The translations under genes and the position numbers were made by a program. Source: Peptococcaceae bacterium (GTDB lineage Bacteria; Bacillota; Peptococcia; DRI-13; PHAD01). From it: DNA of 52,480 nucleotides. Of the stretch, positions 1 to 52,480 are shown in pieces (within the stretch, counting starts at the first letter, position 1; each line of letters begins with the position of its first letter). The notes beneath the pieces were generated by a model, which saw nothing but the letters and a program-made list of their open reading frames with translations, was not told the DNA's origin and did not search any database. The DNA lies in the NCBI GenBank assembly GCA_024655825.1, contig JANLFJ010000021.1:1-52480 (forward strand), written 5' to 3'.

Positions 1-57
1 GCCGGGGTTATCGGTTCCGCCGTCGCCGCCGGCGTCCTGCTTTCCCTGTTCAAGTAA
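1..57 (+). CDS. 3' end of an unidentified gene (partial)
   Basis: The window opens inside a reading frame whose last 18 codons encode AGVIGSAVAAGVLLSLFK before TAA. The segment is hydrophobic and rich in Gly and Ala, as expected of a membrane helix ending in a short charged tail. A strong terminator follows directly, so this is probably the true end of a gene. The fragment is too short to assign a family. Confidence 0.5.
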   Translation, partial: AGVIGSAVAAGVLLSLFK

Positions 58-58
58 A

Positions 59-107
59 AATAACAATAAAAAAGAGCCTGCGGGCTCTTTTTTATTGTTA
101 TTTTTTG
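59..107. terminator. Bidirectional intrinsic terminator
   Basis: A near-perfect inverted repeat has the GC core GAGCC-TGCG-GGCTC at 74-87. A/T arms extend the stem to about 20 bp, with T-runs on either strand. It lies right after the stop of the partial upstream gene. Confidence 0.85.
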
Positions 108-219
108 CCAGGCGAAACCAGGTATTTAATTTAAAAAAGAATAAAAAATATCAACGAGGGTATTAGTAAAAATAAACCTTAATTGGTAAAACATTTTAAA
201 AAAATATTTTAGTATGAAG

Positions 220-247
220 GTATAAACGATTTGTGTACGGATAATAC
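220..247 (+). promoter_or_regulatory. Possible forespore (sigma-G-like) promoter for the SASP gene
   Basis: GTATA at 220-224 and GATAATA at 240-246 resemble the -35 (GNATR) and -10 (CATWMTA) patterns of sigma-G promoters, with about 15 bases between them. SASP genes are typically sigma-G dependent. The rest of 108-311 is AT-rich and shows no other gene. The match is loose, so this is a weak call. Confidence 0.25.
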
Positions 248-311
248 TAAGCTTGCATATGAATATTTCCCTCAAGGGAGTTAGAGGCCTGAGAAGGGAG
301 GTGAAAAGGAA

Positions 312-524
312 ATGACGAGGAACACCAACAAGCCAGCTGTTCAAGGCGCGGAAAATGCTCTTGACCAACTGAAGTATGAAATAGCCGGCGAACTTGGCCT
401 GACCAACTATGGCCAGATCGACAAGGGACAGTTGACTTCCCGCCAGAACGGCTACGTCGGGGGATATATGGTCAGAAAGATGATCCAGTTTGCTGAAGAA
501 AACCTGACCAGGGGCGTCAGATAA
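312..524 (+). CDS. Alpha/beta-type small acid-soluble spore protein
   Basis: This 70-residue protein would coat and protect DNA in the dormant spore. It has the family hallmarks: an N-terminal Lys/Asn-rich stretch, the segment YEIAGELGL around residues 23-31 that contains the GPR cleavage site, and the C-terminal segment GGYMVRKMI near residues 50-58. Length is typical (60-75 residues). A strong ribosome binding site, GGGAGGTG, precedes the ATG at 312. The germination protease that would cleave it is the next gene, convergent on the other strand. This is the clearest sign that the organism forms endospores. Confidence 0.93.
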   Translation: MTRNTNKPAVQGAENALDQLKYEIAGELGLTNYGQIDKGQLTSRQNGYVGGYMVRKMIQFAEENLTRGVR

Positions 525-526
525 AT

Positions 527-563
527 CAAAAACAAGCAGGAATAATATTCCTGCTTGTTTTAA
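527..563. terminator. Bidirectional terminator between SASP and gpr
   Basis: A perfect inverted repeat, AAACAAGCAGGAAT paired with ATTCCTGCTTGTTT, is flanked by A/T runs. It lies between the convergent stops of the SASP gene (524) and gpr (583), so it can end both transcripts. Confidence 0.85.
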
Positions 564-582
564 AGTTTATAAAACGCTTCAG

Positions 583-1602
583 TTAATGAAGATAATGCTC
601 AACCTCGCCAGGGGGCATTCCTGGATGAAGGGCGATTGCTAGTGACATGGCTATAACCCTTGCTGTGTTGGAAATTTGTTCGTCAATTTCTTTGGGCGTG
701 ACCATGAGTTCACCGCCAAATGGCTCCAGTACCCTGGCGATCATTTCATTTACGGCCACGGGACGCAAGCCCATGTAAACGCTCTGCAGGGCCGGCGTGG
801 CACGCAAGTGGTTGAACAGTTCCTCCATGGCCTGGTGAGCAATGATCCCTGCCGGGACAACCGTTGGGACACCGATTGCTATGACCGGCACACCCATCGT
901 TTCCATGTTGATACCCATACGTTTATTTCCTATCCCGGAACCCGGACTGATACCGGTTGTAGCTATCTGGATGCTGGCATTTATTCTTTCCACGCTTCCT
1001 GCCGCCAAAGCGTCGATGCAAATCAACAAATCAGGTTTGACATGGTCCACGGTCCCTTTGATGATTTCAGCAGTCTCAATTCCTGTAATACCTAGAACAC
1101 CGGGAGCCAGTACCGCGACAGGTCTCAAGCCTTGGCGCAGTTCTTCGGGCGCGTATTGAAACAGGTGACGGGTGGCCATGGATAAATTGACAACCTTGGG
1201 CCCTAAAGAATCGGGGGTGGCGTTCCAGTTGCCCAAACCAATGACCAGGATGACCGAGTCGTTCTTTAAAGGTAAAATTTCTTTTAATTTTTGGGCAAGC
1301 GTTTCACCGATAATTTTATGTTCCGTCCTGTTGTTGTTCCTGAGAGATGCCGATTCAAGCGTTATGTAGCTTCCTCGCGGCCTTCCCATTATTTGTTCGC
1401 CCTGTTCGTCAAGAATGGTTATTGTTTTTATTGTGCCATAATCAAATCGGCTTTCTTCCATTTTCACGCCTGGTACTTCACGCCCGGTCTCTCCCCTGAT
1501 AAGATTATGCGCTTCCACGGCAAGACCAAGATGAATTCCCAGCAGTCTATATAACTCGCTTTTTGTTTTCAATCCGGGGACCTCCTTATGCCTTACTGGC
1601 AT
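583..1602 (-). CDS. gpr: Germination protease GPR
   Basis: GPR is the A25-family endopeptidase that degrades SASPs at germination, releasing amino acids. Family landmarks are clear: GLGNWNATPDSLGPKVV, APGVLGITGIET, CIDALAAGSVERIN, GSGIGNKR, IAIGVPTVV and the C-terminal VTPKEID. It is shorter than Bacillus GPR (about 370 residues), mainly because of a shorter insert before the C-terminal part. Two starts are plausible. ATG at 1602 has an AGGAG site 7 bases upstream, and TTG at 1572 is preceded by AAGGAGGT within the longer frame. The family is made as a zymogen with a removable N-terminus, so the N-terminus cannot be fixed by homology alone. Confidence 0.93.
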   Translation of the reverse strand: MPVRHKEVPGLKTKSELYRLLGIHLGLAVEAHNLIRGETGREVPGVKMEESRFDYGTIKTITILDEQGEQIMGRPRGSYITLESASLRNNNRTEHKIIGETLAQKLKEILPLKNDSVILVIGLGNWNATPDSLGPKVVNLSMATRHLFQYAPEELRQGLRPVAVLAPGVLGITGIETAEIIKGTVDHVKPDLLICIDALAAGSVERINASIQIATTGISPGSGIGNKRMGINMETMGVPVIAIGVPTVVPAGIIAHQAMEELFNHLRATPALQSVYMGLRPVAVNEMIARVLEPFGGELMVTPKEIDEQISNTARVIAMSLAIALHPGMPPGEVEHYLH

Positions 1603-1747
1603 TTATTTTCTCCTGCCCTGTGAGCTTTTATGTAATCCGACGCTTGACAACATGCCAGAAATAAAAAGTAACAGTGAGTTTTTATGACTCATATTATATT
1701 AAGGGCAGCATCCATAATTAAATAAAAGAAAGGAGAGTTGGGCTAAT

Positions 1748-1867
1748 ATGGTTGAAACTCAACAGGCTGGTTGCGGCTGGGGATTTGGCAGCACCGGCAT
1801 GCTCTTCCTGATCATCCTCATTCTAGTGCTATTCCCGGGATGGCCCTTCGTCGGATACGGTAACTAG
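1748..1867 (+). CDS. Small hydrophobic protein, YjcZ-like (39 aa)
   Basis: This 39-residue frame has a good ribosome binding site (AAAGGAGAG) ending about 9 bases before ATG 1748. It encodes a short polar N-terminus with a GCGWGFG motif, one hydrophobic helix (LFLIILILVLF, residues 19-30) and a short WPFVGYGN tail. The Gly/Cys/aromatic segment followed by a single membrane helix resembles the small YjcZ-type sporulation proteins, and it sits beside gpr and SASP. I infer a spore or membrane micro-protein. No catalytic function is suggested. Confidence 0.6.
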   Translation: MVETQQAGCGWGFGSTGMLFLIILILVLFPGWPFVGYGN

Positions 1868-2206
1868 GCAGCCAGGATGTATCGATAAACAATCGATTTA
1901 TAGTGAAAGAGGCGGCGGGTAACCCCGCTGTCTCTTGCTGATAAATGGGATTTTTAACGTGTTCTTAAAGCATAATTTTATGAAAAAACAAGGCTAAATA
2001 AAAATAAAAGGCCCGCAAAATGCGGGCTGGTAAGCCAAAGGGACTGATGAGGAAAGATTTTACCGGTAATTTGTCCTTTTCTCCTTTTCTTTTATATTAT
2101 AAACGAAAAGGAAACTCGATATGAGCGGCGAATAAAGGAAATAAAGGAAATATAAAATAAAGGCAATAATGTGATATAATTTTTTAAAAGGAGCCAATGA
2201 AAGACG
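1868..2206. other. Spacer without a recognisable gene
   Basis: The stretch holds a GC-rich hairpin at about 1905-1936 (AGAG...GCGGG paired with CCCGC...CTCT, with two G-T pairs). That could end the small upstream gene, although no T-run follows. A second hairpin, CCCGCAAAATGCGGG, lies at about 2012-2027 and is preceded by A-runs, so it looks like a terminator on the minus strand. The remainder is AT-rich, with a purine-rich segment (2128-2160) built of AATAAAGGAA-type repeats before the rsmD promoter. Confidence 0.5.
2172..2180 (+). promoter_or_regulatory. Extended -10 promoter element upstream of rsmD
   Basis: TGATATAAT matches the extended -10 pattern TGnTATAAT. No convincing -35 hexamer lies 16-18 bases upstream, as is common for extended -10 promoters. 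Initiation about 7 bases downstream would give a very short leader that begins almost at the AAAGGAG ribosome binding site. Confidence 0.5.
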
Positions 2207-2770
2207 TTGCGCGTGATCGCTGGTACGGCCCGGGGCCACAACCTCAAGTCGTTGAAAGGTTTGAAAACGAGGCCCACATTGGACAGGGTAAGAGAAGCTG
2301 TTTTTAATGTTATCGGCAGCAAGGTTCAAAGTGCGGTTTTTTTGGACCTTTTTGCCGGAACGGGAGCGGTAGGGATTGAGTCTTTAAGCAGGGGAGCACG
2401 GTGTTGTTATTTTAATGATATTGATAAAAATTCGTGCCGTCTTGTCCGTGAGAACTTGCTGCGCTGCCGCTTCCAAGAAAACAGCCGGGTCTTCAACATG
2501 GATGCTGTAGATCTGCTCAGATTTCTTGAGAAAGAAGGTGGCGCTTGCTTTGATGTGGTGTATGTGGACCCGCCGTATGAAAGAGGTCTCTATGACCTTG
2601 TGCTGGGGCTGCTCGGGAAATCAAATCTTGTAAATGATCAATCGCTGGTTATCGCCGAAACTGGTGGTAAAACAATCCTGCCAGAGAGGTTTGGACAGCT
2701 GGCGCTTACCAGGACAAGCCGTTACGGGGATACGGTTATTTGGTATTACCAGTATGATGCCAATAGATAA
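2207..2770 (+). CDS. rsmD: 16S rRNA (guanine-966-N2)-methyltransferase RsmD
   Basis: RsmD uses S-adenosylmethionine to methylate G966 of 16S rRNA in the 30S subunit. The typical opening MRVIAGTARGHNLKSLKG is present, then the SAM-binding loop FLDLFAGTGAVGIESLSRGA (about residues 45-65) and the catalytic VYVDPPYERG (about residues 121-130). At 187 residues it is the expected size. TTG at 2207 is chosen because it begins the conserved N-terminus. The nearest ATG (2198) is in another frame that soon stops. The AAAGGAG site lies rather far from this TTG (about 14 bases). The coaD gene that often follows rsmD is missing here. Confidence 0.9.
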   Translation: MRVIAGTARGHNLKSLKGLKTRPTLDRVREAVFNVIGSKVQSAVFLDLFAGTGAVGIESLSRGARCCYFNDIDKNSCRLVRENLLRCRFQENSRVFNMDAVDLLRFLEKEGGACFDVVYVDPPYERGLYDLVLGLLGKSNLVNDQSLVIAETGGKTILPERFGQLALTRTSRYGDTVIWYYQYDANR

Positions 2771-2803
2771 AAAGCATATGTAAAAATGATGGAGGAATAA
2801 AAC

Positions 2804-3262
2804 ATGGAAATTTTGCGCTTGCTTGATGAATTTGAAAACACAATAGAAGAGTGTTCTCGTATTCCTATGACCGGTAAACTGATTATACACGAAGATACGC
2901 TTTACAGTATTCTAGACAGGATCCGTGCCGTATTGCCTGAATCGGTCAATGAGGCCGAGTGGATTATGCGGGAGAGAGAAAGGATCATCAGTGAAGCCAA
3001 CCGCGAAGCAGAGACAATAATCGAAACAGCCAAGTCCAAACTGCAGAGAATTGCAGGGGAAAGCGAAGTGGTTAAGCTTGCAAAACTGCAAAGCGACGAG
3101 ATAATAGAGAACTCCAAGAACATTGCCAAAGAAGTGACCCAGGGAGCTTTTAACTATGCCGATGACGTTATGCTCCAGCTCCAGAGCGAGCTGGAAAAAA
3201 TACTGCAGGTGGTAAGAAAAGGACGGGAGGAGATAAGGCAAAACCTGCAGAAAAAGGGGTAA
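2804..3262 (+). CDS. Coiled-coil protein of unknown function (DivIVA / ATP synthase B-like)
   Basis: This 152-residue protein is almost wholly charged and helical. An N-terminal globular-looking segment (residues 1-50) is followed by a long heptad-rich region (about 50-145, with runs such as REAETIIETAKSKL) like those of ATP synthase subunit b/H or DivIVA. There is no signal peptide or membrane helix and no catalytic motif. A strong site (GGAGG) precedes ATG 2804. It occupies the position between rsmD and ylbJ where coaD often lies. A scaffold or division-related role is possible but unproven. Confidence 0.75.
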   Translation: MEILRLLDEFENTIEECSRIPMTGKLIIHEDTLYSILDRIRAVLPESVNEAEWIMRERERIISEANREAETIIETAKSKLQRIAGESEVVKLAKLQSDEIIENSKNIAKEVTQGAFNYADDVMLQLQSELEKILQVVRKGREEIRQNLQKKG

Positions 3263-3305
3263 GAGAAGGCGCCGTTTGGCCATAATGACTGTCCTATCAA
3301 GCTTT

Positions 3306-3332
3306 GAACCTGATGGTATTCAGGTTTTTTGC
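3306..3332 (+). terminator. Intrinsic terminator after the coiled-coil gene
   Basis: The stem AACCTGA / TCAGGTT at about 3307-3326 is followed by a T-run (TTTTTTGC). It ends the rsmD-side transcript just before the convergent stop of ylbJ. Confidence 0.8.
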
Positions 3333-3333
3333 T

Positions 3334-4560
3334 TTAATAATCATTTTTGAAAAAGCAAATAGCTAAAGAGACGAAAACAGTTACGACCATGATAAGAATT
3401 GACCATTTGCAGGCAGACCAAAAACCGTAAATAAGGTTGTATTTAAAAACAAAAAGAGGAGAACCATTTACCGGGAATGTAGAAAAGGCAGGGACAGCTG
3501 TGAAGTTTTCCCAGAGCCGGCTGGTGATAGAAAGTAAAAAAGCGATTGCTCCAGCCAAAACGCTTTGGATTATCCTGCCTAAATAATAAAGGCGCGGTCT
3601 TATTCCCGAACCTGCCAGCACGCTGGTAACCTGGGCTTGGATAGAAAGCCCGCTCCACCCGAGGATGACGCTAGCGGAAACGGCCTTTACCGTCAAAGGT
3701 AAATCGCAGCGAGAAAGCTCTTTTAGACCAAGAGTTATTTCCCAGAAGCCTGTTGTAAAAGGTGTCTTTAAAGCCGGGTCCAAGCCCAGCATGTATAATA
3801 TGGCCCTGATGGTGTTTTCGATGTGCTCCTGTATGCCGGAAGTTTGGAGAACCCTTATTAGCACGGCAAAGAAGACTATAAAGCCGCCGATGAGGGTAAT
3901 TGTATTGATCCCGGAGCGAATAGCTTCCCCAAGCAATTGACCGAGAGGTTTTTTCTTTTTCCAGGTCTCAAACAGGGTGCGGGCACTTTTTTTTAAAATG
4001 CCCCTAAACACCGAGTTTTGCTTTTTTCTGGGGCTAAAAACGCCAAGAATTACACCGAGCAAAAAATTTGAACAATAGTGCGATAAAGCCAGCACCATTC
4101 CCAGGGCTTGATTATGGAACATGCCCACACCAACAGCGGCCAGGATGAAAAGCGGACTGGAATTGTTGGTGAAGGCTACAAGCCGCTCGCCTTCCTCCTT
4201 TGTGCACAGCTGCTCTTCGCACAGCCTTCTGGTGAACACTGCTCCCATGGGAAAACCGGAACTGAAGCCCATAGTCACCACAAAAGAGGCCGCTCCGGGG
4301 AGATTAAAAAGGGGGCGCATCAGGGGTTCGACCAGTTCTCCCAACATGGCTACGATGCCTAAATTGAGCAGCATTTCGGCAATAATAAAGAATGGCAGCA
4401 GTGAGGGCGCCAGGACGGTTGCCCAGAGTTCCAGCCCCAAACGGGCTCCCTGGTAGCTTGCTTCCGGCCAGATAAGCATGGATATGGCGAGAAAGAAAAC
4501 AAGCCCGGCTAAAAACGCTGAAAGAAAACCGCCGCTGTTTTTTTTCCAGATGTCCAGCAT
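3334..4560 (-). CDS. ylbJ: Sporulation integral membrane protein YlbJ
   Basis: This 408-residue polytopic membrane protein carries nucleoside-recognition (gate)-type repeats. Hydrophobic segments occur from residue 12 onward (FLSAFLAGLVFFLAISMLIW) and throughout. Conserved-looking stretches include FVVTMGFSSGFPMGAVFTRRL (about residues 92-112) and FTNNSSPLFILAAVGVGMF. YlbJ is needed for heat-resistant spores in Bacillus and is made in the mother cell; its transported substrate is not established. The gene runs opposite to its neighbours, with start ATG 4560 behind AAGGTGG. The family call rests on length, topology and position beside the patatin-like and TmcAL genes, as in Bacillus ylb. Confidence 0.85.
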   Translation of the reverse strand: MLDIWKKNSGGFLSAFLAGLVFFLAISMLIWPEASYQGARLGLELWATVLAPSLLPFFIIAEMLLNLGIVAMLGELVEPLMRPLFNLPGAASFVVTMGFSSGFPMGAVFTRRLCEEQLCTKEEGERLVAFTNNSSPLFILAAVGVGMFHNQALGMVLALSHYCSNFLLGVILGVFSPRKKQNSVFRGILKKSARTLFETWKKKKPLGQLLGEAIRSGINTITLIGGFIVFFAVLIRVLQTSGIQEHIENTIRAILYMLGLDPALKTPFTTGFWEITLGLKELSRCDLPLTVKAVSASVILGWSGLSIQAQVTSVLAGSGIRPRLYYLGRIIQSVLAGAIAFLLSITSRLWENFTAVPAFSTFPVNGSPLFVFKYNLIYGFWSACKWSILIMVVTVFVSLAICFFKNDY

Positions 4561-4672
4561 AAGACAGCCACCTTTCCCGGCGCCCCTTAAAATTATATGG
4601 CGGGAAAAGTGCTGCTAGACCATTCAGTTGATGGAAGCGGCTTTTTTGTATATTGAAAAGAGGTGGAGTGTC

Positions 4673-5470
4673 ATGAAAAAACTCGGATTGGCCTTGGGAG
4701 CGGGAGGGGCGAAAGGACTGGCCCATATCGGCGTTCTCCAGGTTTTTAAAGAGAAAAAATTAAAGGTTGACATGATCGCCGGCTCAAGCATGGGAGCCCT
4801 GATCGGAGCTGCTTACGCCTCCGGGACGGATATCGATCTGCTGGCCAAACTCGCCTCCACTCTTCAGCGCTCGCTCTTTATCGATGTCAACATACCCAGG
4901 GTCGGGCTTCTTAAGGGTGAAAAGGTGCTTGGTCTAATCCGGCTTCTGACACACAATAAGGAATTTTCAGAGCTTCATATCCCGCTGGCTGTAGTGGCCA
5001 CGGATATCGAAAAGGGCGAACCGGTTGTTTTCAGGGAAGAAGGGGACGTGGCCCAGGCTGTGAGGGCCAGTATTTCAATACCGGGGATTTTCAACCCCGT
5101 TAGGGCCGGAGACAGGCTCCTGGTAGATGGAGCTGTTACCGAAAGGCTTCCCGTTTCAATACTAAAAGAAATGGGCGCCGATTACGTCGTGGCCGTAGAT
5201 GTTAAGGCTTGCCCCGCGGGTGAGAGGATAAAAATACAGAATATCTACGATATTATCATGCATTCAATTGAGATACTGGAAAACAAAGCTTGTAAGGAAA
5301 GCCTGGAAGCGGCGGATTTTTTGATTACGCCCGATACTAAAGAAATAGGGACAACGGAATTTCACAAGGCTGAGGAGTGCGTGGAAGCTGGCCGGATCGC
5401 CGCAGAGGCAATAATTGAAGAAATAATGATTGAACTGGCAGGGAACCGGAAAGCTGGGCACTTCAATTAG
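4673..5470 (+). CDS. Patatin-like phospholipase/esterase (YlbK/RssA type)
   Basis: This 265-residue hydrolase has the patatin fold. The oxyanion motif GAGGAKGLAHIGVL is at residues 9-22, the nucleophile elbow GSSMG is near residue 41, and the catalytic Asp lies in VDGAVTERLP (a DG-A variant of DGG/A). No signal peptide is seen, so it probably acts in the cytosol on acyl esters of unknown identity. ATG 4673 follows GAGGTGG. An upstream in-frame extension to 4628 lacks homology-like sequence. Its TAG overlaps the convergent stop of tmcAL by 4 bases. Confidence 0.87.
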   Translation: MKKLGLALGAGGAKGLAHIGVLQVFKEKKLKVDMIAGSSMGALIGAAYASGTDIDLLAKLASTLQRSLFIDVNIPRVGLLKGEKVLGLIRLLTHNKEFSELHIPLAVVATDIEKGEPVVFREEGDVAQAVRASISIPGIFNPVRAGDRLLVDGAVTERLPVSILKEMGADYVVAVDVKACPAGERIKIQNIYDIIMHSIEILENKACKESLEAADFLITPDTKEIGTTEFHKAEECVEAGRIAAEAIIEEIMIELAGNRKAGHFN

Positions 5471-6714
5471 GACAGATTTACCGGAGCGCGAAAATAGTCG
5501 GCGTTGCCATGCCTGCATGCAGCGGCGGGGTAAAGAAGGGAATAAAGGCTGGCGGCCAGGAGATCAGTTTCCCAGAAGACGCTGAATGTCTCCCCGGATG
5601 CAGAAAACTTGCGGCAGTGTGCAGCCTTAGTAATTACTGGCAACATGCTTGTTTCTTTTATTTTTTTGATCAGTTTACGGCCTGTGCTGGTGAACCCCAG
5701 TATGCGCAAGTACGGAGGACCTCCTTTGAGCACTGATTCCTTATCCTTTGTATAGTTGAGGAGAAGGTGAACCAGGAAACGCTGCAGCCTGGTGTATGTG
5801 TATCTTTTTGTTTTCAGTTTATCCAAAAAGTCACTGATGCCGACAGACATTTGGGCCGTTTTTACGATCCGGTTTTCCAAGCCTTCAGTCAAATCAACGA
5901 TTTTAAGCAATTCGCTTTCGCTGCTGCGGCGCAGAAGCGTCATTACCTGCCGGTCCATGTCCTCGCGGGAGACCGGGCCGCGGCCTTTTTCAAATTCCCT
6001 GCACAGAATTTTTATACTTGTCTGCGGTAGAAACTCCTCCATTCCTGCGGTGACATGAAGAGGGCCATCACCGCTATTTATGATGCGGTGTCGAATTGCT
6101 GTAGCGCTGGGCAGCCGGCCTGGAGCAAGTTGGGTTTCTTCATAGCCTGCTCCTTTCCTGGTAACGGGAACAGGCTCCAGGGGAATTTTCATTTCCTGCA
6201 GTACCTGAATGTAAGTCAGGGCGAGAATATTATTTGGTTTATTCCAAACCGCAGATTCCATAAATTCACCCGCCAGGGCCAAACTTCTCGCTTTAGGGAA
6301 GGAATGGCCTTTTTTCAAGGCCCTTTTTAAAGCCGACCTGAATTCCGGTGTTTCTTGAACAAGCAGACGGGCGGTTTTAAGAAACATGTCGGGTTCGTGG
6401 GTTTCCACACCGAAAGAGAGATGAGTCACTACACCTGTCCGGTACAGGGTTTCGATACCGCCGCGGGCGAACCAGTACGCGCTTCGAGTAGCGTACAACG
6501 CTGGAAGTTCCAGGACCAGGTCCGCCCCGTTTGCCAGGGCCATTTCAGCCCTGGCCCATTTATCGACTATGGCCGGTTCGCCCCTTTGCATAAAATTCCC
6601 GCTCATGACGCAGATTACGGCAGCGGCACCGGTTTTTTCCCGGGCCCGAGTCAGGTGGTATAGGTGCCCGTTGTGGAAAGGGTTGTACTCGGCGATGATG
6701 CCGGTTACTTTCAT
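5467..6714 (-). CDS. tmcAL: tRNA(Met) cytidine acetate ligase (YlbM)
   Basis: TmcAL uses acetate and ATP to acetylate C34 in the anticodon of elongator tRNA-Met. The N-terminal nucleotidyl-transferase motif GIIAEYNPFHNGHLYHL contains the HxGH signature, followed by CVMSGNFMQRGEPAIVDKWARAEMAL, which is typical of this family. ATG 6714 is chosen because the family begins MKVTGIIAEYNP and GAGGGG lies 8 bases upstream. A longer frame to 6786 is possible but its extra residues look non-conserved. The length (415 residues) is normal. Confidence 0.9.
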   Translation of the reverse strand: MKVTGIIAEYNPFHNGHLYHLTRAREKTGAAAVICVMSGNFMQRGEPAIVDKWARAEMALANGADLVLELPALYATRSAYWFARGGIETLYRTGVVTHLSFGVETHEPDMFLKTARLLVQETPEFRSALKRALKKGHSFPKARSLALAGEFMESAVWNKPNNILALTYIQVLQEMKIPLEPVPVTRKGAGYEETQLAPGRLPSATAIRHRIINSGDGPLHVTAGMEEFLPQTSIKILCREFEKGRGPVSREDMDRQVMTLLRRSSESELLKIVDLTEGLENRIVKTAQMSVGISDFLDKLKTKRYTYTRLQRFLVHLLLNYTKDKESVLKGGPPYLRILGFTSTGRKLIKKIKETSMLPVITKAAHCRKFSASGETFSVFWETDLLAASLYSLLYPAAACRHGNADYFRAPVNLS

Positions 6715-6857
6715 TTCATTCCCCTCAACTTTATCTATAAATTGAACAGAATTAACATGGATTTCTTTCAAAAAAATATTAATCAAAATAGGAAAAACAA
6801 AAGAAATGGAGAATATTAATTTGGTTAATGAAAATTATACCAAAGGAGGACGCCTTT

Positions 6858-7853
6858 ATGAACCTGATCGAAAAAATTCGAGAAAAGGCCAGAAATAATA
6901 AAAGGACCCTGGTGCTGGCCGAAGGAACAGAAGAACGAACAGTTCAAGCCGCAGGAATAATAGCTGAAGAAAGAATAGCCAGAGTTATACTTCTAGGGGA
7001 AGAAAGCGAGATAAAACTAGTTGCCCAGAAGACCGGCGCGGACCTGTCTAAAGTTACAATCATCAACCCTGCTTACTCCGAGCAGTTCTCGGAATATGTC
7101 GAGGCGTTATTGGAAATCAGAAAGAGCAAAGGCCTTAAAAGAGACGAAGCGGTCGCCCTGATGAAAAACCCGCTGTACTTCGGCGCGATGCTGGTGTTCA
7201 AGGGAGCTGCCGACGGGATGGTGGCCGGCGCGCAGAACACCACGGGGGATGTTCTAAGGGCTGCGTTGCAAGTAATAAAAACCGCTCCGGGCATCTCCGT
7301 GGTATCAGGCGCTTTTTTGATGGTCTCACCGCTGAAAGAATACGGCGAAGATGGGGTGATGGTCTTTGCCGACTGCGCAGTTACACCAAACCCTACTGCT
7401 GAACAGCTTGCTGAAATTGCCTACGCGTCGTCCAAAACCGCGCGGGACCTGGTAGGAATGGAACCTAGGGTAGCCATGCTTTCTTTCTCCACGAAAGGCA
7501 GCGCCAGCCACGAATTGGTCGATAAAGTGGTAAGGGCTACCCAAATCGCCAAGGAAAGATATCCTGGGCTGGAGATCGACGGTGAACTGCAGCTTGATGC
7601 GGCCATAGTTCCCAAGGTGGCGAAATCAAAAGCTCCCGGCAGCCCTGTGGCGGGTAAAGCCAATGTCCTTGTCTTTCCGGACCTGCAGGCCGGCAACATA
7701 GGCTACAAACTTGTGCAGCGCTTAGGAGACGCAGAAGCAGTGGGACCTGTGCTGCAGGGGATGGCCAAGCCGGTGAATGACCTTTCCAGGGGCTGCAGCA
7801 TCGGAGACATTGTTAATACTGGCGCCATGACCTGCTGCCAGGAGATCAGCTAG
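6858..7853 (+). CDS. pta: Phosphate acetyltransferase
   Basis: Pta interconverts acetyl-CoA and acetyl phosphate. It is 331 residues long, the short single-domain form. Family stretches include [78 protein letters not shown] and [24 protein letters not shown] 6858 has an ideal AAGGAGG site. The C4-specific phosphate butyryltransferase at 51,246 is a separate, shorter-related gene. An acetate kinase gene often follows pta in related genomes but is absent here, so its partner must be encoded elsewhere. Confidence 0.92.
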
Positions 7854-7897
7854 CCTATCGTTAAAAACAACGTGCTCCTTCCGCCTGAGCGAGATGA

Positions 7898-7931
7898 AGA
7901 ACCGGACTGCGGCACAGAACCGGACTGCGGC
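7898..7931. repeat. 18-bp tandem direct repeat next to the yceD-rpmF promoter
   Basis: AGAACCGGACTGCGGC occurs at 7898-7913 and again at 7916-7931, an exact 16-base match with an 18-base period. The second copy ends 3 bases before the -35 hexamer TTGACA. It could be a pair of protein-binding sites or a simple duplication. Confidence 0.8.
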
Positions 7932-7934
7932 GTG

Positions 7935-7963
7935 TTGACAGCATGCTTTTATCTTTGTATAAT
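7935..7963 (+). promoter_or_regulatory. Consensus sigma-A promoter for yceD-rpmF
   Basis: TTGACA (7935-7940), a 17-base spacer and TATAAT (7958-7963) make a perfect housekeeping promoter. Initiation near 7970 leaves a leader of about 35 bases before the GTG start of yceD. This shows that the gene is not dependent on read-through from pta. Confidence 0.85.
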
Positions 7964-8005
7964 GACGTAGTTACAATGTGTAGCTCAAACAGAGGTGAAC
8001 AACCG

Positions 8006-8530
8006 GTGAAATTGAACGTCAGCCGTCTTCGCAAAGAGCCGGGTTCCAGGGAAGAGTTCGGTTGTGTAATAGCGAGCTTCAGGGACGAGGGGGATATTGT
8101 TATTTGCAGCCCTATACAGGTGGAAGGATGCGTTGTTAATACGGGAAAATTGCTGGAAATGAAAGCTAAAGTAAAAACGGCTTTTTTAACCAGTTGCAGC
8201 AGGTGCCTTGAAGAGGTGCGACTTCCCGTTGATTTCGAGTTCACTGAGCATTACTGCCATGAAAGCGACTGCGACCAAGAGATGATAAACAGCGCGGACA
8301 AAAATGATATTACTGTATTTAACGAAGAATGGATAGACATTACCCAGGCAGTCCAGCAGAACCTTATTCTCAACATGCCGATGCGAGTATTATGCAGTCC
8401 CGGTTGCCCGGGTATTTGCCCGCACTGCGGGAAAAACCTGAAAGAAGGAAAGTGCGAATGCCGGGAGGGCGATATTGACCCGCGAATGGCTGTACTGGCC
8501 AAATTAATAAAGGACCAGGCAAACAATTAA
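8006..8530 (+). CDS. yceD: DUF177 / YceD family protein
   Basis: This 174-residue protein belongs to the family encoded directly upstream of rpmF in most bacteria and thought to act in 23S rRNA or ribosome large-subunit maturation. It has the family Cys pair SCSRCLEEV in the middle and a C-terminal Cys cluster CSPGCPGICPHCGKNLKEGKCEC that looks metal-binding. GTG 8006 is chosen because AGAGGTG lies about 9 bases upstream. A longer frame starts at 7943 but would overlap the promoter. It is followed 21 bases later by rpmF, as usual. Confidence 0.87.
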   Translation: MKLNVSRLRKEPGSREEFGCVIASFRDEGDIVICSPIQVEGCVVNTGKLLEMKAKVKTAFLTSCSRCLEEVRLPVDFEFTEHYCHESDCDQEMINSADKNDITVFNEEWIDITQAVQQNLILNMPMRVLCSPGCPGICPHCGKNLKEGKCECREGDIDPRMAVLAKLIKDQANN

Positions 8531-8551
8531 GGAAAAGAGGAGGTGGTCTTC

Positions 8552-8743
8552 ATGGGCGTACAACAACACCGCCGTTCAAAATGCAGGATTCGCAGGAGAA
8601 GAGCAGAAATTCTCAAACTGGAAATTCCCAGTATAGTCACCTGCCCGAAATGCCACGAACTTAAACAGCCCCACCGAATATGCCCTGCCTGCGGGTATTA
8701 TGACGGCAGGAAAATTTTCGAAGTAAAAAAGAAAGCTGAGTAG
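8552..8743 (+). CDS. rpmF: 50S ribosomal protein L32
   Basis: This 63-residue basic protein has the L32 opening MGVQQHRRSK (usual form MGVPKRRTSK) and a zinc-ribbon CPKCHELKQPHRICPACGYYDGR with two CxxC pairs, so it is the zinc-binding C+ form. ATG 8552 follows GAGGAGGTGG. It is cotranscribed with yceD and ends in an intrinsic terminator that separates it from the fatty acid cluster. Confidence 0.94.
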   Translation: MGVQQHRRSKCRIRRRRAEILKLEIPSIVTCPKCHELKQPHRICPACGYYDGRKIFEVKKKAE

Positions 8744-8757
8744 GCTTTCTTTTTTTG
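8727..8757 (+). terminator. Intrinsic terminator after rpmF
   Basis: AAGAAAGC (8729-8736) pairs with GCTTTCTT (8744-8751), followed by more T residues. The stem includes the rpmF stop codon. Confidence 0.85.
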
Positions 8758-8767
8758 TGTTTTTTGC

Positions 8768-8796
8768 TTGCCAAAAACAGCGTTAGAATTTATACT
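8768..8796 (+). promoter_or_regulatory. Sigma-A promoter of the fapR operon
   Basis: TTGCCA (8768-8773), a 17-base spacer and TATACT (8791-8796). The -10 hexamer lies inside the FapR palindrome, so repressor and RNA polymerase would compete directly. Confidence 0.75.
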
Positions 8797-8819
8797 AGGT
8801 ATTGATACCTGCTATAAAT
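8788..8819. promoter_or_regulatory. FapR operator
   Basis: A palindrome of two 15-base arms around a TG centre (core ACTAGGTAT-TG-ATACCTGCT) matches itself at 13 of 15 positions. It resembles the Bacillus FapR box with its ACC/GGT half-sites. FapR repression is relieved by malonyl-CoA, so this site should autoregulate fapR and the fab genes behind it. Confidence 0.75.
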
Positions 8820-8834
8820 CTGGTAAGGAGCTGA

Positions 8835-9395
8835 ATGGCAATGGTAACCAGGTTGAGTAAAAATCAACGGCAAAGAGAATTAGCCCGGTTGCTTTTTACA
8901 AACCCGTTTACCACTGATGAAGAACTGGCAAAAATATTCGATGTCAGTGTCCAAACAATCAGGCTTGACAGGATTGAACTGGGGATCCCGGAACTCAGGG
9001 AAAGAACAAAGCAGGTGGCTGAACAGGCTTTTAAAAAAGTGCGCTCCATGTCGGGCAAAGAGTTCGTGGGAGAACTTCTCGAACTTGAGCTGGGCAATTA
9101 TGCCACTTCTGTTCTGGAAGTGGGAGAAGAGATGGTGGCGGAAAAAAGCCAGGTCTGCCGGGGCGACCATATTTTTTCACAGGCCAATACCCTGGCTACC
9201 GCGCTCATTGATGCCGACATCGTGCTTACAGGCAGCGCCAGGCTGAGATACCGAAGACCGGTTTACTTGCATGAAAAAATTGTGGCCAAGGCGGTTTTTG
9301 CCAGGAAAAAGTATAACAAATACCTGGTTAAAGTGGTGTCCAAGGTCGGGGCGGAAGAGGTTTTTGTCGGTAAATTCATTCTGGTGGCCAGATAG
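8835..9395 (+). CDS. fapR: Fatty acid biosynthesis repressor FapR
   Basis: FapR represses lipid synthesis genes and is released by malonyl-CoA. The N-terminal DeoR-like helix-turn-helix (LARLLFTNPFTTDEELAKIFDVSVQTIRLDRIELGI, residues ~17-51) is joined to a hotdog-fold domain containing HIFSQANTLATALIDADIVLTG, the region that binds malonyl-CoA. The length (186) is typical. ATG 8835 and ATG 8841 are both in frame near GGTAAGGAG, so the start is uncertain by two residues. Placement ahead of plsX-fabHDG and behind its own palindrome supports the call strongly. Confidence 0.93.
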   Translation: MAMVTRLSKNQRQRELARLLFTNPFTTDEELAKIFDVSVQTIRLDRIELGIPELRERTKQVAEQAFKKVRSMSGKEFVGELLELELGNYATSVLEVGEEMVAEKSQVCRGDHIFSQANTLATALIDADIVLTGSARLRYRRPVYLHEKIVAKAVFARKKYNKYLVKVVSKVGAEEVFVGKFILVAR

Positions 9396-9415
9396 ACGAG
9401 GAGGAAGGTGATTTG

Positions 9416-10411
9416 ATGAGGATTGCGGTTGACGCAATGGGCGGCGACCACGCGCCCGCTGAGATTATCAAAGGCGCGCTGGCTGCGGCGGAACTGGATA
9501 GCAGTCTGCACATAATCCTGGTTGGGCAGGAAAAAGAGATAATAAAACACCTGCCGGGTGAACTGGCAAACAGCAGCCGGTTGTCAATAGTCCACTGCCA
9601 GGAAGTTATTGGCATGCACGAACACCCGGCCACGGCCTATCGAAAAAAAAAGGACGCTTCCATAACGGTAGCGACACGGCTGGTAAAGGAAAAAGAAGCC
9701 CAGGCCGTCGTTTCGGCTGGAAGTACGGGAGCGCAAATGGTGGCGGCCCTGTTCGGCCTGGGAAGGCTGGAAGGAGTTGACAGGCCTGCTATTCTCATTA
9801 TTCTTCCGACACTCCAAGGACCAGCCCTGCTCCTTGACGGGGGCGCCAATGCGGACTGCAAACCGGCAAACCTTTTACAGTTCGCAAAAATGGGAAAAAT
9901 TTACGCTGAAAAGGTCCTGGGGATGAATAATCCTCGAGTGGGTTTAATCAACATAGGTGAAGAAGCCGCCAAGGGCAACGATTTGACGATTAAGGCTTAT
10001 GAACTGCTGGGTTCTGACCGAGACCTGAACTTTATAGGAAATATCGAAGGGAGAGACATTTTATCCGGCAAAGCGGAGGTCATGGTCTGCGACGGTTTTG
10101 TAGGCAACATCGCCCTGAAAATTATTGAAGGCACGGCAGGAACCATCATGGCTCTGCTGAAGGAAGAAATGACGGCCAGCCTTTGGCGAAAAATAGGGGC
10201 GCTCATGTTAAAACCGGGGCTCAAGAGATTGAAATGGCGCCTTGATTATGCGGAGTACGGGGGTATGCCTCTTCTCGGAGTAAAAGGGGTCAGCATCATT
10301 TGCCACGGCAGCTCCCAGGCAAAAGCGATTAAAAATGCCATTGCGGCAGCCAAGGATTGTGTAAACAGCAACTTCATTGATGAACTGCAAAAGAGCATCG
10401 AAAAATGGTAA
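9416..10411 (+). CDS. plsX: Phosphate acyltransferase PlsX
   Basis: PlsX makes acyl-phosphate from acyl-ACP, the first step of phosphatidic acid synthesis with PlsY. The protein is 331 residues and begins MRIAVDAMGGDHAPAEIIKGAL, the family signature. Later motifs are VSAGSTGAQMVAALFGLG, LLDGGANADCKPANLLQFA, GLINIGEEAAKGNDL and CDGFVGNIALKIIEG. ATG 9416 follows GAGGAAGG. The gene lies 20 bases behind fapR and 13 bases ahead of fabH, in the standard fapR-plsX-fabH order. Confidence 0.94.
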   Translation: MRIAVDAMGGDHAPAEIIKGALAAAELDSSLHIILVGQEKEIIKHLPGELANSSRLSIVHCQEVIGMHEHPATAYRKKKDASITVATRLVKEKEAQAVVSAGSTGAQMVAALFGLGRLEGVDRPAILIILPTLQGPALLLDGGANADCKPANLLQFAKMGKIYAEKVLGMNNPRVGLINIGEEAAKGNDLTIKAYELLGSDRDLNFIGNIEGRDILSGKAEVMVCDGFVGNIALKIIEGTAGTIMALLKEEMTASLWRKIGALMLKPGLKRLKWRLDYAEYGGMPLLGVKGVSIICHGSSQAKAIKNAIAAAKDCVNSNFIDELQKSIEKW

Positions 10412-10424
10412 GGTTGGTGAGAAG

Positions 10425-11423
10425 ATGTCTGCATTTTTAAGACCGGCGGGGATTACTGGCATCGGCACTTATTTGCCCTCGCAAAAGATTACGAACGCGG
10501 ACCTGGAGAAAATGGTGGATACCTCGGACGAATGGATTCGCACGCGCACCGGGATTTCAGAACGCCGAAAAGCGGATCCGGCGGAAGCCGCGTCGGATCT
10601 GGGAACCAAGGCCGCGCTGAAAGCGCTGGAAGATGCGGGAGTGACACCTGAGGAAATAGAGATGATAATTGTTTCCACCGCCAATCCAGACATGCTGTTT
10701 CCGGCTACTGCCTGTTTGATCCAGGATAACCTGGGAGCCAAGAACTCGGGAGCTTTTGACTTGTTTGCCGCCTGCACGGGATTCATTTACGCGCTGGCGG
10801 TAGCCAACCAGTTTGTGGCTTCGGGGATGTATAACACCGTGCTGGTGGTGGCGACGGAAATACTGACAAGATTGGTCAACTGGGAAGACCGCAACACCTG
10901 CGTGCTGTTTGGCGATGGGGCCGGGGCGGCGGTGGTGAGACCAGTCGGGGAAGGTGAAGGCTTTCTATCCTTCGATTTGCATGCCGAAGGCGCCGGCGGC
11001 GACCTGCTGAAAGTTCCGGCAGGCGGTTCCAGGATGCCTGCTTCCCTGGATACCGTCGCTAACAAGATGCATTACATACACATGGCCGGCAACGAGGTCT
11101 TCAAATTCGCCGTAAGGATTATGGGGGAAACAGCGTTGAAGGCGCTGGAAAAAGCGGGTTTATCGAAAGAAGACGTGGATTTTCTTATTCCTCATCAGGC
11201 CAACACGCGGATCATTGACTCGGCTGTAAAACGGCTTGGACTTTCACCGGACAAAGTATATATAAACCTGGATAAGTACGGCAACATGTCGAGCGCATCC
11301 ATCCCCGTGGCTTTGGAAGAAGCCCTGGAAAAGGGTTTGATCAAAAAAGGAGACTGTCTTGTGCTGGTAGGGTTTGGGGCCGGGTTAACCTACGGAGCCT
11401 GCGTGCTGAAATGGTGCAAGTGA
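10425..11423 (+). CDS. fabH: Beta-ketoacyl-ACP synthase III
   Basis: FabH condenses acetyl-CoA (or a branched starter) with malonyl-ACP to begin fatty acid synthesis. The Cys-His-Asn triad is visible: C117 in FAACTGF, H257 in PHQANTR and N287 in YGNMSSASIP. The starter-pocket stretch WIRTRTGISERR is also present. The length is 332 residues. ATG 10425 is chosen to match the family N-terminus (GITGIGTYLPS); upstream in-frame codons overlap plsX. Confidence 0.95.
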   Translation: MSAFLRPAGITGIGTYLPSQKITNADLEKMVDTSDEWIRTRTGISERRKADPAEAASDLGTKAALKALEDAGVTPEEIEMIIVSTANPDMLFPATACLIQDNLGAKNSGAFDLFAACTGFIYALAVANQFVASGMYNTVLVVATEILTRLVNWEDRNTCVLFGDGAGAAVVRPVGEGEGFLSFDLHAEGAGGDLLKVPAGGSRMPASLDTVANKMHYIHMAGNEVFKFAVRIMGETALKALEKAGLSKEDVDFLIPHQANTRIIDSAVKRLGLSPDKVYINLDKYGNMSSASIPVALEEALEKGLIKKGDCLVLVGFGAGLTYGACVLKWCK

Positions 11424-11445
11424 TTAGTAAAGGGGAGATTGTGAA

Positions 11446-12396
11446 TTGGAAACAGCTTTACATACGGAATTATGCGATTTAATAGGGATAAAGCACCCGG
11501 TCATCCAGGGAGGAATGGCCTGGGTGGCCACCGCCGAGCTTGCGGCGGCAGTATCCGAAGCCGGCGGCCTGGGGATCATAGGCGCGGGAAACGCGCCTGG
11601 AGAGGTGGTGCGCCAGCAAATCAGGAAAGCGAAAGCCCTGACGGCAAAACCTTTTGGGGTTAACGTGTATTACCTGTCGCCGTTCGTGGAGGAGGTTATC
11701 GAAGCGGTCATCGACGAAAAGGTCGCCGTTATCACCACCGGGGCCGGCAACCCGGGGAAACACATTCCCAGGCTCAAGGAAGCGGGAATAAAAACCATAC
11801 CGGTTGTATCTGCTGTTGCCCTGGCCAAGCGCCTGGAAAAAGCGGGCGTGGATGCCGTGATTGCGGAAGGAATGGAGTGCGGCGGGCACACGGGAGAACT
11901 GACCACGATGGCTCTTGTGCCGCAGATTGTGGATGCGGTTCAGGTCCCCGTGATCGCCGCCGGGGGCATAGCTGACGGAAGGCAGCTCGCGGCTGCCTTA
12001 TGTCTGGGAGCGAAGGGCGTGCAGATGGGAACGCGTTTTATCTGCGCCAAGGAATGCACTGTGCACATGAATTACAAACAGGCCGTTATTGGGGCAAAGG
12101 ACCGCGATACAGTTCTCACGGGCTATCCGGGGCATTATGTCCGTGTCCTCAAAAACAAGCTGACACTGGAGTTCGAAAAATTGACCAGGGCCGGGGCGGA
12201 GGAAGGGGAATTCGAAAAGCTTGGCACAGGCAGACTCAGGGCAGCGGCGGTTGAGGGCGATGTCCTGACGGGTTCGGTAATGGCCGGGCAGGTTGCGGCA
12301 ATGGTCAAAAAAATCCAGCCGGCTTCAGAGATCATTGAGGAAATAATCGGCGAAGCAAGGCAAGTCCTGACTCAAAAAAGCAAATTATTCAGGTGA
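11446..12396 (+). CDS. fabK: FMN-dependent enoyl-ACP reductase II
   Basis: FabK performs the last reduction of each elongation cycle using FMN and NAD(P)H, in place of FabI. The TIM-barrel protein (316 residues) has QGGMAWVATAELAAAVSEAGGLGIIGAG near the N-terminus, the catalytic His in EGMECGGHTGE (H148) and the FMN-binding VIAAGGIADGRQLAAALCLGAKGVQMGTRF. TTG 11446 is used because AGGGGAG precedes it by 8 bases and the nearby GTG is out of frame. A second, divergent member of this family follows acpP. Confidence 0.92.
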   Translation: METALHTELCDLIGIKHPVIQGGMAWVATAELAAAVSEAGGLGIIGAGNAPGEVVRQQIRKAKALTAKPFGVNVYYLSPFVEEVIEAVIDEKVAVITTGAGNPGKHIPRLKEAGIKTIPVVSAVALAKRLEKAGVDAVIAEGMECGGHTGELTTMALVPQIVDAVQVPVIAAGGIADGRQLAAALCLGAKGVQMGTRFICAKECTVHMNYKQAVIGAKDRDTVLTGYPGHYVRVLKNKLTLEFEKLTRAGAEEGEFEKLGTGRLRAAAVEGDVLTGSVMAGQVAAMVKKIQPASEIIEEIIGEARQVLTQKSKLFR

Positions 12397-12414
12397 GGGG
12401 TTTTTGGTATCATT

Positions 12415-13389
12415 ATGGATAAAAAAATTATGGCGTTTGTTTTTCCCGGGCAGGGTTCCCAGTATGTCGGAATGGGAAAAGAAATATGCGAAGAGTATCC
12501 TGCCGCCAAAAACGTTTTTGACGAGGCTGAGGAAAGACTTGGTTTCTCGATAAGCGAGCTCTGTTTTAACGGGCCGGAAGACGAGCTTAAGCTGACCGTA
12601 AACACGCAGCCCGCCATTTTGACCACCAGCGTCGCTCTGCTGAGGGTGGTGGAACAAGAGGGGATCAGACCGTGTTTTGTGGCCGGTCACAGTCTCGGCG
12701 AGTATTCGGCGCTGGTTGCCGCGGGAGCGCTTTCCTTCGGTGATGCCGTATGGCTGGTAAGAAAAAGGGGGGCCTTCATGCAGGAAGCAGTAGGGCCGGG
12801 AAAAGGGACAATGGCGGCCATCATGGGACTGGAAGAGAAGGAAGTCCAAAAGATATGCCGTGAGGCCTCGCTTAGCGGGGTGGTGGAACCAGCGAACTTC
12901 AACTCGCCCGGGCAGATTGTCATCGCCGGCGAGACGCATGCGGTGAATAAGGCGGTGGAACTGGCCAAGTCCGCAGGCGCAAAGAGGGCCGTCATGCTTC
13001 CGGTCAGCGGCCCGTTTCATTCAAGCCTTTTGAAGCCGGCCTCCTCCAGGTTGAGCGAGGAGCTGGCAAAAGTGGAAATCAAACAAGCCAGCATTCCCGT
13101 GGTGGCCAATTATACGGCCCGGCTGGAAAAAGACCCTAAAGAAATCAGGCGCAACTTGGTGGAACAGGTGAACAACGCCGTATTGTGGCAGCAATCTGTG
13201 GAAACACTTCTTGAGCTGGGCGTGAACGCCTTCATTGAAATAGGTCCGGGAAAAGTTTTAAGCGGTTTGATTAAAAAGGTTGCTAAAAACGCAGAAATGT
13301 ATAATATTGAAGATGTAGCCAGTTTAAGGGAAACGCTGACCACGCTTAAAGGAGGTCAGGACATTGGCAGATTGCAGGAAATCGTTTGA
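12415..13389 (+). CDS. fabD: Malonyl-CoA:ACP transacylase
   Basis: FabD loads malonate onto ACP. The protein is 324 residues with the opening FVFPGQGSQYVGMGKE, the nucleophile S93 in GHSLGEYSAL and the catalytic H202 in SGPFHSSLL. Its 3' end overlaps fabG by 26 bases, suggesting translational coupling. AGGTGAGGGG lies about 14 bases upstream of ATG 12415. Confidence 0.94.
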   Translation: MDKKIMAFVFPGQGSQYVGMGKEICEEYPAAKNVFDEAEERLGFSISELCFNGPEDELKLTVNTQPAILTTSVALLRVVEQEGIRPCFVAGHSLGEYSALVAAGALSFGDAVWLVRKRGAFMQEAVGPGKGTMAAIMGLEEKEVQKICREASLSGVVEPANFNSPGQIVIAGETHAVNKAVELAKSAGAKRAVMLPVSGPFHSSLLKPASSRLSEELAKVEIKQASIPVVANYTARLEKDPKEIRRNLVEQVNNAVLWQQSVETLLELGVNAFIEIGPGKVLSGLIKKVAKNAEMYNIEDVASLRETLTTLKGGQDIGRLQEIV

Positions 13390-14122
13390 GGACAAGGTGG
13401 TGCTTGTCACCGGGGCTTCCCGGGGTATTGGAAGGGCGGTCGCCCTTGCTTTTGCTAAAGAAGGCGCCGTGGTGATTATTAACTACCAGAGCAGCGACGA
13501 GGCTGCCGCTCAAACCCTGGAGCAGGTCAAAGCGCTTGGCGGCAAGGGCGAAACGGTTAAGGCGGACGTAGCGCTGGCAGGACAGGTCGAACAGATGATC
13601 AGGGATGTGGTCGGCAAATACGGGCGTCTGGATGTTCTGGTCAACAATGCCGGTATAACCCGTGACGGCCTGCTCGTAAGAATGAAAGACGAAGAATGGG
13701 ATCGGGTCATCTCGACAAATCTTACCGGATCCTTTAATTGTCTGAGAGCAGCCGCGAAGCCGATGATGAAGCAGCGCTCCGGCAGGATCATCAATATCAG
13801 CTCCGTCGTGGGCCTGACAGGAAATACCGGGCAGGCAAACTATGCGGCGGCAAAGGCGGGCCTTTTGGGGTTGACAAAGAGCGCGGCCAGGGAACTGGCC
13901 TCGCGGGGAATAACGGTGAATGCCGTGGCCCCTGGTTATATTACCACCGACATGACGGAACAGATTTCCAAAGATGCCAGGGAACAGCTGGCTGCGCGCA
14001 TACCAGCCGGCCGCCTGGGTAATCCTGATGATGTGGCCCAGCTCGTGCTTTTTCTGGCAGGCCCAGGCGCGACATACATAACTGGCCAGGTCGTGGCCGT
14101 TGACGGCGGCATGACCATGTAA
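13364..14122 (+). CDS. fabG: 3-Oxoacyl-ACP reductase
   Basis: FabG is the NADPH-dependent short-chain dehydrogenase of the elongation cycle. The nucleotide-binding [12 protein letters not shown] (residues 16-27), [14 protein letters not shown], the catalytic Ser in NISSVVG, the YAAAK (YxxxK) pair and the C-terminal [14 protein letters not shown] are all present. It is 252 residues long. The TTG start at 13364 lies inside the fabD coding region behind GGAGG. Confidence 0.94.
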
Positions 14123-14162
14123 AACAAGAAACAACAGGCGGCATTTGGAAGGAGGTGAAAGG

Positions 14163-14390
14163 ATGAACATATTTGAGAAGGTTAAATCAATAGTGGCTGA
14201 ACAGCTGGGTGTTGAAGCGGCTGATATAACGCTGGAAACCACCTTTGATGACCTGAATGCTGATTCCCTGGACGTTGTCGAATTAATTATGGCCCTGGAA
14301 GAGGAGTTTGATATCGAAATCCCTGATGAGGATGCAGAGAAGATTAAAACTGTCGGTGACGCGGTGGATTACATCAAAGAAAGACAGTAG
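14163..14390 (+). CDS. acpP: Acyl carrier protein
   Basis: This 75-residue acidic protein carries the phosphopantetheine attachment motif [12 protein letters not shown] with Ser35. It is the carrier for all intermediates of the neighbouring Fab enzymes. ATG 14163 follows GGAAGGAGGTG, one of the strongest ribosome binding sites in the window, in keeping with the high copy number of ACP. An in-frame upstream ATG at 14145 overlaps that site and is rejected. Confidence 0.96.
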
Positions 14391-14395
14391 TTTAA

Positions 14396-14434
14396 TTAGG
14401 AGGTCCCGTAACCCCAAGCGGCGGGACCTCCTAA
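14396..14434. terminator. Perfect 13-bp hairpin between acpP and the FabK-like gene
   Basis: TTAGGAGGTCCCG (14396-14408) pairs exactly with CGGGACCTCCTAA (14422-14434) around a 13-base loop. No T-run follows, so full termination is doubtful. It may act as a transcript stabiliser or processing site that sets acpP mRNA above the downstream genes. The 5' arm contains a Shine-Dalgarno sequence without a start codon nearby. Confidence 0.65.
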
Positions 14435-14455
14435 TAAAAAGCAGGAGGTAAGACG

Positions 14456-15403
14456 GTGAAATTACCAGAACTCAGCATAAGCAATCTAAAACCGGCGATA
14501 CCTATTATCCAGGGTGGAATGGCCATCCGGATATCCACCTCGCGTCTTGCCGCGGCCGTAGCCAATGAAGGCGGAATCGGCCTGATTGCCGGAAGCGGCA
14601 TGTCACCACAGGAATTAAAAGAAGAGATTAAAAGCGCGCGCAGTCTTTCCCAAGGGATTATTGGGGTTAACATCATGTATGCGGTATCGGCCTTCGCCGA
14701 ACTGGTTAAAACAGCGATCGAAGAAAAAATAGATTTGATTGTATCCGGGGCTGGTTTTTCCCGCGACATGTTCGGTTGGGGAAAGGAAGCCGGGGTTCCC
14801 GTCGTCCCCATTGTCGGTACGGACAAACTTGCGGCAATTTCGCAAAAACTGGGGGCTTCGGCGGTAATCGTGGAAGGGAAGGAAGCAGGCGGGCACCTTG
14901 GGACCAGCGAATCCGTTAAAGAACTCCTCCCGAAAGTCAAAAAAGCCGTTTCCATCCCGGTCATTGCCGCGGGCGGGATTGTTGACGGCAAGGATATGGC
15001 GGAAATGATCAAACTGGGCGCCGACGGCGTGCAAATCGGTATTCGTTTTGCGGCAAGCGAGGAGTCGAATGCGGACACCAGGCTGAAAGAGGCTTACGTT
15101 AAAGCCAAAGATGAAGACATCATACTGATCAACAGCCCTGTCGGTCTTCCGGGAAGAGCCATCCGCAACGAATTCACCGAAAAACTGAGCCAAGGCCTGA
15201 CACTTTTTCCGAAAAGCTGTGTCAAATGCTTGAAGGAATGCGCCAAAAACTTTTGCATCATGGAAGCGCTTCAAAACGCCCAGCAGGGAAAATTGGCGGA
15301 AGGCTTGATTTTTTCGGGGGAGTATATTGGCAAAATAAAGGAAATATTACCGGTGAGAGAGATTATTCGCAACCTGCTGCGCGAAGCGGCAGAGTGCGTT
15401 TGA
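14456..15403 (+). CDS. Nitronate monooxygenase / FabK-like flavoprotein with C-terminal Cys cluster
   Basis: This 315-residue FMN TIM-barrel is related to FabK and to nitronate monooxygenases. It shows IIQGGMAIRIST, the His-containing GKEAGGHLGTSE (H147) and the FMN phosphate loop VIAAGGIVDGKDMAEMIKLGADGVQIGIRF. Unlike the fabK at 11446 it carries C255-x2-C258-x3-C262-x4-C267, which could hold an iron-sulfur cluster or zinc. GTG 14456 follows GCAGGAGG. Lying between acpP and fabF, it probably acts in fatty acid metabolism. The substrate is not known, and either a second enoyl-ACP reductase or a nitronate/quinone-type oxidoreductase is possible. Confidence 0.8.
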   Translation: MKLPELSISNLKPAIPIIQGGMAIRISTSRLAAAVANEGGIGLIAGSGMSPQELKEEIKSARSLSQGIIGVNIMYAVSAFAELVKTAIEEKIDLIVSGAGFSRDMFGWGKEAGVPVVPIVGTDKLAAISQKLGASAVIVEGKEAGGHLGTSESVKELLPKVKKAVSIPVIAAGGIVDGKDMAEMIKLGADGVQIGIRFAASEESNADTRLKEAYVKAKDEDIILINSPVGLPGRAIRNEFTEKLSQGLTLFPKSCVKCLKECAKNFCIMEALQNAQQGKLAEGLIFSGEYIGKIKEILPVREIIRNLLREAAECV

Positions 15404-15426
15404 AATAAAAATCATGGGGGTGTTGT

Positions 15427-16683
15427 ATGAAAAGACGAGTGGTAATAACCGGGATGTCCGCAATTTCACCGGTCGGAACAGGACTAGAATTGTTTTGGGA
15501 AAGGATAACCGCAGGCCAGTCAGGGATAGTAAAAATATCGCGGTTTGAGACGACTGGTTACTCCACGCAAATAGCTGGCGAAGTAAACGATTTTGACCCT
15601 TCAATATATATCGACAAAAAGGAAGCCAGGCGAATGGATCGTTTTGCTCAGTTTGCCGTGGCCGGGGCACGAATGGCGCTTGCTGACGCCGGGATCAAAC
15701 CGGAAGAACTGGAAAAAGAAAGAACCGGGGTAATAATGGGTTCAGGGATAGGCGGCATCGAAACGTTGGAAGAGACGGCCCGGGTCCTCCATGAAAAAGG
15801 TCCAAGCCGTGTAAGCCCGTTTTTTGTGCCGATGATGATTGGCAACATGGCGGCGGGCCAAGTGGCTATCAATTTGGGAGCAACCGGCCCCAATATTACT
15901 GTGGTTACGGCCTGCGCTTCAGGAACCAACGCCATTGGCGACGCCTTTAAGCTGATCCAGCGCGGCGCAGCAGAACTGGTGATTACCGGGGGAACCGAAG
16001 CATCGATAACCCCTCTTGCTCTTGCCGGATTCTGTGCGATGAAGGCTCTTTCCACGCACAACGACGAACCGCAAAAAGCCAGCCGTCCTTTCGATGCGGA
16101 GCGTGATGGTTTCGTTATGGGAGAAGGGGCAGGCATACTTGTCCTGGAAAGCCTGGAGCACGCACAGGCAAGGGGGGCCCGGATCTATGCGGAAGTACTT
16201 GGATACGGAGCTACCGCCGACGCTTATCATATTACGGCGCCTGCACCCGGCGGCGAGGGCATGTCCAGGTCGATGAGCGAAGCCTTGAAAGACGCGGGAC
16301 TTCGGCCGGAAGACATCGACTATATCAATGCGCACGGCACTTCCACAGACCTGAATGATAAGTTCGAAACCATGGCCATCAAGAATGTTTTTGGAGGACA
16401 TGCCTCTAAACTGGCCATCAGCTCAATCAAATCAATGACCGGACACTTGCTTGGGGCGGCAGGCGGGATTGAAATGGTTGCCACGGTGTTATCCGTGTAT
16501 AAAGACCTTGTCCCGCCAACAATCAATTATGAAAATCCTGATCCCGACTGCGATCTCGACTACGTTCCGAATAAGGCGCGCAAAATGACAGTTCACTGCG
16601 CTCTCAGCAATTCCTTCGGCTTCGGAGGACAAAACGCCACTGTCGTGGTAGGCAAATACAATTCGCCAAATAAACGTGAATAA
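15427..16683 (+). CDS. fabF: Beta-ketoacyl-ACP synthase II
   Basis: FabF carries out the elongating condensations. At 418 residues it is full length. The catalytic Cys163 lies in [13 protein letters not shown], His303 in [11 protein letters not shown] and His340 in [13 protein letters not shown], and the [12 protein letters not shown]-terminus is present. ATG 15427 follows GGGGGTG. It closes the fatty acid block; a hairpin follows before rnc. Confidence 0.95.
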
Positions 16684-16724
16684 CCATTCCATCTTGTGGT
16701 TTCATCGAAATAGCGTCATAATAT

Positions 16725-16752
16725 AAGGGAGGCTCGCGAAAGCCTCCCTTGT
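16725..16752 (+). terminator. Hairpin terminator after fabF
   Basis: AAGGGAGGCT (16725-16734) pairs exactly with AGCCTCCCTT (16741-16750), with loop CGCGAA. Only a short, interrupted T-tract follows (TTGTGTT), so termination may be partial and allow read-through into rnc. Confidence 0.65.
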
Positions 16753-16794
16753 GTTATGCAGGGCTATAGGCAAACAAAGGGGTGTTAAACGACC

Positions 16795-17499
16795 TTGAAC
16801 AGCACGCGTGAAGAACAACTGAAAGAACTGCTGGCCGTGGTAAAAGTAAAAAAGACAATCAACCTGGAACTGGTAAACCAGGCCCTCACACATCCTTCCT
16901 ACCTTTACGAAAGCGGCGGCGGCATTGAACACAACCAGCGGCTGGAGTTCCTTGGGGATGCGGTTATAGGGCTGATCATTGCCCAGCATCTCTATGAAAA
17001 ATACCCTGGTAAAACGGAGGGAGAACTCACAAAAATGAGGGCCGCGGTTGTCTGTGAAACGTCACTGGCTGAAGCGGCAAGAGCCTTAAACCTTGGCCGG
17101 TATATCCTGATGGGAAAAGGTGAAGAACAGACTGGTGGGGCGGGCAGGGCTTCCAACCTGGCCGACTGCTTAGAAGCCTTCATCGGGGCGCTTTATCTGA
17201 CCCTTGGCCTTGAAAAAACGAATTATTTCGTCATTTCTCTGCTGAAAACCAGGATAAAAAACGCCGCCAGGGGGTTTTTCGGCGATTATAAAACACAACT
17301 GCAGGAGTATATCCAGCGCAATCCTGAAAACCAAGTCTGTTACAGGATACTGCAGGAAGAAGGACCCGATCATGACAAAACGTTTTACGCCGCGGTTTAT
17401 CTTAATGAAAAAGAGCTGGCCAGGGGAAGGGGCCATACAAAAAAAGAGGCGGAACAGATGGCGGCCTTGCTTGCCCTGAATGCCCTGGGAGCCGAGTGA
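16795..17499 (+). CDS. rnc: Ribonuclease III
   Basis: RNase III cleaves double-stranded RNA in rRNA and mRNA processing. The catalytic signature QRLEFLGDAVIGLI (residues 43-56) and the second acidic motif DCLEAFIGALYL are present, followed by a double-stranded RNA-binding domain (DYKTQLQEYIQRN to KKEAEQMAALLAL). It is 234 residues long. TTG 16795 is used, with AAAGGGG about 10 bases upstream. The stop overlaps the next start (ATGA-type junction), and rnc-smc-ftsY order is common in Firmicutes. Confidence 0.94.
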   Translation: MNSTREEQLKELLAVVKVKKTINLELVNQALTHPSYLYESGGGIEHNQRLEFLGDAVIGLIIAQHLYEKYPGKTEGELTKMRAAVVCETSLAEAARALNLGRYILMGKGEEQTGGAGRASNLADCLEAFIGALYLTLGLEKTNYFVISLLKTRIKNAARGFFGDYKTQLQEYIQRNPENQVCYRILQEEGPDHDKTFYAAVYLNEKELARGRGHTKKEAEQMAALLALNALGAE

Positions 17500-18614
17500 T
17501 GGACAAGTTTCTGGTTGTACCGTTTTTTATTCCCCACGCCGGCTGTCCTTTTACCTGCGTCTTCTGTGACCAGCGGAAAATCAGCGGGGTAAAACACGCC
17601 ATGTCTCCCGTTTCTGTCGCGCCGGTGGTGAAAAAATATTTGCAAACAGTAAAAGAGATTCCCGCGAAGGTGGAAGCGGCTTTTTTCGGCGGCAATTTTA
17701 CCGGACTGCCGCTGGAGGAGCAAAAAAGGTGGCTGGAAGCGGCGGCCGAATTAAAAAGAGCGGGAATAATCACCGGCATTCGCCTTTCCACCCGGCCGGA
17801 CTTTATCGATGAAACGAAGGCGAGGCTACTCAATGAATACGGGGTGACTGCGGTTGAGCTGGGCGTGCAGTCACTGGACGAGGACGTTCTGGAGAAAAGC
17901 TATAGGGGACATACTGCCGCCGACACATCCAAGGCTACAGAAACCCTGAGGAAGTACGGATTTGAGATTATTTACCAGCTGATGCTGGGACTGCCGGGAG
18001 ACAATGCCCGCACGGCCAGAACGACCGCGCTGAAAACAATTTGCTCCAGACCGGACGGAGTGCGCATTTACCCGGCCCTGATTCTTAAAGGGACAACCCT
18101 GGCCTGTTGGTATGAAAAGGGGATTTACAGGCCGTGGAGTCTGGAAGAAACAGTGGAAATAGGCTCGCAGTGGTTCGCCCTGTTTTCATTATACGGTATA
18201 AGAATAATCCGCATGGGACTGCAGGCATCAGAAAACTTAACCCTGGAAAATGATTTGCTGGCCGGTCCGTATCACCCTGCATATGGTGAACTGGTTGAAA
18301 GCCGGCTGTTCTTGAAGCAGTTAACAGAAATATTTTGTCTTGCCGGGTGTCCACCTGGTAAAACGGTGGTCATGTTTAACCCACGCGATATTTCTAAGGT
18401 TGTGGGTCAAAGGAAAGAAAACCTGGCCCACCTAAAAGAAAGATTTCCACACTCAGAGATCGGGCTGGCCAATGATCCCGGTATTCCAGCCGGCGATCTG
18501 GCCCTGATCTACGGCTGGAAAAGGCTTTTTTTGTCAAGAAAGGAGTTTCTGGAAAAATATCGAATAAAAGAAAATGAGTTTTTTGGTGAAAAGGGCGTGA
18601 ACCCGTGTATTTGA
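17499..18614 (+). CDS. Elp3-like radical SAM protein
   Basis: This 371-residue protein has the radical SAM cluster motif CPFTCVFC (CxxxCxxC) at about residues 16-23, a GG-type SAM motif in FFGGNFTGLP, and RLSTRPDFID, VELGVQSLDEDVL and YQLMLGLPGD as in the catalytic half of Elp3 and related oxygen-independent enzymes. It lacks an obvious acetyltransferase domain. The gene is a conserved but uncharacterised neighbour between rnc and smc in clostridia. It starts within the rnc stop codon and overlaps smc by 10 bases, so the three genes are translationally linked. tRNA modification is a reasonable guess, not shown. Confidence 0.82.
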   Translation: MDKFLVVPFFIPHAGCPFTCVFCDQRKISGVKHAMSPVSVAPVVKKYLQTVKEIPAKVEAAFFGGNFTGLPLEEQKRWLEAAAELKRAGIITGIRLSTRPDFIDETKARLLNEYGVTAVELGVQSLDEDVLEKSYRGHTAADTSKATETLRKYGFEIIYQLMLGLPGDNARTARTTALKTICSRPDGVRIYPALILKGTTLACWYEKGIYRPWSLEETVEIGSQWFALFSLYGIRIIRMGLQASENLTLENDLLAGPYHPAYGELVESRLFLKQLTEIFCLAGCPPGKTVVMFNPRDISKVVGQRKENLAHLKERFPHSEIGLANDPGIPAGDLALIYGWKRLFLSRKEFLEKYRIKENEFFGEKGVNPCI

Positions 18615-21600
18615 AAAAGCTGGAGATTCATGGTTTCAAATCGTTTGCCGATAAAACCGTTCTGGAGTTTAAACCAGGTATTACCCTGGTTGTAGGTCCA
18701 AACGGCAGCGGCAAATCGAATATAGCCGATGCCGTTCGCTGGGTTTTGGGAGAACAGAGCGTGAAATCGCTGCGCGGCGGGAAGATGGAAGACGTGATCT
18801 TTGCCGGTAGCGAAAAGAGACGCTCCCTGGGTATGGCGGAAGTATCGCTCACCCTCGACAATTCTTCGGGCCTTTTTCCGCTCGAATTCAACGAGATCAC
18901 GGTAACACGCCGTCTTTACCGGTCTGGAGAAAGCGATTATTTGATTAACCGCGTTCCCTGTCGCCTGCGTGATATTCACGAGCTGTTCATGGATACCGGC
19001 ATAGGCAAGGAAGGGATTTCGATAATTGGCCAGGGAAAAGTGGATGAAATCCTTTCGGTCAGGCCAGAAGAGAGACGCGGCCTGCTCGAGGAGGCGGCAG
19101 GCATCGTCAAATACCGCCACAGGAAGCGGGAAGCCGCCAAAAAACTGGAAGAAACGGAAGCCAGCCTTGTCAGGTTGCGCGATATTGTAAGCGAACTTGA
19201 ATCACAGGAAGAGCCTCTGGCTGAGCAAGCCAAGACGGCTTTACTGTACAGGGATATGAAGAGTGAGCTGGACGGTCTGGAGATTGGCATGCTGGTGGAT
19301 GAGATGGAGACATGCCGTCGCCGCTTGGAAAGCATCGGTAGGAGCCGGCAAAACGAGGAAAAAGAAATTGAACAGGCCCGCACCGAATACTATGAAGCCC
19401 TGTCAAAGGAAGAAAAATACAAACTGCTGCTGCAAAAGCAAGAAGAAAATCTGGCTGTTCAGCAAGAAAGCATTTATGAAGAAAACCTGCGCCTGGAAAA
19501 AAACGAAAGCGAAATGAAGCTCGCAGCGGAACGCATTTCCGATCTCGTCCAGCAGGCAAAGAATTACGGCGGCGAAATCCGGAAATTAAACGAAGAACTG
19601 GAAAGCATGAAAAGCGATTGCGAACATCACAAGGCAGCCGGTGAAGCGCTCGGCAAGTCCCTGGAAGAAGCGCGGGAAAAGCTTAGACAGTATGAGGATT
19701 ATCTATCCGGCGATTCCCTGGAAGAACAGGGCCTTGCACAAAGATTGGACGAGTTGAAAACTGAACACTTCGAGTTTTTGCAGGAAGAAACAAGAATAAA
19801 CAATGAGATAAACAGCGTAAAACAACGGCTGTCACTGCTGGAAAGGCACGAAGAACAGCTTAGGGATAAAGAGAAACAACTGGTATCGGGGCTTGATTCA
19901 ATCAAAAACAGGGCAGACGAATTGGAAAGTGAAGCCGGCGAATTCTCGGCAAGGCAGCTTTTCCTGGAGAAGCAGCTGGCCGAAAGCGAGATGCATTACC
20001 GCGAAGAAGAGAAAAAGTATAAACAGATCCAGCAAAGAATTCGCGGCCTGCTGGATGAAAAGAACAGCATCGCAGCCCGCCAGAGGGTTTTCAGCGAAAT
20101 GGAAAGAGAGGGGCAGGGCTACGGGCAAGGGGTCAGGGAAATACTGCTCCAAAAGGCCAGGGGCGGTTTCGAGCAAATCGTGGGCACGGTGGCCCAGGTA
20201 ATAAGCGTTCCCAAGGAATATGAACTGGCCGTTGAAGTTGCGCTGGGAAGCGCACTCCAGCACCTGATCGCGGAAAATGAAGACGCTGCGGAAAAAGCTG
20301 TCGAATGGCTCAAAAATAACGATAAAGGAAGGGCCACCTTCTTGCCCCTAACCACTGTAAAGGGAACGACAGCCGCCGAAAAGCCGCCGCAGGAAGAAGG
20401 AGTGGTGGGATTATTAAGCGAGATCGTCCAATATGAAAAAAGGTTCAAAGGGATTATGGATTTCCTGCTGGGACGTGTTTGGCTGATAAAAGACCTTTCA
20501 ACCGCCATAAAACAGGCCAGAGCAATCGGCTTTCGCTGCCGCATGGTCACTCTGGACGGGCAGCTTGTCAACACCGGAGGTTCAATTACCGGCGGCAGCG
20601 TAAAAGCAAACGCCAGCGGCATCTTAAGCCGAAAACGCGCTGTCGGGGAGCTTGAGTCGGCCATAGAAATGCTCAGGCAGGAAATTGAACAGGCTGAAAA
20701 AGAAGCGGAAGAACAAGCTGCCGTTGTTGCGGCATCCGAGGAAAGAATCGCGAAACTTAAAGCAGACCTTCAGGAACTGATCATTAAGAAAACGGAGAAC
20801 TTAAAAACGCAGGAAAGGTGGAAGGCCGATCACGAGCGCTGCCAGACAGAACTGGAGACGGTCAGGTGGCAGCTTGCCGAAACAACGGAAGAAAAAGCCG
20901 GTTTCCAGAAGAGCATTAACGAGGCGGAAGAAAGAAGCAATGAATTGAAAAAGCTGATCGTAGAGATAAACAATGAATTGTTGACCTTGCAGGATGAGGT
21001 GAAAAAGAAACAGAGCGAAAGATTGAAAAAGAACGAGAAACTGACCCAACTGCGCATTGAAGCAGCGACGATAGAAGAAAAGATGGCTTCTTTCCAGAAG
21101 GAAAACAGCTACCTGTCAAACAGGCTGAAACAAATTAAACAGCATAAAGAGGAAAAGGAAACAGTCCAGGCGGAACTTAAAGAAAAGAAAATGGAGCTTG
21201 AAAAAACGTTAAATTCTCTGGAGTACGAGAAAGAGAGAATATTATTGAGCTTAAGAGAGAAAGAAAAACAGCTGGAGAAAATGAAAGCAAAAAAATACCA
21301 GTTGCAGGAAGAACTAAGCAGAATCGAGCGGGAAGCGAAGGAAAAAAGCGCTTGGATGAAGGAAAAGGAAGAAAAACTGCACCAGTATGAACTACAGCAG
21401 TCAAAATACGAGACATCCCTGGAAGCGGTGGCGAGCCGCCTCAATGAACAGTACGGGCTGACCTGCGAAGAAGCCAAAGAAAAAAGCACGTCTATTCTGG
21501 ACAAGCGTTCCTCGCAACAAAGGATAAGCTGGTTGAAGGAAGAAATATCAGCCCTTGGACAGGTCAATACCGGAGCCATAGAAGAATACGGCCGTCTAAA

Positions 21601-22168
21601 AGAAAGGCTTGATTTCCTGACCGGGCAGATAAACGACATGACCGGGGCCAAGGAAAGACTTGAGCAGGTAATAAAAGAAATGGACCAGATCATGACCAGG
21701 CGGTTTAAAGAAACCTTTGCCCTTGTTGACAAGTACTTTCAGGAGATGTTTTCCCGCCTGTTCGGGGGTGGCCGGGCCCAGCTTTTGCTTACTGATGCCG
21801 AGAGCCTGCTTGAAGCCGGCGTTGAGATTGTGGTCCAGCCCCCGGGTAAAAAATCGCAGCACCTTTCTCTTTTATCGGGCGGAGAAAAATCCTTGACAGC
21901 CATCGCCTTGCTCATGGCCGTTCTTAAAGTGAAACCGAGCCCTTTTTGCGTGCTCGACGAGATCGAGTCAAACCTTGATGAATCAAATGTGGCCGGCTTC
22001 GCCCAGTTGCTCAAGGAATTCTCCACCGATACGCAGTTTATCGTCATCTCCCACCGCAAGGGAACGATGGAGATTGCCCATGTCTTATACGGCGTCACTA
22101 TTGAGGAAACCGGGGTATCCAGCCTGGTTTCAGTAAAACTGGAAGATGCCAAAAAAGAGGCCAGTTAA
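18605..22168 (+). CDS. smc: Chromosome segregation ATPase SMC
   Basis: SMC is the condensin subunit that compacts and separates chromosomes, with ScpA and ScpB. The 1187-residue protein has Walker A (GPNGSGKSN, residues 34-42), two long coiled coils, a hinge with GGSITGGSVKANASG near residue 660, the ABC signature LSGGEKSLTAIALLMAV and Walker B FCVLDEIESNLDESN. The usual LDEVDAALD wording is changed to LDEIESNLD. The GTG start at 18605 overlaps the radical SAM gene. Its high Glu/Lys content explains the many long but meaningless frames on the opposite strand. Confidence 0.96.
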   Translation: MYLKKLEIHGFKSFADKTVLEFKPGITLVVGPNGSGKSNIADAVRWVLGEQSVKSLRGGKMEDVIFAGSEKRRSLGMAEVSLTLDNSSGLFPLEFNEITVTRRLYRSGESDYLINRVPCRLRDIHELFMDTGIGKEGISIIGQGKVDEILSVRPEERRGLLEEAAGIVKYRHRKREAAKKLEETEASLVRLRDIVSELESQEEPLAEQAKTALLYRDMKSELDGLEIGMLVDEMETCRRRLESIGRSRQNEEKEIEQARTEYYEALSKEEKYKLLLQKQEENLAVQQESIYEENLRLEKNESEMKLAAERISDLVQQAKNYGGEIRKLNEELESMKSDCEHHKAAGEALGKSLEEAREKLRQYEDYLSGDSLEEQGLAQRLDELKTEHFEFLQEETRINNEINSVKQRLSLLERHEEQLRDKEKQLVSGLDSIKNRADELESEAGEFSARQLFLEKQLAESEMHYREEEKKYKQIQQRIRGLLDEKNSIAARQRVFSEMEREGQGYGQGVREILLQKARGGFEQIVGTVAQVISVPKEYELAVEVALGSALQHLIAENEDAAEKAVEWLKNNDKGRATFLPLTTVKGTTAAEKPPQEEGVVGLLSEIVQYEKRFKGIMDFLLGRVWLIKDLSTAIKQARAIGFRCRMVTLDGQLVNTGGSITGGSVKANASGILSRKRAVGELESAIEMLRQEIEQAEKEAEEQAAVVAASEERIAKLKADLQELIIKKTENLKTQERWKADHERCQTELETVRWQLAETTEEKAGFQKSINEAEERSNELKKLIVEINNELLTLQDEVKKKQSERLKKNEKLTQLRIEAATIEEKMASFQKENSYLSNRLKQIKQHKEEKETVQAELKEKKMELEKTLNSLEYEKERILLSLREKEKQLEKMKAKKYQLQEELSRIEREAKEKSAWMKEKEEKLHQYELQQSKYETSLEAVASRLNEQYGLTCEEAKEKSTSILDKRSSQQRISWLKEEISALGQVNTGAIEEYGRLKERLDFLTGQINDMTGAKERLEQVIKEMDQIMTRRFKETFALVDKYFQEMFSRLFGGGRAQLLLTDAESLLEAGVEIVVQPPGKKSQHLSLLSGGEKSLTAIALLMAVLKVKPSPFCVLDEIESNLDESNVAGFAQLLKEFSTDTQFIVISHRKGTMEIAHVLYGVTIEETGVSSLVSVKLEDAKKEAS

Positions 22169-22231
22169 ACTTAAATATCGGCGAGCGCAGTGAGGAAAAA
22201 TACTTTTTAAAATGCCGCGGGGAGGACAGCG

Positions 22232-23143
22232 ATGAATATCTTTGATCAGGTTGCCGGCGGGCTTGCCAAAACCAAACGAGCATTTTTCGATAAAGTTGCA
22301 GGACTCCTGACAGGTGTAAAACCCATTGACGAGGAACTGTTTGAAAAACTGGAAGAAGCCTTAATCGGGGCTGATGTTGGTGTGGCCACCTCATTAAAAC
22401 TCGTCGGGAATATCAGAAAAAAAGCCGGCGAAAAAAAACTGCGCGAAGCACATGAGCTGCGCGCAGTGCTGGAAGAAGAAATCAAGCGTATGCTGGCCGA
22501 AGGCGACCATGAACTTCACCTGGACAAAAACGCCCTCAACGTCATCCTCATGGTGGGAGTGAACGGCACCGGGAAAACAACGTCCATCGGCAAACTGGGT
22601 TACAGGTTGAAGAAGGAAGGATACAGCGTCATGGCGGCGGCAGGCGATACTTTCAGGGCCGCAGCCATTGAGCAGCTGCAGGTCTGGTGCCAGAGGAGCG
22701 GTATTGACCTGATTAAACACAATGAAGGCGCAGACCCGGCGGCAGTTGTTTACGATGCCCTGCAGGCCGCCAGGTCGCGAAAAATTGAAGTACTGCTTGT
22801 TGATACCGCCGGACGGCTGCAGACAAAAACAAACCTGATGGAAGAATTAAAAAAGATGCGGAGAGTCATCGCCAGGGAATGCCCGGGGGCACCCCAGGAA
22901 GTGCTGCTGACGCTTGACGCCGCAACCGGGCAGAATGCTCTTTCCCAGGCCAAGCTCTTCAGCGAGGCGGTTACAGTTACAGGCGTAATTCTCACCAAAC
23001 TGGACGGAACGGCCAGGGGAGGCGTAATCCTTGGAATACAGGATGAATACAAGCTTCCCGTAAAATTCATCGGGACCGGCGAAAAAATCGCGGACCTGGA
23101 AAAGTTCGTGCCGGAAAACTTCAGCAGGGCATTGCTCAGCTGA
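22232..23143 (+). CDS. ftsY: Signal recognition particle receptor FtsY
   Basis: FtsY is the membrane-associated GTPase that receives ribosome-SRP complexes. The protein is 303 residues: a short N domain, then the G domain with GVNGTGKTTSIGKLGY (G1), DTFRAAAIEQL, VDTAGRLQTKTNLMEEL (G3), TKLDGTARGG (G4) and GTGEKIADLEKF. The acidic A domain of proteobacterial FtsY is absent, as usual in Firmicutes. ATG 22232 follows GGGGAGG. Confidence 0.95.
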   Translation: MNIFDQVAGGLAKTKRAFFDKVAGLLTGVKPIDEELFEKLEEALIGADVGVATSLKLVGNIRKKAGEKKLREAHELRAVLEEEIKRMLAEGDHELHLDKNALNVILMVGVNGTGKTTSIGKLGYRLKKEGYSVMAAAGDTFRAAAIEQLQVWCQRSGIDLIKHNEGADPAAVVYDALQAARSRKIEVLLVDTAGRLQTKTNLMEELKKMRRVIARECPGAPQEVLLTLDAATGQNALSQAKLFSEAVTVTGVILTKLDGTARGGVILGIQDEYKLPVKFIGTGEKIADLEKFVPENFSRALLS

Positions 23144-23184
23144 GCGAGGAAAAACCGTTTATTCTTTAAGGAAGGATGAGGCAA

Positions 23185-23979
23185 ATGGCCAGGGCAGATC
23201 TCGCCGTCATTGGCGGCACCGGCGTATACAGAGCAGATATGCTGGAAAAGACAATGGAAATCGAGGTGGAGACAAGTTACGGCAGGGTAAACCTATTGAA
23301 AGGCAGTTTAAAAGGAAGGGAGATCGCCTTTTTGGCCAGGCACGGCAAAGGGCATACCGTCCCGCCCCACCTTATTGATTACCGGGCCAACATTTGCGCC
23401 CTGAAAAACCTGGGCGTCAAACGCATCATCGCCACTGCGGCTGTCGGCTCGCTTAATGAAAACATGAAACCGCTTGATTTTGTTATAGTTGACCAGTTCC
23501 TCGACTTTACCAAAGGCCGGAAATTCACGTTTTACGAAGGAGGAGAAAAAGGAGTCCTTCATGTGGACATGACCGAACCATACTGCCGTGAAGCCGGCAG
23601 TTTCATTTACGACCAGGCCAAGGCGCTGGATTTGCCCGTTCACTTGGGCGGCTGCTATGTGGCCACGGAAGGGCCGCGTTTTGAAACCCCGGCCGAGATC
23701 AGGATGTTTAAACTGCTGGGAGGTGATGTGGTGGGAATGACCGGTGTGCCCGAAGTGGTTCTTGCCCGCGAGGCCGGGATGTGTTATGCAGCAATAGCCA
23801 TGGTCACAAACTTTGCGGCCGGCATCTCGCCAGCAGCCTTATCGCACGGCGAAGTGGTGGAAGCAGTGAAAAAAATAAATTCAAATATATCCCGCCTGAT
23901 CATGTCCGTCCTGGAAAGCATCCCGCTTGACACGGGCTGCAGGTGCAAACTGGGCCCGGAAGAAGCCGGCAAACTGTAG
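23185..23979 (+). CDS. mtnP: Methylthioadenosine/methylthioinosine phosphorylase
   Basis: This MTAP-type phosphorylase splits a methylthio-nucleoside into a purine base and methylthioribose-1-phosphate. Motifs include VIGGTGVY near the N-terminus, FLARHGKGHTVPPHLIDYRAN, TAAVGSLNENMKPLDFVIVDQFLDFT, YVATEGPRFETPAEIRMF and GMTGVPEVVLAREAGM. The base-binding segment reads MVTNFAAGIS (N209), whereas adenine-specific MTAPs have Asp there (ATDYDCW in the human enzyme). Asn is typical of 6-oxopurine enzymes, so methylthioinosine may be the substrate. ATG 23185 is preferred for spacing from AAGGAAGG; ATG 23176 is the alternative. It heads a three-gene salvage operon. Confidence 0.9.
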   Translation: MARADLAVIGGTGVYRADMLEKTMEIEVETSYGRVNLLKGSLKGREIAFLARHGKGHTVPPHLIDYRANICALKNLGVKRIIATAAVGSLNENMKPLDFVIVDQFLDFTKGRKFTFYEGGEKGVLHVDMTEPYCREAGSFIYDQAKALDLPVHLGGCYVATEGPRFETPAEIRMFKLLGGDVVGMTGVPEVVLAREAGMCYAAIAMVTNFAAGISPAALSHGEVVEAVKKINSNISRLIMSVLESIPLDTGCRCKLGPEEAGKL

Positions 23980-23987
23980 GTGAAAAA

Positions 23988-25049
23988 ATGTTAAAGGCTC
24001 TTGCATATGAACACGGCAAACTGCTGCTCCTTGACCAGACCCTCCTGCCGTTCGAAAAACGGTACGTGACCTGCACAACGCCGGAAGAAACAGCGGAGGC
24101 CATTATATCGATGAAAGTGAGGGGTGCGCCGGCTATCGGGGTCGCAGCGGCCTATGGAATTGTTCTTGCCGCTCGGATGTATGAAGGAGATGATCGGGCA
24201 GTCCTGGATCACAGGCTCCTTAAAGCAAGCGAGATACTGGCGGCAACCAGACCGACGGCTGTTAACCTCTTTTGGGCAATCGAACGCATGGCCGCGCTCC
24301 GGGAACAGAACCCGCACCTTTCAGTAAAAGAATTAAAGCTCCTCTTGGAAAAAGAAGCCCTGAACATCGAAAAGGAAGACCTTGAACGAAACAAGCGCCT
24401 AGCGGTTTTGGGAAGCGAACTTATCGGAAAAAAGGCCAACGTTTTAACCCACTGCAACGCCGGGGCGCTGGCGACAGCCGGTTACGGCACAGCGCTTGGC
24501 ATCATCAGGGCCGCCTGGGAAAAAGGTAAACAAGTCCATGTGTTTGCCGGTGAGACCAGGCCGCTGCTGCAGGGAGCAAGGCTCACAACCTGGGAACTAA
24601 TGGAAGATAACATACCGGTAACATTAATCACGGACAGCATGGCCGGCTACCTCATGCAACAGGGGAAAATTGACCTGGTTGTAGTTGGAGCCGATCGGAT
24701 TGCCGCCAACGGCGACACAGCCAATAAGATCGGCACATACAGCCTGGCGGTTTTAGCTAATTATCACGGTATTCCTTTTTACGTCGCTGCGCCGTATTCC
24801 ACACTTGACATGAGCATAAAGTCTGGGGCGGAAATACCCATCGAAGAGCGCGGCCATAATGAAGTCAAATTTTTCGGCAGTGTCCAGGTTGCGCCTGGGG
24901 AGGCAAACGTCTGCAACCCGGCTTTCGACGTTACGCCGTCGCGGCTGATAACGGCTATAATATCAGACTGCGGGATTGCATGGCCGCCTTACACGGAAAG
25001 TATCAAAATGCTCTATGAAAAAGAAATGGAGAGGAGAAAAAGGATATGA
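23988..25049 (+). CDS. mtnA: Methylthioribose-1-phosphate isomerase
   Basis: MtnA converts methylthioribose-1-phosphate to methylthioribulose-1-phosphate. The 353-residue protein is eIF2B-like and has VRGAPAIGVAAAYGIVLAA, the catalytic Cys in THCNAGALATAGYGTALG, the catalytic Asp in VGADRIAANGDTANKIGTY, and FDVTPSRLITAIISDCG near the C-terminus. ATG 23988 lies 8 bases behind mtnP. Its end overlaps the deaminase gene by 4 bases (ATGA). No MtnB/MtnC/MtnD genes follow, so the later oxygen-dependent Met salvage is not encoded here. Confidence 0.93.
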   Translation: MLKALAYEHGKLLLLDQTLLPFEKRYVTCTTPEETAEAIISMKVRGAPAIGVAAAYGIVLAARMYEGDDRAVLDHRLLKASEILAATRPTAVNLFWAIERMAALREQNPHLSVKELKLLLEKEALNIEKEDLERNKRLAVLGSELIGKKANVLTHCNAGALATAGYGTALGIIRAAWEKGKQVHVFAGETRPLLQGARLTTWELMEDNIPVTLITDSMAGYLMQQGKIDLVVVGADRIAANGDTANKIGTYSLAVLANYHGIPFYVAAPYSTLDMSIKSGAEIPIEERGHNEVKFFGSVQVAPGEANVCNPAFDVTPSRLITAIISDCGIAWPPYTESIKMLYEKEMERRKRI

Positions 25050-26350
25050 GCAGGCTGCTCATCAAAAATGCCCTTGTTGTTCCCTGCGCGGTGGAAGAAA
25101 AGGAGAATCCCTGGTTCTTCGGTGATGTTGCGGTGGATAACAATATTATCAGGGAAACGGGCAAAGACCTGCATGAAAAATACCCCGGTTGGGAGCTTAT
25201 TGATGCCAGGGACTGCCTTGTTATGCCGGGGTTTATCAACTGTCATACACACGCAGCCATGACCATGCTCCGCAGTTATGCCGACGACCTGCCGCTGATG
25301 GAATGGCTTTCTCAAAAAATATGGCCCCGGGAAGCCCACCTCAATGAAGAGGACATCTACTGGGGGACGCTTCTTTCCATCCTGGAAATGATTAAATCGG
25401 GAACAACCTGCTTTGCCGATATGTATTTTTTCATGGACAGGGTTGCGCAGGCCGTGGAAGAGTCGGGTATCCGGGCCTCGTTGTCCAGAGGGATGATTGG
25501 TTTTGGCGATAAAGCCGAACTCAGTTTGCGTGAAAGCGAGGAATTTGTAAAAACCTGGCATGGCAGGGCAGACGGCAGGATAACCTGCCTGCTCGGCCCA
25601 CACGCGCCATACACCTGCCCTCCCGCATACCTCAAAGAGGTTATGACCTTGGCCGATTCGCTGGGAGTGGGACTGCATATCCACCTGGCCGAAACCGTCT
25701 CGGAAGTGACTGATATTGAAAAACAGTACGGCCTTAGACCCATCAGTCTTATGGACTCGCTCGGTTTTTTTCAAGGCAGGCATGTCCTGGCGGCACACTG
25801 TGTTCACCTATCGGAGGAAGAAATGGATATTCTGGCCTGTCGCAGGGTTGGAGTAGCTCATAACCCTGAAAGCAACATGAAGCTGGCCAGCGGCATTGCC
25901 CCGGTCCCTCAGCTTTTGAAAAAAGGGGTTGTTGTTGGATTGGGAACGGACGGAGCAGCCAGCAATAACAACCTTGATATGTTGGAAGAAATGAGGACCT
26001 GCGCCCTGCTGCACAAGGTCTCCACACTAGATCCAACCGTCCTCCCGTCATTTGAGGTGCTCAAGATGGCTACCACCAACGGGGCCAGGGTACTTGGCCT
26101 GGATAAACTTGGTGCCGTCAAGCCAGGATACAAAGCGGATCTCATTATCTTGGACCTCCACAGGCCACACCTTATGCCCATGCACGACCCAGTCGCCAAT
26201 ATCGTTTATGCGGCGCAGTCATCGGATGTACGTACCGTGATTATTAACGGAAAATTGGTGATGAAAGACCGCCAGGTTTTAACCCTTGACGAGGAAAGAA
26301 TATTGTACCAGGCCCAGCTGCGCGGTCAGGACCTGGTGAGACGCCAGTAA
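25046..26350 (+). CDS. mtaD: 5-Methylthioadenosine / S-adenosylhomocysteine deaminase
   Basis: This zinc amidohydrolase (434 residues) deaminates MTA and S-adenosylhomocysteine to the inosine forms. Metal ligands are visible in NCHTHAAMTML (HxH), LHIHLAET, AAHCVHLSEEE and GTDGAASNNNLDMLEEM. The C-terminus shows the usual amidohydrolase closing GAVKPGYKADLIILDL. Translation is coupled to mtnA. With the Asn-type phosphorylase upstream, the operon suggests the route MTA to MTI to MTR-1-P plus hypoxanthine. Confidence 0.92.
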   Translation: MSRLLIKNALVVPCAVEEKENPWFFGDVAVDNNIIRETGKDLHEKYPGWELIDARDCLVMPGFINCHTHAAMTMLRSYADDLPLMEWLSQKIWPREAHLNEEDIYWGTLLSILEMIKSGTTCFADMYFFMDRVAQAVEESGIRASLSRGMIGFGDKAELSLRESEEFVKTWHGRADGRITCLLGPHAPYTCPPAYLKEVMTLADSLGVGLHIHLAETVSEVTDIEKQYGLRPISLMDSLGFFQGRHVLAAHCVHLSEEEMDILACRRVGVAHNPESNMKLASGIAPVPQLLKKGVVVGLGTDGAASNNNLDMLEEMRTCALLHKVSTLDPTVLPSFEVLKMATTNGARVLGLDKLGAVKPGYKADLIILDLHRPHLMPMHDPVANIVYAAQSSDVRTVIINGKLVMKDRQVLTLDEERILYQAQLRGQDLVRRQ

Positions 26351-26378
26351 TAACAGCAGTGGTATGCTGTTATTATTT
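26348..26378 (+). terminator. Intrinsic terminator after mtaD
   Basis: TAATAACAGCA (26348-26358) pairs exactly with TGCTGTTATTA (26365-26375), then T residues. It overlaps the mtaD stop codon. Confidence 0.8.
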
Positions 26379-26446
26379 ACCAATAATAATCCTCCGAAAA
26401 AATAAAATAATAGAATTAGAATCACCAAAAAACAGGAGGTGTCAAT

Positions 26447-26797
26447 TTGCCTAGAAAAGCAACGCCCAAAAATAAAGCGCGCAGTTCGATTGTCGAGGAG
26501 GGAATCAGTATTACGCCTATCCCGGCGACCGAAGGCGAAACGATTACCATCACTTACGACGGGTTGCTTGCCAAAAGCGGGGCCAAAAGTATTTATACAC
26601 ATATCGGCTATGGGAGCAATGACCACTGGGCCGACATCGAGGATATCCCCATGAGCAGGCTTCCGCATGGATGGACCTGCGACATACTGCCCAAAAAGGA
26701 AAGAATGAACTTTTGCTTTCACGACGGAGCGAACAACTGGGATAACAATTACGGGCGCAATTGGAGCATTTCCATCCACAACGGGGAAGATGTGTGA
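26447..26797 (+). CDS. Stand-alone CBM25-like carbohydrate-binding protein
   Basis: This 116-residue protein begins with a short basic tail (PRKATPKNKARSS) and then one beta-rich domain: ITITYDGLLAKSGAKSIYTHIGYGSNDHWADIEDIPM through FCFHDGANNWDNNYGRNWSISI. The pattern of aromatic residues and the closing FxFHDGxxxWDNNxGxNW is typical of starch-binding CBM25 modules. No signal peptide or catalytic domain is attached, so it would remain in the cytosol (or in the spore). TTG 26447 follows AGGAGG. It is flanked by terminators on both sides, so it is its own unit. The role is unknown; binding of glycogen or spore polysaccharide is one idea. Confidence 0.72.
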   Translation: MPRKATPKNKARSSIVEEGISITPIPATEGETITITYDGLLAKSGAKSIYTHIGYGSNDHWADIEDIPMSRLPHGWTCDILPKKERMNFCFHDGANNWDNNYGRNWSISIHNGEDV

Positions 26798-26822
26798 GAA
26801 AATGTGTTTATTATTACTCATG

Positions 26823-26852
26823 AATGCTCAGCATTATTGTTGAGCATTTTTG
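26823..26852 (+). terminator. Intrinsic terminator after the CBM25-like gene
   Basis: AATGCTCA (26823-26830) pairs with TGAGCATT (26841-26848), followed by TTTT. Confidence 0.82.
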
Positions 26853-26923
26853 CATATGGATGATTTTAATCATAATAGGGAATAATGTTCTATAACGATA
26901 ATAAACGACAGGGGCTCATTCTT

Positions 26924-27184
26924 ATGCGCCATCTTTTAAAAATCATTAACCAGAATAAACCAAAGCTTCGGGAACTTGATCCGACAACAGTCCAAAGGAT
27001 TAAAGAGGGTATATACTTGGTCAAAATTATCAGCGAAACTGAAGTAACTGCCCGTAAATGCGATTTCTATGCCGGGAACGCCACCGATCAGGAAATAGCC
27101 AAATTTTTTCAAGAACAGGCGGATACACTAAAGAAAGCCAAGAATTTACTGCAGGAATACTACGAAAGCATGACCCAGGAGTGA
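26924..27184 (+). CDS. Small helical protein, possible spore coat component
   Basis: I do not recognise this 86-residue protein with certainty. It is all-helical in appearance (IKEGIYLVKIISETEVTARKCDFYAGNATDQEIAKFFQEQADTLKKA...), without membrane helix or signal peptide, and could form a ferritin-like helical pair with the next gene product. ATG 26924 is preferred because AGGGGCTC precedes it; an in-frame ATG at 26885 would add 13 residues. The stop lies 7 bases before the next gene, whose ribosome site AGGAG overlaps this gene's end. Confidence 0.65.
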   Translation: MRHLLKIINQNKPKLRELDPTTVQRIKEGIYLVKIISETEVTARKCDFYAGNATDQEIAKFFQEQADTLKKAKNLLQEYYESMTQE

Positions 27185-27191
27185 TTTATCG

Positions 27192-27386
27192 ATGAAATTT
27201 ACTGATATGGACATGCTCCAGGATTATGAAAAAGATACAAGAATGGCCACAGTGGCCTACGCGCTGATCCAGACTGAGATTATCGACCCCACATTAAGGA
27301 AAATCATAGGCAAGGTTAACAACGAAGCGGCCAAGGCTCAAGAAAAGGCCGCCAAGCTGATTCTATCAAGAGGAGACCGCCCGTAG
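27192..27386 (+). CDS. Small CotF-like spore coat protein
   Basis: This 64-residue helical protein contains DMLQDYEKDTRMATVAYALIQTEIIDPTLRKII, which resembles the core of CotF-family coat proteins (a YEK segment, then a helix ending in xxPxLRxxL). It is shorter than most CotF proteins and lacks the usual C-terminal tail. ATG 27192 follows AGGAG. Translationally coupled with the gene before it, the two probably work together. A coat role is inferred from resemblance only. Confidence 0.65.
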   Translation: MKFTDMDMLQDYEKDTRMATVAYALIQTEIIDPTLRKIIGKVNNEAAKAQEKAAKLILSRGDRP

Positions 27387-27421
27387 GATCTTGAATTTTA
27401 GTCGCTGGCAAAAAAAGGAGG

Positions 27422-27450
27422 TTCAAAAACCGCTGAAAAACTGCTATAAT
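27422..27450 (+). promoter_or_regulatory. Sigma-A promoter of the hyd operon
   Basis: TTCAAA (27422-27427), a 17-base spacer and TATAAT (27445-27450). Initiation near 27457 would give a leader of about 200 bases before hydE. Confidence 0.72.
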
Positions 27451-27550
27451 TTAATTGTTCCTTAGGGAGAGGCGAGTCTGAACCCGAGGGAAAATGTTCA
27501 ATTTGAACCCTAAAAACAAGGGATTTCTGAGTTGCAGGGGGGTGTGCGGC

Positions 27551-27592
27551 ATGATCATTTCAGCAGCTTTATCCGTAAACGGCTACGGGTAA
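27551..27592 (+). CDS. Possible 13-residue leader peptide in the hyd leader
   Basis: ATG 27551 opens a frame encoding MIISAALSVNGYG, ending in TAA. AGGGGGGTG (27536-27544) sits 8 bases before the ATG. The second half of the frame is the 5' arm, loop and part of the 3' arm of the terminator hairpin, so a ribosome translating it would disrupt the hairpin. There is no run of a single amino acid that would point to classical amino-acid attenuation. The overlap may be chance. Confidence 0.4.
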   Translation: MIISAALSVNGYG

Positions 27593-27605
27593 GGCTTTTT
27601 ATTTT
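27565..27605 (+). terminator. Intrinsic terminator inside the hyd leader
   Basis: AGCTTTATCCGT (27565-27576) pairs over 12 positions, two of them G-U, with ACGGGTAAGGCT (27585-27596). A T-rich tail follows (TTTTATTTT). It lies upstream of hydE and has no other gene to end, so it probably controls entry into the operon. Confidence 0.75.
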
Positions 27606-27663
27606 CCCTCCAGGCAGTTTGGAGACAAGACCAGTCATCGAAATTCAGAGGTGATGGTTACAA

Positions 27664-28725
27664 GTGACGTTGATTACAGAAATGCTGGATTCATATGCAA
27701 CCGGTTCGGAACTGAAACGGGAGCATCTTATCGCGCTGCTTGGCGTGGAGTCAACAGAAGAGCTCTTAAGAATTCAGGAAAAGGTTAATGAAGTACGCCG
27801 AGAATGGGTAGGCGATGCCGTCCATATACGAGGCATCATTGAATTCTCCAACTACTGCACGCGCAGTTGCGCATACTGTGGGTTAAACCGGCACAACCGC
27901 AGCCTGAAACGGTACCGGATGACCCCGGAAGATATTGTCACAACTGCTCTTAAAGCATCAAAGATGGGATTTCGCACCATCGTGCTGCAGTCCGGCGAAG
28001 ACCCGTTTTTTACGGCAGAAATACTGGCCGATGTTATCAGGGAAATAAAGAAAACGGGGACGGCCGTAACCCTAAGCGTTGGCGAACGGCCAGCCAGGGA
28101 TTATCAATTGTGGCGGGAAGTGGGGGCCGACCGTTACCTGCTCAAGTTTGAGACATCGAACCCCGCGCTTTATGCCCGGCTGCATCCGGGAAGTTCTCTG
28201 AAGAACAGGTTGCGCTGCCTACAGGATTTGCACGAGCTGGGTTACCAGGTCGGGTCCGGCAATATTGTAGGTCTCCCGCGGCAGGAGGCCGGTATCTTAG
28301 CGGACGATCTACTGCTGATGAGAGAACTAAAACTGGAAATGGCCGGGATAGGACCATTTCTGCCGCATCCCGGCACAACTTTAGCGCGCCACCCAGCGCC
28401 CGATGTCAGCATGTGCCTGAAGGTTCTTGCCCTGGCCCGGCTGGTCATTCCCTGGGCCCACCTGCCGGCAACCACAGCCCTGGGGTGTTTAAATCCAGAC
28501 GGCTTCAAACTCGGACTGGAGTGGGGCGCCAATGTCCTGATGGCCAGCCTGACCCCAGCGGTTTACCGTCAATATTATGAAATCTACCCGCAAAAAGCAC
28601 AGAGCGATAAGGCGGTCCAAATGAAGCTGCTGGCGTCCCAGCTGAGACGCGATGTAGCCGCCGATCCGGGCCACGGACTGCTTACTTTAAATTTAAATAA
28701 TAGAAACAGGGAGGTTAAAACATGA
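27664..28725 (+). CDS. hydE: [FeFe] hydrogenase maturase HydE (radical SAM)
   Basis: HydE is a radical SAM enzyme that processes the organometallic precursor made by HydG during assembly of the H-cluster diiron site. The 353-residue protein has the cluster motif CTRSCAYC at about residues 63-70 in FSNYCTRSCAYCGLNR, followed by YRMTPEDI, TIVLQSGEDP and LKFETSNPALYARLHPG. GTG 27664 follows AGAGGTGATGG. It overlaps hydG by 4 bases (ATGA). It is separated from upstream genes by its own promoter and leader. Confidence 0.93.
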   Translation: MTLITEMLDSYATGSELKREHLIALLGVESTEELLRIQEKVNEVRREWVGDAVHIRGIIEFSNYCTRSCAYCGLNRHNRSLKRYRMTPEDIVTTALKASKMGFRTIVLQSGEDPFFTAEILADVIREIKKTGTAVTLSVGERPARDYQLWREVGADRYLLKFETSNPALYARLHPGSSLKNRLRCLQDLHELGYQVGSGNIVGLPRQEAGILADDLLLMRELKLEMAGIGPFLPHPGTTLARHPAPDVSMCLKVLALARLVIPWAHLPATTALGCLNPDGFKLGLEWGANVLMASLTPAVYRQYYEIYPQKAQSDKAVQMKLLASQLRRDVAADPGHGLLTLNLNNRNREVKT

Positions 28726-30128
28726 CGCTTCAGGCAAAAGATTTTATCAATGAAAATGAAATTTGGTCGCTTCTTGAAAACAGCAGGCATCTTCCAACTG
28801 AAGAAATAGAGGGGATCATCGAACGGGCTCGCCGGGCCAAGGGACTTGAACCCTGGGAAGTAGCGGCCCTTATCCAGGTCGAAGACGTTAACCTGCTCCA
28901 AAAAATGTACACCGCGGCCAAGGAGATCAAAGAGAAGATTTACGGCAAAAGGATGGTACTATTTGCGCCGCTGTATATCAGCAATTATTGCCTAAATGCC
29001 TGCGATTACTGTGGTTATAATTGCCACAACAATGACATGTCGCGCCGCAAGCTGACCATGGACGAGATTGCTGAAGAAGTGCGCATTCTCGAAAGAATGG
29101 GTCACAAGCGCATTGCGCTGGAAACAGGGGAGCATCCCGTAATCTGCCCTATAGATTATGTGATTGAGGCCATGGAAACCATTTACCGGGTCCAGGATAA
29201 CAACGGCGCAATTCGCAGGATTAATGTAAACATTGCCGCAACCACGGTGGAAGATTATCGCAAGCTCAAAGCGGCAGGCATCGGCACGTACGTATTATTC
29301 CAAGAAACATATCATCACGAAACCTACCAGAAAGTGCACAAACAGGGGCCAAAATCCGATTACCTCTGGCATTTGACGGCCATGGACCGGGCAATGGAGG
29401 CCGGGATTGACGACGTAGGTCTTGGGGTTCTGTTTGGACTTTACGATTACCGGTTCGACGTGATGGGATTGATAATGCATGCCCGGCACCTGGAAAGCGT
29501 CTTCGGTGTGGGCCCGCATACTATTTCCTTTCCACGGTTGCGGCCGGCGGAAGGCGTTAGCCTGAAAAATTTCCCATACCTTGTTGCTGATCAAGATTTT
29601 CGTAAAATTATTGCAGTTTTGCGGCTGGCCGTTCCTTACACCGGAATGATTCTTTCAACCCGCGAGAGGCCTGGATTCCGCGACGAACTGCTGGAACTCG
29701 GCATCAGCCAGATAAGTTCGGGCTCCTGCACCGGGGTGGGGGGCTACAAGCTGGAAGCGCAAGGTAAGAAAAGCCAAAATACCGCCCAATTTGTTATCGA
29801 AGACGAAAGGACGCCGCAGGAAATGCTCTACAGCCTCTGCCAGAGCGGGTATATTCCCAGCTACTGCACAGCATGCTACCGCAGCGGGCGAACAGGGGAT
29901 CGCTTCATGGCCCTGGCCAAATCGGGCGAGATCGGCAACGTCTGCCAGCCCAACGCCATCCTGACATTCAAGGAATTCCTCGTAGACTACGCAAGCCCTG
30001 AGTTACGGGCTATTGGCGAAAAAACCATTGAGGCGCACTTGAATTTGATCGAAAACAGAACAGTTCGTGACAAAACCGTGGAAAGACTGCAGGCCATCGA
30101 GCAAGGCCAGCGCGATCTTTATTTTTGA
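28722..30128 (+). CDS. hydG: [FeFe] hydrogenase maturase HydG (tyrosine lyase)
   Basis: HydG cleaves tyrosine to p-cresol, CO and cyanide on an iron-sulfur cluster, supplying the H-cluster ligands. The protein is 468 residues. The N-terminal radical SAM motif CLNACDYC is near residue 90. The C-terminal auxiliary-cluster motif CTACYR...NVC fits CX2CX22C exactly, which distinguishes HydG from ThiH. Conserved stretches include ETGEHPVICPIDYV and VLFQETYHHETYQKVHKQGPKSDY. It lies between hydE and hydF in one operon. Confidence 0.95.
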   Translation: MTLQAKDFINENEIWSLLENSRHLPTEEIEGIIERARRAKGLEPWEVAALIQVEDVNLLQKMYTAAKEIKEKIYGKRMVLFAPLYISNYCLNACDYCGYNCHNNDMSRRKLTMDEIAEEVRILERMGHKRIALETGEHPVICPIDYVIEAMETIYRVQDNNGAIRRINVNIAATTVEDYRKLKAAGIGTYVLFQETYHHETYQKVHKQGPKSDYLWHLTAMDRAMEAGIDDVGLGVLFGLYDYRFDVMGLIMHARHLESVFGVGPHTISFPRLRPAEGVSLKNFPYLVADQDFRKIIAVLRLAVPYTGMILSTRERPGFRDELLELGISQISSGSCTGVGGYKLEAQGKKSQNTAQFVIEDERTPQEMLYSLCQSGYIPSYCTACYRSGRTGDRFMALAKSGEIGNVCQPNAILTFKEFLVDYASPELRAIGEKTIEAHLNLIENRTVRDKTVERLQAIEQGQRDLYF

Positions 30129-30139
30129 GGTGAATAAAC

Positions 30140-31372
30140 ATGCTAGAAACGCCCAAAGCAAACCGGCTGCATATAGCCATTTTCGGAATGCGAAATGCCG
30201 GAAAATCAAGCCTGATCAACGCTTTAACCAATCAACCCATCGCGCTTGTCTCTGACATACCGGGAACTACGACCGATCCTGTTTTCAAGGCCATGGAGAT
30301 ACTTCCTATTGGTCCCTGCATGATCATTGACACGGCGGGAATAGATGACGAAGGGCTGCTTGGAGAACTTAGGATAAAAAAGACGTATGAAGTATTGAAC
30401 CAGACGGATCTGGCCCTTCTGGTGGTTGATCCCATTCTTGGGATAACCCGATACGTCCATGAACTAAAAAAGGCCCTGGAGGCAAAAAAAATTCCCGTTA
30501 TCGGGGTGTTCAATAAGGCCGACCTTGCTGGAACTTTGAACGGCCAACTTAAACAAATGGAAAACGAGTTGGGCCTTCCGCTGGTCGAAGTGAGCGTTAA
30601 GACCGGCGCGGGAATTGACCGGCTAAAGGAAGAGATAATTCGCCTGGCCCCCTTTGAGTTTGAGAAACCATACATTGTAGGCGATTTGATCAATCCAGGC
30701 GATGTGTGCCTGCTGGTGGTACCCATAGACCTGGCAGCCCCCAAGGGAAGGCTGATCCTTCCTCAAGTCCAGACCCTAAGAGACATCCTGGACAGCAATG
30801 CCGTGGGGATAGTTGTGAAAGAGACGGAACTTGCTGAAACCTTGAACCAGCTCAATAAAAAGCCGCGACTGGTTATTACCGATTCACAGGCCTTTTCGAA
30901 AGTGGCTACGGATACCCCAGACGATGTGTTGATGACATCATTTTCCATTCTCTTTGCCCGCTTCAAGGCTGACTTGGCGGAAATGGTAAGCGGGATAAAG
31001 GGAGTAAAAAGGCTTAAATCTGGTGATAGAGTTTTAATTTCGGAAGCCTGCACACACCATGTTCAGGCCGACGACATCGGACGGGTAAAAATCCCGCGCC
31101 TGCTTCGCCAGTACGTGGGTGGAGAACTGGACTTTCAATGGTCAAGCGGCACTGGCTACCCGGAAAACCTGGAAACTTTCAAACTTGTTGTTCACTGCGG
31201 GGGCTGCATGATCAACCGCCGTCAGATGATATACCGCATCCAGCAAGCTAGGAATAAGGGAATATCAGTAGTAAATTACGGTATCCTGCTGGCCTTTTTA
31301 CACGGCATTCTGGACAGGGCGCTCAAGCCCTTCGGGTCAGCTTACAAGGTCTTTAAAGAAGAGTGTGTATAA
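30140..31372 (+). CDS. hydF: [FeFe] hydrogenase maturation GTPase HydF
   Basis: HydF is the GTPase scaffold on which the diiron subcluster is assembled and handed to HydA. The 410-residue protein has the G1 loop GMRNAGKSSLINAL (residues 16-29), G3 DTAGIDDEG, G4 NKAD and the C-terminal iron-sulfur ligands CTHH (CxH) and HCGGC (HCxxC). ATG 30140 follows GAGGTG. All three maturases are present and adjacent, but no hydA-type structural gene lies in the window. Confidence 0.95.
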   Translation: MLETPKANRLHIAIFGMRNAGKSSLINALTNQPIALVSDIPGTTTDPVFKAMEILPIGPCMIIDTAGIDDEGLLGELRIKKTYEVLNQTDLALLVVDPILGITRYVHELKKALEAKKIPVIGVFNKADLAGTLNGQLKQMENELGLPLVEVSVKTGAGIDRLKEEIIRLAPFEFEKPYIVGDLINPGDVCLLVVPIDLAAPKGRLILPQVQTLRDILDSNAVGIVVKETELAETLNQLNKKPRLVITDSQAFSKVATDTPDDVLMTSFSILFARFKADLAEMVSGIKGVKRLKSGDRVLISEACTHHVQADDIGRVKIPRLLRQYVGGELDFQWSSGTGYPENLETFKLVVHCGGCMINRRQMIYRIQQARNKGISVVNYGILLAFLHGILDRALKPFGSAYKVFKEECV

Positions 31373-31445
31373 ACCGAGCTTTACAAAAGCGAACAATTGT
31401 TCTATTATTATGATGAAAGGTTTGACGCACAAAAGGGAGGTAAAA

Positions 31446-32495
31446 ATGCGAACCGGTATCGCCAGTATTCCCCTTCATGGGGGACACTGCCCGCCCTGGC
31501 TTTTTGAAAAGATGAAGAAGCTGGGAACGGCCATAATCCAGGTAATCGTTTATGAATACGGGACAGCAGAGGTGCTGACCAGGTTGTCTGACCCTGTCTG
31601 GTTTCAGACCCTGGGCTCCGTACTCGGCTTTGACTGGCATTCTTCCGGTTTGACCACTGTACTCTGCGGGGCTTTAAAAGAAGGAGTCGTTGAAATGCAA
31701 GGAGAACTGGGCCTCTTTTTTGCCGGAGGAAAGGGGAGAACCTCGCGCCAGACCCCGCAGGAAATCGCGGAAGCAGGAGAAAAATACGGGCTGCCCGGTA
31801 GTTACGAGGTGCTCCAGCGGGCAAGCCGTATGGTGGCTAAAGTAGACTCTGCCGCCGTACAGGACGGCTACCAGTTGTATCACCATTTCTTCGCTTTCGA
31901 TAAAAACGGAAGATGGGCCGTCGTCCAGCAGGGCATGAATGAAGCCAATCGCTATGCGCGCAGGTATCACTGGTTGAGCGATAATGTAAAGAGCTTCGTC
32001 GAAGAACCACACACCGGTATTTGCGGAACTCGGGAAAAAGAGGTGTTGAATCTCGTTTCCCAGGAAAATAGTAAGTTAAGAACAGCATCGGTCGAACTAT
32101 GCAGCGAGAAACCGGAAAAGTTGATAAAATTAATAATGCCCGCGGGGCATGACATTCCTCGCCAGGCTTACTTGAATAAAATTTTATACAAGCTGTATGA
32201 AAGGCCGCCACAATATTACGAAACCCTGCTGGAGACACCCGGCGTTGGAGCCAGCACTTTAAGGGCTCTGGTCATGGTAGCAGAGGCAACTCACGGTGTC
32301 AAACCTTCCTATCAAGACCCTGTCCGCTATGCATTTGCCCACGGCGGGAAAGACGGGTTCCCTTTCCCCGTCCAGCGTAAAGATTACGAGTATTCAATTG
32401 AAGTATTAGAAAAAGCCGTCCAGAAAGCTAAAATGGGCTGCAGCGATAGGCTCGCCGCCTTAAGAAGGTTAGCTTACTTTCAACAAAATGCTTGA
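31446..32495 (+). CDS. DUF763 family protein
   Basis: This 349-residue protein matches my recollection of the DUF763 family, known mostly from archaea and thermophilic bacteria, with the opening RTGIASIPLHGGHCPPWLFEKMKKLG. A helix-hairpin-helix-like stretch, LLETPGVGASTLRALVMVAE, occurs near residue 265, suggesting DNA binding. No membrane helix or signal peptide. ATG 31446 has AGGGAGG upstream. The gene follows hydF by about 73 bases on the same strand and could be read from the hyd promoter. Its function is unknown; a link to DNA repair or processing is only suggested by the HhH-like motif. Confidence 0.78.
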   Translation: MRTGIASIPLHGGHCPPWLFEKMKKLGTAIIQVIVYEYGTAEVLTRLSDPVWFQTLGSVLGFDWHSSGLTTVLCGALKEGVVEMQGELGLFFAGGKGRTSRQTPQEIAEAGEKYGLPGSYEVLQRASRMVAKVDSAAVQDGYQLYHHFFAFDKNGRWAVVQQGMNEANRYARRYHWLSDNVKSFVEEPHTGICGTREKEVLNLVSQENSKLRTASVELCSEKPEKLIKLIMPAGHDIPRQAYLNKILYKLYERPPQYYETLLETPGVGASTLRALVMVAEATHGVKPSYQDPVRYAFAHGGKDGFPFPVQRKDYEYSIEVLEKAVQKAKMGCSDRLAALRRLAYFQQNA

Positions 32496-32530
32496 ACGAA
32501 AATTATAGTTTTTAAATACTTATATTAAGG

Positions 32531-32719
32531 ATGTGGAAGCACTTGCACGAGAAAATAAAACTTTTTATTATTGTTGTTTTGATCCTGGTTATTTTGTTCA
32601 TATTCCCCATTTTTTTGAGCGGTATTGAAAATTATGCCCTGAATTTTGCAATTAGAAGCCTGTTAATTCTCATTGTCGTTTACCTCATTCTTATTATGTT
32701 GAAATATTTAAGAAAATAG
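32531..32719 (+). CDS. Small two-helix membrane protein
   Basis: This frame of up to 62 residues has two hydrophobic helices (FIIVVLILVILFIFPIFL and LLILIVVYLILIML) separated by a short polar turn, with a basic N-terminus and a KYLRK tail. Its base composition is more AT-rich than neighbouring genes. TAAGG directly abuts ATG 32531, so TTG 32543 is an equally likely start. It is not recognised; the hydrophobic pattern supports coding, but the call remains tentative. Confidence 0.5.
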   Translation: MWKHLHEKIKLFIIVVLILVILFIFPIFLSGIENYALNFAIRSLLILIVVYLILIMLKYLRK

Positions 32720-32726
32720 AACTGAT

Positions 32727-33500
32727 TCAAGGAATCCTGTTTTCGCAAGGAACTGCCGTCTGGCATTTTCCGCAACCGTAACGCGGTGCGAATCTTGCCC
32801 CTGCGTCCTCGTGGGCAAATTGGGCGCAGGGGGGGTTTTCTTTTCCTTTTTCCATGGATATTGCCTCAACAGGGCAGCGGGAAATACAAACCCCGCATTT
32901 CTTGCAGTATTCGTAGATGTCTTTATAAGGACGCGGAGTTGGTTCGAGTTTCAAGCTGGTTATCACGCTCCCATACCTGCCGGCGCATCCTTTTTTGGAA
33001 ATAAGCGACCGGGTCAGACTAAATGTTCCAAGACCGGCTACAAATGCCGCATGACGTTCTGACCAGTTGCTGCTGTAGCCGCCTACCCTTTTAAAGCGAG
33101 GATCGAGGACGGGAGCCACGGCTTTACCCCCGGCCTTTTTAATTTCTTCGCATATAAACCTACGTAAAGCCTCGTTGCAGCTCTCGCCCTCAACACGTCC
33201 ATAAACCCACTCCAGAGCTGGATACCCTTTACCATAATTGGCCTTGCGTACTGCAGGCGAAAAAGGGAGAAAATAACATATTACCGTGCGCGCCTCAGGA
33301 AGCCATTCTTGAGGGGTAAGGTGGTGGGGACCTATTACCTCAGGTTCCTTCAATTTTATGAATAGTGGATCATCTGCCGACGCTGCAGCAAAAATAGGCG
33401 CATCCCAAATGACCATATTCCGCAATTCTTTAACAATGTTCAACGGGCTAGAGGCAATGAATTGTTCAGATATCTTCGAAACATGGATTAAATCAAACAT
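32727..33500 (-). CDS. QueG-like 4Fe-4S protein
   Basis: This 257-residue protein resembles the epoxyqueuosine reductase family in its ferredoxin part. A 4Fe-4S motif CKKCGVCISRCPVEAI is followed by a second Cys group CGKCQTAVPCENRIP at the extreme C-terminus. Upstream lie ARTVICYFLPFSP and ERHAAFVAGLGTFSLTRSLISKKGCAGRYGSVIT, also typical. It is shorter than true QueG (about 310-380 residues) and lacks the C-terminal HEAT part, so it is probably one of the reductase-like paralogues, perhaps corrinoid-linked, common in anaerobes. ATG 33500 follows GGAGGG. Confidence 0.8.
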   Translation of the reverse strand: MFDLIHVSKISEQFIASSPLNIVKELRNMVIWDAPIFAAASADDPLFIKLKEPEVIGPHHLTPQEWLPEARTVICYFLPFSPAVRKANYGKGYPALEWVYGRVEGESCNEALRRFICEEIKKAGGKAVAPVLDPRFKRVGGYSSNWSERHAAFVAGLGTFSLTRSLISKKGCAGRYGSVITSLKLEPTPRPYKDIYEYCKKCGVCISRCPVEAISMEKGKENPPCAQFAHEDAGARFAPRYGCGKCQTAVPCENRIP

Positions 33501-33563
33501 GTTATTACCCTCCAGTAATAAATTGTTTATTAATATAACAATTTAATAATATTCTTGCAGAAA

Positions 33564-33600
33564 CAAAAAAATCCTTCTTCTAAATCTGGCGAAGGAAGGG
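33564..33600 (-). terminator. Minus-strand terminator
   Basis: On the minus strand CCTTCCTTC pairs with GAAGAAGG (one bulged base), followed by ATTTTTTTG. It lies 140 bases beyond the stop of the orphan gene at 33737, its likely client. Confidence 0.6.
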
Positions 33601-33616
33601 GAAGCTGAAAATATCT

Positions 33617-33638
33617 GTTTAATATATAAATATTAAAC
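33617..33638. repeat. Perfect AT-rich palindrome
   Basis: GTTTAATAT and ATATTAAAC are exact inverted arms around ATAA. A second inverted repeat, AAATTGTT / AACAATTT, lies at 33520-33544 just upstream of the QueG-like gene. Either could bind a regulator; neither has a T-run that would suggest a terminator. Confidence 0.6.
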
Positions 33639-33736
33639 GGATTAATTATTTTGCCGCCCTATGAAATAAAAACAAGAAGCGTGTCGAAACCGCTTGCTTA
33701 TACAAAAACACGCCTAACCCGTTATTTTTATTAAAA

Positions 33737-34531
33737 TTATTTATTGAATAATAAGAAGAAGCAGGCCAGGCCGGTAAAAAATACGTAAAAAACCATCAGG
33801 ATAAGCCAACCTCCTAAGCCGGAGCATTTATAATCTCTCAATACTTTACGGCTGGGGGAGGGAGGAGCGGACTTTAATAGTGAACCAAAATGTTCATCCA
33901 CTGTACTATCTTCATTGCTTTCTTCTGTCTTTACTGAACCGTTGGCCAATTGATTTTCTCTTATTTTTTTAAAACTCGAATTAGTAATTAACAAAGCATT
34001 CCAAACAAGGTTATCACCGGTCAACCGCTCAGAATAATATATTCTTGAACATTCCAGGGCTGCCTTATAGATGGCATTGCGGTATATCTCGTTACCTTCT
34101 CGCTTTTTTACCAGGTATTTCAGCAAAATCAACACCGAACTTATGGCGTAATACTCTATCCCTTTTCCGAAAACGTCAAAAACTTCCGGCTTCAGCTCGA
34201 AAATAATATCTTGACCATACGTTAAATTGGCAAAAATAATTTCCTCTCCTGGTGAACCCTGGTACTCCATAAGCTTCGCCACGTTAGGATAATCGTTATT
34301 CGTTAGAAGGGGAAGAGGTTTGAAGGCCCCGGACAAAATAGCCGCCAGCGAATTGGCGCCTTCATAATCTCTGCCTAAATTCCACATCACCCGCAGGGTA
34401 AAAAAGCAAAAAAGGAGGATCTCGCCAAACATTTCATCGCTGTCATACTGGTTGTATTTTAATATAACAGAAGCGGCGTCTGGCCGGTGGTAATGAATTT
34501 CCAAATTCAAGACCTTGTCCAAAGAAGCCAC
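33737..34531 (-). CDS. Orphan protein with C-terminal membrane anchor
   Basis: I do not recognise this 264-residue protein. It has a mostly alpha-helical body with no catalytic motif, a low-complexity polar linker (about residues 196-230, rich in Ser, Glu and Asn) and one C-terminal hydrophobic helix (GWLILMVFYVFFTGLACFFLLF), suggesting a tail-anchored cytosolic domain. The GTG at 34531 lies very close to AAGGAG; TTG 34522 has better spacing. It lies in an AT-rich region of isolated genes (32.5-36.1 kb) unlike its surroundings. Confidence 0.65.
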   Translation of the reverse strand: MASLDKVLNLEIHYHRPDAASVILKYNQYDSDEMFGEILLFCFFTLRVMWNLGRDYEGANSLAAILSGAFKPLPLLTNNDYPNVAKLMEYQGSPGEEIIFANLTYGQDIIFELKPEVFDVFGKGIEYYAISSVLILLKYLVKKREGNEIYRNAIYKAALECSRIYYSERLTGDNLVWNALLITNSSFKKIRENQLANGSVKTEESNEDSTVDEHFGSLLKSAPPSPSRKVLRDYKCSGLGGWLILMVFYVFFTGLACFFLLFNK

Positions 34532-34862
34532 GTCTCCTTGAAGAAGAGATTTGTTTCCTAAATATTATTTTAACTAGACTTTTTTAATGACGCAAACGAA
34601 AATATCTGAAGATTACAGAGTAGTTTTTATACCCAGACCCGAACCTGTATTTTTGACATTGCTCCAACCTATTGTAACAGGTGGTTCTGTGGTTCTATCG
34701 TAGGTGTTTTAGAGGCTGCCTGTCCTAATTATTAATTAAATTAGGGACCTAAACTTCAAAAAACAGCATATATGATTTATAATATTTATTAGTAAAATCT
34801 AATGACAGAATTTTTGTCGTTATACTATATTTTTGAATCTGAACAAAAAGAGGCGATGGATA
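34532..34862. other. AT-rich spacer between divergent genes
   Basis: No gene is seen. The stretch has a hairpin, GTCCTAATT / AATTAGGGAC, at 34722-34748 (one bulge), and a short inverted repeat GACAGAATTTTTGTC near 34805-34819. TATACT and TATATT elements just before the HD-GYP gene could serve as a -10, but I see no matching -35. Promoters for both flanking genes must lie here. Confidence 0.5.
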
Positions 34863-35739
34863 ATGGAAAAAAACAAATCGTATGTTGCCCACGCTGCGAC
34901 CGACGTTTATGATCAGGATGGATGCCTGCTTTTGGCTAAAGGAAAACCGGTAACTGAAAGTTTGTTAAAATTGTTAGCAAAAAGGAATATTGATATAAAA
35001 ATGATTATTTCTGAAGAGACCGAAGGAAAAAATAATAACGAGAAAAACCTGGAAAAGACGTTGAATGAAAATGTACAAGAATTTTTATTAAAAATAAAGG
35101 GTATAGATCAGTTTTTTTATAAAAAGGTACCAGAACTAATCGAAAAAATAATGATTAACATCAGGGAAAATCATTATTTTAATATATTACTAAATATTTT
35201 ATGTGATAGGATTAAATGGGTTTATTCTCATTCAATTAACGTTTCTCTTTTATCCTCTTTTATCGGCTATAAATTGTGTTTATCAGAAAACGATGTTGAG
35301 AAAATTGCTATTGGTTCTTTATTCCATGATATTGGACAAATCTTAATACCATCGGAAATATTAAACAAATCATCCGCATTAACTAAAAATGAGTGTGAAA
35401 TAATAAAGATGCATCCACATTTAGGATTTGATTAAAAATACAAATCTGGATAAATCAGTACCACTCATTGCAAAGCAACACCATGAACGCCTTGACGGAA
35501 CAGGTTATCCGTATGGGTTGCTTATTGATAAAATACACATCTATTCGCAAATTGTTATGGCCGCAGACGTTTTTGACGCCCTAACAACTTCAAGACCTTA
35601 TAGAGGCCCGTTCAGCATAATAGATTCCTTGGAAATAATACAAAAAGGCAGGGGTAATAAGTTTAACAATGAGGTAATAGACGCATTATGTGATTTGTTT
35701 TCATATACTTATAAGGTTGATCATAAAAATGGTCATTAG
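34863..35739 (+). pseudogene. Frameshifted HD-GYP domain protein
   Basis: The first frame (34863-35435) encodes an N-terminal region and the first half of an HD-GYP domain (HSINVSLLSSFIG, LFHDIGQILIPSEIL, KMHPHLGFD) and then meets TAA. The rest of the domain (KNTNLDKSVPLIAKQHHERLDGTGYPYG, AADVFDALTTSRPYR) continues in the +1 frame to 35739. HD-GYP proteins hydrolyse cyclic di-GMP, and the metal ligands HD, HH and the GYP motif are all still present across the two frames. The break lies at GGATTTGATTAAA. A second copy of TTTGA there would restore GFDLIKN, so a 5-base slippage deletion is likely. ATG 34863 follows GAGGCG. Confidence 0.82.
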
Positions 35740-35821
35740 ACATTTTAATAAATAACAAGAATTTAACGATGCAGCCAAAATTATATTCAAAGTTTACATA
35801 ATGTCCATTATCGGAAGTTAA

Positions 35822-36064
35822 TTATTGTCTAAAAAGTCGCTTGGCAGGGCGACTTTTTCTGTATTTGGCGGCTTCTTTTTCATCGGTAATAACGCGTATA
35901 ATTTTTATTGCCCGGTAATCAGCTTCATCAAGGCATTTGCAGCAGTCATTGCACAGTTTTTCCGGATCAAGGTCGCAGTAAAGGCACTCTTTGCAATCAT
36001 CGCATATCTTTCTTTCGTCAAGCTGGCATATTTTATTGGCCACGATATCAGCTCGTTTCTTCAC
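35822..36064 (-). CDS. Cys-rich small protein, possible metal binder
   Basis: This 80-residue unrecognised protein has three paired-Cys groups in its first half: CDDCKECLYC, then CNDCCKC, plus a single Cys near residue 13. The C-terminal half is basic. The spacing suggests zinc or iron-sulfur binding. No signal peptide. The stop codon lies within a hairpin region, and the gene runs in the same direction as the LysM gene upstream of it. Confidence 0.6.
   Translation of the reverse strand: MKKRADIVANKICQLDERKICDDCKECLYCDLDPEKLCNDCCKCLDEADYRAIKIIRVITDEKEAAKYRKSRPAKRLFRQ
35831..35858. terminator. Hairpin at the end of the Cys-rich gene
   Basis: AAAAAGTCGC (35831-35840) pairs exactly with GCGACTTTTT (35849-35858). 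The A/T tracts make it usable on either strand. It covers the last codons of the Cys-rich gene and could also end the HD-GYP transcript. Confidence 0.65.
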
Positions 36065-36138
36065 GCTTATGTTTAATTCCTTGCGCTTTAATTATATATC
36101 ACCTTATACTGCGCTGTACAGGCTTGATTTTTCTAGTC

Positions 36139-36447
36139 TCACTCATAGACAGGTAAAATGATGCGCTGACCGGGCTGAAGGACACTGTTATCGAGGTGGT
36201 TGTATTTTTCGATTATGTAGATATACTGGCGAAGGTCCATTTTGTTGTTGTCATATTTTTCCGCTATTTTCCATAGTGAATCTCCCTTTTTAACAACGAC
36301 TGTAACATAATTTAGCGGTTCGTGAGCCTCGGTTTTTAACGGTTTCATGATTTGGCAAAAAATAACTAGAAACACGAACAGCAAGCAGCATATGGCTGCA
36401 ATGTTTTGCCTGCGCGCTTTGAAAACTATTTTTCGCTGCAAGATCAT
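36139..36447 (-). CDS. LysM protein, YneA-like SOS cell-division inhibitor
   Basis: This 102-residue protein has one N-terminal membrane helix (IAAICCLLFVFLVIFCQIM, residues 16-34) and one extracellular LysM domain (VTVVVKKGDSLWKIAEKY ... LQPGQRIILPVYE). This is the build of Bacillus YneA, which blocks division during the SOS response and is also transcribed divergently from lexA. Its promoter TTGACA-17-TATATT carries LexA boxes in the spacer and just beyond the -10. ATG 36447 follows GGGGTG. Confidence 0.85.
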   Translation of the reverse strand: MILQRKIVFKARRQNIAAICCLLFVFLVIFCQIMKPLKTEAHEPLNYVTVVVKKGDSLWKIAEKYDNNKMDLRQYIYIIEKYNHLDNSVLQPGQRIILPVYE

Positions 36448-36454
36448 TCACCCC

Positions 36455-36534
36455 AAACACATGTTCTATACTTAAATATACAGAACATGTGTTTGTTTGT
36501 CAACTCTTTTTTAGAAAAAACGAACAAATGTTTG
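36455..36534. promoter_or_regulatory. Three LexA (SOS) boxes
   Basis: AGAACATGTGTTT (36482-36494) and its inverted copy AAACACATGTTCT (36455-36467) form a large inverted repeat, and CGAACAAATGTTTG lies at 36521-36534. All follow the Gram-positive LexA pattern GAACnnnnGTTY. The first two cover the promoter of the LysM gene and the third overlaps the lexA -35 hexamer. Confidence 0.85.
36475..36503 (-). promoter_or_regulatory. SOS promoter of the LysM gene
   Basis: On the minus strand TTGACA (36503-36498), a 17-base spacer and TATATT (36480-36475). The spacer contains one LexA box, so binding should exclude RNA polymerase. Confidence 0.82.
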
Positions 36535-36559
36535 CGTTTTCTGCAGGATATGGTATAAT
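36532..36559 (+). promoter_or_regulatory. Promoter of lexA
   Basis: TTGCGT (36532-36537), a 16-base spacer and TATAAT (36554-36559), with a LexA box ending inside the -35 hexamer. This is classical autorepression. Confidence 0.75.
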
Positions 36560-36595
36560 TTTGTATGAGATAATCATGTTTTTGGAGGGAAAGCC

Positions 36596-37204
36596 ATGTT
36601 CGAAGACCTTTCCAGCCGGCAAATAGCGATTCTTGAATTCATTAAAAAGGAAATAAAGACGAAGGGTTACCCCCCTGCTGTGCGCGAAATTGGAGAAGCA
36701 GTAGGTTTAAACTCCAGTTCTACGGTTCATAACCACCTAAACCAGCTCGAAAGTAAAGGATATATTAAAAGGGACCCCACAAAACCGCGGGCGATAGAAA
36801 TACTGGACAGGCATTTCAGGCCGAATAAGGATGTGGTTGAAGTGCCGCTGGTGGGAAGGGTTACGGCAGGGGCGCCCATTTTGGCAGTGGAAAACATTGA
36901 AGAGACTTTTCCTTTACCGTCGGAATTTGTTGATTCAAGCGAAACGTTCATGCTTAGGGTCCAGGGTGACAGCATGGTAAATGCCGGGATATTGGACGGC
37001 GACCTCGTTATCATCAGGAAACAGGATACCGCCAGGAATGGCGATATTGTTGTCGCCCTGCTTGACGACGAAGCGACAGTTAAACGGTTTTTTAAAGAAG
37101 ACCGGTATATACGCCTGCAGCCGGAAAATGAAAACTACGAGCCGATAATCACGCAGGATTTAAGGATACTGGGCAAGGTGGTCGGCTTAATGAGGAAATA
37201 TTAA
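36596..37204 (+). CDS. lexA: SOS repressor LexA
   Basis: LexA represses DNA-damage genes and cleaves itself when RecA is active. The protein is 202 residues: an N-terminal winged helix ([25 protein letters not shown]), the Ala91-Gly92 cleavage site in VTAGAPIL, and the catalytic Ser126 (QGDSMVNAG) and Lys163 (ATVKRFF) of the S24 peptidase domain. ATG 36596 follows TTGGAGGG. It converges on ddl with only 4 bases between stop codons. Confidence 0.96.
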
Positions 37205-37208
37205 ATTT

Positions 37209-38303
37209 CTACCCCGTGTAAGTGCGAACGCTCAATTTAGCCTCTTCCCTCCTTTCCAAGGCCAGTTCCACCAGCCTTTTCACCAGTTCGCCCATGGGTA
37301 TGCCCGCATGCTCCCACATTTTCGGATACATGCTTATGCTGGTAAAGCCCGGCATTGTGTTTATTTCATTAATTAAGATTTGGCCGGTATCTTTTACGAT
37401 AAAGAAATCTATCCTGGCCAGTCCTGCGCAATCAATTGCCTTGTATGCGGCCAGGGCGATCTCCTGGATCATCTTTACCTGGTCGTCCGACAACCTGGCC
37501 GGTATATGAAGTTCCGAACGGTCGTCAACGTATTTGGCGTTATAATCGTAGAATTCATTGCAGGGAACGATTTCGCCGGGAATAGAGGCAAGGGGGTCTT
37601 CGTTGCCCAAAACGCTTATCTCTATTTCCCTGGCGTTGACGCCCTTTTCCACAATCACCTTCCGGTCGTATTGCGCTGCCAAGACAAGAGCCCTATCCAG
37701 TTCATTCCTGTTTTTGGCCTTGGAAATGCCCACACTGGAGCCGAGATTGGCCGGTTTAACAAAGCACGGGTAACCAAGCCCGTTTTCTATTTTGTCGATC
37801 ACTTCCTCCCGCCGCTCCCTGATTTCTTTTCTTAAGAATCCAATATACGGCACTTGCGGAAGACCGGCATGGGCAAATACCGCTTTCATCATCAACTTAT
37901 CCATTCCCAGCGCAGACGCAAGCACGCCCCCACCGACATAAGGCACCTCCGCCATTTCCAGCAATCCCTGGACCGTACCGTCTTCGCCAAAAGTGCCGTG
38001 CAAAACCGGGAAAAACACATGAACCCTGGATATTGGCTCAAGGTCCGGCAGGCTGTAAATCGTACCGCCGCTCTGCGGGTTTGGCAAAATCGTTACAGCC
38101 TTCTTTTCATATTTTTCCGGGGTAAAAACCGGGATCTCATCTATTTTGACAGGTCCGCACCACTGGCCGTCCTTGGCTATACCCACTGGAAACACTTCAA
38201 ACGAACCGGTCAAAGCCTTGGCCACCGAAAAAGCTGAATTCCGGGACACCTCATGTTCACCGGAGCGCCCCCCGAAAAGCACCGCCACCTTTAACCTAGG
38301 CAA
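37209..38303 (-). CDS. ddl: D-alanine--D-alanine ligase
   Basis: Ddl joins two D-Ala with ATP for peptidoglycan precursors. The 364-residue ATP-grasp protein has LFGGRSGEHEVSRNSA at the N-terminus, HVFFPVLHGTFGEDGTVQGLLE, the ATP-binding CFVKPANLGSSVGISK, EIVPCNEFYDYNAKY and the metal-binding LINEINTMPGFTSISMYPKMW. The Tyr in the FYDYNAKY loop fits D-Ala-D-Ala rather than D-Ala-D-Lac ligases. TTG 38303 is the start, with AAGGAAGGTGG upstream. Confidence 0.95.
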   Translation of the reverse strand: MPRLKVAVLFGGRSGEHEVSRNSAFSVAKALTGSFEVFPVGIAKDGQWCGPVKIDEIPVFTPEKYEKKAVTILPNPQSGGTIYSLPDLEPISRVHVFFPVLHGTFGEDGTVQGLLEMAEVPYVGGGVLASALGMDKLMMKAVFAHAGLPQVPYIGFLRKEIRERREEVIDKIENGLGYPCFVKPANLGSSVGISKAKNRNELDRALVLAAQYDRKVIVEKGVNAREIEISVLGNEDPLASIPGEIVPCNEFYDYNAKYVDDRSELHIPARLSDDQVKMIQEIALAAYKAIDCAGLARIDFFIVKDTGQILINEINTMPGFTSISMYPKMWEHAGIPMGELVKRLVELALERREEAKLSVRTYTG

Positions 38304-38344
38304 TTTTCAACACCACCTTCCTTGCTTTCTTTACTATTCTATGA

Positions 38345-39640
38345 TTAATTTGCCTCCTTATGATGTTTTCGTGCCTTTTCCATTTCCTGCGCTGCCAAGG
38401 CCAGCCCGATTTTGACATGGCCCAGGGAAAGCCCGCCCTGCAGGTAAATATTGTACGGCGGCTGCGCAGGCCCATCAGCGCTCAATTCGATTGACGAACC
38501 CTGCACAAAGGTGCCACCAGCCATTATTATCTCGTGTTCATAACCTGGCAAGGGCGCTGGTTCGGGGGAAACATGCGAATCAAGCGGCGAAGCTTTTTGT
38601 ATGCCCCTGGCGAAGGCCTTCATCAATTCTTTGTCATCCAGGCACACTGCCTGGATGATATCCGTCCGCTGCTCATCATATGCCGGCAAGACCTTATAAC
38701 CGAGCAGCTGGAAAAACCTTGCCGCCAATACGGCTCCTTTCAACGCTTCGCCGACCACCAGGGGCGCCAGGAACAGCCCCTGGAACGCGCTCCGGTTAAA
38801 ATTCAGGCTTGCTCCCACGTCCATTCCGATGCCGGGCGCAGTCAGTCTGGCCGCGGCCCGTTCGATGTATTCACGTTTTCCGGCCAGGTATCCGCCAGTC
38901 AGGGCCAGGCCGCCGCCAGGGTTCTTGATCAGCGAGCCGGCAACCAGGTCCGCTCCGGCCTCGCAGGGTTCGGACAATTCAACGAATTCGCCGTAGCAGT
39001 TATCAACAAAGCAGATGATCTCGGGCCGCAGCGATTTTACCGCCGAGATGGCCTCGCTCAGGTCCCGAACCGAAAACGACGGTCTCCAGCAGTAACCACG
39101 GGAACGTTGGAAAAATACCATCCTGGTGCGGAAGGTAATACTTTCTCTCAACTTGTCCAGGTCAATTTTCCCGTCCGGCCTTAATGGCACTTCCTTGTAA
39201 TTCACTCCGTACCCGGCCAGCGAACCCTCCTCCCCTCCTTCGCCGATTACTTTGAGCAGGGTATCGTAAGGTCTGCCGGTTGCCGAGACCAGTTCATCGC
39301 CTTGTTTCAGGTTTCCCAGCATCCCCAGGGCAATCGCATGGGTCCCCGAAACAATCTGCAGGCGGGTGATGGCTTTTTCGGCCCGGAAAACATCGGCAAA
39401 AATTCTTTCCAGCACATCGCGGCCGGAATCGCCATACCCGTAACCGGTAGACCCGTTCAAGTGGAAATCGGCAACACCATTTTTTTGAAAGCAGCGCAGC
39501 ACTTTAAACTGGTTGCATTCAACCGTACCCGATATTTCCCGAAAAAATGGCTCACAGTCCCTTTCCGCCCTTTCCAACAGCGATTGTATCTGATCCTCAA
39601 CGCCATAAGCTTCCTGCAGGCCCTTTAAAAAAAACGTCAT
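38345..39640 (-). CDS. PLP-dependent methionine gamma-lyase-like protein (aluminium resistance family)
   Basis: This 431-residue protein belongs to the family annotated as methionine gamma-lyase-like or aluminium resistance protein (YnbB). It has a TGYGYGDSGRDVLERIFADVF opening, VSGTHAIALGMLGNLKQGDELV, FVDNCYGEFVE and the putative PLP lysine in GSLIKNPGGGLALTGGYLAG. It is a fold-type I PLP enzyme; the substrate has not been settled. It starts at ATG 39640, one base after the stop of the MFS gene upstream, so the two are probably cotranscribed. Confidence 0.87.
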   Translation of the reverse strand: MTFFLKGLQEAYGVEDQIQSLLERAERDCEPFFREISGTVECNQFKVLRCFQKNGVADFHLNGSTGYGYGDSGRDVLERIFADVFRAEKAITRLQIVSGTHAIALGMLGNLKQGDELVSATGRPYDTLLKVIGEGGEEGSLAGYGVNYKEVPLRPDGKIDLDKLRESITFRTRMVFFQRSRGYCWRPSFSVRDLSEAISAVKSLRPEIICFVDNCYGEFVELSEPCEAGADLVAGSLIKNPGGGLALTGGYLAGKREYIERAAARLTAPGIGMDVGASLNFNRSAFQGLFLAPLVVGEALKGAVLAARFFQLLGYKVLPAYDEQRTDIIQAVCLDDKELMKAFARGIQKASPLDSHVSPEPAPLPGYEHEIIMAGGTFVQGSSIELSADGPAQPPYNIYLQGGLSLGHVKIGLALAAQEMEKARKHHKEAN

Positions 39641-39641
39641 G

Positions 39642-40829
39642 TTATCCCCTTTCCCTCAGTTTTTCATCTTTTAGCCCCTGTTTGCCTTTTTCCGGCACCA
39701 AAAGAACCAACCCCATTCCGGCAAGGATTATTGCGCTTCCTGCCAGAATCGCCGGCTGAAGTGATCCTGTGAGGTCGCTGAGATAACCGGAAACTACCGG
39801 AGCAATAACGGCAGAGGTCATGATTGCGCTGTTGTGCAGGCCTGCCGCCGCGCCCATGCAGCCGGGATAGCGCAGGTTGACGATATCCGCCACCCAGGCT
39901 ATCATCACCGGACAAAACGCCGAGTTGGCAAAAAGCCCGTAAACCAAAAACACCCCTATGACCCCTGCTGCGCTTTTTACCAATGATAACAGGCAAAGGC
40001 TTACTGCTGCAAAAGGCATGATCATCAGGGCGACACGCTTCCTTCCCACCCTGTCGGACAACCTCCCCCAAAAAAGTCCGGCAGGTACGGCTGTCAGTGC
40101 CGTAAGTCCCGTAAAAAGGCCTGCCTGCACCATTGAAAAGCTTCGTTCGACTTGAAGAAAAGTCGGCCCCCAGGAAACTGCGACCCAAAAGCCGTATAAG
40201 GCTGTAAACGTAGCAAGGTTTATTAACCAGATCTGCTTGTCCAGCAGGATGTTCCTGTACTGCTCCCAGCCAGCCTGAACGCCCCCGCTTGTGTTGGGGA
40301 TTTTTAAATAGAATAGCATCACCAGGGCAAAGGTCGGCAAACTCATCAAGATAAAGGGCGCCCTGAACGAATTCATGGCTTCATAAACAAGCCCGCTAAA
40401 CGCCAACCCCGCGAGCAGGCCAAAAGCCATCCCAACGCCAATAATCGACGAACTAATACCCCTCCGTCCTGGTTCAACCACCTGGAACATCGTTCCGTAG
40501 GCAGAAGTGTAATAACCGCCGGCTCCAAATCCATGCAGGGCGACAAACAAGAGCAGAAGCGGGTAACTGATCCCCAGCGTGCCCAGGCCGAACAGTCCGA
40601 GCGCGGATATGAAAATCATCACCAGCAGCACCTTTTTTCGTCCCACCAGGTCTCCAATGACCCCCGCTGGTATTTGCATAATTACATATAATAAAAAGTA
40701 AGCGCTGGTTAGTGCGCCGGCCTGGGTTGAAGTCAAGCCAATCTCTTGAGCAATAACCGAAAGCAATGGATAAAGGCAGGTCCTATCTGCGTAAATAACA
40801 GCCCAACCTAATACCAGCGCTGCTAACAT
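39642..40829 (-). CDS. MFS transporter
   Basis: This 395-residue major facilitator has about 12 hydrophobic helices. The loop 2-3 motif GVIGDLVGRKKVLLVM and the matching second-half loop GRLSDRVGRKRVALM are present. The N-terminus begins directly in helix 1 (MLAALVLGWAVIYADRTCLYPLLSVIA), resembling anion:cation symporter types. It probably carries a small organic anion, though the substrate cannot be read from sequence. It is encoded just downstream of tRNA-Sec and tightly linked to the PLP enzyme gene. Confidence 0.85.
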   Translation of the reverse strand: MLAALVLGWAVIYADRTCLYPLLSVIAQEIGLTSTQAGALTSAYFLLYVIMQIPAGVIGDLVGRKKVLLVMIFISALGLFGLGTLGISYPLLLLFVALHGFGAGGYYTSAYGTMFQVVEPGRRGISSSIIGVGMAFGLLAGLAFSGLVYEAMNSFRAPFILMSLPTFALVMLFYLKIPNTSGGVQAGWEQYRNILLDKQIWLINLATFTALYGFWVAVSWGPTFLQVERSFSMVQAGLFTGLTALTAVPAGLFWGRLSDRVGRKRVALMIMPFAAVSLCLLSLVKSAAGVIGVFLVYGLFANSAFCPVMIAWVADIVNLRYPGCMGAAAGLHNSAIMTSAVIAPVVSGYLSDLTGSLQPAILAGSAIILAGMGLVLLVPEKGKQGLKDEKLRERG

Positions 40830-40888
40830 GATGAGCCTTCTCTCTTATAATTTCTCTTTAAATTTATACAAAGATGAAATTATTTTTA

Positions 40889-40985
40889 TGGCGGGAGCGT
40901 GTGGGAATCGAACCCACCCAGCGAAGGATCGCTTCGCCGCACTGGTTTTGAAGACCAGGCGCAACACCAGTCACAATCCGCCCCC
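40889..40985 (-). tRNA. selC: Selenocysteine tRNA (anticodon TCA)
   Basis: The 97-base RNA has the anticodon arm CTGGT-CTTCAAA-ACCAG with anticodon TCA (complement of 40949-40951), an acceptor stem GGGGGCG / CGCTCCC, the T-arm GTGGG-TTCGATT-CCCAC, an extra-long variable arm with GCGAAG-CGATC-CTTCGC, and an encoded CCA end. These are hallmarks of bacterial tRNA-Sec. It lies 15 bases downstream of selB on the same strand. Confidence 0.95.
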
Positions 40986-41000
40986 GTAAAAGCGGCAAAA

Positions 41001-42944
41001 CTAACTGTTTGGATCGGCCTTTAATCGTAAGCGCATGCCTTTTGTCCGGACATCGCCTGTTCTTGACGTGTATTTGGCTGCATCCAGAAATTCCAATAGC
41101 GGCACGGCAATTTTGCGGGAGGTGTTCAGATAATCCCTAAACTGCGCCACCGTTAATTCGTTTTCCTCTTCAAACCACTCAGCCAGTTTGTTTATCAAGT
41201 CATTAAATAGGCTGTGCCAAAGATACAAATCGCCGCCGATGCTTATTAACTTTTGGGATCGGATCAGATACTGCAAGAGCTGGCTGCCGCTCTTCTCATC
41301 GATTCCAGCCTGTCGCAGCACTTCGCTCCAGTCAGGTATCTGCCATTTTTTAGCGGTGTAAATCCCGCCTGTTTGTTCAATCCATTTGGTCCATTTTGCG
41401 TCCAAGGCATGCTGGTACCCGTAGGGAGAAACGTAATTATTGTCTACCAGTTTGTATTTATGGGCTTTTATCCAATAGCCCAGCAATGCGTTAAACTCTT
41501 TCGTCGACCAATTGGGCCAATACTTGGCCCGCAGTGCTTCTTTGTTCACGCCGGGCTCCAGCGGGTTCATTTCCCTGTTGAGGCTGATTTCCCTGGCGAT
41601 GTTTCTTTCCCAGGCAGTTATTGTTTGGGGGTCAATAAAGGCCTGCTCATCCCCCGGCTGACAAACGACGACCTCGTCTTTTTGTGCCAAGGAAAGCAGG
41701 ATGCCCTCCACCTTATCCTTTTCCATATTCATATACCGGCATATTTCTTCAATGCTGCAAAAGCCCTTTTTCTCCTCGATAAAAAGCTTGACGACACCCG
41801 CTTTGTCTCCTGAAGCCTTCATCCGCAGCCTGTTCACCAGATCTTTTTCTTTTCTGCCGTGCTTGGCGGCTCTGGGTTCCAGTACCTTGCCGCCGCCGAT
41901 GGTCGTAACCGGAGAGTAGCTCCGCATGATATAACGGTCCTCTCTAACCACGGCTGACGGTTCTTCCAGCACCAGTTGAATAAAGGCCTCGTCTCCGGGC
42001 GCTATTTCTTCCCGATCCAAAGGCATTATCCGGGCCAACGTTTCTTTGGTGCCCTGGTGAAAGCGGACGCGGGTCATCCTTTTCAAAACCACGGGAGAGC
42101 TTTCCAGCAGCTTGCAGGTGGCATCCAGGCGGGTGGTCGGGACCAGCCAGCCGGGCGTTGACAGCACATCTCCCCTGGCAAGCTCTGTTACCTCAACGCC
42201 GCCGATGTTTACCGCCACCCGCTGTCCCTTGACCGCTTTTTTAACGGGTCTGTGATGCACCTGGATATTCCTGACGCGGGCAATTTTTCCTTTGGCTGCG
42301 ACCTCCAGGGCATCGCCGGCCTGAATCTCCCCGTCAAACAACGTGCCCGTGACCACCGTGCCGAAGCCCTTGACGCTGAATACCCTGTCAATAGGCAGCC
42401 TGGCATAGGCAGGGCCGTTGCCGCCGCTGCCAGTCTCCTTTTCAATGGTCTCAATCAGCGCAACCAGTTGATCAAGCCCCTCTTTGGTTGCCGCTGAAGT
42501 TTTTACCACAGGCGCACCCTGATACCCTGTGTTTTTTAACAATTCTTCAATATCATCAACGACCAGTTCGATAATGGCGGGTTCAGCCAGGTCTGTTTTG
42601 GTGACGACGACTATCAGCTTATTGATCTCCAAAAGCCTGAGTATATCCAGGTGCTCTTTGGTTTGAGGCATGATTCCTTCCTCGGCCGATACCACCAGCA
42701 AGGCCAAGTCTATGCCCGCAACCCCGGCCAGCATGTTTTTCACAAACTTCTCATGGCCCGGCACATCGATGAAGGCGACCTCCTTGCCAGACGGAAGCAC
42801 CATGTGGGCAAAACCCAGCTCTATGGTTATGCCCCGTTCTTTTTCTTCCTTCAGACGGTCGGTGTCAATGCCGGTTAAGGCCTTCACCAGCGAAGTCTTC
42901 CCGTGGTCGATGTGTCCAGCCGTCCCGATTATCATATACGACAT
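41001..42944 (-). CDS. selB: Selenocysteine-specific elongation factor SelB
   Basis: SelB delivers Sec-tRNA to UGA codons marked by a SECIS hairpin. The 647-residue protein has the EF-Tu-like G domain ([40 protein letters not shown]3 DVPGHEKF; G4 VTKTDL), two beta domains and a C-terminal winged-helix region that reads the SECIS (residues ~370-647). The start ATG 42944 lacks a strong ribosome site; ATG 42935 is also possible. selA and selD are not in the window. Confidence 0.95.
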
Positions 42945-43030
42945 GACGCTTGGCTCAGCCCTCTTCTCAGACCTTTATTTTGATTTTATATTGTCTTCAG
43001 CCTTTCTACAATATCTAAAAATCTGTATTG

Positions 43031-44194
43031 CTATTCTTTCTTCAGCAGCAATTCATAATAAACATATATTAAAATAAAAATTATCATTGATAATGAAGAA
43101 TATAAATACATGGTCGAGTAGTTTGTCTTTTCGGCTATAAAGCCCAACAAGACAGAACCGCCGCCTATGCCAAGGTCATAGGTGTTATAGAAGGTGGCAT
43201 TTGCCAGCCCTCGGCGTTCGGGTTTAACCCGGTTTATCATCCAGGCTTGAAGATATGGCAAAAGCGCCCCTACGCCAAATCCATACAACAATGCGGATGC
43301 TATTAAGGTAACAGAAGATTTGGCTTGCGATAAAACGATTAAACCAATAAGCAGAATGAATGCTCCAGGCAAAAGAACCCAAAAATATCCTCGGCGGTCA
43401 CAAATCCTGCCGCCCAGAATCCGGCTGATAAACACAGCCAAGGTATTGAACAAAAAGAACCAGCCTATATTAACTATTCTCAGCTCTTTACCGTACAGCG
43501 AAATGAAACTCACCACACCACCTGTGCAAATGCCTGTCAACAAGGCTAGAAATGAAGGAAAGAGGGCTTGACGTTCCATAATCTTGCTTAACAGTGAATC
43601 GTCTGAGTTTTTTTCTTCAACTGCTGTAAGCGTGTCTGGTTTGAAGAAGAACTTAATGCATATAAAAGAAATGACAAGGCATAAAGCTGTTACCATAAAA
43701 AGAAGGGTAAAACCGCTGCTTTTGACCAGTTCTACCCCCAGTATTGGTGCAATTGACATGGAAATTGTCGTGCACAAGCCGTAATACCCCATCCCTTCCC
43801 CCCGGCGGGAAGCGGGTATGATGTCGGCCGCCAAAGTGGCATACAAAGTGGTGGATATCCCAAACCCAAGGCCGTGAATTGTCCGTGTTAACAGAGCCAG
43901 AGTTACATTCGTGGCAAAATTATAACCAGCAGCCGCTACAAAACAGACAAATATCCCCAACAGTAAAAAGGACTTTTTGCCCAACCATTTTATTGCCATT
44001 GCCGAAAAGGGACGAATGAGGATCGCCGAATAAGTGAATGAACCCACTACCAGCCCTATCTGCGCCTCAGTAGCTCCAAACCCTGAAATCAACAGAGGAA
44101 ATGTGGGAAGAAGTATCTGGAATCCAAAAGAAGAAAAACCATTCGAGATGAACAGAAACAGGAAATTTTTTGTCCAGAGCGGCTGCGCTGACAT
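43031..44194 (-). CDS. MFS transporter
   Basis: This 387-residue major facilitator of the drug/sugar efflux type has 12 hydrophobic segments, with [20 protein letters not shown] in the first half and [19 protein letters not shown] in the second. ATG 44194 is chosen because GGAGGA lies 7 bases upstream and helix 1 follows at once ([16 protein letters not shown]). A longer frame to 44347 adds a non-hydrophobic, unlikely extension. It lies 124 bases beyond the thiolase gene on the same strand and may be read from the C4-acid operon. Confidence 0.85.
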
Positions 44195-44318
44195 TTTCAA
44201 ATCCTCCTGTGTTCCCTGCGTTTCACAGAAACGACTGGGCAAGCCCGTCAATTTCAGGAGCATCCTCACCAACACAGGATTCTTATTGGTTTTTCTTGGC
44301 TTATCAATATCAAATACC

Positions 44319-45473
44319 TTACAGGAGCTCAAAAATACCGGCCGCACCCATGCCGCCGCCGATGCACATGGTTACCAACCCGTACTTGCCATTGTTGTCC
44401 TTCAGATAATCAAGCGCCTTGCAAGTAAGGATGACGCCGGTCGCGCCAAGGGGATGACCAAGCGCTATAGCACCGCCGTAGGGGTTGACCTTGTCCGGAT
44501 TTAAGCCCAACTCCTTGATGCAGGGTATAGCCTGGGCGGCAAAGGCTTCATTGAGTTCAACGACATCCATCTCGTCCACGCTCAGACCTGCTCGCCTCAT
44601 GGCCTTGGGCACGGCATGGATGGGTCCCAATCCCATGACTGTCGCATCGCAGCCGGCTACAGCAAAGCTTACCAGCCTGGCGACAGGTTTGATGCCAAGT
44701 TCAGCAGCCTTTTCACCGCTCAGGAGGACGATAAAGGCTGCTGCGTCGGACACCTGGGAAGAAGTGGCCGCAGTGACGACGCCGTCCGGTTTGAAACAGG
44801 GCTTCAGGCTGGCTAGGCTTTCCATGCTGGTGTCGGGACGGATGCCCTCGTCCTTGACTACAACCTTGTCGTTGCCTTCAGCGTCTTTAACCGTCACCGG
44901 GACAATAGAAACAAACTTGCCGCCTGTCTGCGCTGCAAAGGCCTTGCGGTGAGATTCGACCGCCATGCGGTCCATCTCTTCACGGGTGATTTTGTACCGC
45001 TCGGCAACGTTCTCGGCGGTGATGCCCATACTCATATAAGCCCCTGGGTAGTTCTCGCTCAGCCATTTGTTTTGATACTTTTCGTCATAGGGGATAAAGG
45101 TGTGCGACATGTCTTCCACTCCGCCGGCCACCACGACATCGCCTTGACCGGCCATAATAGCCCCGGCCGCGGTAGCGATGGCCTGCAGGCCGGAAGAGCA
45201 AAAACGGTTGATGGTCTGAGCGGAGACGCTGTCGGGAAGCTCTGCCCTGTTGACCACCAGCCGAGCTATGTTCATGCCTGTCTCGTTATGAGGAAAGGAA
45301 CAGCCCATGATCACGTCTTCTATCTCGGCATGATCCAGTTGAGGAATGCGGGCCAGAACGCCCTTGAGGGTTTGGGCGGAATATTCGATAGGGTGGGTTT
45401 CTGCGAAGGAACCCTTTTTCGCCCGGCAGATTGCGGACCTGCCATACGCTGCGATGAAAACCTCTCTTGCCAT
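44319..45473 (-). CDS. thl: Acetyl-CoA C-acyltransferase (thiolase)
   Basis: The thiolase cleaves acetoacetyl-CoA to two acetyl-CoA, or does the reverse. The 384-residue protein carries the active Cys in NRFCSSGLQAIATAA, the His in GGAIALGHPLGATG and the second Cys in TMCIGGGMGAA; ELNEAFAAQ is also present. The sequence resembles degradative thiolases (FadA-type), consistent with use in the breakdown direction. ATG 45473 follows AAGGAGG. It is the last enzyme gene of the C4-acid operon. Confidence 0.93.
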   Translation of the reverse strand: MAREVFIAAYGRSAICRAKKGSFAETHPIEYSAQTLKGVLARIPQLDHAEIEDVIMGCSFPHNETGMNIARLVVNRAELPDSVSAQTINRFCSSGLQAIATAAGAIMAGQGDVVVAGGVEDMSHTFIPYDEKYQNKWLSENYPGAYMSMGITAENVAERYKITREEMDRMAVESHRKAFAAQTGGKFVSIVPVTVKDAEGNDKVVVKDEGIRPDTSMESLASLKPCFKPDGVVTAATSSQVSDAAAFIVLLSGEKAAELGIKPVARLVSFAVAGCDATVMGLGPIHAVPKAMRRAGLSVDEMDVVELNEAFAAQAIPCIKELGLNPDKVNPYGGAIALGHPLGATGVILTCKALDYLKDNNGKYGLVTMCIGGGMGAAGIFELL

Positions 45474-45499
45474 GTATTGGTATCCTCCTTTTTAATTTG

Positions 45500-46597
45500 T
45501 TAGTCTTTACAAAAATTGAAACCGCTGAACACCGGCACACCCGTATATTTTTTGGGAGCCTCTTCCCCCCGCAGCACACGGAGCGCGCCGTGTGCAAGGG
45601 CTTCCATCTCAAACTCACCGGGATAGACGCGAATCGGCGCTATAAACCCCACCATTTCTTTAAGTCTGGCTACCAGGTTCGTATCATTGACGATACCTCC
45701 CGTGAGCAAAATGGCATCCACCTCCCCCCGTAGCGCCACAGCAAACGAGCCTATGCTCTTGGCGATCTGGTAGATGAAGGCTTCATAGACCAGGCGGGCA
45801 TATTCATTGCCTTGAGCAATCATTTCTTTTATTTCCAGCATGTCGCTCGTCCCCAGGTGGTCAACGAAACCGCCGGATATTAAAAGGCGGTCCGACATTT
45901 CTTCCCTGGAGTATTTGCCGGAAAAGCACAACTCCATGAAGGGTATTATGGGAAGAGTCCCGGCGCGGGTGGGCGTCATCGGGCCGTCACACATGATGTT
46001 GCTGCTGGTGTCTATTGCCCGGCCCTTTTGGTGTGCCGTCACGGAAACGCCTCCGCCGATGTGGGCAATCACAAAATTGACTTCGCTGTATTGCTTCCCC
46101 ATTTCCTTGGCGGCGCGGACGGCGATCTCTTTTTGGTTGAGGGCATGGAATTGGCTGCCCCGGTATATGTCCCGAAAGCCCGTTATCCTGGCTATATCCA
46201 CCATTTCGTCCACATCAGGCGGATTGACGACAAAGGCCTTGCCGCCATAGGTTTTAGCCATGTCAGCCACTAACCCCGGACCGAAAACTGCCGGGTGTTT
46301 GAGGGTTGTATTCCGGCAATGTTCGACCATCAAATCGTTGACGAGATAGACGCCGCCTTCCAGGGGCATCATGCCGCCGCCCCGCCCGGCAAAAGCATCT
46401 ACCCCTTTTAAGTCGATTCCCCGGGCGGTCACCGTCTCCAGGATCGTCTCCTTGCAATGCTCAAACCGGTTTAATTCAGCGTATTTAGAAGCGGTATGTA
46501 TAGCCTTGGCGCTAAAAACCTCCGTCTCGTTTTCATACATGGCCACCTTGGTGGACGTGGACCCTGGATTGATTGCAAATATTTTGTATTTTTTCAT
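45500..46597 (-). CDS. buk: Butyrate kinase
   Basis: Butyrate kinase converts butyryl-phosphate and ADP to butyrate and ATP, reversibly. The 365-residue protein has the ASKHA opening FAINPGSTSTKVAMYENE, FAGRGGGMMPLEGGVYLVND, IAHIGGGVSVTAHQKGRAID and DAILLTGGIVND. The set matches Buk rather than AckA. ATG 46597 follows GGAGGA. It lies between crt and thl, apart from its functional partner ptb at the head of the operon. A second buk gene is cut by the right edge of the window. Confidence 0.93.
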   Translation of the reverse strand: MKKYKIFAINPGSTSTKVAMYENETEVFSAKAIHTASKYAELNRFEHCKETILETVTARGIDLKGVDAFAGRGGGMMPLEGGVYLVNDLMVEHCRNTTLKHPAVFGPGLVADMAKTYGGKAFVVNPPDVDEMVDIARITGFRDIYRGSQFHALNQKEIAVRAAKEMGKQYSEVNFVIAHIGGGVSVTAHQKGRAIDTSSNIMCDGPMTPTRAGTLPIIPFMELCFSGKYSREEMSDRLLISGGFVDHLGTSDMLEIKEMIAQGNEYARLVYEAFIYQIAKSIGSFAVALRGEVDAILLTGGIVNDTNLVARLKEMVGFIAPIRVYPGEFEMEALAHGALRVLRGEEAPKKYTGVPVFSGFNFCKD

Positions 46598-46625
46598 GGA
46601 TGGCAATTCCTCCTGCCTGCATTCT

Positions 46626-47408
46626 TCATCGTTCGTGGTTGTACCGGGGAACCCTTTTTTCCACAAAGGCTTTCATGCCTTCTTTTTGGTCGCTGCTGGC
46701 AAAGGATAAGGAAAACAGGCTTCTTTCATAGAGTTTGCCACTGCTGATGTCATGGTTCAAACAGCAGCCGATCGCCATTTTGGCTAACGCCAGCGCCGCG
46801 GCAGGCTTTTCCATCAGCCGGGCTGCCATTTTCCTTGCTTCAGCCATGACTTCGCCGTCAGGAACAACCTTGTTCACAATGCCCATTTCATATGCTTCTT
46901 GACCATTTATTCTTCTGCCCAACATGATGATCTCCTTGGCTTTCACCGGGCCTATTAACCTAGTGAGCCTTTGAGTACCCCCTGCACCGGGGATTATGCC
47001 TAAACCGGTCTCTGGGAGTCCAAATACGCTGTTTTCTCCCGCAATGCGAAAATCGCAGGAAAGCGCCAGCTCAAATCCGCCGCCCAAGGCTAAACCGTTG
47101 ATTGCCGCAATCACAGGTATCTTCAGGCTTTCCAGCCGGTCGTTGATTTTGTGGGCTGTTTCGGCTGTCCTTTCCGCCTCAAAAGGGGTGGCGTCCATCA
47201 TTTCTACAATATCCGCGCCGGCGGCAAAGTTATTGTTGGCGCCGCCGATAATCAACACCCTGATTTTGGCGTCCTCTTCAAGCCGGTCAAGGACTTCCAT
47301 CAGCTCTGAGTTCATCTGGGCGCACAGCGCGTTGTATGCTTGGGGCCTGTTCAAGGTGATTGTCGCAATCCCCGCGTCTTCCGCATAAATGATTTGCTGG
47401 TGGTTCAT
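46626..47408 (-). CDS. crt: Enoyl-CoA hydratase (crotonase)
   Basis: Crotonase hydrates crotonyl-CoA to 3-hydroxybutyryl-CoA. The 260-residue protein has TITLNRPQAYNALCAQM, the oxyanion loop NNNFAAGADIVEM, AAINGLALGGGFELALSCDFRIA and the two catalytic Glu regions in FGLPETGLGIIPGAGGTQRL (both Glu expected of true hydratases appear here or near it). ATG 47408 is preferred with AAGGGTGA upstream; GTG 47420 is the alternative. Confidence 0.93.
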   Translation of the reverse strand: MNHQQIIYAEDAGIATITLNRPQAYNALCAQMNSELMEVLDRLEEDAKIRVLIIGGANNNFAAGADIVEMMDATPFEAERTAETAHKINDRLESLKIPVIAAINGLALGGGFELALSCDFRIAGENSVFGLPETGLGIIPGAGGTQRLTRLIGPVKAKEIIMLGRRINGQEAYEMGIVNKVVPDGEVMAEARKMAARLMEKPAAALALAKMAIGCCLNHDISSGKLYERSLFSLSFASSDQKEGMKAFVEKRVPRYNHER

Positions 47409-47491
47409 GATTCGCTTCACCCTTCTCGTTCAAAACCGGTTTTACCAGACATGGCCAAACGCTTTTCAGCAGAGCCATCTGCTCTCGGCCT

Positions 47492-49024
47492 TTATTTGTT
47501 CTGTCCCTGCATCTGCCGGTATTTCTCCAGGACTTTGCGCGGGGTGACGGTCTTCCGCCGGTAGATCGGGATATCGTCCTCGATGCCCGCCAGGTATTTC
47601 GCTATCCCTTTCAATTCTTCCAGGTCATATCTGGACATCATGGCCACCATTTCCATCTGTGGAGACCCGCCGCCATGCAGGCCCGCAACAATCTGGGCGC
47701 TGCCGAATTCAGACACGATCTGGTCTTGAATCATCCTGAAGCACCTGTGCACATTCTCAGCCGGGATCTTGGGATTGCGCATGATGTATTTGTGCAGCAA
47801 TTCTCCCACGTTGTCCCCGGCATAAAAGGTGTCTTCCAACGGCAGGGTGGCAATCAACCCGCCGGCCAGGTCCGCCAGAATCCTCGCTTCGTTGTATATC
47901 TCTTCGCCCGCCAGCTTGCGCCCTGCGTTGGTTAGTATTTCATCAGGGATCATCGTTCCGGAGGGCGATCGTTCCGCCCTGTATGCGCTGGCCATGCCCG
48001 CCGCATATACCAACTCGGCAATGCCGATGATGTGGCAGATTTTTTCCCGGACATGGTCTTCTTTTTCTATGCCGTTGTATTCTGCAACCAACGCCGCCTG
48101 ACTGGCAAGCACTTCTGAAGCCGCAGGCTTGCAGCCCGTGTAGGAATGCCGGTGGAAATGGGCGAACATCAGGGCCAGGAAACCAGCATACGGCGTTACC
48201 CTGCTGTCAGCCAACCCGTCCATGAAAACCCTTTCGCGCGGAACGAAGACGTCGTCGAAGATGGTCAGGGACTCCACATCGCCAACCCTGGCGACAGGCG
48301 CCTGAATCCTACCCCGCCTGGGCCGCAACCCGTGGATGCAGGCCAGCTTTACGCCCGGCCAGTCTGCCGGTACGGCGAAGGATACCGCATAGGCGTTGTC
48401 CTTTTGTCCCATAAAGCGGGTCGGGAGTACGATGATCTCGTCCACATACGGCGCTGCGGAATTGCAGGCCTTAGCTCCTCTTACCACGATCCCGTCCGGT
48501 CTCGTTTCAATGATTCTGACATACATGTCGGGGTCTTCTTGTTCATGCGGCCGCTTGGTCCTGTTGCCCTTCACGTCCGTCTGGGCGCAGTTGGCCACTA
48601 TATCGTTTTCCTGTACCCAGCCCAGGTATTTCAGGAAGCTCTGGTAGTAATCGGTCCCAAGCTCGGCATCCATTTCGTAGGTCACCACCGACAAAGCGTT
48701 CAGGGCGTCGATCCCCATGCACCTTTGAATGCAGCCGCCAACCCGGTGGGACAATAGCTTCGTCATCTCCTGCTTTTTCAGCAGGTCGTCGAGGGACTGA
48801 TGGATGTGCGTGAAACGGTTGATGGTTTCACCGGTGAGATGCGATGTGGCTGTGCAGACGTCCCTGTACCGCTCATCGTAAGCGCAGTCAAAAGTCTGCT
48901 TCATGCAGTAAAGCCCGCCTGCAAGCCTCGAGTCCGATCTGTCAACTACTTCTTTCCCGAGGTAGATGTTTGGTTTCATTTTCAATAACCTGTTGTAATA
49001 CTGCTCATAGGTTCCTACCGGCAT
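47492..49024 (-). CDS. abfD: 4-Hydroxybutyryl-CoA dehydratase / vinylacetyl-CoA isomerase
   Basis: AbfD converts 4-hydroxybutyryl-CoA to crotonyl-CoA by a radical mechanism with FAD and a [4Fe-4S] cluster. The 510-residue protein belongs to the HpaB-like flavoprotein superfamily. Its cluster ligands fit the characterised Clostridium enzyme (C99, C103, H292, C299) with a constant offset of one: C98 and C102 in GGCIQRCMG, H291 and C298 in FHRHSYTGCK. HpaB hydroxylases lack these ligands, so a dehydratase/isomerase is indicated. ATG 49024 follows AGGAGAGG. It is flanked by hbd and crt. Vinylacetyl-CoA isomerisation alone is a possible alternative role. Confidence 0.9.
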   Translation of the reverse strand: MPVGTYEQYYNRLLKMKPNIYLGKEVVDRSDSRLAGGLYCMKQTFDCAYDERYRDVCTATSHLTGETINRFTHIHQSLDDLLKKQEMTKLLSHRVGGCIQRCMGIDALNALSVVTYEMDAELGTDYYQSFLKYLGWVQENDIVANCAQTDVKGNRTKRPHEQEDPDMYVRIIETRPDGIVVRGAKACNSAAPYVDEIIVLPTRFMGQKDNAYAVSFAVPADWPGVKLACIHGLRPRRGRIQAPVARVGDVESLTIFDDVFVPRERVFMDGLADSRVTPYAGFLALMFAHFHRHSYTGCKPAASEVLASQAALVAEYNGIEKEDHVREKICHIIGIAELVYAAGMASAYRAERSPSGTMIPDEILTNAGRKLAGEEIYNEARILADLAGGLIATLPLEDTFYAGDNVGELLHKYIMRNPKIPAENVHRCFRMIQDQIVSEFGSAQIVAGLHGGGSPQMEMVAMMSRYDLEELKGIAKYLAGIEDDIPIYRRKTVTPRKVLEKYRQMQGQNK

Positions 49025-49066
49025 TTTTATCCTCTCCTGTTCACGGTGTGTTTCGCCGAACAAACT

Positions 49067-49924
<858 letters not shown>

Positions 49925-50017
49925 GTCGGTATCCTCCCCGTTTGTTTATTTTTCCTTTAACCGCCTCTCGTCTGGCCACCGTCAATTACGTTAATTACAA
50001 TAACTGCCATTCGCTCA

Positions 50018-51241
50018 TTATCCTTCCTCTTCCCCGGCAGTAGCCGCCTTAGGCGGTTTCAGCATCATAACCAGGGCCAGCGATATTACCAGCAGACATG
50101 CGGCTATAAGGTACGCCGCATGGTATGACTTGGTCAAATCCACAACATACCCGGCCATGATTGGCCCGATGACCCCAGCCACCCCCCAGGCTGAAAACAC
50201 TATCCCGTAATTCACCCCGCCATTTTTCATTCCATAGTAATCAAACGTAAGCGCGGGAAAGATGGCCAGCAATGAGCCGTAACAAGTCCCGGCAATCGCT
50301 ATGCCTAGGACCAGCCAGGCGGCGGTGGTATAGTATTTAAACAACAGCATGTTCGCAGCCTGAAACGCAAACACCAATAACAACGCCGTTCGGCGCCCAA
50401 CCCGGTCGGAGATTAATCCCCCTACAACCCGGCCGCCGGCGTTGAATATGGCCAACATGGCCACAAAGGCAAAAGCCCAGTCAATGTCGGCCTGTACCTT
50501 GGCTATTAAGGCAATATGCCCGATGATCATTAAACCTGCCAGGGCTCCACAGGCAAGCATCCCCCAAATCAGCCAAAATTGCACGGTTTTGCTCATTTCC
50601 AGCGGCGTGAAATCACGCTTGGAGGCGACGCCATCTGCCCCTGCCTGTTCTGGCATGCCTGGAGGAATATAGCCTGCCGGCGGGTTGGCCAAAAACTGGG
50701 ATAAGACCAGGATAACCGCGCCAAAAACCAGCCCCTCGATTAAAAAAGTCTGCTTGACGCCGAAGCTGTTGACAAAATACTGGGTCATGGGCGCTACATA
50801 AACCGGCGCCAACCCCACCCCACCAACCACCAAGCCGCTGATAAAGCCTCGCTTCTGCGGCGGGAACCACTTGACAGCCGATGGCGTGGTGGCGCCGTAT
50901 CCCAATCCGATGCCGGACCCAGCTATTATCCCAAATCCAACGATAAGGATGGCTGTGGAGCTTGTAAACCCACAGATAATCAATCCGGCGCCGCATAATA
51001 TACCGCAGACGGTCGCGCAAAGGCGTGCCCCGAAGCGGTCCTGCAGCCTGCCCCCCGGGATGGACAACAAGGCCAGCATGGCCAGGGCGATCGTATACGG
51101 AAGCGTTGCCTGGGTCTTGGTAAACCCCAGCTCTTTTACGAGGGCGGCCGCATACACGCTCCAGCTGTAGAGCATCCCGCACGCCAGATTGATCCCAACT
51201 GCGCACCCGGTTACCAGCCACCCTTTATTGCCGTGTTTCAT
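50018..51241 (-). CDS. OFA-family MFS transporter (organic acid exchanger)
   Basis: This 407-residue major facilitator of the oxalate/formate antiporter family has about 12 helices. The N-terminal GINLACGMLYSWSVYAAALVKELGFTKTQATLPYT and GYGATTPSAVKWFPPQKRGFISGLVVGG are typical of the family. It follows ptb by 4 bases and precedes hbd, so the cargo is probably a short-chain acid used or made by this operon, such as hydroxybutyrate, crotonate or butyrate. That substrate assignment is inference from position. Confidence 0.87.
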   Translation of the reverse strand: MKHGNKGWLVTGCAVGINLACGMLYSWSVYAAALVKELGFTKTQATLPYTIALAMLALLSIPGGRLQDRFGARLCATVCGILCGAGLIICGFTSSTAILIVGFGIIAGSGIGLGYGATTPSAVKWFPPQKRGFISGLVVGGVGLAPVYVAPMTQYFVNSFGVKQTFLIEGLVFGAVILVLSQFLANPPAGYIPPGMPEQAGADGVASKRDFTPLEMSKTVQFWLIWGMLACGALAGLMIIGHIALIAKVQADIDWAFAFVAMLAIFNAGGRVVGGLISDRVGRRTALLLVFAFQAANMLLFKYYTTAAWLVLGIAIAGTCYGSLLAIFPALTFDYYGMKNGGVNYGIVFSAWGVAGVIGPIMAGYVVDLTKSYHAAYLIAACLLVISLALVMMLKPPKAATAGEEEG

Positions 51242-51245
51242 TGTT

Positions 51246-52178
51246 TCATCGTTCCCCTGCCTTCGTCTTGCGCTGGGCTAGCAGGACGGCGAACGCTATG
51301 GCGTTAAGCCTCAGTTCCAGGCGGGTTGCCCGGGAAGTGAAAACAATGGGTACCTTTGCACCCATAACGATGCTCACGGTGACATAATCAGTAAAATAAT
51401 CGAAGGTCTTGGCCAGCACATTGCCCACTTCCAACGAAGGTACGACGAGCAAATCTGCCCTGCCGGCGACGGGATGGGTATAACCTTTATGCCTGGCCGC
51501 TTCCTGCGACACCGCAAGGTCCAAAGAAATCGGTCCCGCTATGACGCAGCCTTGTATCTCGTTCCGCTGATTCATTTCCTCAAGCCGTCTGGCGTCAACA
51601 GTGGCCTGCATCTTTGGGTTTATCGATTCCGTCGCGCAGACAACCGCCACCTTGGGCTCCTTTATCCCAAGCAAATGCATGGTTTCAACGGCGTTTTCAA
51701 TGATCTTTTTCTTGGTCTCCAGGTCGGGCAGGGGAACAAACCCTATGTCTGTTATAAACAGGAACCTGTTTTCTTTTTTTAATTCAACCGCCAGCATGGA
51801 ACTGATGATCCTGTCCCCCTGCCTCAACCCGGCATCGGGATCTATGACAGCTTTCATGAAGTCCTTGGTCTCAAGCAGTCCCTTCATCAGGATGTCGGCT
51901 TTCCCGCTGGCGACAAGCCGAACTGCTTCAGCCGCGGCTTGCGCCGGCTCATTAATGTCTACGATTTCAAAAGGCGTTGGATCGATCTTTAAGTCTCCGG
52001 CAATTCTTTTGATTCCTTTTTCATCGCCGATTAAAACCGCATTGGCCAACCCCAATTGCTTGGCTGCGCTCACTGTGTTTAGAACAAGGTCATCTGCGGC
52101 CATGGCCACCGCCAGTTTTGGCGGGTTCTCGTTTTTTACGGCCTTCATCACATCCTGGATGCTCCTAATCCCTATCAT
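51246..52178 (-). CDS. ptb: Phosphate butyryltransferase
   Basis: Ptb interconverts butyryl-CoA and butyryl-phosphate, working with Buk. The 310-residue protein has VAMAADDLVLNTVSAAKQLGL, LMKGLLETKDFMKAVID, SSMLAVELKKENRFLFITD, VCATESINPKMQATVDARRL and GRADLLVVPSLEVGNVLAKTFDYF, the marks of Ptb as against Pta. ATG 52178 is chosen with GGAG 8 bases upstream; GTG 52184 is in frame but too close to the site. It is the first gene of the operon. Confidence 0.92.
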   Translation of the reverse strand: MIGIRSIQDVMKAVKNENPPKLAVAMAADDLVLNTVSAAKQLGLANAVLIGDEKGIKRIAGDLKIDPTPFEIVDINEPAQAAAEAVRLVASGKADILMKGLLETKDFMKAVIDPDAGLRQGDRIISSMLAVELKKENRFLFITDIGFVPLPDLETKKKIIENAVETMHLLGIKEPKVAVVCATESINPKMQATVDARRLEEMNQRNEIQGCVIAGPISLDLAVSQEAARHKGYTHPVAGRADLLVVPSLEVGNVLAKTFDYFTDYVTVSIVMGAKVPIVFTSRATRLELRLNAIAFAVLLAQRKTKAGER

Positions 52179-52246
52179 GATCACATCTCCAATATGCAGT
52201 TGATGATTTGTATAGCTCCTTCTCAGCCAATGAAATCAGCAAACAT

Positions 52247-52268
52247 ATTAATTGAACGTTCAATTAAT
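52247..52268. promoter_or_regulatory. 22-bp perfect palindrome, probable TetR-type operator
   Basis: ATTAATTGAAC is followed by its exact complement GTTCAATTAAT. The site lies just downstream of the -10 hexamer of the ptb promoter, near the predicted start point. TTGAACGTTCAA-like cores are common operators of TetR-family repressors. No TetR gene lies within the window. Confidence 0.8.
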
Positions 52269-52277
52269 TCTAAAGCA

Positions 52278-52306
52278 ATTCTATCACCCTCAAAAAACCC
52301 TGTCAA
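52278..52306 (-). promoter_or_regulatory. Sigma-A promoter of the ptb operon
   Basis: On the minus strand TTGACA (52306-52301), a 17-base spacer and TAGAAT (52283-52278). This strong promoter should drive ptb through thl. Confidence 0.85.
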
Positions 52307-52430
52307 TATCGAATTTGGGGCATAAGAAACCTGTTCTTTTCCGCCGGGATGAAAATAAACGACCTTGCTGCGCTAAGAGGGGATTTTAACTCAAAAAAAA
52401 TTGAACGCTTGTTCCGGTCCTGGTAAAAAC

Positions 52431-52480
52431 TCAAACATAAACCTTGGCCTCTTCCTTGCCTTTCAGGACCCGCAACACGC
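52431..52480 (-). CDS. 3' end of a second butyrate kinase gene (partial)
   Basis: The last 15 codons before TGA encode VLRVLKGKEEAKVYV. This matches the C-terminus of the complete buk in this window (ALRVLRGEEAPKKY). The gene continues beyond the right edge and lies upstream of, and in line with, ptb. The 120 bases after its stop hold no clear terminator. Confidence 0.6.
   Translation of the reverse strand, partial: VLRVLKGKEEAKVYV

Follow-up and report, generated by a model that had tools for sequence, protein, structure and literature searches.

What is the stretch of about 200 nucleotides that separates a promoter from the hydrogenase maturation genes hydE, hydG and hydF in this bacterium, and what might read it? 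The original prediction, made on the window (the whole 52,480-nucleotide stretch of DNA analyzed here), proposed an undescribed attenuator-type leader that controls these genes. Our analysis supports this proposal. The check suggested with it, a covariance model of related leaders, recovered the same structure from a large number of genomes, almost only ahead of hyd genes, and the matches covary strongly. The comparative evidence indicates that the leader belongs to a real and widely conserved class of structured regulatory RNA, for which the small protein TM1266 is, judging from genomic associations, the likeliest partner.

Layout of the leader

Much of the predicted layout was borne out by direct reading of the sequence (Table 1). 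The promoter is present, with an extended TG element that had not been mentioned, and the leader starts near position 27457. The hairpin with a T-tail, described as having 12 bp, has 13 pairs, and the CCCTCC that follows it is indeed complementary to an upstream GGGGGG. The three genes downstream were identified with NCBIfam models as hydE, hydG and hydF, with scores all well over the cut-offs.

Table 1. Features of the leader, its neighborhood in the window, and the second hairpin locus of the same genome (contig C2).
Feature	Position	Strand	Basis or remark
Small protein with CBM53-like carbohydrate-binding module	26447-26797	+	upstream of the leader
Two upstream ORFs	26885-27184 and 27192-27386		last end is 35 nt ahead of the promoter
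Sigma-A type promoter TTCAAA-17-TATAAT, extended -10 (TG)	27422-27450	+	consensus match only
Hairpin copy 1, CCU-UA-GGG-A-GAGGCGAGUCU-GAA-CCC-GA-GGG (CCTTAGGG/CCCGAGGG helix)	27460-27490	+	model R3, 16.2 bits
Hairpin copy 2, conserved core	27508-27539	+	covariance-model match, class covariation
Copy 2, P1 CCCU/AGGG	27508-27511/27536-27539	+	covariance model
Copy 2, P2 AAC/GUU	27515-27517/27531-27533	+	covariance model
Copy 2, AA/GA internal loop	27518-27519/27529-27530	+	covariance model
Copy 2, P3 GGG/UCU	27520-27522/27526-27528	+	covariance model
G-run GGGGGG (P1 3' strand plus 3 nt)	27537-27542	+	sequence; putative function
Candidate leader ORF MIISAALSVNGYG, stop codon within the terminator stem	27551-27592	+	tentative
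Intrinsic terminator, 13-pair stem, U tail	27565-27604	+	
CCCUCC, complementary to the G-run	27606-27611	+	sequence
hydE (SD AGAGGTGATGG, GTG start)	27664-28725	+	TIGR03956, 321 bits (cut-off 255)
hydG	28722-30128	+	TIGR03955, 656 bits
hydF	30140-31372	+	TIGR03918, 579 bits
DUF763 protein gene	31365-32495	+	overlaps the end of hydF, same direction
Selenocysteine tRNA gene	40893-40985	-	Rfam tRNA-Sec, 77 bits
TM1266 gene	C2:107947-108171		111 bits (cut-off 60.8)
Hairpin just before the TM1266 gene	C2:108283-108313		model R2, E ≤ 0.5

Two elements of the prediction had to be revised. The terminator was said to have no upstream gene to terminate, but two ORFs end just short of the promoter, so that it could also stop upstream transcription. 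Two mutually exclusive helices had also been proposed, in which CCTTAGGG pairs with either CCCGAGGG or CCCTAA. The first of these helices can form and is copy 1 of the hairpin described below. The second found no comparative support, and its CCCT belongs to another, better conserved hairpin (27509-27539) that had been missed. The proposal of an attenuator-type leader is supported, but the conserved unit is a hairpin with GA/AA loops, present in two tandem copies, and not a pair of competing helices.

The folding energy of the leader is unremarkable up to the terminator (z = -0.8) and mildly low when computed to position 27680 (z = -2.2). The minimum-energy fold has a long helix that encloses the terminator; this helix contains many G-U pairs, is not a general feature, and was rejected. 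It is the comparative evidence from covariance models, and not fold energy, that lifts the hairpins of the window above chance. The unexceptional energy and the ORFs ending at 27386 would suit an ordinary constitutive 5' UTR whose terminator serves the upstream ORFs, but covarying hairpins are conserved at the same place across Bacillota, and we regard this explanation as extremely improbable.

A class of covarying hairpins

The source organism is isolated, being the sole genome of its genus with only one other in its family, and DNA-level searches of the genus, the family and its own genome gave no nucleotide-level relative of the leader. A structural model was therefore needed. Leaders ahead of hydE or TM1266-hydE were gathered from relatives and compared by eye, which revealed the same small fold in several unrelated-looking leaders. 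Since MAFFT alignments misregistered the short helices, the seed rows were trimmed by hand. The resulting gapless seed, with loop and joining bases dropped and N in place of a missing base, was used for model R1 only. Run on 471 kb of loci, R1 found copies beyond the seeds, ahead of hydE or TM1266 genes. Models R2 (23 rows) and R3 (93 rows) were both trained on unaltered matches. Matches lying inside genes (L129, L133, L145, L149, L313-L315, L318, L319 and L322) and one without hyd context (L153) were rejected as chance.

The core that emerged is a pseudo-symmetric hairpin of about 30 nt, YCU-RA-NNN-RA-GGR ... YCU-GA-NNN-AA-RGG, with a central 3-bp helix for which all six pair types occur as it covaries, and a GA/AA internal loop on either side of it. 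The common fold consists of an outer helix of 3-4 bp (P1, CCY/RGG), a joining pair, a helix of 2-4 bp of any sequence (P2) and, past an AA/GA internal loop, a helix GGR/YCU (P3) closed by a short loop. Among 90 distinct sequences, P2 takes up to six pair types, whereas one A in the loop never varies, nor do the central pairs of P1 and P3. The P2 of the window, AAC/GUU, is replaced by CC/GG or UUAC/GUAA in relatives. The hairpin is often tandem and sits after the promoter and ahead of the gene, in coding-strand orientation, usually with an intrinsic terminator next.

Double changes exceeded expectation in every set. The seed-derived set has 31, against 10.7 ± 2.5 expected. Held-out matches have 94 double-change cells against 28.4 ± 4.3, with a covariation score of 0.586 against 0.207 ± 0.018 and at most 0.139 for slid structures. 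The full set of 90 distinct sequences has 164 double changes against 55.4 ± 5.6 (slid controls at most 52) and a score of 0.602 (slid at most 0.138); alignments made by a model lean to the structure of that model, but sliding the structure along these very rows gives far lower values.

Part of the conserved sequence is an imperfect inverted repeat near promoters, and the whole could also be read as a DNA operator for a transcription factor, the apparent pairing being no more than a palindromic site. A palindrome does not explain the common G-U wobbles (GU in 62/90 sequences at one pair, UG in 37/90 at another). The orientation of the hairpin is moreover fixed to the coding strand, the loop between the arms varies from 3 to more than 20 nt, and in L262 and L276 the hairpin sits within hydG ribosome-binding sites inside operons. 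We consider such an operator very improbable.

In both strands of the window, the two best R3 matches are the two hairpins of the leader, copy 2 at 27509-27539 (25.2 bits, E = 6e-5; 27.0 bits with R2) and copy 1 (E = 0.037), which was absent from the R3 training rows; the third-best match reaches 11.1 bits. The same tandem arrangement occurs in L231, L234, L263, L267 and L293, and first copies resembling, by eye, that of the window were seen in L151/L194 and L312. The window leader combines a coding-strand model match upstream of a hyd gene, P2 covariation with conserved GA/AA loop bases, and a TM1266 gene in the same genome, the features that define the new hyd/TM1266 leader class. Four leaders (L073, L074, L075 and L078) carry an extra conserved 5' hairpin, ATTGGYCTGnnGGCTnnGGCAAACAGRC, about 60 nt upstream of the core, which is perhaps the version of copy 1 in this subgroup. 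Just past their terminator U-tract, CGTTCC complements GGAACG in the tail of the core hairpin, an arrangement comparable to GGGGGG/CCCTCC in the window.

Against Rfam release 15 (4227 families), the window leader matches no family even at E ≤ 10, in line with the statement that no known class could be recognized; its relatives match none at the gathering threshold and nothing credible at E ≤ 5 or ≤ 1. The literature that we searched ties no riboswitch or RNA motif to hydE or hydG; a large 2017 survey of candidate RNAs was outside this search, and may hold an earlier description. The class thus appears to be previously unlisted, as far as Rfam and the literature searched can tell.

Genomic distribution

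In its own genome (3.16 Mb; R2, E ≤ 0.5), the hairpin occurs in only two places, the window leader and the leader of the TM1266 gene. In a held-out test on 100 TM1266 loci of other genomes, R2 gave 56 matches (E ≤ 10), 48 of which, in 42 loci, lie on the strand of TM1266 and 30-420 nt upstream of it (binomial P = 5e-53). Seven of the other eight are just before hydG (L198, L219, L259, L277 and L284, and, by coordinates, L262 and L276). The class spans many families of Bacillota, with members that include Pelotomaculum DTU098, Anaerotalea alkaliphila and a Eubacteriaceae MAG, and precedes TM1266-hydE, TM1266-hydG, TM1266-hydF, hydE, hydG and aspA-hydF-TM1266-hydG-hydE operons. In L144, L262 and L276 it lies at the ribosome-binding site of hydG. 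In one genome (L130, G038), the gene after TM1266 and its leader encodes an OpuCB-like ABC permease and is not a hyd gene.

When the class and 40 genomes were searched, credible members outside a hyd context were few, and these are transporter operons. The hairpin and a terminator lie ahead of SsuABC/NMT1-like ABC transporter operons in L127, L137, L326, L327 (G022/G023) and L312 (G188), and in L310 and L311 (G081/G287), where an ECF transporter S-component gene comes directly after trpS, the hairpin overlaps the ribosome-binding site of this gene. The substrate of the ABC transporters may be a hint to the signal.

TM1266 as the candidate partner

The hairpin is confined almost only to bacteria carrying TM1266. 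Among 398 genomes of the phylum, HydG was found in 212 and TM1266 in 206. Among TM1266-positive genomes, the group that R3 had itself been built from, we searched a further 20 HydG loci and found the hairpin before a hyd gene in 18, with no match in the other two; two of the genomes (G394 and G266) had given rows to R3, and excluding both leaves 16/18. No credible copy was found in up to about 13 kb around hydG in 20 HydG-bearing genomes without a TM1266 match, where the best score was 15.9 bits and no match was ahead of a hyd gene. The difference between 18/20 and 0/20 is large (Fisher P = 3e-9), with ancestry not fully controlled, and the co-occurrence is confounded by shared ancestry. The association is also seen within families: in f15, two genomes (G048 and G196) have both hairpin and TM1266 and one (G166) has neither, and in f78 two have both (G248 and G401) and two have neither (G138 and G318). 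Linkage is not the cause of the co-occurrence, since in 8/18 loci the hairpin precedes hydG while TM1266 is encoded on a different contig or at a distance of hundreds of kilobases. One exception is L080, from a genome that is 89% complete (G029), with a 17.9-bit copy and no TM1266 found.

TM1266 proteins are small and basic (mean pI 8.5), with an invariant Arg35, near-invariant Arg4 and Lys/Arg75, and no invariant Cys or His. The family is annotated as a putative "iron-only hydrogenase system regulator" (TIGR03959). The TM1266 of the source genome (G000) aligns to PDB 2NZC (E = 1e-10), which has a ferredoxin/ACT-like fold. The literature searched reports no RNA target of TM1266, and the protein is not known to bind RNA.

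The main rival explanation is that the hairpin is a riboswitch aptamer that directly binds a small-molecule or ionic ligand, such as an H-cluster assembly precursor or by-product, and that TM1266 merely co-travels. The presence of both transcriptional and SD-overlapping platforms is compatible with it, as are the tandem copies, which occur in some riboswitches, and the ABC transporters (L127, L137 and L312) and ECF S-component (L310 and L311) that would be expected for ligand uptake; the transporter operons fit a small-molecule signal equally well. Yet the core, just three 3-bp helices with few invariant bases, is small for an aptamer, and its presence tracks TM1266, not hydG. Its absence from the 20 hydG genomes without TM1266 disfavors in particular a metabolite of the HydE/HydG/HydF pathway. 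Overall, we find a direct ligand unlikely, if worth keeping in view, and the data favor a metabolite no more than they favor TM1266 as a protein acting in trans.

A proposed mechanism

We think it probable that TM1266 reads the leader, which would work by attenuation or as a switch at the ribosome-binding site. That TM1266 is an RNA-binding attenuation protein, with hydE, hydG, hydF and TM1266 forming a feedback regulon whose input is H-cluster assembly, the redox state or some small effector, seems to us an even bet. The leader would be a cis-acting RNA that sets the expression of the [FeFe]-hydrogenase maturation genes. The hairpin has low to moderate stability (about -8.7 kcal/mol on average and about -5.4 in the core of the window), which suits a bound partner: weakly stable alone, it would be held by a homodimer of the basic protein. 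Its 3' strand (AGGG in the window) would then not be free. In many leaders, the free strand could pair with the 5' arm of the terminator, as an antiterminator, or serve as a ribosome-binding site, and holding the hairpin would thus promote termination or block translation, if the ON/OFF sense is as we propose. The TM1266 gene itself carries the leader, so that control of hydE, hydG, hydF and TM1266 would be a feedback.

Terminators follow 68/77 leaders, and the strand 3' of P1 pairs better with cognate than with non-cognate terminator 5' arms (P = 2e-5), a preference that is clear in L064, L066, L198 and L273. In the window, antiterminator pairing was not evident in the same comparison. There and in several relatives, the strand 3' of P1 resembles a ribosome-binding site for a short ORF whose end falls within or close to the terminator, and the G-run could have this function in the window. 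The masking of this site, whose ORF runs into the terminator, would be the likelier link there, although the sequence no more than suggests it.

This layout also opens the way to leader-peptide attenuation, in which the short ORF would do the sensing and the hairpins would be incidental. The G-rich ribosome-binding site, the ATG and the stop within the terminator stem are as expected, and like layouts occur in L231 and L219 and, by reading, in L150. However, the ORF has no run of a single amino acid, no conserved peptide was found, and the layout is modestly enriched (26 of 68 leaders, against 17.9 expected from shuffles) where the hairpin is strongly conserved. We therefore judge a peptide sensor to be quite improbable.

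For a hairpin read by TM1266, known systems provide analogies. In the pyr attenuators, PyrR binds a leader hairpin with internal loops, which blocks the antiterminator and favors termination; several copies can occur, and the PyrR gene is often first in the operon. The hyd/TM1266 leader resembles them in its small hairpin with internal loops, its multiple copies and the leader on the gene of its presumed regulator; it differs in consensus, genes and protein family, and the window has no match to the PyrR RNA model. The RAT RNAs of BglG, SacY and LicT are hairpins of about 30 nt near a terminator, with two internal loops split by a short helix, and are bound by a symmetric protein dimer. Size and two-loop plan are shared, whereas the hyd/TM1266 leaders lack PTS genes and have another consensus, and the held hairpin would favor termination, the opposite sense. 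Tandem riboswitches (glycine, guanidine-II) also have two similar units upstream of a terminator, as in the window, but their Rfam families do not match and the hyd/TM1266 core is smaller and pseudo-symmetric. By analogy with PyrR and LicT, the simplest reading would be that a symmetric TM1266 dimer reads the pseudo-symmetric hairpin and that the TM1266 gene itself belongs to the regulon.

Implications

Little is known of how bacteria control the level of [FeFe]-hydrogenase assembly, and a leader RNA common to hydE, hydG, hydF and TM1266 across Bacillota would provide a concrete regulatory element. It offers a testable partner for TM1266, a widespread protein without assigned function for which a regulatory RNA partner would be new. 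The transporter operons that share this hairpin offer leads to the signal, and the leader itself may serve as a handle to tune hydrogenase maturation in fermentative and syntrophic bacteria.
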